NCBI GenBank assembly: GCA_020541285.1
Contig: CP047043.1
Coordinates: 372,001 to 436,000 of the forward strand
From: Candidatus Gillettellia adelgis
GTDB lineage: Bacteria > Pseudomonadota > Gammaproteobacteria > Enterobacterales > Enterobacteriaceae
Direction: 5' to 3'
DNA: 64,000 bases
The position numbers were made by a program, and so were the translations under genes. Under the pieces are notes generated by a model that had not been told where the DNA came from, searched no databases, and worked only from the letters and a program-made list of their open reading frames with translations. Positions within the stretch are counted from its first letter, which is position 1. Each line of letters opens with the position of its first letter. Of this stretch, positions 1 to 64,000 are shown piece after piece.

Positions 1-5
1 ATATG

Positions 6-33
6 CCAACTACGTTCTTAATAACGTAGTTGG
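6..33. repeat. Inverted repeat, 11-bp arms
   Basis: A perfect inverted repeat, ccaactacgtt / aacgtagttgg, with a 6-base loop (cttaat). Neither strand has a clear T-run after the stem, so it is not a textbook intrinsic terminator. It lies at the window edge and its parent gene is not visible. Confidence 0.6.
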
Positions 34-488
34 GTTGGTAGATATTGTTTATTAGGCTAGGATTATACTCTTGTAGGGTTAAAATTACATAATGCGTCAT
101 TGGTATGTCTTGCAAGTTACATGTATTTAAGATTAATCAAACAAAAACAATACTCAGTGATTCACGGGGTTGTAATCATAAAGATATAGCCTATGATAAA
201 TTCAGAATATGGGGCTGCTTATATTTACTCGGGGGTTTTATGATACCCTGCTAATAATTTTAGAGTCTTTCAGTCTATTTTAGAGGCTGTAATTACAGCG
301 CACAGTATTGTTATATAATTCAAAAGAACTATTAGTAGTTTTGACGAGTAGTTAAGTCACATAAAACATTACATGTAGCAAATAAACAAAAGACTATAAT
401 AAGTCAGCTTTTTAGTTAGATAATTATACATTAACAAACTCTTTGTTATCTTTATGGCAGTTATTTGCTATTCAATCTCAATATTTTG
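34..488. other. Non-coding gap 3' of obgE
   Basis: AT-rich sequence with no open frame of useful length. In enterobacteria dacB converges on obgE here, but I could not recognise dacB sequence. Nothing else is seen. Confidence 0.5.
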
Positions 489-3291
<2,803 letters not shown>

Positions 3292-3567
3292 CTATACAAG
3301 TGCAGACAATGGTGTCGCATCAATACTGATAAATTTATGTTTTTTTAATCCTTTAACCTCGAATTTTACCTTTCCGTCTTTAAGAGAAAAAAGTGTATGG
3401 TCTCTGCCGCAACCCACATTACTACCGGGATGAAACTTAGTACCGCGCTGACGAACAATAATAGTGCCTGCCAGTACTTCTTCACCGCCAAAACGTTTTA
3501 TCCCTAGACGTTTAGATTCTGAATCACGGCCATTACGTGTCGAACCGCCAGCTTTTTTATGCGCCAT
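3292..3567 (-). CDS. rpmA: 50S ribosomal protein L27
   Basis: L27 reaches with its N-terminus into the peptidyl-transferase centre. The protein begins [20 protein letters not shown] and contains [17 protein letters not shown] and [10 protein letters not shown], all typical. It has 91 residues against 85 in E. coli: after FISI the reading runs on as DATPLSALV, which looks like loss of the ancestral stop codon. Its ATG overlaps the rplU stop codon by one base (TAATG), so translation is probably coupled. Confidence 0.98.
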
Positions 3568-3896
3568 TATTCTACCCCTTTAACTTCAGTGTTGATGCTA
3601 TTAATTTTAAGATGAATAAAATGTTGACGGTGACCTTGCTGTTTGCGGTAGTGCTTACGACGACGAAACTTAATAATCTTAATTTTTTCACCACGATCGT
3701 GTGCAATAACCGTAGCGTTGATTTTTCCTCCATCGACGAAAGGAGTACCTATTTTAATATTATCACCATGAACAATCATTAAGACATGAGTAAACTCAAC
3801 GGTTTTACCAATTGCGATATCTAATTTTTCTAGACGAATAGTTTGATTTTCGCTGACTCGGTGTTGTTTACCACCACTCTGGAAAACTGCGTACAT
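3567..3896 (-). CDS. rplU: 50S ribosomal protein L21
   Basis: L21 binds 23S rRNA and assembles early into the large subunit. [14 protein letters not shown] is the standard N-terminus, so the ATG at 3896 is preferred over one 7 codons upstream. The [20 protein letters not shown] segment is the conserved RNA-binding tail. Length is 109 aa against 103 in E. coli. First gene of the rplU-rpmA unit and divergent from the ispB relic, as in E. coli. Upstream, a 12-base palindrome agagcgcgctct (3937-3948) lies next to a TATAAA-like box (3954-3959 on the minus strand). A GC-rich stretch just after the -10 box is typical of growth-regulated ribosomal promoters, but this promoter reading is inference. 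Confidence 0.97.
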
Positions 3897-4154
3897 ATAC
3901 AACCCCACTGTTCGCATGCTCTCCTAATTTAGTACAGAGCGCGCTCTAAATATTTATAATATGCAATAAATTTTACTTAAAAAACCATTACATGACAAGA
4001 GTAGCATAAAATTAGAAATAGAAAGAAGAAAATAACAGTATCTTTTATAGTAGTTATTTGTGTTTTTTGAGTATAATCACACAATAGTTATCATCATATA
4101 AGAATGCGAATATCACTTTATATATAAAATAGAGAGAAATACAATCACGATATC

Positions 4155-5260
4155 ATAAATCTAGACCAAACCACTTAGTTAACTGCACAAGATATGATAG
4201 TTGTGAAAAAAAGTAATTCTTAAAAAATTACAATACGATATGATACTTATCAATCAGTTAGGATATGATGAGCAATGGTAGCCAGCGTATCCAATCAATA
4301 ATGATGGTTATATTAGTGGCACGAACGTTAAACGATAGGGTAAAACATCTTACTGTTATGGCGCTGATTGAATTTATTCATACAATTACATTCTTAAATA
4401 ATTATGTGATGAACGAATCTGACATATGCTGCGGTCAACCTACCTCGAATGCGACATTCGGTGATGCGGTTAGTGTATGAGTCGGCGATTTTGTCCAGTG
4501 CTAATTAATAAAACAGAGGGAGAGGATTGCAAGATTGTTTACACTACTCTGGCACTTTATTCCAATTGATCGATGATTGCTTTTATTATAAAGTTATTCG
4601 TAGTATTTTTGGTACAATACTAGTAATAATTTAAATGAAGGACAGCTAATTCTATCGCTGTTGCATGACATGCAACACGGTAACGGTGATACAATACAAA
4701 GAGCGATGATTCTGGAGTCGATTTAACAAGAAAACAGATCATACCTGTTACCACCTGTTTTCTATACATCATGCAACAATATACGTCTTTAGAGGATACT
4801 GATCATCCTGTTGAGGTTGAGGTGCATAATGTCATCGCTGCACTATAAGTCTTATTGCACTCTTTATACCGTGATGCGTTAAAGATTGAAGTCACGTAGC
4901 AGTATAGCGTAAATATTAGTAAAATTGTGTGCCTCAAACAATGTCTTATAGGCGCAAAACTTTTAGTTTGGAGCTAATTACTATACTTCATAGGTATAAT
5001 TAATTATTTCTGCGGCGTAGAAGCAGCATGATTGTTCTACTAGACTCTACTTCTAGAAATTTTACCACATCTTATAATATGTTCAGTATGGTCCTTTGAC
5101 TGAAGCGCTGAAAATAAATCAGAAGAAGCTTTCTCAAAAAGAATATTCTAGTAAACGATTAATCTTAAAGGAAAACTCATGCAATTCCTTAGATATAATC
5201 TGTGATACAATATACGTGCTGCTTCAGCGGTTTCTAATTGCATGTATTTCGTTATATGTT
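4155..5260 (+). pseudogene. ispB: ispB relic (octaprenyl diphosphate synthase)
   Basis: Remains of the polyprenyl diphosphate synthase that makes the quinone side chain. The start codon is now ATA (4155), followed by NLDQTT-stop-LTAQDM, matching E. coli NLEKINELTAQDM. INQLGY is readable at 4249-4266. After a frameshift, 4265-4480 reads ALIEFIHT, then NNYVMNESD where the catalytic DDVVDESD should be, so the first aspartate-rich motif is destroyed. VGDF (about 4485) is followed almost at once by GTLFQLIDD (4551), implying an internal deletion of roughly 350 bp. NEGQLILSLLHDMQHG follows. Divergent from rplU as in E. coli. The 3' limit is approximate. Confidence 0.9.
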
Positions 5261-5336
5261 ATTTTACGCATTATGGGAGTATAAGCATACTGATTTAGTA
5301 TACTGGTTGAATATCACTAAATTCTTAGCAAGATTT

Positions 5337-6215
5337 TTAAAATAATTTTTTTGACCAACCTAGTTTGGAGCTTAATACATTAAAATAGCTGTAGTCTTTT
5401 GGATGAATAAGATTTAATTGAACATTACTACGATAGATTGATACTTCTTCGCCTGGTTGGATAGGTACGGAGATTTGGCTATCACAACTTATTTTAAGAT
5501 CACAGCTAACTTTTGCAAACTTAAGACAGATAGTACTATTGCTATTTATTACTAATGGTCGAGTAGAGAGTGTGTGCGGAAACATCGGTACTAGAGTAAT
5601 AGCATCTAGCGATGGTGTAAGGATTGGCCCTCCGGCTGAGAGAGCATAAGCAGTAGAGCCGGTCGGAGTAGCGATGATTAATCCATCTGAGCGCTGGAAG
5701 AAAGCGAAGCGATCGTCAATATATACCTCGAACTCAATCATATGTGCTACTTTTCCAGGATGTAGTATAACTTCGTTTATAGCAGTGCTAATACAGCATT
5801 GACTACTACCTTTATGTACGCTAGTTTCTAGCAAACTGCGCTTCTCATCGATGTATTTTCCTTCTAACACTGCTGCTAACTGTTGTAATATATTATCAGG
5901 ATCAAGGTCAGTAAGGAAACCAAGGTTTCCGCGATTTACTCCAATAACTTTAATGTCATAGCATGCCAATTCGCGTGCAGCACCGAGCATATTTCCATCA
6001 CCACCTACTACTACCGCTAAATCGGCTTGCTGACCTATATCGGGTAAACTACCGGTAATGACATCTTTTATGTGTAAGTCTTGAGCGATTTTTTGTTCAA
6101 TAATTACACAATATCCCCGCGTAACAAGCCAAGAACATAGCATCTTATGTATTGCGAGCGATGAAAAATGACGTGGGTGACCAATAATACCGATACAGTT
6201 AAATTTTTTATTCAT
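5337..6215 (-). CDS. nadK: NAD kinase
   Basis: Phosphorylates NAD to NADP with ATP in the cytosol and is the only route to NADP in most bacteria. The protein is 292 aa, the E. coli length. It has the GGDG motif in [14 protein letters not shown], the [11 protein letters not shown] segment, and the NAD-binding [15 protein letters not shown] motif. Divergent from grpE as in E. coli. The usual downstream recN is missing: the frame ends about 75 bp from the ispB relic, so a deletion or rearrangement joined the two loci. With zwf it keeps NADPH supply available. Confidence 0.97.
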
Positions 6216-6268
6216 TCTTAGAATATTCCTTGGGCAACGTAGTTGATAACTGCATTATGATTGATAGA

Positions 6269-6298
6269 CTTGAAACTTTGGGTTTTTATCCCTATAAT
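6269..6298 (+). promoter_or_regulatory. grpE promoter, sigma32/sigma70-like
   Basis: CTTGAAA at 6269-6275, a 14-base spacer, then CCCTATAA resembles the heat-shock sigma32 consensus (CTTGAAA, N13-17, CCCCATnT). The same bases also give TTGAAA, 17 bases, TATAAT, a near-perfect sigma70 promoter. Placement 40 bases before the grpE ATG fits either reading. The sequence is plain; which sigma factor uses it is inference. Confidence 0.65.
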
Positions 6299-6338
6299 AA
6301 ACTAAGTCAAGAGATGAATCTTAAACGCGGAGATATTT

Positions 6339-6932
6339 ATGAGTATTAAAGAAGAGAAGACGCCAAATGAGCCGGTTTCTGAAGAAATAGCACAAAAAGT
6401 TCAAGATGAAGATACGCCACTAGAAATAATAGAAAATCTTGATGTGCGTGACATGCGTATTAACGAATTAGAACTTCAATTGCTTGCGTCCCAACAACAG
6501 CAACGCGATGGGCGCGATAGTTTACTTCGCGCTAAGGCAGAAGTCGAGAATGTGCGGCGCCGTACTAAGTTAGATATTGAAAGAGCGCATAAATTTGCTT
6601 TAGAAAAATTTTCTAGTGACCTGTTACCAGTACTTGATAATCTAGAGCGTGCGCTAGAATTAGCGGATAAGAAAAATCCTGAGTTAACAGTAATGATTGA
6701 AGGTATTGAGCTAACGCTAAAGTCATTAAAGGATGTAATACATAAGTATGGCATTATGATTATTGATGATGTGAATGTGCCATTTAACCCTGATATACAT
6801 CAGGCAATGAGCCTAATTGAATCCACTGATCACCAACAAAATCATGTAATAATGGTAATACAAAAAGGTTATATGCTAAACAGCAGATTACTACGGCCCG
6901 CAATGGTTGCAGTTTCTAAAGCTAAAATATAA
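6339..6932 (+). CDS. grpE: Nucleotide exchange factor GrpE
   Basis: Releases ADP from DnaK in the DnaK/DnaJ/GrpE folding cycle and works as a dimer. 197 aa, the family length. An acidic N-terminal tail (about 1-40) leads into a long helical stalk (about 40-105) containing [20 protein letters not shown] and [21 protein letters not shown]. The C-terminal beta domain ends [20 protein letters not shown], the family signature. GGAG lies ahead of the ATG. Chaperone genes are usually retained in symbionts. Confidence 0.97.
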
Positions 6933-6969
6933 ATACGTTTTACACGTATAGGTATTGACTTGTAGATAA

Positions 6970-6996
6970 CAAAAACCTTTCTTCTTATGAAGAAAG
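6970..6996 (-). terminator. Intrinsic terminator after ung
   Basis: On the minus strand ctttcttc-ataa-gaagaaag is followed by gtttttg, an 8-bp stem with a tetraloop and a short T-run. It lies about 30 bases after the ung stop and also separates ung from the convergent grpE. Confidence 0.65.
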
Positions 6997-7024
6997 CATA
7001 AATTTCGTGGGACTATACAGAACA

Positions 7025-7726
7025 TTAGAAAAAATTGCGCGCTTCTGAAGTATATTGATGAAGTAGCCAATTGATAGGCTGCACACCGTGTTGCTTTAAA
7101 AATTGATTTGTTTTTGAAAAATGACGACAACCAAAGAAGCCGCGATAAGCTGAGAATGGCGACGGATGCGACGTCTCTAGTACGTGATGGCATTTGCGAT
7201 TGATAAGATTACCTTTTTTTTTCGCATAAGCTCCCCATAGTAGGAAGACTAGGTGATTACAGTGTTTGTTTAGTGTAGTGATCACTGTGTCAGTAAAGAT
7301 TTTCCATCCTAAATGAGCGTGTGAATTTGCATGATGACCTTCGACCGTGAGTACTGTATTGAGTAATAATACACCTTGCTTAGCCCAACTCTGCAGGCTA
7401 CCGTGGTTTGGGCACGTAAACCCAGGAATATCGTTTTTAAGCTCCTTATATATATTTGCCAGTGAGGGTGGTACTTGTGTGTCGGGGTGTACTGAAAAAG
7501 ATAAACCATCGGCTTGCTTGGGGCCATGGTAAGGGTCTTGACCAAGAATTACTACTTTTACATCTGATAAGGCGGTGAACCGAAAGGCGTTAAATATATC
7601 TTTCTGTAATGGGTAAATAGTTTTTCCTTTTTGTCGTTCATTCTTAATAAAATCTAGTGTTTTCATAAAATAGAGTTGTTTTTTTTCTTTTCCGATTACA
7701 TCGTGCCAGGTAAGGTTATTAGACAT
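7025..7726 (-). CDS. ung: Uracil-DNA glycosylase
   Basis: Removes uracil from DNA as the first step of base-excision repair. 233 aa against 229 in E. coli. The water-activating motif GQDPYHG (about residues 62-68), [22 protein letters not shown] and the catalytic-histidine/minor-groove loop [13 protein letters not shown] are present. That loop is normally HPSPLSAHRGFFG, so the intercalating Leu is Phe and a nearby His is Tyr; the catalytic His is kept. AGGAGG-like bases precede the ATG (ggaggaaattc). Convergent with grpE. Confidence 0.96.
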
Positions 7727-10700
7727 GAATTTCCTCCTTCGTTTTCATTGGTAATAAAACGAGTGTAGTCTGATTTGTCACACACTATAGTAAAGTTATT
7801 GTGTATATGTGTAATATAGATACTTATTCTACAATAGAAAATGCGTAATAAAATTAAACGCGTTATGAATAAAACGTAATAGTTTTATTTTTGATGCTAT
7901 TTTAATATATTTTAAATGTATAAACAGTGTTTTATGCAGGTTTTGTGGCTAAAATTATTTAGGTATAGCGGTTTATTGATATATAAATGGAATCACACAA
8001 ATGCTTAGTATCCTTTTAGTTGCTTAAAGTGGCCAGAGTAATATGTTAAATATGCACTAATATATTGTTGCTTGATTCTACACTTTATGTAATACTTAAA
8101 TTAAGTGTTACATCCTCTATTTCTGGTCTTAAACTTTTTATTATTTAAGTAGTTACTCACATATTAATACATATAACGTCGAATAAAAACAACAATCTAT
8201 TAGAGTGTTAGCTTTAAAAGGAGAATAATTTTTTGTTCATATTATTTTATTTGTATTTTTACAATAACAAAATTTAGAATTTTATTTTTTGATTAATATT
8301 AAGTAAAGCTTTCATAGATAAGAGTCGAGCTGTGTCATGCAAAATCTAACAAAATTATTAATTTTCGCATAAAAAGTGAATAATATGCTCTATCTATTTT
8401 ATCTTTGCCAAAGATATTGGTTATATAATATAAGAATTGAAGAGCATACTTGATGGAGTAACTTGCTATGACCAAATTAATGAAAGACTAAATGACAGTA
8501 ACATGTGCTAAAGTTAAGAATTAACCTTATTCTAGTCTACACTTGAATTCCGACAATATACACCCAGAAAGTAATAAATGAAAAAGTTAGAAATTATTAC
8601 TATATTTCGCTATAAATATTAGTAGGTAATGAATATTTTAAACCATATTATCAGGGCTGGATTGAAAATTATTACTTACAATAAACAACAACCCAAACAC
8701 TTTAAACTTTTAAGTGATAGAGTCTGTACTTATCGTATTATATTATCTCACGATCAAGGGTAATAGTTTACTTGAGCTTATCTTTGATATTAAACCACTA
8801 AAAATCCACAATGCTTATTGTTAAGGTTGAGACTTAGCGCATGTTCATAAGGAAATAAATGCTTAGCGAATCGATTGGTGAATGCTTAGCCACACTGAAA
8901 TTCGTAACATAATGATATCGATCATATCATAGTATATTATGATGATTTTAAATTATGTGTTAATATACCAGTTTGCTGTTCTTGTTGATAATATCATAGA
9001 ACATGCAATAAATCATCTAATATTAAATATAATGATTATATTAAAAATTTTCACTGCCAACAAAAAGAACAAATAATACTCAATGTTCAATGTGAAGATC
9101 AACACACTAAATGTAGAATTATTAAAACTTGCTAAGTTATCCGTTTAACTTTCAATGGTACGAGTAAAGCTCAGTTTTAATAACTATTGCACAGTTTTGT
9201 GTTCCTACTATTAAAGCTGCATCATTTACCTTTCTTTGGTATACCAATATGCATTATCTTGCCGTTTATTTTGTTATGAATAAGATGCAGCATTTTGCGT
9301 CTTGTGGTAGTGGCATAGATATAGTGGATTTACCTAATGTTTAAAACAACCCTCATAACTTACTTAAAAAATAATTAATCATTTATAAATAACTCTAGAT
9401 GTTGCTCTATTTTATAGAAATAAAAGTTTATGGTGCAATAAGTAAAAAAATGTCTTGTAGATAGATAGCATATTTTGCTGAAATATTTATTTCTTATTAG
9501 AAATGTTCATTCATGGGAGCTAAGTAATAATAAAAAAGAACAATATTCTAAATGACTCAGGCGAACAGCATAAATGTTTTACGAACATATTAATACATTA
9601 AAGATATGAATACTCATACAGTACGAGTGATGTATGATATACTTAATAAGTATCTGTTAATATAATATTTAAGATATAGCTAAAATAGCTACTTGCTGTA
9701 CCTTCTATGCGAGAGTTACCTAGATTTTTGGTCTTTTAAAACCTCTTAAATATATGCCTTTGAGTTTATAGTGTTATGTTATTGTGTCTAAAAATTATAA
9801 ATAATTTTGCGAGATAAACTTTTGTTAAACTACAGATAATACTTTGCGGAAGTAGTTTTGTCGATCCTGATTGGGATAAGTATTAGAAAACTTAGCAGAA
9901 ATGTTATCTGTTATGCTTTGTTCCTTTATAGTCGTATATTTATAAACATTAGATATATTCTCCATGGAGAAAGGCAAGAAATTTTAACGTTTATTATCAT
10001 CATCTACTTTTCGTTAATGCTGTGCGTTGGTAATGTATGCGATATATACTATATGCGTCTTCTGGATTACTAAATAAATATTTTGATTATAATGAAGTGG
10101 ATGATCTGTTATGATGTAATATAACAATTTTTCGAATTTCTATGTTCGCTATATGTATAAGTCGCATTTCTTTTATAATATTTAAATGAGTAAAACCACC
10201 TTTGTTTCTGCTGTTGACTTTGTGAAGTAGGTAAGCAGATCTGTATGTTTTTCTTTTATATGGAATATAATGCTCTTAATATATAAGATAATTTTGTTGA
10301 ATTGCGCTGTTTGAAGATTATTCAAAATTTTACGAATGTCTGTTGTTATTTTGTACTATATAAATACAATATGGTAAGTAATGTTACAATTAACACTAAA
10401 TTCAGACAAAGAATTTGCAAAATTCTACAGGATGCTTTTCCTTCAAGGCTAAGAAGAATAGATGTGATACGCTATTATACTAAGCATTAAGAAACTACGA
10501 CATGGCATTTTGACAAAATCAAATTTTTCTAGTAATCAGATTAACTACAAGACACCATGATACATGCAATTCTAGGATAACAAGTATATATAATAGAATC
10601 TTTTTAATTACAAACGTTTGATGGAAAACATTACTTATGTATTCTATATTATCATTTTATTTTAATTTTTTATAACTATGACACATAGTATATTAATAAA

Positions 10701-11084
10701 ATTAAGCCTCTTTAGTGAAGTCAGTTTATAATATGCGATTATATATTAAAAACTAACGTTAAAAGTCAGAGTAGCGATGATGTCAACAGTAAGCTAAAGT
10801 ATTAAGTATAGACTCCCTGCTCTATATTATAAGGGTAGTCGAAAAAACTAAAAGAATAGCCTTATCATTTCATCTAACTATAATTTATGACTATCCTTAT
10901 AGATATTTTCGGTAAGTGCAGCGAGACGGTTGGAGCTAAACAAGTTTTTCCTTAACTAATAATCGGATAATGAACTTTGTTTTTTTGAAGTATGTTATAC
11001 AATCTGCTATTAAGTATGTTTCACATATGGCCTTGCATAGAGTATGATGACGAAAACAGTCAAAGATAGTTTAAAATTTTATTT
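7727..11084. other. Eroded 3.4-kb gap between ung and zwf
   Basis: No intact gene. Only isolated frames of 60-70 codons occur (for example 9858-10073 and 10302-10490), without recognisable motifs. A minus-strand stretch near 10905-10945 reads NRLAALTENIY and may be the end of a lost gene downstream of zwf, but I could not identify it. In E. coli edd and eda follow zwf; their sequence was not recognised. Confidence 0.5.
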
Positions 11085-12560
11085 TTATTCACAGTTGTTC
11101 CAGGCACGCCCATCTTGAGCGATCATCTCTACCGAGGCTATAGGCCCCCATGTGCCAGCCTGATATGGTTGAGGCGCTTCGTTATCTACTTGCCATGCGT
11201 TGATGATAGAATCAACCCATTTCCACGCTTCTTCTACTTCGTCACGCCGTACAAATAACGCTTGAATACCACGCATGCTTTCTAGCAATAAGCGTTCATA
11301 AGCACCTGCTCCATGTTCCTGAGTGAACGTTTTTGGGAAACGTAGATCTAACTTGGTGGTCTGCAAATGGTGTTTATGATCTAGTCCTGGTGTTTTATTT
11401 AGCACTTGGATTTCGATACCTTCATTGGGTTGAAGACGAATGGTTAACTTATTCTGTGGGAGTTGTTTGTGATAATTGCTAAAAAGATTCAGCGGTGGAT
11501 TTTTAAAATATACTACCACTTCTGAACACTTGATGTGTAGACGTTTACCGGTGCGCAGGTAGAATGGCACTCCAGACCAACGCCAGTTATCGATATCTAC
11601 GCGGATTGAGACGAAAGTTTCAGTATGACTATTTTTATTTGCCCCTTCTTCCTCTAAGTAGCCAGGTACTTCTTTGCTTTGAATAAAACCACCTGTATAT
11701 TGTCCGCGTACAGTAGTTTTATGTACATTGTCTTTATCAATGCGTCGGAGCGATCGTAGTACCTTGACTTTTTCATCACGGATTTGGTCAGCCGATAAAT
11801 CTTTTGGAGGTGACATAGCGATCATAGTTAAGATTTGAAGCAAGTGGTTTTGGACCATATCACGCATTTGGCCTGCTTGATCGAAGTAGCCCCATCGTTT
11901 CTCAATACCTACATCTTCCGCTACAGTAATTTGTACAGAATCAATAGTGCGGTTATCCCAGTTAGAAGAAAAAAGTGAGTTAGAAAATCGCAAGACTAGT
12001 AGATTTAATACCGTTTCTTTGCCGAGATAATGATCTATACGATACACTTGTAATTCATTGAAGTACTTAGCTACTTGATCGTTAATTGCGCGACAAGACG
12101 CTAGATCTGTGCCCAATGGTTTTTCTATAATTACGCGTGCTGGTTCATGATGTAGTTTTGCTTTTCCTAATCCTCGACAAATCGTATTAAAGGTGCTTGG
12201 TGGCATCGCAAAATAGTTAATGGTAATTCGATGTTTTTGATCTAGCATATGACCGAGCTTGATGAAATTTTTACTATCATTCACGTCAAGATTGAAGAAA
12301 TTCAAGCGGACGCTCAACGTAGCCCAAATTTTATCATCTAGTTTTTCTTTCATAAAGGTAACAAGGGCATCTTTTACTATTGCAGTGTAGATTTTTTTAT
12401 TCCATACAGCACGACCAACACCAATAATCCGTGTATCTGGATGAATATACCCAGATTTTTCCAGTTGATACAAGGAAGGGATGAGTTTACGACGTGTTAA
12501 ATCGCCTTTTGCGCCAAAAATTACCAGGTCACAGGGTTGAGATATACAAGTTACTTCCAT
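11085..12560 (-). CDS. zwf: Glucose-6-phosphate 1-dehydrogenase
   Basis: Oxidises glucose-6-phosphate to 6-phosphogluconolactone with NADP, the entry step of the oxidative pentose phosphate route. 491 aa, the E. coli length. The nucleotide-binding motif is FGAKGDLTRRKL (about 15-26). The active-site signature RIDHYLGKE contains the substrate-binding Lys and catalytic His region. WSGVPFYLRTGKRL is also conserved. AGGAGA precedes the ATG by about 6 bases. A very long hairpin (12581-12630) lies just upstream. Confidence 0.98.
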   Translation of the reverse strand: MEVTCISQPCDLVIFGAKGDLTRRKLIPSLYQLEKSGYIHPDTRIIGVGRAVWNKKIYTAIVKDALVTFMKEKLDDKIWATLSVRLNFFNLDVNDSKNFIKLGHMLDQKHRITINYFAMPPSTFNTICRGLGKAKLHHEPARVIIEKPLGTDLASCRAINDQVAKYFNELQVYRIDHYLGKETVLNLLVLRFSNSLFSSNWDNRTIDSVQITVAEDVGIEKRWGYFDQAGQMRDMVQNHLLQILTMIAMSPPKDLSADQIRDEKVKVLRSLRRIDKDNVHKTTVRGQYTGGFIQSKEVPGYLEEEGANKNSHTETFVSIRVDIDNWRWSGVPFYLRTGKRLHIKCSEVVVYFKNPPLNLFSNYHKQLPQNKLTIRLQPNEGIEIQVLNKTPGLDHKHHLQTTKLDLRFPKTFTQEHGAGAYERLLLESMRGIQALFVRRDEVEEAWKWVDSIINAWQVDNEAPQPYQAGTWGPIASVEMIAQDGRAWNNCE

Positions 12561-12580
12561 ATTAATCTCCTGGTATCAGG

Positions 12581-12630
12581 ATATCTGTATACTGCAAATA
12601 CTGTGTCTAGTATTTGCGGTATACAGATAT
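12581..12630 (-). promoter_or_regulatory. Long hairpin upstream of zwf
   Basis: Arms 12581-12602 and 12609-12630 are 22 bases each, complementary except for one position that is G-U compatible in RNA of one strand. The 6-base loop is gtgtct. The hairpin ends 20 bases before the zwf ATG and just ahead of its ribosome-binding site, so it would lie in the zwf leader or overlap its promoter. A role as operator, terminator/attenuator or messenger stabiliser is inference; no T-run follows. Confidence 0.7.
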
Positions 12631-13686
12631 AAATGATATTTATAATCGTTAAAGACGTTTACTTTTTATAAAGAAACTCTTCTATTACCTTAATAGTTAC
12701 GTAAACCATAGGCAGACGTCAGAATTTTCTTCTCTTTTTATAAATTCTCAGATAAAAGAACATATGCTTAGAAAAATCCATCTTACTGGATGTTAAAAGC
12801 TTTAATTTTGACGTGATTACTTCGACTATTTGCTTGCATGAAGTTTTGTATATCGTAGTGTTAATGAACATCTGAGCAATTAAAAGTCAAAATATAAGAT
12901 GAAATTTTCTAAACAGTTGTTGGAGTATAGTATAAATTATAAAGAATTTATTAATTATCTAATGGATTATTCGTATCTCAACAAAATAGACTATCATAAT
13001 TTCATTGATCGATAGCAGACGATCCGCTATATACTGATTGAGATATTAGTATTTGTAGTGAAAATATTCTAGTTATAAATATATAATGTTATATATACAT
13101 ATACACATTAGAAGCGCAGTGACCACAAAAGATACAGCTAATCTAGCTAGTTACAAATGTAAGATATTAAATATCAAAAGATTACCTGTGTTATTACCAC
13201 CACAGTTGTTGATTAGATCATTCAAAAAGAAATTGTTCATCCTTGATGATGGTTGTTACCATACAAAATTAATATAATATGAATTAATAATGATAAATTT
13301 GTGTTTGATGATGTTTGTTGTTATAGCGCTAGCCTCAATCTAATAGATAGTTCGTAAAAAGTAATCACTGAGTATATAAGATGGCATTGGTGTTTATGTT
13401 TTTTAGGGTTTTTAGTAAACATCTATGCTATTTCATAGCATATTTACAAGATATAACGACAATTATATTACAAAATAATGATAACTATCAAATATTTAGG
13501 GATAATACTTTAAATGAATTAAGTATATACTAAAGAGTATTAGATCGTTAAGAATCCTTAACTTATATATCTCATAAGACATAGTTATATAATCAGAAGG
13601 AAAAATACGAAGAGTCATGTCATAGTCCTCTCTCTTCTAGCATCTGCAGGCTATTAGCATGGATACTACAAAAGTAGATGTATGAA
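12631..13686. other. Eroded gap between zwf and minE
   Basis: No intact gene. In E. coli hexR and pykA lie beyond zwf, and in Serratia/Yersinia-type genomes rnd follows minE. A weak minus-strand resemblance to RNase D near 13560-13640 was judged insufficient. The 63-codon frame at 13086-13277 has no recognisable motif. Confidence 0.45.
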
Positions 13687-13962
13687 TTATTTGGATTTCT
13701 TTGCATCTCCCGGATCCGGTAATGTTATGTTAAGCTCAAGTACTGAAATATCATCTTTTTTTTGTTCAAAGTTCACATGCAAGATTTTAGGATCGCTTTG
13801 AATATATTTGCAAATCACTGCTAAAATATCGCGCTTTAAATCAGGTAAATATGGAGGTTCTTTATCGCGATGACGATGTTCTGCCACGATAATTTGTAGC
13901 CGTTCTTTAGCGATATTAGCTGTCTGTTTTTTGCAGGCTAGAAAGAAGTCTAATAAGGCCAT
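13687..13962 (-). CDS. minE: Cell-division topological factor MinE
   Basis: MinE stimulates the MinD ATPase and displaces MinC, driving the pole-to-pole oscillation that places FtsZ at midcell. 91 aa against 88 in E. coli. The membrane-targeting N-terminus MALLDFF, the anti-MinCD helix [16 protein letters not shown], and the dimerisation/topological domain [20 protein letters not shown] ... [14 protein letters not shown] are all intact. The GGAG ribosome-binding site lies 7 bases before the ATG, within the tail of the dead minD. Its partners are destroyed immediately upstream, so it is an orphan unless another MinD exists elsewhere. Confidence 0.96.
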
Positions 13963-13967
13963 GATTT

Positions 13968-14768
13968 ATCTCCAAAAAAAGTCGTTTCACGCAACCCTTC
14001 TTTTATTCTTTTATATAATAGTACGGAAGGTTTTCTGCTAACAAGCGCCTGACGATGTAACTATAAGCTTTGCTAGTAATCTGATTGAGATCAAGTATAA
14101 TCGGCCGTCTTGATTAGATATCTGAAATATGAATGAGTCTTCTGGTATTATGTCCATTCGTAAAATAAGAACATTTCTAGCACGTCCACTATACTTTGTA
14201 TAATCTTATAACTTATGCGCTCAGCACTATATTATTAAGTAACTGGTGTTTCTTAATGGATATTATGACTGTTCAAAACACTAAATTGTAAAAAAATACC
14301 TACAATACGGTTAATGTTACGGACGGATGAAACTTCCAGGTTAATAGTGATGATCATGTATTAACAAAATATAACGTTATTAGTACCTTTTTCATGCTAA
14401 TGAGCAAATCATAAATTATAAAGAAATATCTACTTGACTGAAATTATTGTACATCTGTTTAATACCTTCACAGGTCAACATATTTTAAGTGTGTATTTGT
14501 TTATCGGGTAGGATAACAAGCTTTGTAATGTCCTTATCCTGTGTTAGTTTTTGATGCACAGTCATATCATCTAAAATAACGTTAATAAAATTATATATCA
14601 TCTTATGCGTGCAATCCTTAACGAAGTTAAGGGTACGCAAGTTGCTATTAAAATCAAGTATTATAATTTTTGAAGTGCGAGGTATAACTAGTAGTCATAT
14701 GTATATTGTAACAGTCTAAGTGGTTCCTTGTGATTTGATACAACTATAATACTAGTATTGCAATGCGT
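13968..14768 (-). pseudogene. minD: minD relic (septum-site ATPase)
   Basis: Directly upstream of minE the minus strand reads ILDLNQITSKAYSYIVRRLL, then AENLPYYYIKE-stop-KKGCVKRLFFG. This follows the E. coli MinD end VILDINADAGKAYADTVERL ... RPFRFIEEEKKGFLKRLFGG residue by residue. Further upstream IIPED and ISNQ (around 14115-14150) and VDVLEMFLF (around 14165-14190) match GVIPED, ASNQ and EDVLEILRI in shifted frames. Near 14745-14755 SIIVVS fits the MinD start RIIVVTS, but the GKGGVGKT P-loop is gone. In-frame stops and several frameshifts make it non-functional. Length and position match an 813-bp minD. Confidence 0.88.
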
Positions 14769-14784
14769 TTTTATCAAAATACTT

Positions 14785-15400
14785 TAACTTTAAATCTTAT
14801 TGTTTCACTCTTACTATTCTTAAATAGCAGCGAGTCTTAATATTTAAGTGCATAAAAACTTTAGTTCTGTATATTGTTGGCTATACTCATGATAGCATGG
14901 TTATGCATCATACAGGTAGATACGAAGCTTTCTATTAGCACTACGCTCGATATCTGCGCGAATTCTGCTAAAAAGTAAATATTGCTACACGTATTAACCT
15001 GTTAACCGTAAAGTACAAGTGTATTAACAGTTTTTACTCTATTTGGTGTTGATCCTATGATCTTGAGTAGAAAACACTTCTAGTTTACGTTTATATTAAG
15101 TGGAGATGGTTCATCTAATTTTATTGCTTGGGCTACTTCTAAATTCATAACATTTAATGTTAATGGTGTGTCAACCTGTTTTTAAATAGATGAGTGCGGT
15201 TCTTTTAGTTACATTACTATCTAGTAACCAAATATTTATAACTATTAGTGGTGTGATGCAAAAGTTACGTTATAACTCTGTGTTCTCCGTAATATTACGG
15301 TATTGTTTGATTGATAGATATCATGGATATATAGATAAAATTTAATAACATTAATTGTTTCCTTTAGATTGTTAATCACTGTCATGTTGCTTCTGTAGCT
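14785..15400 (-). pseudogene. minC: minC relic (FtsZ inhibitor)
   Basis: The minus strand reads SRIRADIERSANRKLRIY near 14915-14970, aligning with MinC SHVSAGAELIADGNIHVY. After a one-base shift MMHNHAIM aligns with MMRGRALA, and NIQN-stop-SFYALK with DRETQIFCTNL. Position before minD and distance to it are those of a minCDE operon. The N-terminal half was not recognised, so the upper limit is set from the expected gene length. Confidence 0.72.
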
Positions 15401-15858
15401 AGTCTAAACAATGTTAAGCTCTAAGAGACTACTTTATTCATACGATTCCAGATAGACGATATATATCATTATGCTCTAAGTTCTAAAAAGCTAATAATAT
15501 AGAAAAATAACGGGGCGCTACAAGAATAGAAATGATCTTCAATTGCAAGATGCATCTCAAATATGAGAGTTATTGTTTCCCTATCACATATGCTAGTAAG
15601 TGACTCAAATAATAAAATTCAGAGGATATATGAATGAATCTTATATTCATAGCATTTATGTGAGAATACAAGTTAAAAAATTATACATTCACCATAACTA
15701 CTGTTTTGGTGTGTTATCGTAATCGTTACGTTATTAAACGTTATAATTATGTAGTCTAATTGCTTTTTGATAAATCACTATAGTACATACATAATGTACT
15801 CAAAGTCTGTTTCTTTAGCATCATAACAGAATATCAAGCAATCTATTCTTTGTAATGT
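15401..15858. other. Eroded gap between minC relic and trmB
   Basis: yggL follows trmB in E. coli but was not recognisable here. The sequence is AT-rich, with no open frame worth reporting. Confidence 0.45.
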
Positions 15859-16623
15859 CTAATATGTATCATAGTTGATATAAGTTATGACTATAGTTCT
15901 TAGTAATGATTTTTTTTTGAACATCAAATCCCAGACGCCATGTCCTAAACGTTGTGCGCGTAGTTCAAATTTTGTCAATGGCCGCATCTTTGGTCGCGGT
16001 AAGTAATCGCTATTACTAGAAAGATTTTGGTACTCTGTCACTTTGCTCATAACCGATAACATGTATTCTGCATAAGGTTGCCAATCAGTGGTCATATGAA
16101 ATATTCCTCCTACTTTCAGTTTTTGCGCTATCAGTTCAACAAAGTAAGGCTGGACGATACGGCGCTTATTATGTCGTGCTTTATGCCACGGATCAGGGAA
16201 AAATAATTGGACTATATTTAATGAACTGTCGGGAATCATGTTCTGTAAAACCTCTACTGCATCGTGATACATCAAGCGCAAGTTGCTGAGTTTAGCTGCG
16301 TGAGCTTTTGCTAGGCATGCACCTATGCCAGGCAAATATACTTCTATCCCTAAAAAGTTTTTTTCTGCGTGGTTGCCTGCCATGGTTACTAGAGAAGATC
16401 CCATTCCAAAACCAATCTCTAGTACTATGGGTGCGTTTTGTGTAAATATTGTGGCGATATTGACAGGTTTATCTTCATAATTCAAACCCATGAAAGGCCA
16501 ATGTTTTTTCAGTGCCTGCTTTTGGCCTTTAGTAAATCGCCCTTGTCGCCGAACAAAGCTACGTATACGATGCACTGTGCATTTATGCTGATCAAATTCC
16601 GGAGAAATAATGTACTTAACCAT
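15859..16623 (-). CDS. trmB: tRNA (guanine-N7)-methyltransferase
   Basis: Methylates G46 in the tRNA variable loop using S-adenosylmethionine. ISPEFDQ and [11 protein letters not shown] at the N-terminus, the SAM-binding motif [11 protein letters not shown], the FLGIEVY segment, and the catalytic [19 protein letters not shown] block all match the family. The family C-terminus [10 protein letters not shown] is followed here by an extra tail ([19 protein letters not shown]), giving 254 aa against 239. This suggests loss of the ancestral stop codon. Divergent from mutY as in E. coli. Confidence 0.97.
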
Positions 16624-16790
16624 AGTATTGTTATTTATCTGCTCATGTAGGATAGTGCATTACAACAGAATACCTTGCTGGATTACGGTGGATAGTAAAG
16701 GTTACTATGTAGTGTTAGAAAATTATAGTATACCGCATCCTCACGCTATGCTGCAATCTTGCCTAATTTTATTAGATATTATATTTATTT

Positions 16791-17849
16791 ATGATGCCAG
16801 TACAACAATTTACACAAGTAGTGCTTTCTTGGTATCAATGCTATGGTCGAAAAACCTTGCCATGGCAGCTTGATAAAACCACCTATCAGGTATGGTTATC
16901 TGAGGTGATGTTGCAACAGACTCAGGTTGCTACGGTTATTCCGTATTTTAAGAGGTTTGTGGTTCGTTTTCCCAACGTGTGCACATTAGCTCAGGCATCA
17001 TTAGATGAAGTGCTTCATTTATGGACGGGCTTGGGATACTATGCCCGTGCTCGTAATTTGCATAAAGCAGCGCAGATTATTGTCTCGAAGCACCATGGCG
17101 AGTTCCCGACCACCTTTCAAGATATTTCTTCTTTACCTGGTATTGGTCGCTCCACTGCGGGTGCTGTACTTTCATTAGCACTTGGTCAGCATTATCCAAT
17201 TCTTGACGGTAATGTAAAACGTGTATTAGCTCGTTGCTATGCGGTGGAAGGCTGGCCTGGTAAAAAAATAGTCGAGAATCGTCTATGGATGATCAGTAAA
17301 GCTGTAACTCCCGTACAAGATGTGAGTCAGTTCAGTCAAGCAATCATGGACCTCGGGTCTCTGGTGTGCACTCGAAAAAAACCTAAATGTGAGGTTTGCC
17401 CTCTCAGTATTCGCTGTATGGCGTGCGTTAATAATCGCTGGACACAATATCCCGGTAAAAAACCGAAAAAAACTTTACCTAAAAAAATGGTTTATTTTTT
17501 AATATTGCAATATGGCAAATATATATGGTTAAAGAGACGCCCAATCATTGGATTATGGGGTGGTTTATTTTGTTTTCTGCAGTTTGATACATGGGATGGT
17601 TTGAAATTCTGGCTGCAACAACGTGGTATACAAGGTAACAATATGGAACAGATGAATGTATTTCACCATACATTCAGTCATTTTCATCTTGATATTAAAC
17701 CAGTTTTACTGAAAATAAGTAAAGAGCACAGCAATATAAGCGAGATAGATGAGGGAGACGTCCTTTGGTATAATTTAGCACGGCCACCTTTAGTTGGTTT
17801 AGCGTCACCGGTTAGCTACTTATTGAGTTTGTTGATGAAGCAATCTTAA
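16791..17849 (+). CDS. mutY: Adenine DNA glycosylase MutY
   Basis: Excises adenine mispaired with 8-oxoguanine. 352 aa. [17 protein letters not shown] carries the catalytic Glu, [16 protein letters not shown] is the helix-hairpin-helix, and [14 protein letters not shown] holds the catalytic Asp. All four iron-sulfur cysteines are present in [17 protein letters not shown]. The C-terminal NUDIX-like 8-oxoG recognition domain (about 225-350) is retained, with [11 protein letters not shown]. Two ATGs are adjacent (16791, 16794) and either could start. First gene of mutY-yggX-mltC, in E. coli order. Confidence 0.98.
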
Positions 17850-17884
17850 AACTATACATTGATTACAGTTAATAAGGCATTAAT

Positions 17885-18157
17885 ATGAGTCGCACTATTT
17901 TTTGTGTTTTTTTGCAGCGCGTCGCTAAAGGACAGAATTTTCAGTTTTATCCAGGTAATCTGGGAAAACGCATATTTAATGAAATATCTCAAGAAGCATG
18001 GAATAAATGGATAAAAAAACAAACAATGCTAATTAATGAGAAGAAACTCAGTATGATACGGTTTGATGACCGCAAATTTCTAGAACAAGAGATGATTAAA
18101 TTTCTTTTTAAAGGGCAGGATATACACATAAAACGACGCACACTACCTAGTGAATAA
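17885..18157 (+). CDS. yggX: Fe(2+)-trafficking protein YggX
   Basis: Small cytosolic protein that protects iron-sulfur clusters from oxidative damage. 90 aa against 91 in E. coli, starting [12 protein letters not shown] with the conserved Cys7, then [17 protein letters not shown] and [14 protein letters not shown]. The gene sits 35 bases after mutY. MutY itself carries an iron-sulfur cluster, which suits the operon. The C-terminus is diverged but complete. Confidence 0.96.
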
Positions 18158-18215
18158 TATTATTCGACTTAGTTGCTATACTCTAATCATTCTTCGTGTA
18201 TGTGGTGTTAATAAT

Positions 18216-19292
18216 ATGAAGAAACTATTAGTTTTGCTTATGATGGCACTTTTTCTAATTGCTTGTTCTTATAAAAAAAGTGATAAAATCAATCAAGACT
18301 GGATCAAAGATACAAATAGTTTTGATATTCTTATAGGCCAATTTGCTCACAATGTCGAGAATATTTGGGGCGTGCATGAGATCTTAATGGCTGGGCCAAA
18401 AGACTACGTTAAATATATTGATCAGTATCGGACTCGTAGTCATATCAACTTTCTTTCTGGTGCGGTTTTTCTTGAAACTATTACTTCTGATAACCCGGGA
18501 TTACATTTGCGTCAGGCGATTATTCGCACTTTACTGATGGGAGATAATCCTATCTCTATCGATCTTTATTCTGATGTTAACAAGATTCAGTTTAATCAAG
18601 AACCGTTTCTTTATGGTCAAGTTCTAGATAACAAAGGATTGCCTATACGTCGGGAATGGCAAGCTGCCCATTTTGCTGATGAGCTGTTAAAAACTAAGCT
18701 ACAAAAGCGTGTCTCTGGTGCTCATGTAATTTATACCATTAGAGTTCAATTAGTATCGAATCATCTCAAGCAACGTGCGAATAAATACTTGCCGATAGTG
18801 CAAAAGGCATCTAAGAGATACGGTATAGAGTTGTCGCTAATCCTGGCGATTATGCAGATTGAATCAAGCTTCAACCCTTATGCGATAAGTGGTTCAAACG
18901 CATTAGGCCTAATGCAGATTGTACAGCATACCGCTGGCAAAGATGTATTTCAGATGCAAGGAAAGTGGGGTAAACCGAGTCGCAGATATTTATTTAATCC
19001 AAAAAATAATATTGACACGGGTACTGCTTATTTGGCTTTATTAAAGAATAACTATCTAGGCGGTATTCAGAATTCAGCGTCGCATCGTTATGCAGTAATT
19101 ACTGCGTATAATAGTGGTGCAGGTAGTGTATTGCGACTATTTTCGAATGATAAAAACCGCGCCGTAAGCGTTATTAACGGCATGCAACCAGAGGAAGTAT
19201 ATCAGATGCTTACCACTAAACATCCAATTGCAGAGTCACGCGATTATTTGGTAAAAGTCAATAACGCACAGCAAAGATACTGGCATAGTTAA
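18216..19292 (+). CDS. mltC: Membrane-bound lytic murein transglycosylase C
   Basis: Outer-membrane lipoprotein that cleaves peptidoglycan glycan strands. 359 aa from ATG 18216, the E. coli length; the frame opens further upstream, overlapping yggX, but this Met starts the signal peptide. [17 protein letters not shown] gives a lipoprotein signal with lipobox LIAC. A MltC N-terminal domain (about 25-195) precedes the SLT domain, with catalytic Glu in [20 protein letters not shown], then GLMQI and [15 protein letters not shown]. It retains the E. coli order after yggX. Confidence 0.97.
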
Positions 19293-20349
19293 TTTTTTAT
19301 AAATGATAACGATAGTAGTGTATAGAATAGCACTATTATAGAGAAACTGTCTATGACGACTCGTAATATTCATGGTTTTCACACAAGAATTAACAAAATA
19401 ATCATTGTTCTCTATATATTAGATGAGAGATTAGCACCATTATGTAAGACGTATAATCAATGCGTCAAGGACTATCCCGTAATAACTTAGATATAAGAAA
19501 TAAGAAACGTTTTAATACGTTTACTCATAAATATAAAGTCATTAGAGTATCTTAAAAGCTTATAACGATAACGCAAATAATCTTGATGGAAGTTGTTTAT
19601 TTTATTACCCAGTAGTAGTGTGTATCCGATAGTGATAAGATAATTTATGGTGAGTAGATCAACAGTATTTTTGATAATCGTTATAAGCTACACATGTTAT
19701 GCAAAGCAAGACAACATTGTCATCATTAACGTATGTGACGGTATGTATGTTACCAGCGGGCTAGCATGGTGAATCAGTGGAGCATAAGGATCTGCTTAAT
19801 GTCAATTAGCGACTGTGCTTATTTTGCAGTGACTTCTATAACTTACTTTTAGGGGATCGTGTTAAAAATTTTATAGTGCTAATGTTACTGCTATACGCGG
19901 GTGTTTTTTAGTATCACTTTAGTCAATGGTTATTTATGTTGAGTAAATATATAGTCTGTGAACAATTAGGTGCAGTGTTAGCTAATTCTTGGTAATTTTC
20001 GCTAATAGTATTTAATTAGCAATAAATAACTCATCATATGACTTCCAAAGCTGTTAGGTATCTTGAAGTGCTTTTAATATTAAAGATGCGAATGATGTGA
20101 TAATAATTTTAGTTTGGCAAATTATGTGCGATCGTTGATATTTTTATCACTTGTCTGTTACTCTCTGATTCAGAAATATGTTGTGTTTTTGCGAAAATAA
20201 ATATTCAGAGTTTTTTCATACGACATTTAGAAGATAATATTAGCAGATAATATAAGACATGTGCTAATCTTTATTTAAAAATTATAAATAGATTACATAT
20301 GCTACTTTTCTTCTATCAGCAATGAGTAATCAATCAGACGGCACGGCTT
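19293..20349. other. Eroded gap between mltC and ybjG
   Basis: No intact gene and no relic recognised; nupG follows mltC in E. coli but was not seen. The flanking genes are not neighbours in E. coli, so this gap probably includes a rearrangement point. Confidence 0.45.
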
Positions 20350-20955
20350 TTGGAGAAATTAAATTATCTTCTTTTTACCTGGATGAATGCTAATTCAGCT
20401 TCTTCCATATGGCTTATCAATATTGCTGTGTTTCTTGCATGTCATGCAATTATCATAGTACCATTGCTGCTCGCTAGATTATGGTTATGGGGGCCATGTA
20501 GCCAATTAAGATTACAACGTGAAGCAGTAATTAAAACAACGATTGCAGTGTGTTTTGCAATGTTTTCCGCAACAGCTATCAGCCTGTTTCTACCACAAAA
20601 AAGGCCTTTTGTTGTTGGTATTGGTTATTTTTTTTTAACACATGCACCAGATAATTCTTTTCCAAGCCATCATAGTACTGTTATGTTCACATGTACACTA
20701 GCTTTTTTATTTTGGTATAGAATTTGGTGCGGCGGACTATTGATGATCCTTGCTTTGGGTATTTCTTGGTCACGTGTCTATCTCGGCGTTCACTGGCCAT
20801 TAGATATAGTGGGAGCGTTTCTGTTGAGTGTGATTAGTTGTTTGTTTGCGCGATGGATATGGAATATATATGGAAGCATCATAGTTTTAAGACTGACAAG
20901 ATATTATCGTTTTCTTTTTTTCTTTGCTATTCGTAAAAATTGGGTAAAAGCATAA
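20350..20955 (+). CDS. ybjG: PAP2-family undecaprenyl-diphosphatase (YbjG-like)
   Basis: Integral inner-membrane phosphatase that recycles undecaprenyl diphosphate to the monophosphate carrier for peptidoglycan synthesis. 201 aa with several hydrophobic helices. The three PAP2 motifs are present: QKRPF, then SFPSHHSTVMF with its catalytic His, then SRVYLGVHWPLD with the second His and Asp. The second motif reads PSHH where PSDH or PSGH is usual. Closest remembered match is E. coli YbjG (LENLNLSLF at the start corresponds to EKLNYLLF). The frame starts at TTG with no clear ribosome-binding site. Isolated from any operon. Confidence 0.88.
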   Translation: MEKLNYLLFTWMNANSASSIWLINIAVFLACHAIIIVPLLLARLWLWGPCSQLRLQREAVIKTTIAVCFAMFSATAISLFLPQKRPFVVGIGYFFLTHAPDNSFPSHHSTVMFTCTLAFLFWYRIWCGGLLMILALGISWSRVYLGVHWPLDIVGAFLLSVISCLFARWIWNIYGSIIVLRLTRYYRFLFFFAIRKNWVKA

Positions 20956-21018
20956 ATATAAATGATATATATGATATATAAATGATATAATGATGTATAT
21001 GATATTGAAGCATGATGA
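20953..21018. repeat. AT-rich imperfect tandem repeat
   Basis: Imperfect repeats of an atgatatat/aaatgatat unit immediately after the ybjG stop. The pattern suggests replication slippage in neutrally evolving sequence. The rest of the gap to 21624 is AT-rich, with no gene seen. Confidence 0.55.
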
Positions 21019-21624
21019 TCTAGTGTGATTATATTTGATGTATAAAAAATTAAATGTGGCAAATGTTGTGCTACATATTTTATCTTATAACGTACATATG
21101 CTTAAAATTATCTTGAAATCTTATTAATGCACTAAGATACACTATTGGTTTTCGATAAGATTTATTTCTAAATTTATCGCATACGAAGTGCGAGGACTAT
21201 TTAAGTGATAGGCTATGAATATATCTTATTCCTTTAATCTTATAGAAAGCGTCCAGACAAAAATAATGTTATATAAAGTGGTTACTGGTGTGCTGATTTA
21301 AATAACACATATGCTAAAGTTGCCGAAAGCTATAAGTCATATCCCGTAATTGCAGTTGGCTTACAAGATGTGCTATATTCTTTATGACAGTATATGGTAT
21401 GTGAGTGATTTAATGATAGAATCCTCAATTCAGTATATTACATAATAAATAACAGAAACCTAGAAAGCATAACCAATGCTATGGATTATTGATAGAAACA
21501 GAGCTAGCATTTAACTACAAGATACACTGTATGCGTAAGTATACGTTATTTATTAATTAAGCTGCAGCTCTGATACTAAATAGTGTATTATCTCAATCTC
21601 CAAAGAATTTTTATAGGAGTAAAT

Positions 21625-22227
21625 ATGGTTTTAGTAACTCGTCGGGCCCCTGATTTTACTGTATCTGCCGTATTAGGAAACGGAGAAATTGTTAAAAGTT
21701 TTAACTTAACAACACATCTGAACGGCAATCCAGGTGTTCTGTTTTTTTGGCCGATGGACTTCACTTTTGTATGTCCTTCTGAATTGATTGCGTTTGATCA
21801 TCGTTATGCAGAGTTCCAAAGGCGTCATGTCGAAGTAGTGGGAATTTCATGTGATTCTGAATTTGTCCATAACGTATGGCGTAAAACTCCTATTGAAAAA
21901 GGTGGAATTGGTAAGGTGCAGTACGCTATGATTGCTGATGTTAAGCGTGAAATTCAGCGAGCGTATGGTATTGAGCATCCTGAAGCGGGTGTTGCTCTTC
22001 GCGGTTCCTTCTTAATTGATAAAAAAGGTATAGTGCGTGCTCAAATGGTTAACGACCTACCCATAGGCCGCAATATAGATGAAATGTTACGCATTGTTGA
22101 TGCACTACAATTTTATGAGCAATATGGTAAAGTATGTCCTGCTCAGTGGGAAAAAGGTAAAACAGGTATCGATGCATCTCCAGACGGAGTAGTGAAATAC
22201 TTATCTGAACATGCTGCGCAGTTATAA
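21625..22227 (+). CDS. tsaA: 2-Cys peroxiredoxin (TsaA/AhpC family)
   Basis: Thiol peroxidase reducing hydrogen peroxide and organic peroxides in the cytosol. 200 aa from ATG 21625, chosen because AGGAGT lies 6 bases upstream and MVLVTRRAPDFTVSAVLG is the family start. The peroxidatic Cys lies in FTFVCPSEL (about 52) and the resolving Cys in GKVCPAQWEKGK (about 173). GVALRGSFLIDKKGIVR is also conserved. This eukaryotic-TSA-like type is the one known from Yersinia, Serratia and Buchnera rather than E. coli AhpC. Single gene with its own terminator. Confidence 0.95.
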   Translation: MVLVTRRAPDFTVSAVLGNGEIVKSFNLTTHLNGNPGVLFFWPMDFTFVCPSELIAFDHRYAEFQRRHVEVVGISCDSEFVHNVWRKTPIEKGGIGKVQYAMIADVKREIQRAYGIEHPEAGVALRGSFLIDKKGIVRAQMVNDLPIGRNIDEMLRIVDALQFYEQYGKVCPAQWEKGKTGIDASPDGVVKYLSEHAAQL

Positions 22228-22242
22228 TGTATTGAAATAAAT

Positions 22243-22275
22243 AAACCGGCTTGTATAGCCGGTTTGATATTTTTT
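22243..22275 (+). terminator. Intrinsic terminator of tsaA
   Basis: Stem AAACCGGC / GCCGGTTT with a 7-base loop, followed by gatatttttta. It begins 16 bases after the tsaA stop. The GC-rich stem stands out against AT-rich surroundings. Confidence 0.85.
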
Positions 22276-22478
22276 ATATTTTACTTATATTTTTAGTAGT
22301 CTTGTACAGACTGTAGTGTCATCATCGTTGATAGAGAAGATATTTTGAGCAAGAAGCTCTAACACTTAAGTTACTAACGACTGATTAATTGTATGCGTTA
22401 CTTATATGATTAGTTTTTTAATTTATGCCGTAAACTCTATACACCGAGCGTGTTGTACATTACTGTTCTATTGTTTCT

Positions 22479-22520
22479 CTACCTACTCACCTGAGTAGGT
22501 AGTATTACTTACATAAGTAA
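22479..22520. repeat. Two adjacent tight inverted repeats
   Basis: 22479-22502 has perfect 11-base arms (ctacctactca / tgagtaggtag) around a 2-base centre. Two bases later, 22505-22520 has perfect 7-base arms (ttactta / taagtaa) around another 2-base centre. Neither is followed by a T-run. Confidence 0.6.
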
Positions 22521-23576
22521 ACCACCCATTATAGTAAGTTTCTGTGAAATGTTGAGTTATCTTTTAATTAGATTATTCTGAAAATGTATTCAGCAGACCA
22601 TGTTACTCAGCATATGTAGTTAATTAACCGGATCATACAGCAAGGTACCTTTATGATAAGCTAAGATTGTTTATCGTAATCACTTGCTTAAAGTAATATT
22701 CTTGGGATGAATGCATTTTATAGTTGTGTTCTTGGCCTAGAATAAGCTCCTTGAAGTTACTCCTTAAAATATCAATTCTAGCTCTTGCTATGCTTCCATA
22801 CTTAATAACTAGGTATATACTAAAGAGTGATTTAAACTGCATGTGAAACTAATGCAATAAGTTTACTCTTCATGTTTCTGTGAGGTACGTGATATATTGT
22901 AAAGTATTTTCAGAATATAGACGTAATACTTTTACTGGTAATTCTTCTCTATCTAGAGAAGCTATTAATAAGTTCATCGCTTATTTTTATGCACATTTAG
23001 GTTCGTCAAGATCTCCCGAGTTATTATGTAATGACACTTTTGTTTGATAATTACTATACATCTTGGGCGATAAGTTTCTGCTATACCCAGTAATATATTG
23101 TAGACAAGGATGTATCGCGTCAAAACACGCTTGAAAATAAATAATAATTTTTGTTTATTTATTTGACATATGTTAAAAGTTCTCTGTCGAATTTAGACTA
23201 AGGTTGTAGTTTTTTTGACTAAAATACTTACTGAGTATTCGATGCATACAAGTATATAAAATCTATAACTTAATCACTTGTATTAAGTATTAATGCTAAA
23301 AATTAGAAAAAATTTATATAAATTACATGCTCTGCTATCTTAGCGTTTACAACGAAAGAGAATTATATCTCTTTTTTTTGCACGAGTGAATTGAGGGTTG
23401 ATGATTATGTAATAAGTTTGTTACATCGAAGATGTAATAGTTATCATAACTATCGATTGTATACAAATACATTCAGCTTTGTCAAGCATAATAAGCCAAA
23501 GAGTTATTTAATAATTTAATAATATAGAATAGATAAAAAATCAATATAGATATATAACTTTTGTATTATCTTATAT

Positions 23577-23600
23577 TGATTTGATGCATGCATCAAATCA
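23577..23600. repeat. Perfect 24-bp palindrome
   Basis: Half site TGATTTGATGCA mirrored exactly with no spacer. It could fold as a 10-bp stem with a CATG loop. Not adjacent to any intact gene. Confidence 0.65.
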
Positions 23601-23648
23601 TATGGTATAAAACACTATATAAGCAAAGAAATACGTAAATAAGAATCG

Positions 23649-23664
23649 CCTGCATATATGCAGG
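23649..23664. repeat. Perfect 16-bp palindrome
   Basis: CCTGCATATATGCAGG, 48 bases after the preceding palindrome. It may be a remnant terminator stem or a binding site; nothing decides between these. Confidence 0.5.
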
Positions 23665-23994
23665 TACTTTGAAGACATATTTTGTTAAATGATTAATATT
23701 ATTATTTTATGCTGTACTCAATCTTATTGGACGTTCATTATTTCTGATTGAAAGCGCATCGTAGAAGAGTATAGAAATAATTGATCCAGCTCATATAATG
23801 ATGTTTTCTAACTCGCTGCATCGGTGATTTTTTTGCATAACAAATTATGATAGAAAATCGTTCAAATGATTTTATTAATGCGATATTAAGTCTGTTTTAT
23901 ATATCTATCACTGCTTAGTGAGTTGAATAAAAACGAAATAACCGCCTTGATATTGTCAATTTATACAAAAGTTTTTATATATTATTATGTTTTA

Positions 23995-24080
23995 TGGTAC
24001 CCGGAACGAGACTTGAACTCGTACAGCTAAAAGCCGAGGGATTTTAAGTCCCTTGTGTCTACCAATTTCACCACCCGGGC
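23995..24080 (-). tRNA. leuZ: tRNA-Leu (anticodon TAA)
   Basis: On the minus strand starts GCCCGGGTGGTGAAATTGG and ends CCGGGTACCA with an encoded CCA. It has the class II long variable arm and anticodon loop CTTAAAA (TAA). The T-arm reads GAGTTCAAGTCTC. Third of the glyW-cysT-leuZ cluster downstream of pgsA, the same order as E. coli. Confidence 0.97.
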
Positions 24081-24088
24081 TAGGAAAG

Positions 24089-24162
24089 TGGAGGCGCGTT
24101 CCGGAGTCGAACCGGACTGGACGGATTTGCAATCCGCTACATTACCGCTTTGTTAACGCGCC
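24089..24162 (-). tRNA. cysT: tRNA-Cys (anticodon GCA)
   Basis: GGCGCGTTAACAAAGCGG at the 5' end pairs with CGCGCC before TCCA. Anticodon stem-loop GCGGATTGCAAATCCGT carries GCA. Encoded CCA end. Lies 8 bases upstream of tRNA-Leu, so they are almost certainly co-transcribed. Confidence 0.97.
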
Positions 24163-24214
24163 GTAACAGTACTTACTTATTACGCTAAAGTCAGAATATT
24201 GGTATGATTACATC

Positions 24215-24290
<76 letters not shown>

Positions 24291-24554
24291 ATTTATCCGA
24301 ACCTTCTACATTTTATAACATTCTAGATACTTAAAAAGTATGTATGGTGTAGTTATTTACTTGTTAAAATTATTTTCCATAACAGACGCACGGGTGAGAA
24401 GATTTTATATAGCTATCTTTTATAAATTATTTAAGATATCATTATTAATAATGTTGTTAGTCAACTAATATATGTATTCTACGACTATAATATGACGAGT
24501 CAATAAAATTATTAAGCAATTATATTCTATTTTTGTTTTTTTACAACACCTTGA

Positions 24555-25106
24555 TCAGAGTGAGTTTAGATGGTTTTTCGCTGTTTTTAAATACTGTAGC
24601 ATTGACCAGAAAGTTAGTATCGCTGCGATATATAATAAACTAAATGCTATGTACTCTACAACACGCTCAGGATGCCAAAGTAACCCAATCAATGATACCA
24701 TTTGCATCATTGTTTTCATCTTACCGACCCACGATACAGCTATGCTGTTGTACTTATTAAGTACAGCCATCCATTCACGTAGTGACGAGATAATAATTTC
24801 ACGAGAAATCATAGTGGCTGCTGGCAGGGTGACCCACCAACTATGATAATAATCTATAATTAACACTAATGCTACTGCGATCATTATTTTGTCCGCTACT
24901 GGATCAAGAAATGCTCCAAATTGGGTAGTTTGTCTCCATAGACGAGCTAAAAACCCATCAAACCAGTCAGTTAGAGCAGCACATAGAAAAATAATGGAGC
25001 AAACCATCGGTGACCAGGTGCATGGCAGATAAAATACCAGTGCAAACAATGGGATCAGAAGTACGCGAAACAAAGTAAGCCACGTCGGTATATTCAAGTG
25101 CATCAT
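24555..25106 (-). CDS. pgsA: CDP-diacylglycerol-glycerol-3-phosphate 3-phosphatidyltransferase
   Basis: Inner-membrane enzyme making phosphatidylglycerol phosphate from CDP-diacylglycerol and glycerol-3-phosphate. 183 aa against 182 in E. coli. The CDP-alcohol phosphotransferase motif is complete: [20 protein letters not shown] followed by [26 protein letters not shown] is conserved, and there are about four membrane segments. Two adjacent ATGs (25106, 25103) are possible; the second fits the family start (M[11 protein letters not shown]) equally well. Followed by the tRNA cluster; the uvrC upstream is dead. Confidence 0.97.
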
Positions 25107-25149
25107 TCTAGGGTATGTCTGACTGGAGTTAGAGTTATTAATATGTTGC

Positions 25150-25450
25150 TATATTGCTATCAGTGTTTCAATGCATTCTGGATTTTTTTGCTAATGTATT
25201 TAAAATCTTTAGTACTTTGGTGATCTTCTTAATGTTGTGAGCTACTCATCGTTTCAGCACCTATATATTTTAATAGTAGTGATTTTATTGTAGATGAAAA
25301 TTCTTCATTAGTTTAATGTACTAGCATCGATTGCCTTTCTGTTGCTGACTGTGTGTAGTAAATTGCATGATTACGTACATTGTCTTGAATAGAACGCATG
25401 AGATGTAGTACTAGTACACTTAATGGAAGTGCAGTATCTTCACTGTTTAT
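25150..25450 (-). pseudogene. uvrC: uvrC relic (3' part), excinuclease subunit C
   Basis: Upstream of pgsA, where enterobacteria have uvrC, the minus strand reads LPLSVLVLHLMRSIQDNVR then NHAIYYTQSA. This aligns with UvrC [20 protein letters not shown] and HAIGGHRKKR. Nearer the end VAHNIKKITKVLKILNTLAKK follows the ending [20 protein letters not shown], then LKH-stop after a small deletion. An in-frame stop and frameshifts interrupt it. The full relic should extend to about 27.0 kb, but I verified only this part. Confidence 0.85.
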
Positions 25451-28400
25451 CTAAAATAACATCTTAATCTGATTGGTGAATAAGTGTTGCAGAAAACTCA
25501 GCTGTAGCTTATTTGGAAATTCTACCTTACATACAGTGAATCCAGCACCTGAATCGCTATATCTAGTAGTCCTATACCTGCTCAGAGATAAAAATGACAT
25601 TCAGAATTTTTTGCCTTTCTTACTGTAGTGTTATCTAATATTTTGCTATAACTGCATCGTGATCTCTTGGAATAATATCAGTAATACGATGGTATCTACA
25701 CTACGAGTGAGTGATATGTGTTTATCAAAAAAACTATATAGGCAGTTAATATTTTTGCCTCATAATGTAACGAATGTCAAAAAACTTTTATTTGATTAAA
25801 TATCAAAATATTAAGAACTTTTTTACTTTTACTAATTTTTATAAATTTTTTATCGCTTAAGTTTTTACGTAAGATGATCTCTATGTTAATGCATATTTAC
25901 TATGAATATAAGTGCAGTTCTAACGAAGTTGATGATGGATATGAATAGTATATCTCTAATTTAGAAAGTACGTAGTTACTGGTCATCTCTTTTATCTCAT
26001 GTGCAATCTAGTAGGGTATGTGATGATATGATACGCATCTGAATACTCTATGAATACACTGATCTACATATACCTCTGCGATTTTATATGTTTTATTTGT
26101 TATATGTAATAGTTATGTATCCTAACTAGAGAATAATAGATGTACATATTCTATTTCTTTTTTGTGCTTTCTGTATTTACTTCTCAATCATCTATAGTCT
26201 TAGGCGGTAGTTCATGTTTGATTGAGAAAACTATGTAATTGATTATAGTATAATGTTTAATATTAGCGGAGTGAAATAATGCTAGCAGCAGCGCCAATGT
26301 TGTATGTACAAAAGAGGAATTAAACAGAACACAATATGCTCTACGAGCATGTCGTGAACTGCAATATGTTTTAGTCGTGATAATTTTGCATGTTAAGAAT
26401 GATTAAAAAATTTTTATGTTATAAAACATTATATTAATGCTGATGCTATTGCACATAGAAATGCTCTGATAAGAGTCTTGTATTTCAGTTGAGGTTCTTG
26501 TTTATATCAACGTAAATAATATTTTAGCTAATGAGTTAGTTGGTCAGTTAGTATCTGTTAATAAAAGTAGTTAGCAAGATGTGGTGTAGGTCGTTGGTTT
26601 TAAAGATATAAAATAAAGGATACCAGTGGTATTATATATACAATCAACTCGAGGTTGATGTACAAAAGTACTTAGAAATTTTTAGCATTCAAGCATTTAT
26701 GTATAGTTTAAAACATTTCGTATTAAATAAGTTACATCAAACAACTAATATGTTCATAGTATATTGCTACTATTGTTAATGGTAATGCATATGCGATAGC
26801 GATGCATGTTCATTGTCTTACAGGAGGTGAAAGCTTTCATTCTTCTGAGATCTTGTTAACCTGCTCATGCGTTGATATTAGTGTGATTTGTACTTTACAT
26901 GTAGAGACGTTACTTAACAGAGTTACTATTTTAAATTCTAAAAGACTTAACATAGTCGATTACATTATGTGAAAAGCGATATAAGTCCCTTGATATTCAT
27001 TGAATGTCAGGGGCCTGATTATGCCTTATAGAAGAGTGGTCGTTTCTAAGTTTAAGATATCTCATTGTTACATCTGTGTGACTTTATTAAAGAATACATT
27101 TATTGATGCTGCACTGCTTTAAATAGTACTTTATGTATTGAGATAACTCTAGTATTTACCACGAAAAACTTTGAACTTATTATCGAGCGTTAGGAAGTGC
27201 TCATACATATCTACTTCAAAATATTACGATAGGCGACATACAAACAGACGACTTCGGTTATGCTGATTTCTTAAAACCCAATCAATAAAATGTTTAATTC
27301 AGATTTTTTCTATATAAGACTTTTATGTGTAGTACGTTAACCAGTACTTAAATAATAACAAGAGGTTCAATCTAATATAAAATCTACAATAGCTCTATTC
27401 GTATATCATACACCACGTATCCAACAGATAAACTGTTATTAATTATGCAGATAACATGATCTTGGTGATTATGGATGGCCAGGCATATGCGATAGCACTT
27501 TAGGTGTAATACAATGACTACACTATAGGTTTATCTGTACAAAAGTCATGTAGTGTATTATAAAATATAGTAAATTTGTACAATAATACAAGTACAAAAC
27601 TAATACAGCAGAATAGGAATAAGTAGTGAATTTCATTCACTACAATACTCCTTTAATATAAAGAGTATTGTAGGTATATGTTTGTATTCGTGTTAGAAAA
27701 TGCAGCGGGTAACCACATGTACTCGTCGCACCATCCAGTATTATACTAAGTACCAACTTTAGTAATATAGTTAGCGCATTTATCCGTAGATATAAAATCA
27801 TTAGTAGTAAATATTACTTTATTTCAATTGCAGAAGTTTTTTCAATAAGGAAGAAGATATAATCTTAATTATAACTGCAGTTTTAAGGCAGATAAAAAAA
27901 AGAGTGATCAGTCGGAAATAGATTTTATAGTACTTGCACTAAGATGTACAATAAATCGCATTGATATGTTTATTACACTGAGAGTGATATTTACTGAGGT
28001 AAGCAATATTCATTAATACAGACAGCTAATACGCGGTCGCTTTAACACCATCGTTAGTATGAGGACGGTTACATTGTATTTTAAATAAAACCTAAAACCT
28101 TTGAGCATGAGTTGTTTGAATAAAATTCAGCATGGAAAACAGCCTAATAATTCTTGGCTCAATTCTATTCAAATAAAAAAAGCAAAACAAAGAGGGTCAA
28201 GGTTAGTCAAGTGTCAGTAAATGCAATACTCAATCTCCAAAAGATTTAGGAGCCGAATTGGTTAGTTGAGAAAAAATAAGTTAAATTTATATTGTTAAAT
28301 TGCGATCTATATACTGCTGTTGAATTAGCATAGAAGATTAAGAAAGAAGAAGGATGTCGCTAGCTGCGACATATTGAGAAAAATGTAAGCACTTGTGATT

Positions 28401-29148
28401 TAAGGTTTATATAATTACGCTAGAAAAGCTAAACACGTCTAGCATCAACAATCTGTGCTTTTCAAAAGCTCAAGTACTACGCAAATATTTAGTGGAAGCA
28501 GGCAATACTATCACCCCAACGATATTACTTCTACATTTTAAGGATGATGGTAAACGACGTTTATTATCTCGCAACGCGCAGAAAGAGAAAACTACCAAAA
28601 GTCACTTACATTTTATCGTCAAGTATTCCGTTTCTTCGAAATTTTCAAGAGGTGGTGGAATAATCCTAAGCATTACTTATGAATTAGCTAACTGCAGTTC
28701 TAGCGATGTATCAAGTCATTGCTATATTGTTGTCACTATCAAAAAACTGTAATTATCATTAGACTTAAACTGTAATATAGAGTGTCTGTATTAAGGTATG
28801 GTACTTACTTTGAGTGATTTTATCCCAGTCCACTTGAGACTGCATGAGAGTTAGATAATTCATTTCTGTAGTGATTTCCTTACATCAGTACTCCAGGTTA
28901 ATGAGTTGCATTTATAAAATTTCATGTCTTACTCAGTGTAAAAGTTAAGGAAATCCGTTTCTAATTACTATGAGTATATTGCTGTTTTTCTGTAAAGAAA
29001 TACGAGAGTTTTATTTAATCTAATGCTGTAATAAATCAAGAAAAACTAAGAATTATAGGTATTTCTATGAGTTAATAAACGGGTATTATTCTCTTTAGGA
29101 GATGTTGATCTAAAGATAGCCAAGCTATATAATATTAGATGAATTTTA
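25451..29148. other. Eroded gap, uvrC body to cvrA
   Basis: The first 1.5 kb is presumably the rest of uvrC, with uvrY expected beyond it by synteny; neither was verified base by base. An 86-codon plus-strand frame at 28492-28752 is the longest frame here. It has no recognisable domain and no strong ribosome-binding site, so I do not call it a gene. Confidence 0.45.
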
Positions 29149-30867
29149 TTAATTGATAATTTTTACGCCAATTTTGCTAACTTGATTGCCAGCCATTTCG
29201 GCAATTGTCCAGATCAGACCTTCCCATTCTACTTGATCGCCAATAACTGGCTCACCACCAATTAATTGAACAATAAATTGACCAAGAGTTTGTTGATCAT
29301 CTATATTGCTCTTTAAGTTTAGGCCGTAAATCTGTGAGATATTACTTAAGTAGGTATCTGATTGTAGAAGGAAATCACCAAAAAAACGTTCATCGAAGGT
29401 AACAGTTGATGCCTGGCTAAAGAGTTTACCAAGTACTGGTAAATCATGTTGATGTCCAATGACGCATAGGATATCATTTTCACGAAGTCGAGTGCTTCCG
29501 CTGGGGTGCAATAGTTTTTTGCCTCGGAATAGCGTAGTAACACGTGTGTTGGGGGGCATTTTTAACTCACGTAGTGTAATACCAACGCACCAGTTTTCTA
29601 CTGAGAGTTGATACACAAATTGTTCCCATTGGTTTTCTGGATATACGTCCAGCCCTACTCGCGAAATTGGTGTGAGCGCTGGAGGCACAATTACTTTTGC
29701 TTTTTTAGCGGCAAATGACACAGTAGTGCCTTGTAGTAATAGTGACACTAGTACTATAAAAAAGGCCAAGTTGAAGAATAACTGCGCATTTGGTAATCCA
29801 GCCATCATCGGAAATACTGCTAATATTACTGGAACAGCACCCCGTAAACCAACCCAGGCGATAAAGCACCGTTCACGCAGAGCAAAGCTGCGGAATGGTA
29901 ACAAACCAATAAAAACTGAAAGTGGGCGGGCTAATAGAATCATCCACAGTGATAGTAGTAGAGCAGGAATAGCGATTGGCAACAATTCATGTGGATTAAG
30001 TAATAACCCTAATACTAGAAACATACCAATTTGACTTAACCAAGCCATCCCATCAAAGGTTTGCACAATACCATGTCGGTTTCGGATTGGTCGGTTGCCT
30101 AACAGCAATCCGCATAAATAAACGGCTAAAATTCCGCTGCCATTTAGCGCGGTAGTTAGAGCAAATAATAATATACCACCACTAACGGCTAGAAGTGGAT
30201 ACAAGCCTTCGGCTAGCTTAATATGATTAATTAACGTCAATAATAGCCAACCACCGCCAAGACCAAAAATAATCCCCATACCAAATTGTTGAATTAGATG
30301 TATCGGGAACATCCAACTCAGTGTAGTTGTACTTGCGGAGATCATTGCAATTAGAGTAATAGTAAGAAAAACCGCCATTGGATCATTGCTACCAGATTCA
30401 ATTTCTAACGTGGCGCTAACCCGTTCATTTAGACCTTTTCCACCTAGCAGTGAAAATACTGCAGCAGCATCAGTAGATCCGATAATAGCACCAATTAGTA
30501 ATCCTTGAAGAAAATCAAGATTAAATAACCAGGCAGCAGCCATTCCAGTTAATCCGGCTGTAATAACCACACCGATAGTGGCGAGAGAAAGTGCTGGCCA
30601 AAGAGCAACGCGAAAGGAACTAACGCAGGTGCGCATGCCTCCATCAAGAAGAATGACCGCTAATGCTAAATTACTAACTAGATAAGCTAATGAATAATTA
30701 TTAAAAATAATACCACCTGGGCCATCTACGCCCGCTAGCATACCGATTGCTAGGAATATTACTAGGATAGGAATACCGAGACGAGAAGAAAATGAACTCA
30801 AAAGAATACTTGAGCCTACCAGTACGGCACCGACAATGAAGAGGTTGTTAATGGTGCTCGTATCCAA
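29149..30867 (-). CDS. cvrA: K+/H+ antiporter CvrA/NhaP2
   Basis: Inner-membrane CPA1-family cation/proton antiporter for potassium and pH homeostasis and volume control. 572 aa against 578 in E. coli. About 12 hydrophobic segments span residues 1-390 and include [40 protein letters not shown] and [17 protein letters not shown] cytosolic RCK-C/TrkA-C domain (about 400-490, [10 protein letters not shown]) and a C-terminal region with [16 protein letters not shown] follow. TCTCCT-complement ribosome-binding site ahead of the ATG. A large gene kept intact between two long eroded stretches. Confidence 0.95.
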
Positions 30868-32335
30868 AATGATTTTCTCCTAAGACTGGGAAGAGTAGTG
30901 TTTATGAGTGCGGTTGCTAATAATGATAATGTGTTTTGATAGTAAAAACACCAAGTCTGATTATCAAAAGGATAGACTGTTATTTTTGTTTAGTGATAAT
31001 GTGTTTTATAATGGTGAAAAGCCATAAAATCTGTATCTCTCACCTATATCATGAGTCAAGCGTACTTGTGTTGTATACAACTATCTGTTGTCGTGGAAGA
31101 AGAAAAGTTATATTCAGCAACCTATTTTCTAGCTCGAAGTATTCCCTTACTTTAATAATGAAAGCAGGTCTGGAGTATTGCTTGCTTGTATGGGATGGTA
31201 GGAAAACAGTATAGAAGTATGCTAATGTACTGCATGTAATAAAAGATATAGAGAAAATGCGACAAACCTAATAAATATCTACAAACAGTTTGTATGACAA
31301 TAGTACTATAAATAAGCCGTATACCATCGTAGTATAACATACAAGGTATGTTTTAAAAGATTACTAGAAGATTAACTGCATCTGAATAGATTGAGTATAT
31401 ATTTGCCTATTGTTATATCAAGTTTTATATCAGATTATGATAAAAATCGACGATGTTTTTTGCTGTTGTGGGTATTGTGTTTGCAGATCAGTAGACTGAT
31501 CTATATCATGTGGTTTTAGTTTCTGATAATCTTTAGAGAGTACAACCATCATGAGTTATTATGTGCTAGATTTCTTATAATAATTTTAGTGACGCATACA
31601 TTTTGTTAGCTGAATTATAGATATTATGTATATATGGCGTATTTATTGTCCCGAGTCTCTGATTGCTGGTTGATACATTTATACATATTTGTTTTACGTC
31701 TTTTTTATATAATAGACTAAGCGTCTTTTTGATGTAAACAATGCGGTTTAAATATGTAATAATATCTGAACTCGTCAAGTATATCTTTTGCCATTTATCA
31801 GTGAAGTTTTAAAGATAATATAGATACTCAAGCAAAGATAATTCGTTACATAGCTAATAGATTCTATAATCTATGTTATGTACATATAACATGCTACAAG
31901 GCCCTATTACTGTTTTGTAGTTATTATCTAGGTGCTTTGTATCTATGTCTGTGAAAACTACATACATATAAAGAACCTAAGCCGTCAGATCGGACTTTCT
32001 ATCTTACATAATAAGACAATAGCTTTATATAGTTATACTTGTTGTGTCTATCTATTAATGATAGTGCGTATAAATTTTTTCTATTGCTTGAAAGCAGTTT
32101 TAATTAACATATTCCAAAATCAGCTGTACTAACAATGAGCAAGGAACTTTGACAATCTTATGCATAACTTTAATGTTGTATATCTTTTAGGATAAAATGC
32201 ACTAATAACACGTATAATACGTTGGATGATCTAATCATACAGTAATTATCTTAAAAACATATAATGATATTAAGTAAAATAACATTGATGATACATATTG
32301 TATCTAGCTTACCGATTAAACGAAGGAATGTCTAA
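30868..32335. other. Eroded gap between cvrA and hinT
   Basis: Only short frames without motifs. dadX/dadA adjoin cvrA in E. coli, but no trace was recognised. The last 15 bases hold the hinT ribosome-binding site (GAAGGAA). Confidence 0.45.
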
Positions 32336-32716
32336 ATGGCTATCGAAACAATTTTTAGCAAAATTATCCGACGAGAAAGTCCTGCTGACATAGTGTATCA
32401 AGATGCATTGGTTACAGCTTTTCGTAATATATCACCTCAGGCTCCTATTCATATACTAATTGTTCCAAATGTTTTAATTCCTACTGTCAATGATGTTACG
32501 ATCGAGCACGAGGAAGCTCTAGGTAGAATCATTACTGTTGCCGCGAGAATTGCCTCACAGGAAGGTATAGCTAAAGATGGCTACCGCTTAATCTTTAATT
32601 GCAATAAAAATGCCGGCCAAGAGGTCTACCATATTCATATGCATTTGATTGGTGGTTGTGCGCTGGGACCGATGGTATCACGTTTTCTACAAAATCATCT
32701 ACATACTATGCCTTAG
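32336..32716 (+). CDS. hinT: HIT-family purine nucleoside phosphoramidase
   Basis: Hydrolyses adenosine phosphoramidates and aminoacyl-adenylates. 126 aa against 119 in E. coli. The start [22 protein letters not shown] and the catalytic histidine-triad motif [10 protein letters not shown] near the C-terminus are diagnostic. GAAGGAA lies 8 bases before the ATG. It stands alone: the ycfL-lpoB-thiK-nagZ genes that follow it in E. coli are not recognisable. Confidence 0.96.
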
Positions 32717-33730
32717 GCATTTAAGTAGACGTTTAACGCAATGCGAAGTATCTTCAGCTTAATAAGGTGTATATGTTTATTATGGAAATTGGTGTATATG
32801 TGAGGTTCTCTTAATTATTTTAGTCATCTAGGAGTAGTAGTCACCGCAAATAAAATAAATTTATCTCTAAGGTTTAGCTTGTAGTTCAGTGCAGAAAGCT
32901 TTTTCAATGGGTTCTAAATTGATATAGCCAATTATTATTTATATTCTATAAATTGTAATATGTTTGCATATGAGTATATGTTTCGGGATAAAATCCTATT
33001 TTAAATAGCTAGTTTTACTATGACAGTAAAATTGCGATGGTCTAAGACGATTTAACAGCTAACTGTTTCGTATAAGTATAATAACGCTAAAGCGATTGTA
33101 ATAATAGATAAAATACTGACTAATTCTATAACATTATTATATAATATAAGAGGAAAAGAAATACGATGATTACCGAAAGCGTCAGTGGAGTACAAATATT
33201 GTAGAATTTTTTTTGACAGAATACGTATTGATTATAGTATGTTAGTGTTTTACTAAAGTAGGATTTGTCAAATATATGATATTCAAAGTAGTAAGGAACG
33301 CTGTAAGGATTGTGTTTTATGACGGAAGTTTAATATCATATTCATTGACCTAATTGTTTTACCAGCCACGAACTGAATCACTTGATTGATTGATTCTTAT
33401 AATATGAATGAGGCGTAAGTTACATACTATGCATTGCGAGATTTTTGTACATGCGAGTTATGTGTTATTTTTATTGCCAGTTTATTCTTAGCTCAGGAGA
33501 ATTGATTAATAGTTAATGATTTAATGAACTTTGTCTATGTTTTAAAATGCATCAACCGTTAGAAAAGATCAAAACAACCCTTAATATATCAGATATGACT
33601 ATTATGTGATAATAAAATGCATACTATTATTACCTTTTTCGTTAGTGATGCGAAGCTTTGTATTTTATAAGCCGAAATTACATGCTATATAGAGTATAAT
33701 CTATGCTTTAGACGTCTGCGCGCGATGCGC

Positions 33731-33758
33731 AATACCGCATCTTGCAAGATGCGGTATT
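33731..33758. repeat. Perfect 28-bp palindrome
   Basis: Half site AATACCGCATCTTG is mirrored exactly. It could fold into a 12-bp stem with a TGCA loop. The surrounding bases (cgcgcgatgcgc before, gactccttcgctgccg after) are also GC-richer than the region. No T-run on either side. Confidence 0.75.
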
Positions 33759-36307
33759 GGAAGTAGACTCCTTCGCTGCCGTGAAGATTAATTACTATAG
33801 CACCTATAAACAAGTGATCGATAAAATGCTATGTGATTAATAATGTCATGCAACATATTTAGTATGTTAAGTATGTTTTTGCATAAAAACCATTGCGATG
33901 ATCTTAGTACTCAGTGATTTAAGCACCATTATATCAATCAATTCTTTATTACCTAAACAAGTAATATTCAATGAGCATTTAAAATTTTACGCTATTCCAC
34001 TAAGCAGATCTCTTATCAATATAGTTTATTTCAGCTATACTAAAAACTAGTGGTATTTACGGAGAGGATATAGAGGATATAAAAGAACTATTAGATGTAC
34101 ACAGTTATTAGTTGTAAAGACACTGCATGCAATTTTAGAATCTATAACAAATATAGATATAATAAAGGTGAAATGCAGTATTTCGTATAAAGTTGTGGTG
34201 TTTTGAATTTAAAATGCCTACGGTGTAATTGTTTCTATCTATTATAGGAACACTAAATGCACGATGCATTGTAATAAAATATACAGAGTGGTAGTTATTA
34301 GAGTAGTTGTATTGGGAGCTAAGTTCCTGATAAACTACAAATATTCCAGATTAAAAAGTACTAACTGTTTTGTGCACTATATAGATGATAGTTATATAAA
34401 AAAGTTAAGTATCGTGCTAGACGCTTTTAGTTGTTAAAGATAGGAACGTTATAAATTCGAAGAATGAAACAATAGTAGGACACTGTATAAATACAGTAAA
34501 ATTAATCATTTTATGTTAATAAGGATATCTACATGTCTAATGCTATAGACGCTTTAATGAATACATATTTAAAGTTGCTTTTAAAGCAGCATAAGTGATA
34601 TTAATTTTTAACCAGTCTTATACAACTTAAGCTATATATTGTGGTATGAGACGCTTGGTATTTATTAAGATACTATCTTTAACGAAAAGGGATATATGGT
34701 TAATATTGCTGTTAATTGATAAATAAGTTAATTATAAGTGTAAACAGCAGATAACAAACCTAAAATATAGAGTGTAAAATTATGATAATAGTTGATGCTC
34801 TATATATTAAATATATTTAACAGTTTTCAGTGGTCAATCAACGTGTAGTGCAAGATTTGTTTACATTAGTATGCTGTCTTTTAATGTTCATTTTATGGTT
34901 ATCTTCAAAGCTAAACCCATGATCACGTTATTATATCGAAAACTGAGTTTAACATGTAGTTTATTTCTTGTAGTACAGTCCACATGCAATACTATTAATT
35001 GCTTGCGTTAGGAACAGCGTGTTTGCTATAACTTTTATTTATAATTATCATAGATAATTAGCAAATTATTATAGTGAGCAACTGAACATAATATATAATA
35101 TTGCGTTAGTAGATTAGGTATAATAATTTATCTAAATAAGGAAATAGTTAGTGATTTTAAAAGTGTATTAAAATCTTAAGATTAACGGTGTATATTATCT
35201 GCTAGTAGTAATTTACTTTTGCAAAATAAAGTGTTGGTACGATCAACCGTTTACTAACTGCGTTTGATAGAGACAGTACTGTAAAGCTTAATATTATTTT
35301 ACATGAGTAGGTAATAAAATTAGCATAATGCAGTAATCGATTTCGTAGTGGTTGCTAGGTGGTTTTAGAATGATTCTTTTCTTCATGGCTAAATTGCTAA
35401 CGAAGAACAGATTATTCTCTTGTGCCTCAAGGATTACCAATTAAGATTGGGGCTTCGCCCTGTTACATAAAATAGTTACATTGTTCTAACGTTTACCCCA
35501 CAAAAATGCTCAGAGCATGGCGAATTATTAGCTTTCCTAGGTTGTTATCCTTAAATATCAATAAACACCTTAATAGCAAATGAACTAGCATTGATCAAAT
35601 GTAAGTCAGCTACTCAAGGGATCAGAGAAGTTAGTTTGATTGCAGCCAACGTCGTGAATAGGATTACTGTGTCTACTAGATGTACTTTTGTATCGAACAC
35701 GCCATCAAAATTTTGCATATGAGGTCCGTGTAGTTCTTGACAGGAATGGCACTCAAACACGAAAGACTTGATTGATGTAGCTAGTGCCGTAAGAGCTCTA
35801 AATTAAGAGCAATGAGTGAATTCATGTATTTAACCTCATAATTTAAAAAATTAAAAAGGCCTTTATTTTATGAAATATTTAGTGAATACGCCACGAGTAA
35901 CACTGGAATATTTATCAATTAGAATATTGAACAGTGATAAAACACTCTTTTATCACCTATATTGATATTTCTTACCTGGTGAACGCTGCTTGGTTTTTTT
36001 GATTTTTATCGTCATTAAATTGACGATTATACTAAAAGAAAACACTGAGATCAGTTGTAGTACTTATACAGCAAATTATAAAATATACATTAGATGAACA
36101 GGTTATTTTCTATCATAGAAGGCAATATTATTGCTATGTTAATGAATAAATAATGGTATATTAAACGGAGGAATATTATCTTTTTAAAAGATCTTTTGTG
36201 GCGCAGTTTTTATGAGCATATTGGCACTAAACAATGCATCGAAAACTGGTTAAAAGTATCACTATCTTGCTTCTATTATCGTAATATTTAGATTAAAATA
36301 TTATGAA

Positions 36308-36336
36308 GCTGACCCCGAAAAATTTGGGTACGATAA
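36308..36336. other. Possible insertion-sequence end (very tentative)
   Basis: gctgaccccgaaaaatttgg resembles the terminal bases of some IS3-family elements, which often begin TG-A/C-CTGACCCC-AAAA. No second end, transposase frame or target duplication was found, so this may be chance. Confidence 0.15.
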
Positions 36337-37582
36337 GTACGTTATACCAAAATCTGCCTAGAGAGAAAATCTCGGTAGTTATATTAATGCTAAAGTTTAT
36401 CAAAAATAACACCTAAATTTATATCGGTAACATAATAAATTATTTTTTAGTATTAAGTTTTTATTTCAGTTATTTCACTGTATTAGTCTAACAGCAACTA
36501 ATCTAAGTGAGTATATAATGCTCACTATAAGTTTTATATACAGAATATTCTTTTGCGATACGATTAAAGATTTTGTAGAAGATATAGAATGATTAGACTA
36601 TTCTCTTCGCTCTACTTGCTTCTTCAAGTGAATGAAGTATATGCTGAATAGACATTGGTATTTTATAAACGACTATTAGTGTCGCAAATAAATTTATTTC
36701 TTTTTTCTTTGTTACTACCGTAATGCAGACCTTACATTATTTTTTTAAAGGCGTCTTATTTATTGATAAGGATGTTGAAATTTACAGTATCGAACAAATA
36801 ATATTTTATAAAAATTAGAAGATGTTATGCATAAAAACGCTATAAATTCGCTAACTATTGCGTTGGTAATATTACTTAGATTTGGTGCTCTATAATGTTT
36901 ACAAAATTGCAATTTTCGATGGCTACCATTGTTTAGGATTGTTTGATAAACCTTAAGTAATATGTCAGTGTTGTAATGTATAGTATATGCATGCTATTAA
37001 CGTATAGCGTAGGGTTAATAACCCAAGTATTTTTAGTTTTTATAGCATTTTACAAAAATCTATAATGTTTAGGCTTTATTAATAAAATATATTAAATAAT
37101 TTTATAGTTTTTGTGATGTTAGCGTAGTGGTTAAGTTAATTTATCGTAGTATAGTGATATTGTTTAATTAACGCATTCATTCAACAAAGGTATGCTACGT
37201 GGATACAAGGTTCTTGGTGAGGTAATCAAGATGTTTATTGTTTTATCTTACAATTAGATAGTGATTAGATGTTTTTTAAGTTTGGGTGTTTTGTAATACA
37301 AAATATTAATGTATTAATATAGAAAAGACTATAATAGTAAAGCACCGGTAGGATTATAGTAAACCTCTGATTTTGAAAAGCTTGTAATAGCTTTACACTA
37401 TTATTTTTTTTATATCCTGACATCTGCATATGTAAGAGAATATATTTATCATGTATTTGTCAGTGCACTTAACATTGATAATTATAAAATAAACTTTCCA
37501 TAAATAAGGTTCTGAAATTACTGAGAGTTATAATTGTTGTAGTATTTACTATATTTCGCGTGTGTTGTGTTAATAATAAATA

Positions 37583-38230
37583 TTATCTAATTGACAGTAC
37601 CGTATGCAGAAATGCATTAGTTTTTCGTTCATATCCGAAGTTAGACATAGAGCCATGACCAGGAATGAAACTTATATCGTCTCCTTGCGGTAACAATTGT
37701 GTATAAATAGCATTGATCAGTGTTTGATGATTGCTGCGTGGAAAATCGCTGCGTCCAATGCTACCATTAAATAATACATCACCTACTAGTGCGATGCGTG
37801 CCTTGTGATTTATAAAGACAATATGACCTGGAGTATGCCCCGGGCAATGTAATACCTTGAGTATTATCTTTCCTATTTTTATCTCATCACCTTCTGATAA
37901 CCACTGAGTTGGAGTGAGTGGTGCACATTTTTCTAAACCAAACATTCGAGCTTGTAGTGGTAAATCACGTAACCAAAAAGTATCGTCTTTGTTGGGCCCC
38001 AAAATAGGTACTTGATAATACTCAGCGAGCTCTGCTGCAGCACCAACATGGTCAAGATGGCCATGCGTTAGAAGAATCTGAGAGAGGCGTATCTCTTGCT
38101 GACTAACTGCTCTTTTTATTTTTCTCGCATTACCACCAGGATCTACCAGGGCTGCCTGCCGGGTTTTTTCACACCAAATTAGGCTACAATTCTGATTAAA
38201 AGAAGTAACAGGAATAATATAATATTTCAT
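37583..38230 (-). CDS. ycbL: Glyoxalase II-like metallo-hydrolase YcbL/GloC
   Basis: Small type II glyoxalase that hydrolyses S-D-lactoylglutathione, and a member of the metallo-beta-lactamase fold family. 215 aa, the E. coli length. Zinc ligands are visible in [43 protein letters not shown] and FIPGHG. The start [20 protein letters not shown] is conserved. Neighbouring ycbK/ycbB and aspC of E. coli are absent, so it is now isolated. Confidence 0.95.
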
Positions 38231-38657
38231 AAAGCTCCAGGGATCATGTTATCGTTAGCCTTACTAAACATAAAAATATCAAGCAACAATAAGTTTTTAT
38301 ATCAAAATAATGCATATATAGTCATTATTTTGTAATATTTCAAGCTATTAGCATAGCTTTTACAATTTTTAATATATTGCTAAGTTAGATCTTTTGAAAA
38401 TAAAAAAAAGACTTTTACGATTTTATATAATCAGAATATATAATGAGCCTACTATATATGTAAATAATAAATTATTATTGTTTAGGGAATACATATTATA
38501 CCTTACGATGCGTACTAACTCGTACGAAGAGAATTATTATAGAGAATAAAGATCATTAAATCAATGAAGCTTGACAAATGGATAATCACTTGATTTTAAA
38601 TGGTATATATTTAATTTTGAAAAAGATAATTAGGTATTCATGCTATTTACAGTGATG
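38231..38657. other. Non-coding gap between ycbL and serS
   Basis: Very AT-rich; no open frame, tRNA or clear hairpin seen. The ycbL and serS-side promoter elements could not be assigned. Confidence 0.5.
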
Positions 38658-39953
38658 TTATCCGATAAATTTCACTCCTTCTCCCATATAATGAAGTAAT
38701 ACTTCAGGAATTTGAATGCGACCATCATCCTGTTGGTAGTTCTCGAGTACAGCAACTAGCGTACGCCCTACCGCTAGGCCTGAACCGTTTAGTGTATGTA
38801 CTAAACGCGGCTTTTTATTTTTCGTACTACGGCAACGTGCTTGGATACGCCGTGCTTGAAAGTCCCACATATTAGAGCAGGATGAGACCTCTCGATAGGT
38901 ATTTTGTGCCGGTAACCATACTTCAAGATCATAGGTTTTACAGGCGCCAAAGCCCATATCACCAGTGCATAGTAATATTTTACGATACGGTAGGTTCAAT
39001 AATTGTAGTACTTTTTCAGCATGTCCAGTTAATGCTTTGAGTGCCATCATTGAATCCTCAGGACGAACAATCTGTACCATTTCAACTTTATCAAATTGAT
39101 GCATACGAATCAGGCCACGAGTATCTCGACTAGAAGTTCCCGCTTCAGCTCGGAAGCATGGTGTGTGCGAAGTCATTTTTATCGGTAGAGATCCTTCATC
39201 AAGGATTTGGTTGCGTACCAGATTCGTTAGAGGTACTTCTGCGGTTGGAATTAATGCATAATTACTTCTATTAGACTCTGTGCCTAATGACTGTGTGTGA
39301 AAAAGATCTTCGCTAAACTTAGGTAATTGACCTGTGCCATATAACGTAGAATGATTGACTAAATAAGGAACACAAACTTCTATATAGCCATGTTTTTTGG
39401 TATGTAAATCTAGCATAAATTGCGACAGTGCTCGATGCATGCAAGCTATCTGCCCTTTCATTACCACAAAACGTGATCCGGTCAGCTTGACTGCTGCAGA
39501 AAAATCTAACCCCCCCGTTATTTCCCCTAGATCCACATGGTCACGTACAGTAAAATTGCATTGGCGCGGCTTACCCCAGCGACTAATTTCTTGATTTTCA
39601 CTGTTATTCTTTCCAAATGGCACAGAGTCATCCGGTAGGTTTGGTAAAGTTAACGCATAATCGCAGATTTCATTCTTTAAGATATCTAATTTAGCCTTTG
39701 TGATTTGTAACTCCTCACCTAGTTTGTTTGCTATGTCACGTAAAAGCTTTATATTTTTCCCTTGCGCTTTTACAGTACCTATAAACTTTGATTGGGAATG
39801 ACGCTTTGCTTGTAGCATTTCAGTGTTTACTTGCAAAATTTTTCGGCGTTCTTCCTGAGAACGCAGTAGATCCAGATCAAGCTTAAAACCTCGTCGAACC
39901 AGTTTAGCAAAAACTAGATCTGGTTTTTGACGTAAAAGATGGGGATCAAGCAT
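38658..39953 (-). CDS. serS: Seryl-tRNA synthetase
   Basis: Class II synthetase charging serine onto tRNA-Ser. 431 aa from ATG 39953 ([12 protein letters not shown]), preferred over an ATG two codons upstream because it matches the family start and has AGGA spaced correctly. The N-terminal coiled-coil tRNA-binding arm (about 30-105) is followed by the catalytic core. Motif 2 is around PCFRAEAG...[17 protein letters not shown], and motif 3 contains [39 protein letters not shown] is conserved. Last of the lolA-rarA-serS run, in E. coli order. tRNA-Ser(GGA) lies at 57638. Confidence 0.98.
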
Positions 39954-40339
39954 ACTCATCCTGTTTTTATATTATTAAAAATGTTTTTATAATTATCTTT
40001 TTAGCAGTGGCAGATATGTTTATATCTTTAGTAAAGTGAGTGATTTACGCATGTAAATTATAAAAGTTAATATAACTCATCTTTTGTGTTGTTTTGCTTT
40101 TATATATACATGCTATAAATCACTGACACACTAATTTTATCTATAATTTGATGTTCTTAAAACTTGTAAATAAAGCAGATATATGCTCAGTGAATCTAGA
40201 GATGCGCACTGTGATGTTTTGGTGCTTCTTGCCTACTAATCAGATAAGAAGCGGAATTTTGAAATATTATAAGTATATAGAATAGATATAACCTGCCATA
40301 AAAACTCTTAATATAATGAACATTATCGAATGTGAAATG
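39954..40339. other. Non-coding gap between rarA and serS
   Basis: AT-rich. A loose inverted repeat, gcttctt / aagaagc, with a 15-base loop lies near 40224-40252. It lacks a T-run and is not called a terminator. A serS promoter is probably here, since the gap is long for co-transcription. Confidence 0.45.
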
Positions 40340-41686
40340 CTAGCGATAGCGTTTTATCTGGCTATTTTTATCCTGTTTTAATAGCCATGCAAGCTTTTTT
40401 CCAATTTTCTGTTCTAATCCACGGGGGGTCGGATAGTAATAACGAGTATTCATCATTTCAGGTGGAAAATAGCTTTCACCGGCAGCATAGGCGTAGGCTT
40501 CATCGTGAATATAACGATAATCCGCACCTAGCTTCATCATTTTCATAAGTTGGGTAGGTGCATTGCGTAGGTGTGTGGGGACATTATAATCAGGTTGTTT
40601 TCTAGCGTCATGCATTGCTAATTTTAAGGCGGTATATACCGCATTGCTTTTTGGCGCACAAGCGAGATAAATAATCGCCTGTGCAATAGCACGTTCACCT
40701 TCTTCCGGCCCGACGCGTGTAAAACAATCCCAGGCAGCGATAGCTATCTGCATGCTACGCGGATCGGCGTTTCCGATATCTTCAGAGGCAATGGCTAGTA
40801 AACGCCGCGCTACATATAGTGAGTCACCACCAGCAGTGACAATACGCGCATACCAGTAAAGGGCAGCATCTGGTGCTGAACCGCGCACTGATTTGTGTAA
40901 TGCAGAAATCATGTCATAATAGCAATCGCCTTTATTGTCGAAACGTATATGGGGCTCATCTAGTACATCTGTTAGTAACTTTGTTGTCAATACTCTAATG
41001 CCTTGTAAATTTGCTTCTGCCACATCAGCCATCATTTCTAAGTTGCATAGAGCTTGCCGTGCATCGCCTTTTACCCATTCTGACAATAGAGAGCGAGTTT
41101 CTTCTGGTAATTCAATATTCTGACCACCTAAACCACGTTGTTTGTCATTGATTGCTTGATCTAATATTTGTTTGATGTCTTCAATAGTTAATCTCTTTAG
41201 TAGATAAATGTGTGTACGCGATAATAACGCCGATTGGAGTGCAAACGAGGGGTTTTCAGTAGTCACACCAAGAAAGGTGATAGTACCGTCTTCAATATAT
41301 GGTAGAAAAATATACTGTTGGCTTTTGTTAAGCCGGTGCACTTCATCAACATATAGAATTGTTCGATAGCCACTAGTTTGATTTTTTTGTGCACGCTCAA
41401 TTGCTTCTCGAATCGCTTTAACACTGCAAGTAAGAGCAGAAATTTTCTCGAAATATGCATGGCTATAATTGCCAATTAACTCCGCCAAGGTTGTTTTTCC
41501 AATACCAGGTGGCCCCCACAAAATCATCGAGTGCAACTTTCCACCTTCAATAGAGCACATCAGCGGCTTGCCGGCGCTCAGCAGATGTTGTTGCCCTATA
41601 TACTGTGCTAGTGTAGTCGGCCTCATACGTATGGCTAATGGCAGATGAAACACATTTTTGGAAGAATTAAGCGATAAGTTATTCAT
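40340..41686 (-). CDS. rarA: Replication-associated recombination AAA+ ATPase RarA
   Basis: RarA (MgsA) acts at stalled replication forks. 448 aa from ATG 41686 against 447 in E. coli. The frame opens four codons earlier with GTG, overlapping the lolA stop, but MNNLSLNSS matches the family start. Walker A is [15 protein letters not shown] and Walker [10 protein letters not shown]. Sensor region [16 protein letters not shown] and C-terminal NAPTQLMK and [10 protein letters not shown] are conserved. Walker A carries Ile where the E. coli enzyme has Thr. It follows lolA with a 9-base gap. Confidence 0.97.
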
Positions 41687-41694
41687 CGAATGTC

Positions 41695-42306
41695 TCACTT
41701 TCTCTGATCATCTAATGTTACCCCTTGTGGAGGAGTAAATATGAATTTTGTAAGACCTCCAGAAATATCATGTTGGTTTTTTAGTATATATTTGTTGCAT
41801 TGTCCGTCTTGTTCTACCGTCACCAGATTTCGAATAGTGCCGTATTTGCTTACATTAATGATGAATTGTTTAAGATTAGTATGTCTAGATTTTGGAGTTA
41901 GCTGAAAATTATCACCTTGTTGTGTCACTTGATATTGATTCCATTCATTGGAATTGTAACGAAGTATAAGTATAAACGGTGTGTTATTAACGGAATCTTT
42001 AAGCCAACTTGCTGTTACCTGTGCAATATATGGATTATAGAACCATAGCGTTTGACCATCAGAGATTAGCATATTATTATCCGGTGATATCATATGCCAG
42101 TTAAATAGATTTGGGCGTTTTGCCCACAACTCTCCTTCTCCTTGTTGTACTGTAATTCCATCACTGTTCGTGATTGTCTGAGAAAAGCGCGCATAAAAAC
42201 TATCTAATTTGGTTAGACGATATTGCAAATCTTGCTTAGCACCAGCTAACACAGAGATCGAAGTAAGTCCAAAGAGTATACAAAATTCTATTAATAGTTT
42301 TTTCAT
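41695..42306 (-). CDS. lolA: Outer-membrane lipoprotein carrier protein LolA
   Basis: Periplasmic chaperone that ferries lipoproteins from LolCDE to LolB. 203 aa, the E. coli length. It has an N-terminal signal peptide ([20 protein letters not shown], cleavage probably after AGA). [36 protein letters not shown] and the ending FTFTPPQGV-like [16 protein letters not shown] are family marks. MltC in this window is a presumed client. The upstream ftsK appears dead. Confidence 0.97.
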
Positions 42307-42469
42307 TATCTCAAATATCTTATAAAATTAATTAATTATAAAGCGGTCTATTTTGACCTGATATAGAATTCCACCTAATTATTCATAGAATAGTCGTCAT
42401 AACACCTTTATATTTGGTCTTTATTATACCAAGAAGTTTAATGCCAATATAGTCTTGTTATAATAGTAA

Positions 42470-42590
42470 GCTATGGCTTATTCACCTTCTTTCATGAAAC
42501 TAGTTGCAAGACTTGCATTATACCAATGTTCATTTGGAGATTAATATAGTAGAGTATACGATAGATAGAGATGCAGAATATTAATATCTG
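42470..42590 (-). pseudogene. ftsK: Probable ftsK relic (C-terminal fragment)
   Basis: ftsK precedes lolA in E. coli. On the minus strand RILYYINLQMNIG is followed, after a one-base shift, by YNASLATSFMKEGE. This aligns with the FtsK gamma-domain end SISGVQRQFRIG then YNRAARIIEQMEAQG. Both stops and shifts are present. Matched residues are few, so position carries much of the argument. The rest of the roughly 4-kb gene was not traced. Confidence 0.5.
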
Positions 42591-45289
42591 GCGCTATATA
42601 AAATGTAAAATAACTAATTATTAGTTCGATTAAAATACTTATAATGTAATGATAAGCTATTAATCAATTAATGTATCTTGTTGCTGCATGCTGTACATGG
42701 TATGATGTTTTCTAGCACTTATTTACATTAATCGCTATATGCTTATGTGCTTTCTGTTGTTCTTAAACTAACCGAGTATGATTATTTCTGAATGGCATAT
42801 GTTCCATCAGAAAGTGAGTCGTTACTTTAATTACATAAGATATAAAACCATATAGTAAATGATTGTGCTACTGAATAATTTTGAATTTTACGGATGTTGT
42901 TACACCGCTTTAGGTGAGAATGATTGAGGAGAGTGAAGAACGATATGTACCTTGCGTGCTCATTATTCTTGTTATGACTTCGATATATAAATGGGTAGTG
43001 CAATTATTTTAAATGTTGTAAGTTGACTACCTCTTAACCAAGTCTAAAAGATGTATTTAGAAATGCTTGCATAGAAATTGATATAGTTTTATCAGTACAA
43101 TGCTTGTTACTATTAAGAGATAAGCTGTGCCGCATTAGTTCTTTTATAGTTGCTCTAAAACTTTGGCAGTTCCTGGTAAGATTTTAAGTGTATATCACTA
43201 GAGATGTTTATTTATCGTAGATGTTTCTTATACTCTGAATTCAGGTTTGTCTTAGGTATGAGAGTGTTATTAGTCTCATAAGATTCTGCACGTCAAAATA
43301 GCTAGAGATAAACCAACAATATTTAATTCTATATCACTTGTTTTTTCAGAGATGCTTGAGCACCGATAACCGATAATTAATGTTACTACGACTGAGATAT
43401 AAAACATTACCAGTATAATATCGATTAAGTTAATTTAAAGCAGTACGGTATTACTTAAGAAACTCCTAATAATACTATCAGGACTAGTGTTATAAAATTA
43501 ACAACGTTTATTACTGTTAGGTTGTAGAAAATGAATAATTTTATTAGTGTATTAATAATTCGTAATAAACACGAAAATAGTAGCAAGACTTGCTATGTTC
43601 ATTTTAGCAATGAGCTGATTTTAGCATAAAACTTATATAGCTGATATTATCAAAGCTAAGATTCTCTTGTAATAAATAAAAGTATATGCACTATTCACGT
43701 CTTGACATTGCTATCATTGTTTCGAATCATTTATGCCTGTGGTATCTAACCCGCGTAGATCAAAGCGCTGAAAGCTGACAAGTTTTATTACAAGATAAAC
43801 AGAAAATTGTTATTCGGATTTGCACGGATTATAGTCACTGTTTTACGCGCGGGTCTTGTAAGAAAGCGCCGTATCTTTTGTATATTTTGGTTTTATAAAA
43901 CCTTATCATGTCTTTAAAACGAATCTAGCATTAACGCTGAGGTATTTTATAAGTATAAACATCGCATAAATAATAAAGTGTAACTAATACATTAAGTGTT
44001 GTATCTTTCTGTATAGTATTATTAAATATTTTTTAACTACTTACGTACCTTAGAGAGATATAAGACTACATATTGTAGTGAACATCATAGTGTTTATCTA
44101 ATATTTTTGAGTAAAAGAAATACCCTCTGATAGAAGTTGTTATCAAACTTTGAAAATCATAGGACAGGAAAAAATCTCCTGATTTTTTGAATTTCATTTT
44201 TTAAAGTATTGAAAAGATATCCAGAAGTTTATCGTTTAATATGATTGAAAAAAGTCAGGAGGATACATCTAAATCATACCACACTACAAATTATGTACTA
44301 TGATGATGGGGTAAAAGCCATTATAATCAAGTAAAACGTCTCCTGTGTTCTCTCTGCAATCTTCAGTATGACCTATACGTTTACAAAATTCTACGTTTAA
44401 AATACAATTATCCTACTGTAACTAAGTCGGCGTATTATATAACGTAAGTATTATTGCAATTATTGTTCGAATCACTTATAATTCCATTGCTATATCCTTA
44501 TAAATTTTAGTATTCTATGAATAAATGTTAATTTGTAGAACTTTAAGTAAAGTTTAGAATGTCTATATTTTTTGCAACTGGAACGTATATCTTAGTATTT
44601 TATGAAGATCCGAGAGTCTTATTAAATCATTACCTCCTGCATGATTATTTTGTTGTTGTTAAGTAATAATAAAAAACTAGTTCAATGAAAATACAGAATT
44701 TCTCGCGTTGTTATTAAATTACAACGGTATTTCTATACTATAGAACGCAGCAATTATGACGATAGAATACAGTAATCATAATGAATATTATGAGAAATTT
44801 TAATTGTTCTATTCTAACTTATTAGTAAGATAAATAGCGATTCTCGCACATATTGCATAGATATTTAATGCACTAGAGATAGATGATAATGTACCTAAAA
44901 GCTTTTATATAAAGTGGCGTATCATATAATATTTTTGGTTGTATTAGGCGAGAACAAGTGCATAAAAATTGTTTGTCATGGTCAGTTGGATCGATTAGTA
45001 TGTTAGTAATATTAAACTATCTATAATAGATAGCCACATAACATCAGGAGTTAGTGTTTTGCTATCCATAAAGCATTTCATGATACGATGCTTGATAAAT
45101 TTCAAGAGGTCGTAGGTTTGTAACAAACTGACTCTGTAGGTCTTTTGTTAGATATTCGATAATATCTTAAATATTTTAGTGTTACGTTGAATCTAATATA
45201 ACAGCACACATAATTTAAACCAAAATATTTATTGTATTATCATTCCTAACGTTTATTCTAAAAGGTCAAGGTCTATTATTTTATCGAGA
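42591..45289. other. Eroded gap between ftsK and nlpI relics
   Basis: No intact gene. It probably contains the body of ftsK (minus) and the start of nlpI, possibly pnp (plus), by synteny. These were not verified. A repeated aaaaaatctcctgatttttt / gaaaaaagtcaggaggat pair occurs near 44170-44265 in opposite orientation. Confidence 0.4.
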
Positions 45290-45365
45290 TAATTCACAAA
45301 AATACTGGTTATTATTGTGGATTTTATTATTTAAAAGAATACTTAAGCCCAAGAAGGACGTAGTA
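45290..45365 (+). pseudogene. nlpI: Probable nlpI relic
   Basis: nlpI stands immediately before deaD in E. coli. Here NTGYYCGFYYLKEYL is readable and aligns with the TPR segment ETNFYLGKYYLSLGDL of the lipoprotein NlpI. Its distance to the deaD start (about 600 bp) fits the remaining C-terminal part plus spacer. Only one segment was matched, so this is moderate evidence. No signal peptide or intact frame remains. Confidence 0.5.
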
Positions 45366-45974
45366 GTACTTAATCAGAATTATAGAAGAAATAACACTAG
45401 AAATAGGGTAAAATATCGTAAATATTGACTAGCAACATTAACGGTTTTTGTAATGGGAAGTATTGTAAAGTCATAACAAATCACACTGCGATCGATAAAA
45501 ATTATCGTAACACTAAGAGTGATTTCAGATAAAAGTTATCTACATGCGGAATATAGAATAGTGGTTATGGCAATATTTTAGTGAAAGTGTATTGATAACT
45601 ACCTAAGTACGTTTAGCATTATTATGCATTTTAGAATCAATGTGTTTAAGCTAAGTATAAAACAACAAATCGGCATTGGAGCAGAAGTAGCTAATAAATA
45701 CGCTTACCTAATCGATTTTTCAGTTTTGAATTAGTAATCTAGCGGTGCTATAAAAACTTAATTTTCTGTGTTATAAGCATTAAGGGAGAGCATTGAATAC
45801 TCCAGATTTTTGAAATATCTTTACATTAATTGTTACACTGGTGTAATCGCATGTAAGGTCAACTTTTGTATCCTATAAACTAATTTAAGCCGGTTCACAC
45901 TTCTAATGAAAATGACTAAAATTTTCGCGACAAGTTATGTAGACTGGCTGCGATGATTCATAAGGAATGTGTAA

Positions 45975-47804
45975 ATGACTACCGAGTTTAAAACTTCTTT
46001 TACTGACCTTGGGCTATCTGCTCCCATTATTTCCGCCCTCAGTGATTTAGGCTATAAAAAACCATCAGCTATCCAAGCTGCGTGTATTCCGTATCTGTTA
46101 AATGGCCGTGATGTGCTAGGAATGGCACAAACTGGCAGTGGTAAAACTGCAGCATTCTCATTGCCGTTATTACATAATCTTCAGGTGAATTTGAAGGCAC
46201 CGCAGATTTTAGTACTAGCACCAACCCGAGAACTAGCGGTGCAGGTTGCGGGAGCCATTACCGATTTCTCAAAACATATACATGGCGTCAAGGTTGTAGC
46301 ATTATATGGTGGTCAACGTTATGATGTACAGTTGCATGCTTTATATCAGGGACCACAAATTGTGGTAGGTACACCAGGTCGTTTATTAGATCATCTGAAA
46401 CGCGGCACTTTAAATCTTGCTAATCTTACGGGCCTAGTATTAGATGAAGCGGATGAAATGCTACGTATGGGTTTTATCGAGGATGTAGAAACGATTATGC
46501 TAGAAATTCCACCTGGCCATCAAAGCGCACTATTCTCCGCCACTATGCCAGAAGCTATCCGGCGCATTACTCGGCGTTTTATGAAAAATCCTCAGGAAGT
46601 ACGCATTCAATCTAATATCACTACACGTCCGGATATTAGTCAAGGATGCTGGATCGTAAATGGCATTCGTAAAAACGAAGCACTAATTCGCTTCCTAGAA
46701 GCCAGAGACTTTGATGCTGCAATTGTTTTTGTACGTACTAAAAATGCAACGATAGAAGTTGCTGAAGCACTAGAACGCAGTGGTTATAGCGGTGCTGCAC
46801 TAAACGGTGACATGAATCAGGCATTACGTGAAAAAACTCTGGAGCGCTTAAAAGATAGTCGTTTGGATATCTTGATCGCTACCGACGTTGCGGCTCGTGG
46901 TCTAGATGTCGAACGTATTAGTTTAGTAATAAACTACGACATCCCTATGGACTCTGAGTCTTATATTCACCGAATTGGTCGAACTGGCCGCGCGGGTCGT
47001 GCAGGCCGTGCATTGGTATTTGTTGAAAACCGCGAACGTCGCCTACTACGTAACATAGAACGCACTATGAAAATGACTATCCCAGAAATAGCCCTGCCTA
47101 GTATAGAATTATTGGGTGCGCGTCGTTTAACTAAATTCGCCACTAAAGTTCAAAAACACTTAGAAAGCAACGACCTAGATATGTACCGTGCATTACTGGC
47201 TAAACTACAGCCTGCAGAAGAGTTAGATATGGAAACTTTAGCAGCGGCATTACTTAGGATTGCTCAAGGTGAACGTCTGCTTATTCTGCCGCCGGACCCT
47301 ATATTTAAGGGGCGTCCATATCGTGATTGCAATGATCGTGATGATAATAGCAATGACCGACGTCGAAATACACGTTCAGACAACCGTGACAGTGATCGGT
47401 TGCGTCGTAAATCTCGCGTCGTGGGTGATATGCAGCTATACCGAATTGAAGTAGGTCGAGATAACGGAGTAGAAGTGCGTCATATCGTTGGTGCTATTGC
47501 TAATGAAGGTGATATTAATAGTCGTTATATTGGTAATATTAAACGATTTGCTTCTTATTCTACTGTTGAGCTATCAAAAACTATATCGAGTGAGATGTTG
47601 CATCGGTTAACTCGTACTCGTATCCTTAATAAACCAATGAATATACAACTTGTAAGTGATGAAAAATCAGTTGAACGCCGTGGCTATAAACGTCCATTTA
47701 TAAATGAACGTCGTGAAAATGTGTCTCATCGCTTTGCTACTAGCGATTGTCGTGGTAATCGCTTTAATCGTGAAGGAAAACCAACATCACATCTTGATAG
47801 CTAA
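45975..47804 (+). CDS. deaD: ATP-dependent RNA helicase DeaD (CsdA)
   Basis: DEAD-box helicase for 50S assembly and mRNA turnover at low temperature. 609 aa against 629 in E. coli. Motifs in order: the Q-motif region ([13 protein letters not shown]), [11 protein letters not shown] (I), PTRELAVQV (Ia), GTPGRLLDH (Ib), LDEADEML (II), FSATMP (III), [11 protein letters not shown] (V) and HRIGRTGR (VI). A DbpA-type RNA-binding domain (about 480-555, [20 protein letters not shown]) follows, then a short basic tail. Upstream nlpI is a relic, so it now needs its own promoter. Confidence 0.97.
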
Positions 47805-49547
47805 ATAGATGTAACGTTGCACTATCAATTTTGTGACGTATAATCTTTCATATGACTGCTGATGTTCTACTATACATCAAGTGATCTTTTAAGATAGTTG
47901 ATGTTGTTTTAATTATGCTTAAAAACTAGAGTTTTAATTCCTTAATAAGACGGATACTACAAAAATGAGAAACTTAGAAATATATCACTGTAAATGAATA
48001 AAATGGAAGTTTTCAAAGGTATCAACTGACACCAATAAGTATTCTATATCAAGAATATCTCAGTTATCTCTAGCATAAGTTCTGTAAGACTAATAAATCT
48101 TATAATTGCTGTTCATTTTATGGCTCAGTATAAGTGCTATTGAAATTAGTTGCTAATCTATATTTTTATTATAATCTGATTGTGCTTTGATGTAGATCAA
48201 CATTAAAATTGATATACATATTCACAATGTATTGTGCGAAATATCGACGTTGGATGACGTGAGTGACAGCAATATTATAGTAGTAACCATTGCAATGTTA
48301 CTAAATAGTATTGCTTCATTAATAATGTTCATCTTAATACGTAGAAATAGAAGCAAACTATTAGGTATTAAAGGTAAACCTCGTGAACAAGGGTAAGGAG
48401 GAGGATAACCAAGTTGGTGTTCACTGTATGCAAAAGAGTAAACTAGTGTAAATAGTTTTAGCATATTTATAATGTGCTTGTTATTTCTAAATAAACTAGA
48501 ATTTAAAAAACAAAAACTTATAAGTATAACACTAATGTTCTTTAAAATACTATTATAGTATGTTAATACTAACAACATCATACTAAAATTTATTCAAAAT
48601 GCAACCTGATTTCTTTTAGAAATCTTGATGAGTCAGAATATCTCTTTTCTTGATTACATCCTCATTACATCCTTCAGGCAACACAATATATATTACACAC
48701 GTTTAACTGACATCTCAACAAAACAAAGAATTTCTGATTTTAATATGTGATGTGGTAATTTATTTAAATTTCCGCTCTTACAGTTAGTCACTGGCATTAA
48801 TGCATCTCTTTGTCATTAGCTAACCAAGAAATGATTTTTCTTGATTATGTGAGATAAATTACGATAAACACGATACTGGCAGTTCTAACGTAATTACTAT
48901 TAGCATTTTAGTTTTACGCAATTGTATTACGTGATGTACTTTATATCTAGTATACAAATTCGACAATGTTATTATCAGTAACGACTACATAAAATGTTAT
49001 ATTAGCTACAATGATATCAATAAGTATTGCGCTCTAAACTTATTAACCCATGAAAGTCGCTAAAATAAATGTAACGGTAAGAACATAAAGATCTTTTAGG
49101 ACATAACATGAATTTTAAAAAAAGCCTTCGCTTGTTTATCATTCTATGTAATCTGTGCAAGTTTATAGTCATCCCAAAATAAGCTTCCTCTACTATTTAA
49201 GTAAATACTTCTAGTTTATAGATCCATAATAAAATAGCTTACATTTATAATTTAGTGGTTATTGAATAAACTAACTGTTAAGTAAAGAGTAGTTTTAGAT
49301 ACCTTCGAGTGTATAATCAATAACAAAATGCCAATATTGTTAGATTAGCGATAAAATTTATAGCGAGATAATATATTAAGTGCAGTGGGGCTATTTTAGT
49401 CTTTTACTTTAAATAGTTCGCTAAATCCACAAACATAGAGTAATGCGATGTTTCAGCAAAACATCATATAAACAAGGGATCAAGGCAAAACGCAAGGAAT
49501 TATCTTGATGTTTGAGTATTATAAATGTTATATAAATGCTATAGACA
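47805..49547. other. Eroded gap between deaD and typA
   Basis: Mostly without signal. The 119-codon minus frame at 48222-48581 is very hydrophobic and lies opposite a more gene-like plus-strand stretch (next entry), so it is treated as a shadow. No terminator for deaD or typA is evident. Confidence 0.45.
48259..48396 (+). other. 45-codon frame, possible membrane-protein relic
   Basis: From GTG 48259 the plus strand encodes a hydrophobic segment (about residues 5-27) followed by basic RRNRSKLLGIKGKPREQG and a stop. This is the composition of a single-span membrane protein or the start of a larger one. The stop is followed by GGAGGAGGATAA, either a strong ribosome-binding site or further coding sequence in which TAT/TAC codons became TAA. 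I could not identify a family. Confidence 0.25.
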
Positions 49548-51371
49548 TTAAGTACTTTTAAAGCTGCGATTAGCACGCTTCCGACCATTTTCTGTGAGAT
49601 GTCGTTTACGAATACGAATTGAAGTTGGCGTGATTTCTACTAATTCATCATCATTGATAAATTCTAAAGCTTGCTCTAGGGTCATTTTCATAATCGGAAC
49701 AAGAATAGTTGCTTCATCAGTACCAGAAGCACGCATGTTAGTTAATTTTTTGCCTGTTAGACAGTTAACAGTTAAGTCGTTGGATCGTGAGTGAATTCCG
49801 ATAATTTGTCCTTCGTATACTTCTTCCCCGTGCCCCACAAACAGTTTACCGCGATCTTGAAGACCATAGAGCGCATATGTTACGGCTTTACCTTGACTAT
49901 TAGAAATAAGTACGCCGTTCTGTCTCTGGCTGACATCTCCTGGACGGATATCGTCATAGTGACTAAAGGTCGAGTATAATAAACCTATACCTGAAGTCAT
50001 TGTTATGAATTCATTCCGAAAACCAATTAAACTACGGCTTGGAATTATATAATCAAGACGCACACGACCTTGGTTGTCGGGACTTATGTTTTTTAAGTCA
50101 GCTTTACGCCTACCCATCGCTTGCATTACAGAACCTTGATGCTGCTCTTTAATATCTAGTATAATATTTTCAAATGGTTCCTGTTGACGATTATTAATTT
50201 CACGGAAGATAACTTTTGGTCGGGAAATTGCTAATTCAAAGCCTTCACGACGCATATTTTCAATAAGAATAGACAAATGTAGTTCACCGCGGCCTGATAC
50301 GCAAAACACATCAGTGTCTGCAGTTTCTTCAACGCGTAGTGCCATATTATGCACTAATTCCTTTTTTAATCTCTTAAGAATTTGACGTGACGTTATAAAC
50401 TTGCCTTCTTTCCCACAAAATGGTGAGGTGTTAACGTTGAAGAATACGCTGACAGTTGGTTCATCTATAGACATCGCTGCTAGCGCTTCTACTGCGAAAT
50501 CATCACAGATAGTATCAGAAATATTTAGTTCGCCTAAGCCAGTAATAGCAATAATATCACCTGCTTCAGCTAATGTGGATTCAATTCTCTTTAATCCCAT
50601 ATAACTCAGCACTTTACTTACTTTACCATTGCGAGTTTTTCCATTATGATCAATAATAGTAACTGGCTGATTTTGCTTCACTGTGCCGCGCTTAATACGG
50701 CCAATTCCTATCACGCCTAGATAGCTGTCATAGTCTAGTTGAGAGATTTGCATTTGGAATGGTGCTGATAACTCAACTTGAGGTTCTGATACATAATCAA
50801 CAATTGCCTGATATAGTGGTGTCATATCTTTCGCCATATTGTTATGTTCTGTGCCAGCTGTACCCATTAATGCAGATGTATAAATAATTGGAAAATCAAG
50901 TTGTTCGTTAGTTGCATTAAGGCTAACAAATAAATCGAATACTTGATCGACAACCCAGTCAGGACGTGCACCAAAACGATCAACCTTATTAACAACTACA
51001 ATTGGTTTTAGATTATTAGCAAAGGCTTTTTTAGTTACAAAACGGGTTTGTGGCATGGGGCCATCAATTGCATCTACAACTAGTAGAACCGAATCAACCA
51101 TTGATATTACTCGCTCTACTTCGCCACCAAAATCAGCGTGACCTGGGGTATCTATGATATTAATTCGATAGTCTTTCCAGTTAATAGCAGTATTTTTTGC
51201 GAGAATAGTGATCCCACGCTCTTTTTCTAGATCATTTGAATCCATTATACGATCCGTGGCTTCTACATGCCCTCCAAAAGTACCAGCTTGTTGCAGCAGC
51301 TTATCCAATAAAGTAGTTTTACCATGGTCAACATGGGCGATAATAGCGATGTTACGCAAGTTTTTGATCAC
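49548..51371 (-). CDS. typA: Ribosome-binding GTPase TypA/BipA
   Basis: Translational GTPase involved in 50S assembly and stress adaptation. 607 aa, the E. coli length. G1 [15 protein letters not shown], switch [18 protein letters not shown]3 [15 protein letters not shown] and G4 [12 protein letters not shown] are present. Domains II, III and V and the BipA C-terminal domain follow, with [31 protein letters not shown] and [20 protein letters not shown]. Divergent from glnA exactly as in E. coli, but here the glnA side is dead. The 341-bp intergenic region must carry its promoter. Confidence 0.98.
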
Positions 51372-51516
51372 AGCTTTACCTATAATCGTAGAAATAATGC
51401 GCTATTATACACAGATGCAACAAGAGACTATACAAGATCCTGTTGTGCTTATAAATAATATTTTGGTGGTTAGTATATATGCGTTGTAGCAGTAAAAGTA
51501 TTATTAAAGCACATTA

Positions 51517-51532
51517 GCACTATAATGGTGTT
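51517..51532 (+). promoter_or_regulatory. NtrC-like binding site upstream of glnA relic
   Basis: gcactataatggtgtt fits the NtrC dyad (TGCAC-N5-GTGC type) about 190 bases before glnA, where enterobacteria place NtrC enhancer sites. No convincing sigma54 -24/-12 element was found downstream. NtrC itself (glnG) is a relic here, so the site is probably a remnant. Confidence 0.4.
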
Positions 51533-51712
51533 ATATTTAACTTGCATCACATTAACGCAGTATTGTAATCAATTGACAGTATATCTTTATAGCATAAATG
51601 ACTTGTGTAGAAATCAATGCAAGCACTAATAAAATTAATGTAATTTGTGCTGTGTTATTTTTAAAAACAGAACGTTAGTTGGATAGGTATATCATATAAA
51701 TCTGGGGAACGT

Positions 51713-53121
51713 ATGTTCGCTAAACATGTTTTTGCGATGATGCATGAATATGAAGTGAAATTTATAGATTTGCGTTTTACCGACACGAAAGGAAAAGAAC
51801 AACATGTCACTATTCCTGCACATCAAGTAAATCGTGATTTTTTAAAAGAAGGTAAAATGTTTGATGGATCCTCGATCAGTGGTTGGAAGGGGATTAATGA
51901 ATCTGATATGGTATTAATGCCGGATCCAATCACAGTGGTATTAGACCCATTTTCCGTGAATCTACCTTAATTATTCGCTGCGATATTCTTGAATCACGTA
52001 CGATGCAAGGATATGATCGCGATCCACGTTCCATTTCGAAACGTGCAGAAAAGTTCTTATATTCTTCGGGTATTGCCGACACTGTGCTCTTTGGTCCAGA
52101 GCCAGAGTTTTTTTATTTGATGACATCCGTTTTGGAAGTAGCCTCCGAGGTTCTCATGTCGCCATTGATGATATTGAAGGCATATGGAACTCTGGAACCA
52201 CTTATAATAGCGGAAACAAAGGTCGTCGCCCGGCAGTGAAAGGTGGTTATTTCCCTGTTCCTCCGGTTGATTCATCGCAGGACATTATTCGGTCGACTAT
52301 GTGTTTGACAATGGAAAAATGGGTTTAGTAGTTGAGGCGCATCATCACGAAGTGGCGACTGCAGGTCAGAACGAAGTAGCTACGCGTTGTAATACTATGA
52401 CTAAGAAAGCGGATGAAATTCAATTTTATAAATATGTAGTACACAATGTGGCACGCAACTTTGGCAAAACTGCGACTTTTATGCCGAAACCGATATGTGG
52501 TGATAATGGCTCTGGTATGCACTGTAACATGTCATTGTCTAAGAATGGCAGAAACTTATTTTCTGGCGATCAATATGGTGGTTTATCTGAAACAGCCTGA
52601 TTTTACATTGGGGCATTATTAAACACACTAAAACAATCAATGCTATCACTAATCCTACTACGAACTCTTATACGCATCTAGTTCCAGGTTATGAAGCACC
52701 AGTGATGTTAGCTTATGCAGAAAGTAACCGCTCTGCCTCTATCCGCATCCCGGTTTCTGCCACTTCGGAATCACGACGTATTGAAGTACGTTTTCCAGAT
52801 CCGGCAGCTAATCCATATCTGTGCTTTACAGCGTTGCTGATGGCTGGCCTTGATGGTATTATCAATCACACCCACCCTGGAGATGCACTGGATAAAAACT
52901 TGTATAATCTTCTACCGGAGGAAGAAACTCAGATTCCAAAAGTAGCACGTTCTTTGGATGAAGCTTTAGCGGCACTAGATGAAGATCATAATTTTTTAAC
53001 TCGTGACAGTGTATTGACTAATGATGCAATATATGCTTATATTGCATTACGTAAGGAAGAGATTAACCGTATTCGTATGACGCTACATCCCGTTGAGTTT
53101 GAATTATACTATAGTGTTTAA
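51713..53121 (+). pseudogene. glnA: glnA pseudogene (glutamine synthetase)
   Basis: Nearly full-length enterobacterial glutamine synthetase split by at least five indels. Frame breaks lie near 51957, in the T-run 52108-52114, in the A-run 52315-52319, and near 52600 and 52615. Each piece still aligns closely: [99 protein letters not shown] and the ending [11 protein letters not shown]. The adenylylation Tyr region (NLYNLLPEE) is kept, but the active-site motif MHCHMS reads MHCNMS. The high residual identity indicates recent inactivation. Order typA/glnA-glnL-glnG as in E. coli. Confidence 0.96.
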
Positions 53122-53989
53122 AGTGTATTGATTATACCATAAGATTTAAAAATGTTAGTAAAGCAATAAATAGATTAAACATCCATTTGAATAGCATGAC
53201 ACTAATACTACAGGCTATATATTAAGCATAAGGTACATTGTATTCGAAATAATTGTCTCGAGTAATTGCTTAGGATAGTTGACATATATTCAACTGAAAA
53301 TTCGAGGTATATTTTATGACGTCTTTTATATTTTAATTGCTTAATACTACGATTAATACTATCAACTCATTTGCAGACATTATGAAAAATTTTAAAGTTT
53401 ATTGGAATATTCCATAAGATAAGGGGAGAAAACCATTCGTCTCCTCCTTCATTTTGTAGGTAAATGGGATATCAATATCTTATTCACCTTATTATACGCT
53501 ACGTTATACCGTGTAAATTGTCATTATGGATAAAGCAAAACAGATACAATAAAGCGCAGGAGTGTCTTGTATAGTAATGATTTAACTGTGTAATCTAGGA
53601 AAGCTCTGTAAATCTTGCACGGAATAGTATAATGATATTCGAGATATCTATTTGAGTTCACTGCATTTGTAGTGTAGTGCATTAAGTTGGCGGTCCATCA
53701 GTTACTACCGTAAGGTTTCTATAAGCATTTTAGTACACCATCATTTAATGTATTCATGCATTTTCCCAGATACTATTCTTATGACGAATAACTTGTAACT
53801 TAGTTAGTTTTTCGTAGTTAACGAAATATTCTTATGATTAATAGGTCTAGTGATGCACTTTTTCTGGCTACCTAACCAGAAATGGAGAAAGTATGTCTCG
53901 GTTATATTGGAACTAATAGATAACCAGTATTACTTAAGTCACGAATAGTTGAAGCATTTAAAGTAAAGTATTTCCTATGATCTACTAAA

Positions 53990-54150
53990 TGGGCTACTCA
54001 TATTTAAGAGCATCCGATTAGTAGCTGCAGAGTAACACCTAATTATTGGTTAGGGTATTCTCTGATCTAGAATTCATTAAATATATTCAAATGATTATCA
54101 ATAAATCTGATGGTATGCGTAACCTAATTAATCATTTTTTAGAATCTTAG
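53990..54150 (+). pseudogene. glnL: glnL (ntrB) relic
   Basis: Where glnL should follow glnA, 54072-54145 reads FIKYIQMIINKSDGMRNLIN then HFLE. This aligns with NtrB EYTKVIIEQADRLRNLVD then RLLG. About 70 bases earlier a degraded H-box (cat ... att ... ccg, for HEIKNPL) is discernible near 53998. The whole relic probably spans about 53.6-54.6 kb; the remainder was not traced. NtrB is the nitrogen-sensor kinase for NtrC. Confidence 0.78.
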
Positions 54151-54671
54151 AAATGTGCTAATATTTGCTCTACAGCCTCTATGAGGTAGTATAGATCGCT
54201 GATCAGTTGCTCGTATTAGTAGAAGAGATCGTATAATTTTACATTAACATATAATTACGCAGTCTGCCTTATATCACTTATGATTCCGCGTAAATCGCAC
54301 GAGTGTTGTTAAATATTATGGGTAATATATTGCATTTTTAAAATTATACATTCAGGATTACTGTGCTATATAGTGAATACTTACACCGCATATCAAACGA
54401 TCTTATATGACGATTACCGTCGCTCAGCCCAGGTATACGATAAAGATTATAAACACTAGGTTTGTTATCAGTGTACTTATGAGAGATTTATCCTTGCTAA
54501 GTATGGGTAATGATGAAAGTAGTGCTGTACTAGCATTATTTAGTGTCTATTAATTTTATTAATAAATATTGTAGCACAATTGTATTGCATGGTTAGTCAG
54601 ACATTTCTGTATTCTCAATTTACTGACTGTTTTAAACTACAGTAACTGTTCTATAGAGGAACGTTTGGAAC

Positions 54672-54820
54672 ATGAACAATGACAGGTTTATCTATTGGGT
54701 GCTCAACTAAATATTTTTTATATAAGTGTAAGAATGTCAATTTAAATAATGCACACGTTGTACTAGAAGCTTTGGGCAAGCTAAGGCTTATGGTATTATT
54801 ATGCAATATGCATGAGCCTT
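54672..54820 (+). pseudogene. glnG: glnG (ntrC) relic, 5' part
   Basis: From ATG 54672 the frame reads MNNDRFIYWVLN, then after shifts NNAHVVLEALGKLR and LMVLLCNMHEP. These match the NtrC receiver domain: SSIRWVLE, FENGAEVLEALASK and PDVLLSDIRMP. The phosphorylated Asp region has become CNMHEP. Only the first about 60 codons were recognised; the AAA+ domain was not. It lies directly after the glnL relic, as in the glnALG operon. Confidence 0.72.
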
Positions 54821-57637
54821 GAACAGGTTACTTGATGCAACTAAGGTACGTTAAACAATGTGATCTAGTTTTTAAGTATTTTGCGATTATCCATGGAAAT
54901 ATTAATACTAGTGTCAATGACTAGTAGCACGTAACTTCTCATTATCTATCGAGGTTATTCGATATCGACAGGAATATGTGTTGCACGCATCATTAGTTGC
55001 GATAAGTAACAGCAGCGATTGTTCTACAACTAATATATCATCGATACTGTATCAAATATCATTGATGAAGCATCTTATGATGTAAAACATATCATATATT
55101 ATGGAGTGACTTTCTTATTTATTGATTGGTACTATTTTAATAGCGTATCGGCTACTAGTAAAAGAGGGCAGCAGAGCGTGTTTTACATTGTTATAGTTTT
55201 TATACAATCATCACTTATTATGTTGACTGCAATTATGATCTGACATATTTTAAGTGAGTTTGAGCTATTTACTGCGTGATAGAAGTCCTTACTGTTTTTC
55301 ACTAGAGTCGTCAGGGCCGATTTAAATACACTGATAGTAGTGTGTTATTTTTTTGATAAAATTAGTGGTATGATACTGGATATACCGATGTTTTTGTTGT
55401 CTATACGGATAGACAGTTATGGCTTTAGAAGAACAGTTAATGAGCTAAGAAAAGTGATGCAGATACCATCGCTTCTATCGATCAATAGATAAAACTTTAA
55501 ACTAGGAGTAGTGCATATTATGAGCATTGATGTTATCGTCTAGGTATTATTTATATGTATTCGTAATTACTGTAGAAGTAATGCACTGATATCACTAAGC
55601 TAGCGCGAAACTTTCTATAAAGCACAAGATATAAAAAGTAAGAATTTTCCCTAAGTAGGGTAAACTACTCCACCTAGGAAATATATACTAGACAGATAGT
55701 ATATTTTTTCAAAATAGTGATGGTGACCAATAAGACTTTCTTTTTAGTATTCCTGAGTAAGCTTGATCAAAGTGTTAGTTTAATCAGTAGACAATAGAAT
55801 ACAGGAAGTAATAGAAAAATCACATTAGTATAGTGTAGATTAATTATATGCTACATTCTAAGCATTAAATTTACTAGTAAAATGCTACTGTAATTAAAAT
55901 ACACTGTGCTGCTTATTCGGTCACTATATTAAACCTGAGGAATAATCGAGAAGCAGTACACTTTCTTTAGTGGATAGCTATATCCTGACTTCCAAACTTA
56001 AAAACCAAGTATACAGTAGTGATTATAGTTACTAACTATATGGTTGTATTATTTAGTATCTTGCAGTTAGTGTGTATGCTACATATTAAATTTTTCTAAG
56101 GTTAAAAAATATTTTGTAGAACACGTGTTATATTTTATAAGAAAAATTTAGTGTAGCGATATAGTGATTATTTTAACTGTCTTACTTATTATTTCAATAC
56201 CTTTTTTGTGGATTTACGTTTGTTTTCTAGAGAGGAAGATAACGGATGTCAATATTTATTTACTATCGTTTGGTTGTGCACGCGTGATATATTAAAATTT
56301 TTTATTCCATGAGAAATAATCTGTATTTTTGGCATGAGGTCAGTGTCCTTAGTAAGGATAAAATAAGTAAACCTGTCACTTCAAAATAACATATTTATGT
56401 GTCACGGTACTGACTATGTGATATAGGTTTAGCGCAACTATAATATTTGGATAGGTGTACTTTTCTCTAAGTTCCTATTGTTATAGTTTTGGCAAGCAGA
56501 TCACTGGCCACATGTATCAAATTTATTTTTATATTGTATGAAGAATTTTAATGTACAGAATCGATTAATCTTGCGTAGATTGGTTATATAATTTTTTATA
56601 GATGTTACATGCATTCATTACGTTGTATGTTTATTAGCGTACATGATCCTTTATATACAAAGCTTTAATAGTGTTTTAATAAGGCTAACTAAGATATCGT
56701 AAATGTCTTGATATGCATTAATTTATTTAATAAAAGTTAAATGTCATGAGTAAGAAATGATCTGCTAAATTATTAAAATTTTTTACTTTATACCACATTG
56801 CTTCGACCCTTATACTCTTTCTCTAGTCTCAGAAGATCTGTATTTAGGTATGTGGATACTCTAATATATATAAAGCTTGACGAGATGACAAACCTAAGTA
56901 ATTAAATTTTATTTATAACTCTAAAAGTTAGAAAGATCGCTTTATAAGCTTATAAAGTTCTTCTTGCTATCTGTAATAGAAGAACTGAAATTGTATATTT
57001 TATCTTTTGATACAAGTAATTTTATAGCCATAAAAAGATTTTCTGGAAAAATAAACCTTTGTAACGATTATAGATATCTAAAACCTACGCTTGAGATAGG
57101 CTTGAACCTAAGGAGTGATTAAAATATCACACCGCATAAAATATATTATAATATAATTAAAAATTTTGCAGAAATGCATGGGGGGTGAGGTAAGCGTATG
57201 GTCTTCTGATGTCTTCAAATTAATTTTTATATGTATATAATTGCACGAGATATATAAAAATGGTAAGAAAGCAATTAATAAGTTAATAAATTATTTAAGT
57301 AGTCAGAATATTGATTTCCTGTTGCATTGTAACAGTTTGATGCAGTAACACTTTAATATTTAACCTTAGTAAGTAAGTGAAATAAGTAAAACTACTACAT
57401 GAAAATGTGAAGCATGAAGGCTGCATGAGAAATACAAAATTAATAATTAAATGTTCATTTTAATTGGTTCTTGCTCAATAATTTTTAGTGAAAATATATA
57501 GAGAATAGCAAATCATTTGCTAAATCAGTTAAATATTCAGTGCTGATTAATTCATTTGGTTATTATAATAGACGCTCGATGCTAAAATCCAGTGCTACCG
57601 GGTTTGATAAAGAGTGTAGTATTGTCAGTGACAGAAT
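54821..57637. other. Eroded gap to tRNA-Ser
   Basis: The first about 1.2 kb is presumably the remainder of glnG. Beyond it no gene is recognised. Near 57090-57115 a short GC-richer stretch (gataggcttgaaccta) recalls a tRNA T-arm on the minus strand, but no cloverleaf could be built. Confidence 0.4.
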
Positions 57638-57727
57638 GGTGAGGTGTCTGAGTGGCTGAAAGAGCACGCTTGGAAAGCGTGTATACACACAAGTGTATCG
57701 AGGGTTCAAATCCCTCCCTCACCGCCA
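57638..57727 (+). tRNA. tRNA-Ser (anticodon GGA)
   Basis: Class II tRNA starting GGTGAGGTGTCTGAGTGG and ending CCCTCACCGCCA with encoded CCA. The anticodon arm GCTTGGAAAGC carries GGA. The long variable arm TATACACACAAGTGTATC and T-arm GGGTTCAAATCC are intact. It matches E. coli serW/serX. The 62-codon frame over it is an artefact. Confidence 0.97.
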
Positions 57728-60114
57728 TTTCATAACATTCTACATTCGTATTTCAGATGTTATCAATTTTTTTTGTATATAACACTTATTAAGCTAATAA
57801 CGATCAGTGAAGGTAAATGTAGTACAATCTAAAAAAAATAATGACTCCATTGTTACCGATTACACAATCCTTAAAATTTTTTATATTACCGAGAGTAACT
57901 TTATACATAGCTCTGCTATGTAATCAGCATACTCTCATGTAGTTTGAGCATTGCGACGGAAGCATTGAGTATATTTCTGGCGCGGCGTCGTAGCATTGTA
58001 TTCATGTTTGTAATAGTGTTAAAATTCATTTTATATGCTCTCATGATGTACTTTATATATGTAGTATAGTAAAAGATAGCTGAAATATAGCGATTATCTG
58101 CCTCAGCAGCGATACATGAGCTATTAGTCTGCCTCTCTACTTTAAGTAGAAGTACAATGTTTATAAATAGCGTTTATATGCATGTTAATCTTAATATAGT
58201 CTCCTTCATCATAATCTAAAAAACATTAGTAAAGTGGTGCAAATCATCTAATCACACTTGTTAAAGATGTAATAATATCACGTTAATTCTTTTAGCTAGG
58301 TTAAGCGTCACTCATGCTAACAATGTGAACATCGTATGTATCATCACTTTGGATTCACTAGTAACTAACCAAGGCGGTTGATTATAAGGTTGTCATTATC
58401 TTGTATGTAATTTAGTAGATGTACAGTTTTATTTATCTGATTATTTTAAGACAAATAAAGACGACCCCTTAATATTTAACGTGTATACATATATTGATAA
58501 CTATGGTATTAGTCGATATATGCATGTTGATTGTCAGATTAATAAAATCGGCGATGACAACATGGTACTAGCATAAATAATAGGCTCATTAGTTTTCATG
58601 GGTGTGGTGTATAACACATGCCATGTTCTGAACTTTTAACACTATATCTGTATAGATAATTTTGTGCATTATCTAATAATATAGATAGAAAAAATTCTAA
58701 TACAGTGACTCAAAATCATCATGATATTTATTTCCTTTATGTTATACTGTACTGAACATTTCATAATATACTTAACATGTTATTATGGTAAGATTATGTT
58801 GATTTGAACAATTTAGTGAGCTTTGACGATGGTTTCCTTTTAATACTAATATCGTTTGAGAGATTACTTTGCAACGTCGCCCAATAGTACAAAATACGAC
58901 GTATGACAGCAGAATTTTATCATTCTCTATTGCAAACGCTTATGAATTATAACATTTACGGCGTACTTTTAATATTAGTGAGTATATTCCGAGGAAGTTG
59001 AATAATAGTTGCTCTCCTCACTAACTTAACGCATTGATACTATAATTTCTAATTAGTCGTGTATTTATGTAGTATCATGCTATTATAAATTGCAGTTGTT
59101 GTGTTCTACAAATGTAATAATTTTCACTTATGCTTCATCAGATTTATTAGAAAATTTTTATTTTATGACTATTAAAACTATCGTTAAAAATTAAGATTTT
59201 TCTTTAACATCGCAAGAGCACTTCTCAAAATAAGCTAACTATCTTTCCTGAAGGGACAGATGATAGTGTTAAAAATATAGCATGATTGTAATACATCTAT
59301 TATTCAGACTTGACATATGTGAGATTATTTAGTTATACGACAGCTGATCTACAATAATACTATTAAATTATATGTGCATTAGTTTGTCTGCTAACCTCTG
59401 TTATTGTCTAACATATATAGTGCGTGACACATAGACTGCCTCTATAAAATTTAGATTTAGGTTTATGATAAGAAATCGTAAAAGATGATTGCTGTATTTT
59501 TATTGTTTCATTATGCTTTGCTTGTTGCTTTTTAGAAAAATAAGCATAGCCGCTAAGCATCAAGTGTTGTGTTCTATCAGAGAGACTCTTACGAAGCATC
59601 ACAAATGTTCATGACTGTAGCGAATATATCGGTGTCGATCAGTAGCATAATCTGTTGTGTAGCGGAAAGAGTTCATCAGTATACTAATCTTCATAAAATG
59701 AGTACAATAACTACTATATGGCATTGTAATTAACTAGCGCTACTCTGTTATATGAAATGAGCGGATTTTGTATGAACAGACTACTATAGTACTATGTATG
59801 CAGGGATTATATTACAGTGAGTACGAAATAGCAGCCAACAGAAATTGAAAGAAATATTGCTGAATGTATAAAAAATTAGTAAAGTTAAATTTTATTCTCG
59901 CAATCTCTCAGTCAGAGCATCTAAAAATGTTTCTATATAATACGCTAATAATTATTTTCATTTAATTGAACTCTATAATCATTAGGAAATATGAGTGTCT
60001 CAATAAATACTATATATCTATGATATCACGTACAATAAGCAACTAAAATAGTCACTACACCAACATAAATTCTATTATTTTTGTACAATTAATGTAATAA
60101 TCACATCATAATTT
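57728..60114. other. Eroded gap between tRNA-Ser and ybbJ relic
   Basis: No intact gene; the longest frame (59408-59602, minus) has no motif. The upper end should contain the rest of ybbJ. No terminator for the tRNA was evident. Confidence 0.45.
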
Positions 60115-60195
60115 GTCATCGATAGTTTCCGTTTTCCAATATTTTTAGCAGCAGCAGTCCTTTTATTAAAGGATAAAGGAAAATTTTTGGGTTTA
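60115..60195 (-). pseudogene. ybbJ: ybbJ relic (NfeD-like membrane protein)
   Basis: Immediately downstream of qmcA the minus strand reads PKIFLYPLIKGLLLLKILEN then GN. This aligns position by position with the start of E. coli YbbJ, [20 protein letters not shown] then NG. The start codon is gone and the sequence after this segment is no longer readable. YbbJ is the NfeD-like partner of the stomatin QmcA in a two-gene operon. The full relic should run to about 59.74 kb. Confidence 0.75.
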
Positions 60196-60218
60196 CACCA
60201 TAATCAACGTCAGTATAA

Positions 60219-61124
60219 TTATTTATGTGTACTCCCTTTTAATAGTTCAGCTATACCACCGATAGAGCTTAGCAAACTACTAGAATCTAGCGGCATCATG
60301 ATTACTTTGCTATTATTAGACGAACCGATTTTTTGTAGTGCATCAGTGTATTTTTGCGCTACAAAGTAGTTCACCGCCTGAATATTACCATCAGCAATAG
60401 CATTTGACACTAGCTGTGTGGCGCAGGCTTCAGCTTGAGCGGCGCGTTCACGAGCTTCTGCTTGCAAAAACGCTGACTGACGCTCACCTTCGGCATTCAG
60501 GATTTGTGACTGTTTATCGCCTTCGGCTCGCAGGATCGCTGCTTGTCTTACTCCTTCAGCTTCTAGAATGTCAGCACGCTTAGTGCGTTCGGCTTTCATT
60601 TGAGCGTTCATTGAGGCGATCAGTTCAGCTGGCGGGCGAACATCGCGAATTTCAATACGGGTAATTTTAACTCCCCAAGGATTAGTGGCTTCATCAACGA
60701 TACGCAACAAGCGACTATTTATGCTATCACGCTGTGATAGCATTTCGTCTAGCTCCATGGAGCCGAGTACGGTACGAAAATTAGTCATAGTAAGATTAAT
60801 AATCGCTTGTTCCAGATTGCTGACCTCATAAGCAGCACGCGCTGGATCTACAACTTGCATAAAGCATACAGCATCAATTGCAACGTTAGCATTATCTCGC
60901 GAGATAATTTCTTGTGAGGGGATGTCTAGCACTTGTTCCATCATATTAATTTTGCGGCCAATCCGTTCTACAAATGGTACAACTAGATTGAGTCCAGGCA
61001 TTAATGTTTTAGTATAACGTCCAAAGCGTTCTACCGTCCATTGAAAACCCTGGGGAACAATCTTTATGCCCGCAAAGATCATAATTAGCGTGATGATAAC
61101 CATCATAGGAATAAAAGTAAACAT
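60219..61124 (-). CDS. qmcA: SPFH/stomatin-family membrane protease regulator QmcA
   Basis: Inner-membrane protein with one N-terminal span (about 4-24) and a large SPFH domain, linked in E. coli to FtsH-HflKC quality control. 301 aa against 305. [58 protein letters not shown] and [18 protein letters not shown] are strongly conserved. The coiled-coil segment [20 protein letters not shown] follows, with the end [21 protein letters not shown] lies ahead of the ATG. Its operon partner ybbJ is dead. Confidence 0.96.
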
Positions 61125-62663
61125 GAAGAACCTACCTGTCAGATATGTATGAATAAATATTACACTATAATCTATAAGAAGACGAGTTATCCATGAGACA
61201 TGTTGGTTATTCTACAAGTTGTATGACCGTAAATGTCTTCATGCATTTGATTGATTTATTAAGTGTGTTTTTTTTGGAATTGACTAATTTTATTCTTAAG
61301 CGGCCTTCTGATGCCCTTGTTAGCTCTGTTAAACAAGCTATTGGTTAGTTATAGTTGTACTAATATCTTCTTATTATAACTTATAGTATAATAGATGTAT
61401 AGTGAATACACTAAAGTCTAGAAAGATGTTGTCGTCTAACTTCGATCCTTTTCTAAGCGTTTGATTGTTTATTAAACACTTGCAGTATATACTGATTACA
61501 AGTGAAAATTCTTTATGATACCTAATGTGATTTTATAACATAGTCGTGTAATTGATGTTCACTATTGGATAATGAATAGACTTTGTACTCCTCTATATTT
61601 AAGAGTTTACGGTAGGCAATAATACAACCGTCAATAAGCGATGGTCTTGATGGCTGATATCTGCTGTAGATATAATGTTTTATGTTTTGCTTTGATTGAA
61701 GTATTTATATATCGATGTTTCACCGATGCCTCTGATGATTAGAAGATATATCCTGAAGCTGGCGATACACAAATTATATTAATATCATACAGGTCGGAAA
61801 AACTTATGAACTGTTTGATGAATAATATGTATCAATAACATTGACACTTATTGCGTGCTTCAATCAACAAAAGGAATGTGTTATATCTTTTATTATATCT
61901 TTGCGTATATCACGTAATCACTTAACCGTTATACTTTCCCCTTACAAATCACTCCTTCATGTATTATACAACAAGTATAGGTAGCATCGTCACACATGTT
62001 TATAAAAGTTGATAGAATTCTGAAACAAGAGCACTGGAGTAATGAGCTGATTTCTTATTGATGATATTAAGTAACAGATACAATAACACTGATACATAAA
62101 TACTTTTATTTAGTAAAAGAAATGACTGAAGAAGTTTCTGATAGCTCAATTTGTCACAATTAATGCAATTGACCGAATAATGCAGAGGATGTCTTTTTTT
62201 TCATAAAACAGATTATAACGATACAGAATCAATGAGAGATTTTATAATATAATGCAGTTTTCTATTTTCCTTCCTAGATATACATCTGAAACTACTAGAA
62301 GATTCGCTGGAAGGTTATGTGTCAGAAGATTAAGAACTCTTACCTCTTACTTAATAGAGGTTTAGCACATGAGACATACAACTTATTTTGAGAAGTATAA
62401 TCAGACATTTCAGAGAATTATTTTGTAGAATGAATGATAGCTTGAGCGTTGCAGGAATACTTTAGTGTATCTAGCATAGATGTTTAACATTCTATGTTAC
62501 TTGTGAGGTTCAGATCATTATGTCGTCTTATATAAGAGACGCATAATTGATTATTTTAAAAGTAAAAAAACAAATGAGCGAGAAGATTATTATTAGTTAC
62601 CGGTAGATTTAGCTGGGATTTTAAAAACTTGAGCGTTTGTATAGATCACTAATGGACAGTTTT
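61125..62663. other. Eroded gap between qmcA and plsC
   Basis: The 1.5-kb size would fit fetA-fetB, which diverge from qmcA in E. coli, but I found no ABC motif or other match. parC, which precedes plsC in E. coli, was not recognised either. A short inverted repeat lies near 62524-62543 (cgtcttatataagagacg). Confidence 0.4.
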
Positions 62664-63413
62664 ATGATTGCTATAGTTAGACTGATTTTGATGGGTGTAT
62701 TTATTTTTTTCAGTACAATAATAGTTTTTTTTGTTTGTTTTTTTCGTCCACGCAATATAAAAAATGTTTACTTTTCTTCTCAGCTGTACAGTAAAATCTC
62801 TTGGCTGCTTGGAGTGAAGGTTACTATTATTGGAAAAGAACATATTCCGTTAGGTAGTTGTGTGTTTATTGCGAATCACCAAAGTAATTACGACATTTTC
62901 TTCCTTACTGCAGCTGTACCATTTGGCACTGTAAGTATTGGCAAAAAAAGTATTCTCTTTTTTCCTTTTTTTGGTTTGGTTTACTGGTTATTAGGAAACA
63001 TTTTTATTGAGCGTACAAACAAAATGCAAGCTATACAAGTATTACAGAAAACTAAAGAGAAAATGTTAAAAGACAATATCTCTGTTTGGCTATTTCCCGA
63101 GGGAACCCGCAACTATAGTAAAGGGTTACGGCCTTTTAAAACCGGTGCATTTTATCTTGCACGACATGGAGGTTTCCCTGTAGTACCAGTAGCTGTGAGT
63201 AATTATTATTCTTATTTTCGACTTAACAGGCTTGTCAATGGTGAAGTAATTATAAAATTCTTACCAGCGATAACAATAATAAAAATTACCTCGCAACCCA
63301 TTAGAGAAGTTATTGCCTTAGTTTATAAAATCTTAGATAATAAAATAGCTGAATTAGATGAAATGCTGCGTGAGTCAAATGGAAAAATATTAAAATCTGA
63401 AAAAAATAACTCC
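62664..63413 (+). CDS. plsC: 1-acyl-sn-glycerol-3-phosphate acyltransferase
   Basis: Membrane acyltransferase making phosphatidic acid, the precursor used by CDP-diacylglycerol enzymes such as PgsA here. 250 aa from ATG 62664 (MIAIVRLILMGVF), which fits the family start; the frame is open back to TTG 62637, with another ATG at 62652. Catalytic motif I is IANHQSNYD (HX4D), motif II VSIGKKSILFFPFFG, motif III FPEGTRNYSKGLRPFKTGAF, and motif IV VPVAVS. The N-terminal hydrophobic helix is clear. KIAELDEML near the end matches E. coli; the start is the least certain part. Confidence 0.94.
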
Positions 63414-63416
63414 TAA

Positions 63417-64000
63417 GTATATTAAATATACTACAATATATTGACAAAATGTCTAATAGAAATCCTCGAAGAAAGGATTGTATACCTTGATATTTCACTG
63501 AATTAGGCATCTTACACTTTGACATATAGGATAAATCTTACAAAGATTCTTATTTTATATTTAATATATTTATTTATTTTAGTAATTAACGCACTTACGT
63601 TAATATTAGTGGTATTTACATATTAAATTTTAATATTTATCGCAATAACGATCAATAATAGTAAAATTATTGTGTTGTTGAGTTAACTTTGCATCTGTCT
63701 TGATGTTTTACTATAAAACCTGTAGTACTATCGGTAGTCTTAAAAGTATTTCGTTCACTGTAACTCGTATCTCTGGAATGGAAATGTAGCTATTAGTCAG
63801 TTGGATCACTAATAAACAAACTAACTTTCATAATTTAAAGGGGAATGACACATATCAACATAGAGGAAGTAAGAATGGTAAAATTCCTAATCTTTTGACG
63901 ATTAGATTGTGCGTACATAGTTAATAAAGTTAGTGAGTGCGTGTCATTTATATTTTTAGGCGCAAGCGCTCGGTTTGTTGCATGAGTTTATAAAGAGTAT
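63417..64000. other. Non-coding end of window
   Basis: AT-rich, with no gene or relic recognised. sufI (ftsP) follows plsC in E. coli but was not seen. Confidence 0.45.

Follow-up and report, generated by a model that had tools for sequence, protein, structure and literature searches.

The window (the whole stretch of 64,000 nucleotides that was analysed) belongs to a genome consisting of a single contig of 1,413,209 bases, with a G+C content of 33.7% in the 464 kb sampled from it. As shown in Table 1, an intact zwf gene is preceded on the minus strand by its Shine-Dalgarno (SD) region and by a 50-nt inverted repeat, and the region beyond the repeat, which stands between zwf and minE, contains no recognisable gene. 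The zwf protein is closest to that of Serratia symbiotica Sm Midelt (84%), followed by that of Serratia marcescens (83%), and in the zwf tree the window pairs with a 1.0-Mb genome (G015, support 99/88) near the S. symbiotica rows, where the branches are long. As judged from the protein similarity and the tree, the host of the hairpin is a reduced Serratia-related symbiont.

Table 1. Positions of the features at the zwf locus, of other palindromes in the same genome, and of elements in the zwf leaders of other genomes.
Feature	Position	Strand	Remarks
zwf, glucose-6-phosphate dehydrogenase, intact, 491 aa	11085..12560	-	NCBIfam TIGR00871, 635 bits
Shine-Dalgarno region of zwf, AGGAGA	12566..12571	-	Seen in the sequence; kept in relatives
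Hairpin 3' arm (zwf strand)	12581..12602	-	Outer 9 nt (12581-12589) agree with the ancestral Serratia leader at 8/9
Hairpin loop, 6 nt	12603..12608	-	
Hairpin 5' arm (zwf strand)	12609..12630	-	Out of match with the ancestral leader in register
Region of ~1 kb without recognisable gene, upstream of zwf	12631..13686		Place of hexR in relatives; no hexR remnant found
30-bp perfect palindrome, no spacer	window 33730-33759		Noncoding DNA
52-bp perfect palindrome	L126 17564-17615		Noncoding DNA, same genome
55-nt palindrome, 27-bp arms, 1-nt loop	L137 17790-17844		Noncoding DNA, same genome
~245-nt insert of Serratia symbiotica	L035 2710-2953; L048 1091-1335; L052 (degraded)		
Covarying zwf leader hairpin	L224 235-284; L013, L015-L017, L020, L021, L025, L028, L098-L113; L088, L095, L100, L108-L114		

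Structure of the hairpin

The repeat consists of two 22-nt arms, which pair at 21 of 22 positions, and a 6-nt loop, and the foot of the stem lies 20 nt 5' of the zwf ATG, outside the SD region. A sequence-only reading had described this hairpin upstream of zwf, and its coordinates, arm length, loop and distance of 20 nt from zwf were all confirmed exactly. The odd pair is located at stem position 13 (coordinates 12618 and 12593), where it is T/G on the plus strand and C-A in the zwf mRNA. The G-U compatibility that had been ascribed to this pair holds for an RNA of the plus strand but not for the zwf mRNA, which is read from the minus strand and carries the C-A mismatch.

The inverted repeat is real and far beyond chance. 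Under a base-composition model, repeats with at least 21 of 22 pairs and loops of 0-20 nt are expected 4.5e-5 times per window and 3.3e-4 times per 464 kb, and four first-order Markov simulations, each covering 464 kb, yielded no palindrome with the score of 19 that the zwf hairpin has. Folding of the leader RNA, which had been proposed as a check, gave a strong stem: the zwf-strand RNA of the hairpin has a folding energy of -26.1 kcal/mol (z -10.8), and none of 200 shuffled sequences folded equally well. The hairpin sequence is single-copy in its own genome.

In computed folds that include the stem, the SD region is unpaired with a mean probability of 0.23-0.32, against 0.26-0.30 when the stem is left out, and the values for the AUG ranged from 0.06 to 0.50 depending on the transcript start chosen. 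According to this computed accessibility, the stem would neither hide nor free the SD region. None of the promoters near the stem stands out, with 6 promoter-like sites found against 8.3 expected by shuffling. The nearly unchanged SD accessibility and the lack of a standout promoter and of a terminator favour a nearly neutral stem.

Comparison with related leaders

No comparable repeat was found in the zwf leaders of 108 of 108 relatives (29 + 79), none of them of the same genus. A set of 60 relatives contained no same-genus genome. The 79 leaders are those of 80 loci less one, L097, which was too short. The top palindrome score in the 108 leaders was 13, at a site 154 nt away (L029), against 19 in the window. 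Absence from sister strains had been named beforehand as evidence against the proposals of the sequence-only reading, and absence is what these leaders show. When the hairpin sequence was searched for at E <= 0.001, matches were obtained in 10 of 392 genomes, one of which was the window's own. One match, in G383, reaches the 3' arm, and the locus proved on reading not to be a zwf leader; the remaining matches are short and partial, and three of their loci were inspected. Sharing of the hairpin with other genomes was dropped on these grounds, and the hairpin is best read as young and specific to its lineage.

The leaders of the free-living Serratia rows (L036-L047, L049-L051) give a picture of the ancestral state. 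All 15 have a promoter-like TACATT and a palindromic HexR-type site, TGTAAGAAAATTACA, followed by AAATATCCTGCAACGAGGAGATGAACATG, and L049 differs from the others by one base. The TGTAANNNNNTTACA-type consensus, which was seen in the relatives, is taken here to be the HexR operator. The window retains the downstream part of this leader, TACAGATATCCTGATACCAGGAGATTAAT, with 23 of 28 positions identical with L036, and no HexR-like site with up to two mismatches is present in 250 nt of its zwf leader. The HexR query gave no match in the window's genome, where PF01418 stayed below the cut-off, and the identical query, as a positive control, gave full-length matches in all three free-living Serratia-like genomes. 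Among three reduced genomes, it had no match in G029 and G015 and weak matches in G013. The ancestral HexR operator is gone from the window leader, and hexR is no longer detectable.

In Serratia symbiotica, an insert of ~245 nt with inverted ends of the GCTGTGTCCGG / CCGGACACAGC type lies between the -10 region of zwf and the HexR operator.

Other palindromes in the genome

The zwf palindrome is not unique in its genome, because the 464-kb sample (the window and 20 further stretches) contains 16 palindromes with a score of at least 13, where each Markov simulation gave 0-3, and none of the 16 overlaps an open reading frame of at least 70 aa. The zwf palindrome ranks fourth among them. The 16 are mutually dissimilar, and some are terminators, such as the one at L143:18710, which is followed by an apparent reversed 5S rRNA as judged by eye. 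A 52-bp perfect palindrome lies upstream of a nupC-like open reading frame, whose homologues in all three Serratia-like genomes examined are not preceded by it. In a search for an ancestral arm of the palindrome at 33730, a 21-nt stretch overlapping the left arm matched one of three free-living Serratia-like genomes.

Other genomes also contain such palindromes, which counts against an unusual mutational regime in this one. The free-living G016 has 20 with a score of at least 13 in 400 kb, many of which resemble terminators. Twelve of the 20 were not flagged as terminators, but the flag is too narrow, since an obvious terminator (L143:18710), at the least, escaped it. The reduced genomes G029 and G015 have 31 and 172, respectively, where the G+C content of G015 is 19.5% and its simulation gave 18. 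The nuclease genes sbcD and xseA were undetected in three reduced genomes (the window's own G000, G015 and G029) and are present in G016; exonuclease I is kept in all four. Loss of palindrome-processing nucleases as the cause of the palindromes is suggestive only, because the free-living G016 also has many palindromes and exonuclease I is kept throughout. As judged from search results, no paper dealt with this hairpin, with a stem-loop in the zwf leader, or with an excess of palindromes after loss of sbcCD.

Origin of the hairpin

The two arms differ in their relation to the ancestral leader. In an in-register alignment with the leaders of the 15 free-living Serratia rows, the 3' arm matches at 8 of its outer 9 positions and at 5 of its inner 13, whereas the 5' arm matches at 0-1 of its outer 9; in the inner 13 nt, neither arm is clearly ancestral. 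The difference between the outer arms suggests an ancestral side and a new one. The outer 3' arm is thus probably the ancestral sequence and the outer 5' arm a newly made reverse-complement copy of it. Such one-sided ancestry is the trace expected if a template switch had copied the leader in inverted form.

Template switching is documented as a maker of perfect hairpins (PMC8794818) and as a process that perfects quasipalindromes in E. coli (PMC7202029). The window hairpin is like the mutations treated in these papers in having a reverse-complement copy beside its source and a near-perfect stem, and also in fitting an origin by a single event with a later mismatch. It is different in that the putative event is here read from one genome, without a sister genome for comparison, and that the inner stem has no known source.

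A short template switch during replication may have copied the zwf leader back as its reverse complement, and the new palindrome would have fallen where the HexR operator lay in the ancestor. With hexR no longer detectable in the genome, nothing obvious would have selected against the palindrome. If it is transcribed with zwf, a strong stem would form with its foot 20 nt before the start codon and outside the SD region, so that translation could proceed. We lean towards this reading, in which the hairpin is a young, lineage-specific and mostly neutral palindrome made by a template switch. Several observations count against it: the inner 13 bp and the loop have no identified source, and no same-genus sister is among the genomes compared; no ancestral arm was identified for the other palindromes of the genome; the palindrome-rich G016 leaves the class not shown to be special to the symbiont; and the hairpin coincides in position with covarying zwf leader hairpins of two families, which neutrality does not predict.

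The proposals of the sequence-only reading were partly borne out by these results. A recent duplication, which was one of them, fits best when taken in inverted form, as the stem has 21 of 22 pairs, is single-copy and absent in the relatives, and has one partly ancestral arm. An operator for a dimeric regulator found no backing, since hexR is no longer detectable, its operator is lost, and nothing points to another regulator. An RNA structure controlling translation is weakened and still alive, as described in the last section.

The operator, perhaps a diverged HexR site, is a very improbable explanation. The palindromic HexR-type site of the relatives occupies the same place in the zwf leader as the window hairpin, and PMC5343134, which treats the HexR operator of zwf in Gammaproteobacteria, describes HexR as regulating zwf locally in Enterobacteriales. 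However, the reading was set aside because the HexR site is missing from the leader and hexR is undetected. The hairpin also has no second copy in the genome, and its near-perfect symmetry over 50 bp is far longer than that of the operator and exceeds what one dimer needs. Only slightly less improbable is what would be left of a mobile element of palindromic or MITE-like type, to which the inverted-end insert in the same promoter of S. symbiotica (L035 and L048) and the similarity between the hairpin loop, AGACACAG, and an end of the insert, GGACACAG, might point. However, a search of the window's genome with the insert gave no match at E <= 1, where no positive control was included, and a repeat family was discarded as no other copy of the hairpin was found there, the 16 sampled palindromes not being alike.

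A transcription terminator or attenuator, which a strong stem ahead of a gene might suggest, can hardly be expected here: there is no T-run on either side, which led to its rejection, and no terminator-like site was found in 12500-13700. Operator and terminator are therefore both unlikely. The chance of a sequencing or assembly artefact in the form of an inverted chimera is comparably slight. Chimeras can generate near-perfect palindromes, and such palindromes recur in this genome, but the one-base mismatch between the arms, the unpaired loop of 6 nt, and the register of the leader, which is correct with respect to the relatives, argue against it. A known RNA family was also rejected, as the Rfam scan of the window gave only tRNAs at the gathering threshold, the other matches being sub-threshold chance matches to microRNA models.

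Leader hairpins of other families

Between the HexR operator and the SD region, zwf leaders of two types share a hairpin that covaries: those of the Enterobacteriaceae type (19 rows, E. coli among them), with a score of 0.289 against 0.173 for shuffled alignments (0/500), and those of the Erwiniaceae type (10 rows), with a score of 0.383 against 0.242 (1/500), where the rows were picked by leader type and length and the shuffle controls leave relatedness in. Eight rows of the former type and two of the latter were placed in their group by the leader. The covariation of both types also exceeds that of slid controls. The E. coli leader alone folds no better than its shuffles (z 0.45). None of the four loci scanned gave an Rfam match to this covarying hairpin. 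The supposition that a zwf leader of the E. coli type has no such element holds only in part, as a shorter hairpin occupies that place.

The window hairpin is like these hairpins in lying between the (former) operator and the SD region with its foot at about 20 nt before the ATG: the distance is 18-21 nt in the Enterobacteriaceae type, 23 nt in the Erwiniaceae type, and 20 nt in the window. It differs from them in sequence and in length, having 22 bp against about 5-10. None of 18 short leaders of Serratia and Yersinia folds better than z -2, which indicates that the hairpin of the window arose newly at this position and was not inherited from a common ancestor with the hairpins of Enterobacteriaceae and Erwiniaceae.

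A functional leader hairpin, gained anew after HexR control was lost, might protect the zwf mRNA or keep the landing site of the ribosome clear, a role that the shorter hairpins of Enterobacteriaceae and Erwiniaceae may also have. The covarying hairpins in the same slot, the agreement in foot position and the intactness of zwf are consistent with this explanation, and the proposed control of translation by an RNA structure draws on the same hairpins; the distance of the foot from the ATG and the nearly unchanged SD accessibility speak against such control. Furthermore, the nearest relatives have no such hairpin, the stem of the window is unrelated in sequence and much longer, and no promoter just upstream of it stands out. 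The positional coincidence could be ordinary, because the rows were selected as described above and only zwf leaders were compared. The E. coli leader alone gives no signal of unusual stability. A function of this kind is a serious but rather unlikely explanation, and we consider the young palindrome made by a template switch to be the better one.

A wider proposal, which is doubtful, would be that the zwf mRNAs of Enterobacterales carry a cis-acting hairpin, hitherto undescribed, in the leader between the HexR operator and the ribosome site, that the Serratia lineage is without it, and that the symbiont regained one by a single template switch after the loss of HexR. If true, one mutation would here have created a regulatory RNA element. 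The hairpin is moderately interesting, chiefly through its positional coincidence with the zwf leader hairpins elsewhere. It provides a clean example of how a long, nearly perfect stem can arise in a leader that did not inherit one, here in a genome that no longer has the old regulator, and it led to the covarying zwf leader hairpin of Enterobacteriaceae and Erwiniaceae.

In Ewingella, a match to the Rfam KDPG-aldolase RNA RF03115 (73 bits) was observed at L094 5278-5363, ~0.8 kb downstream of zwf.
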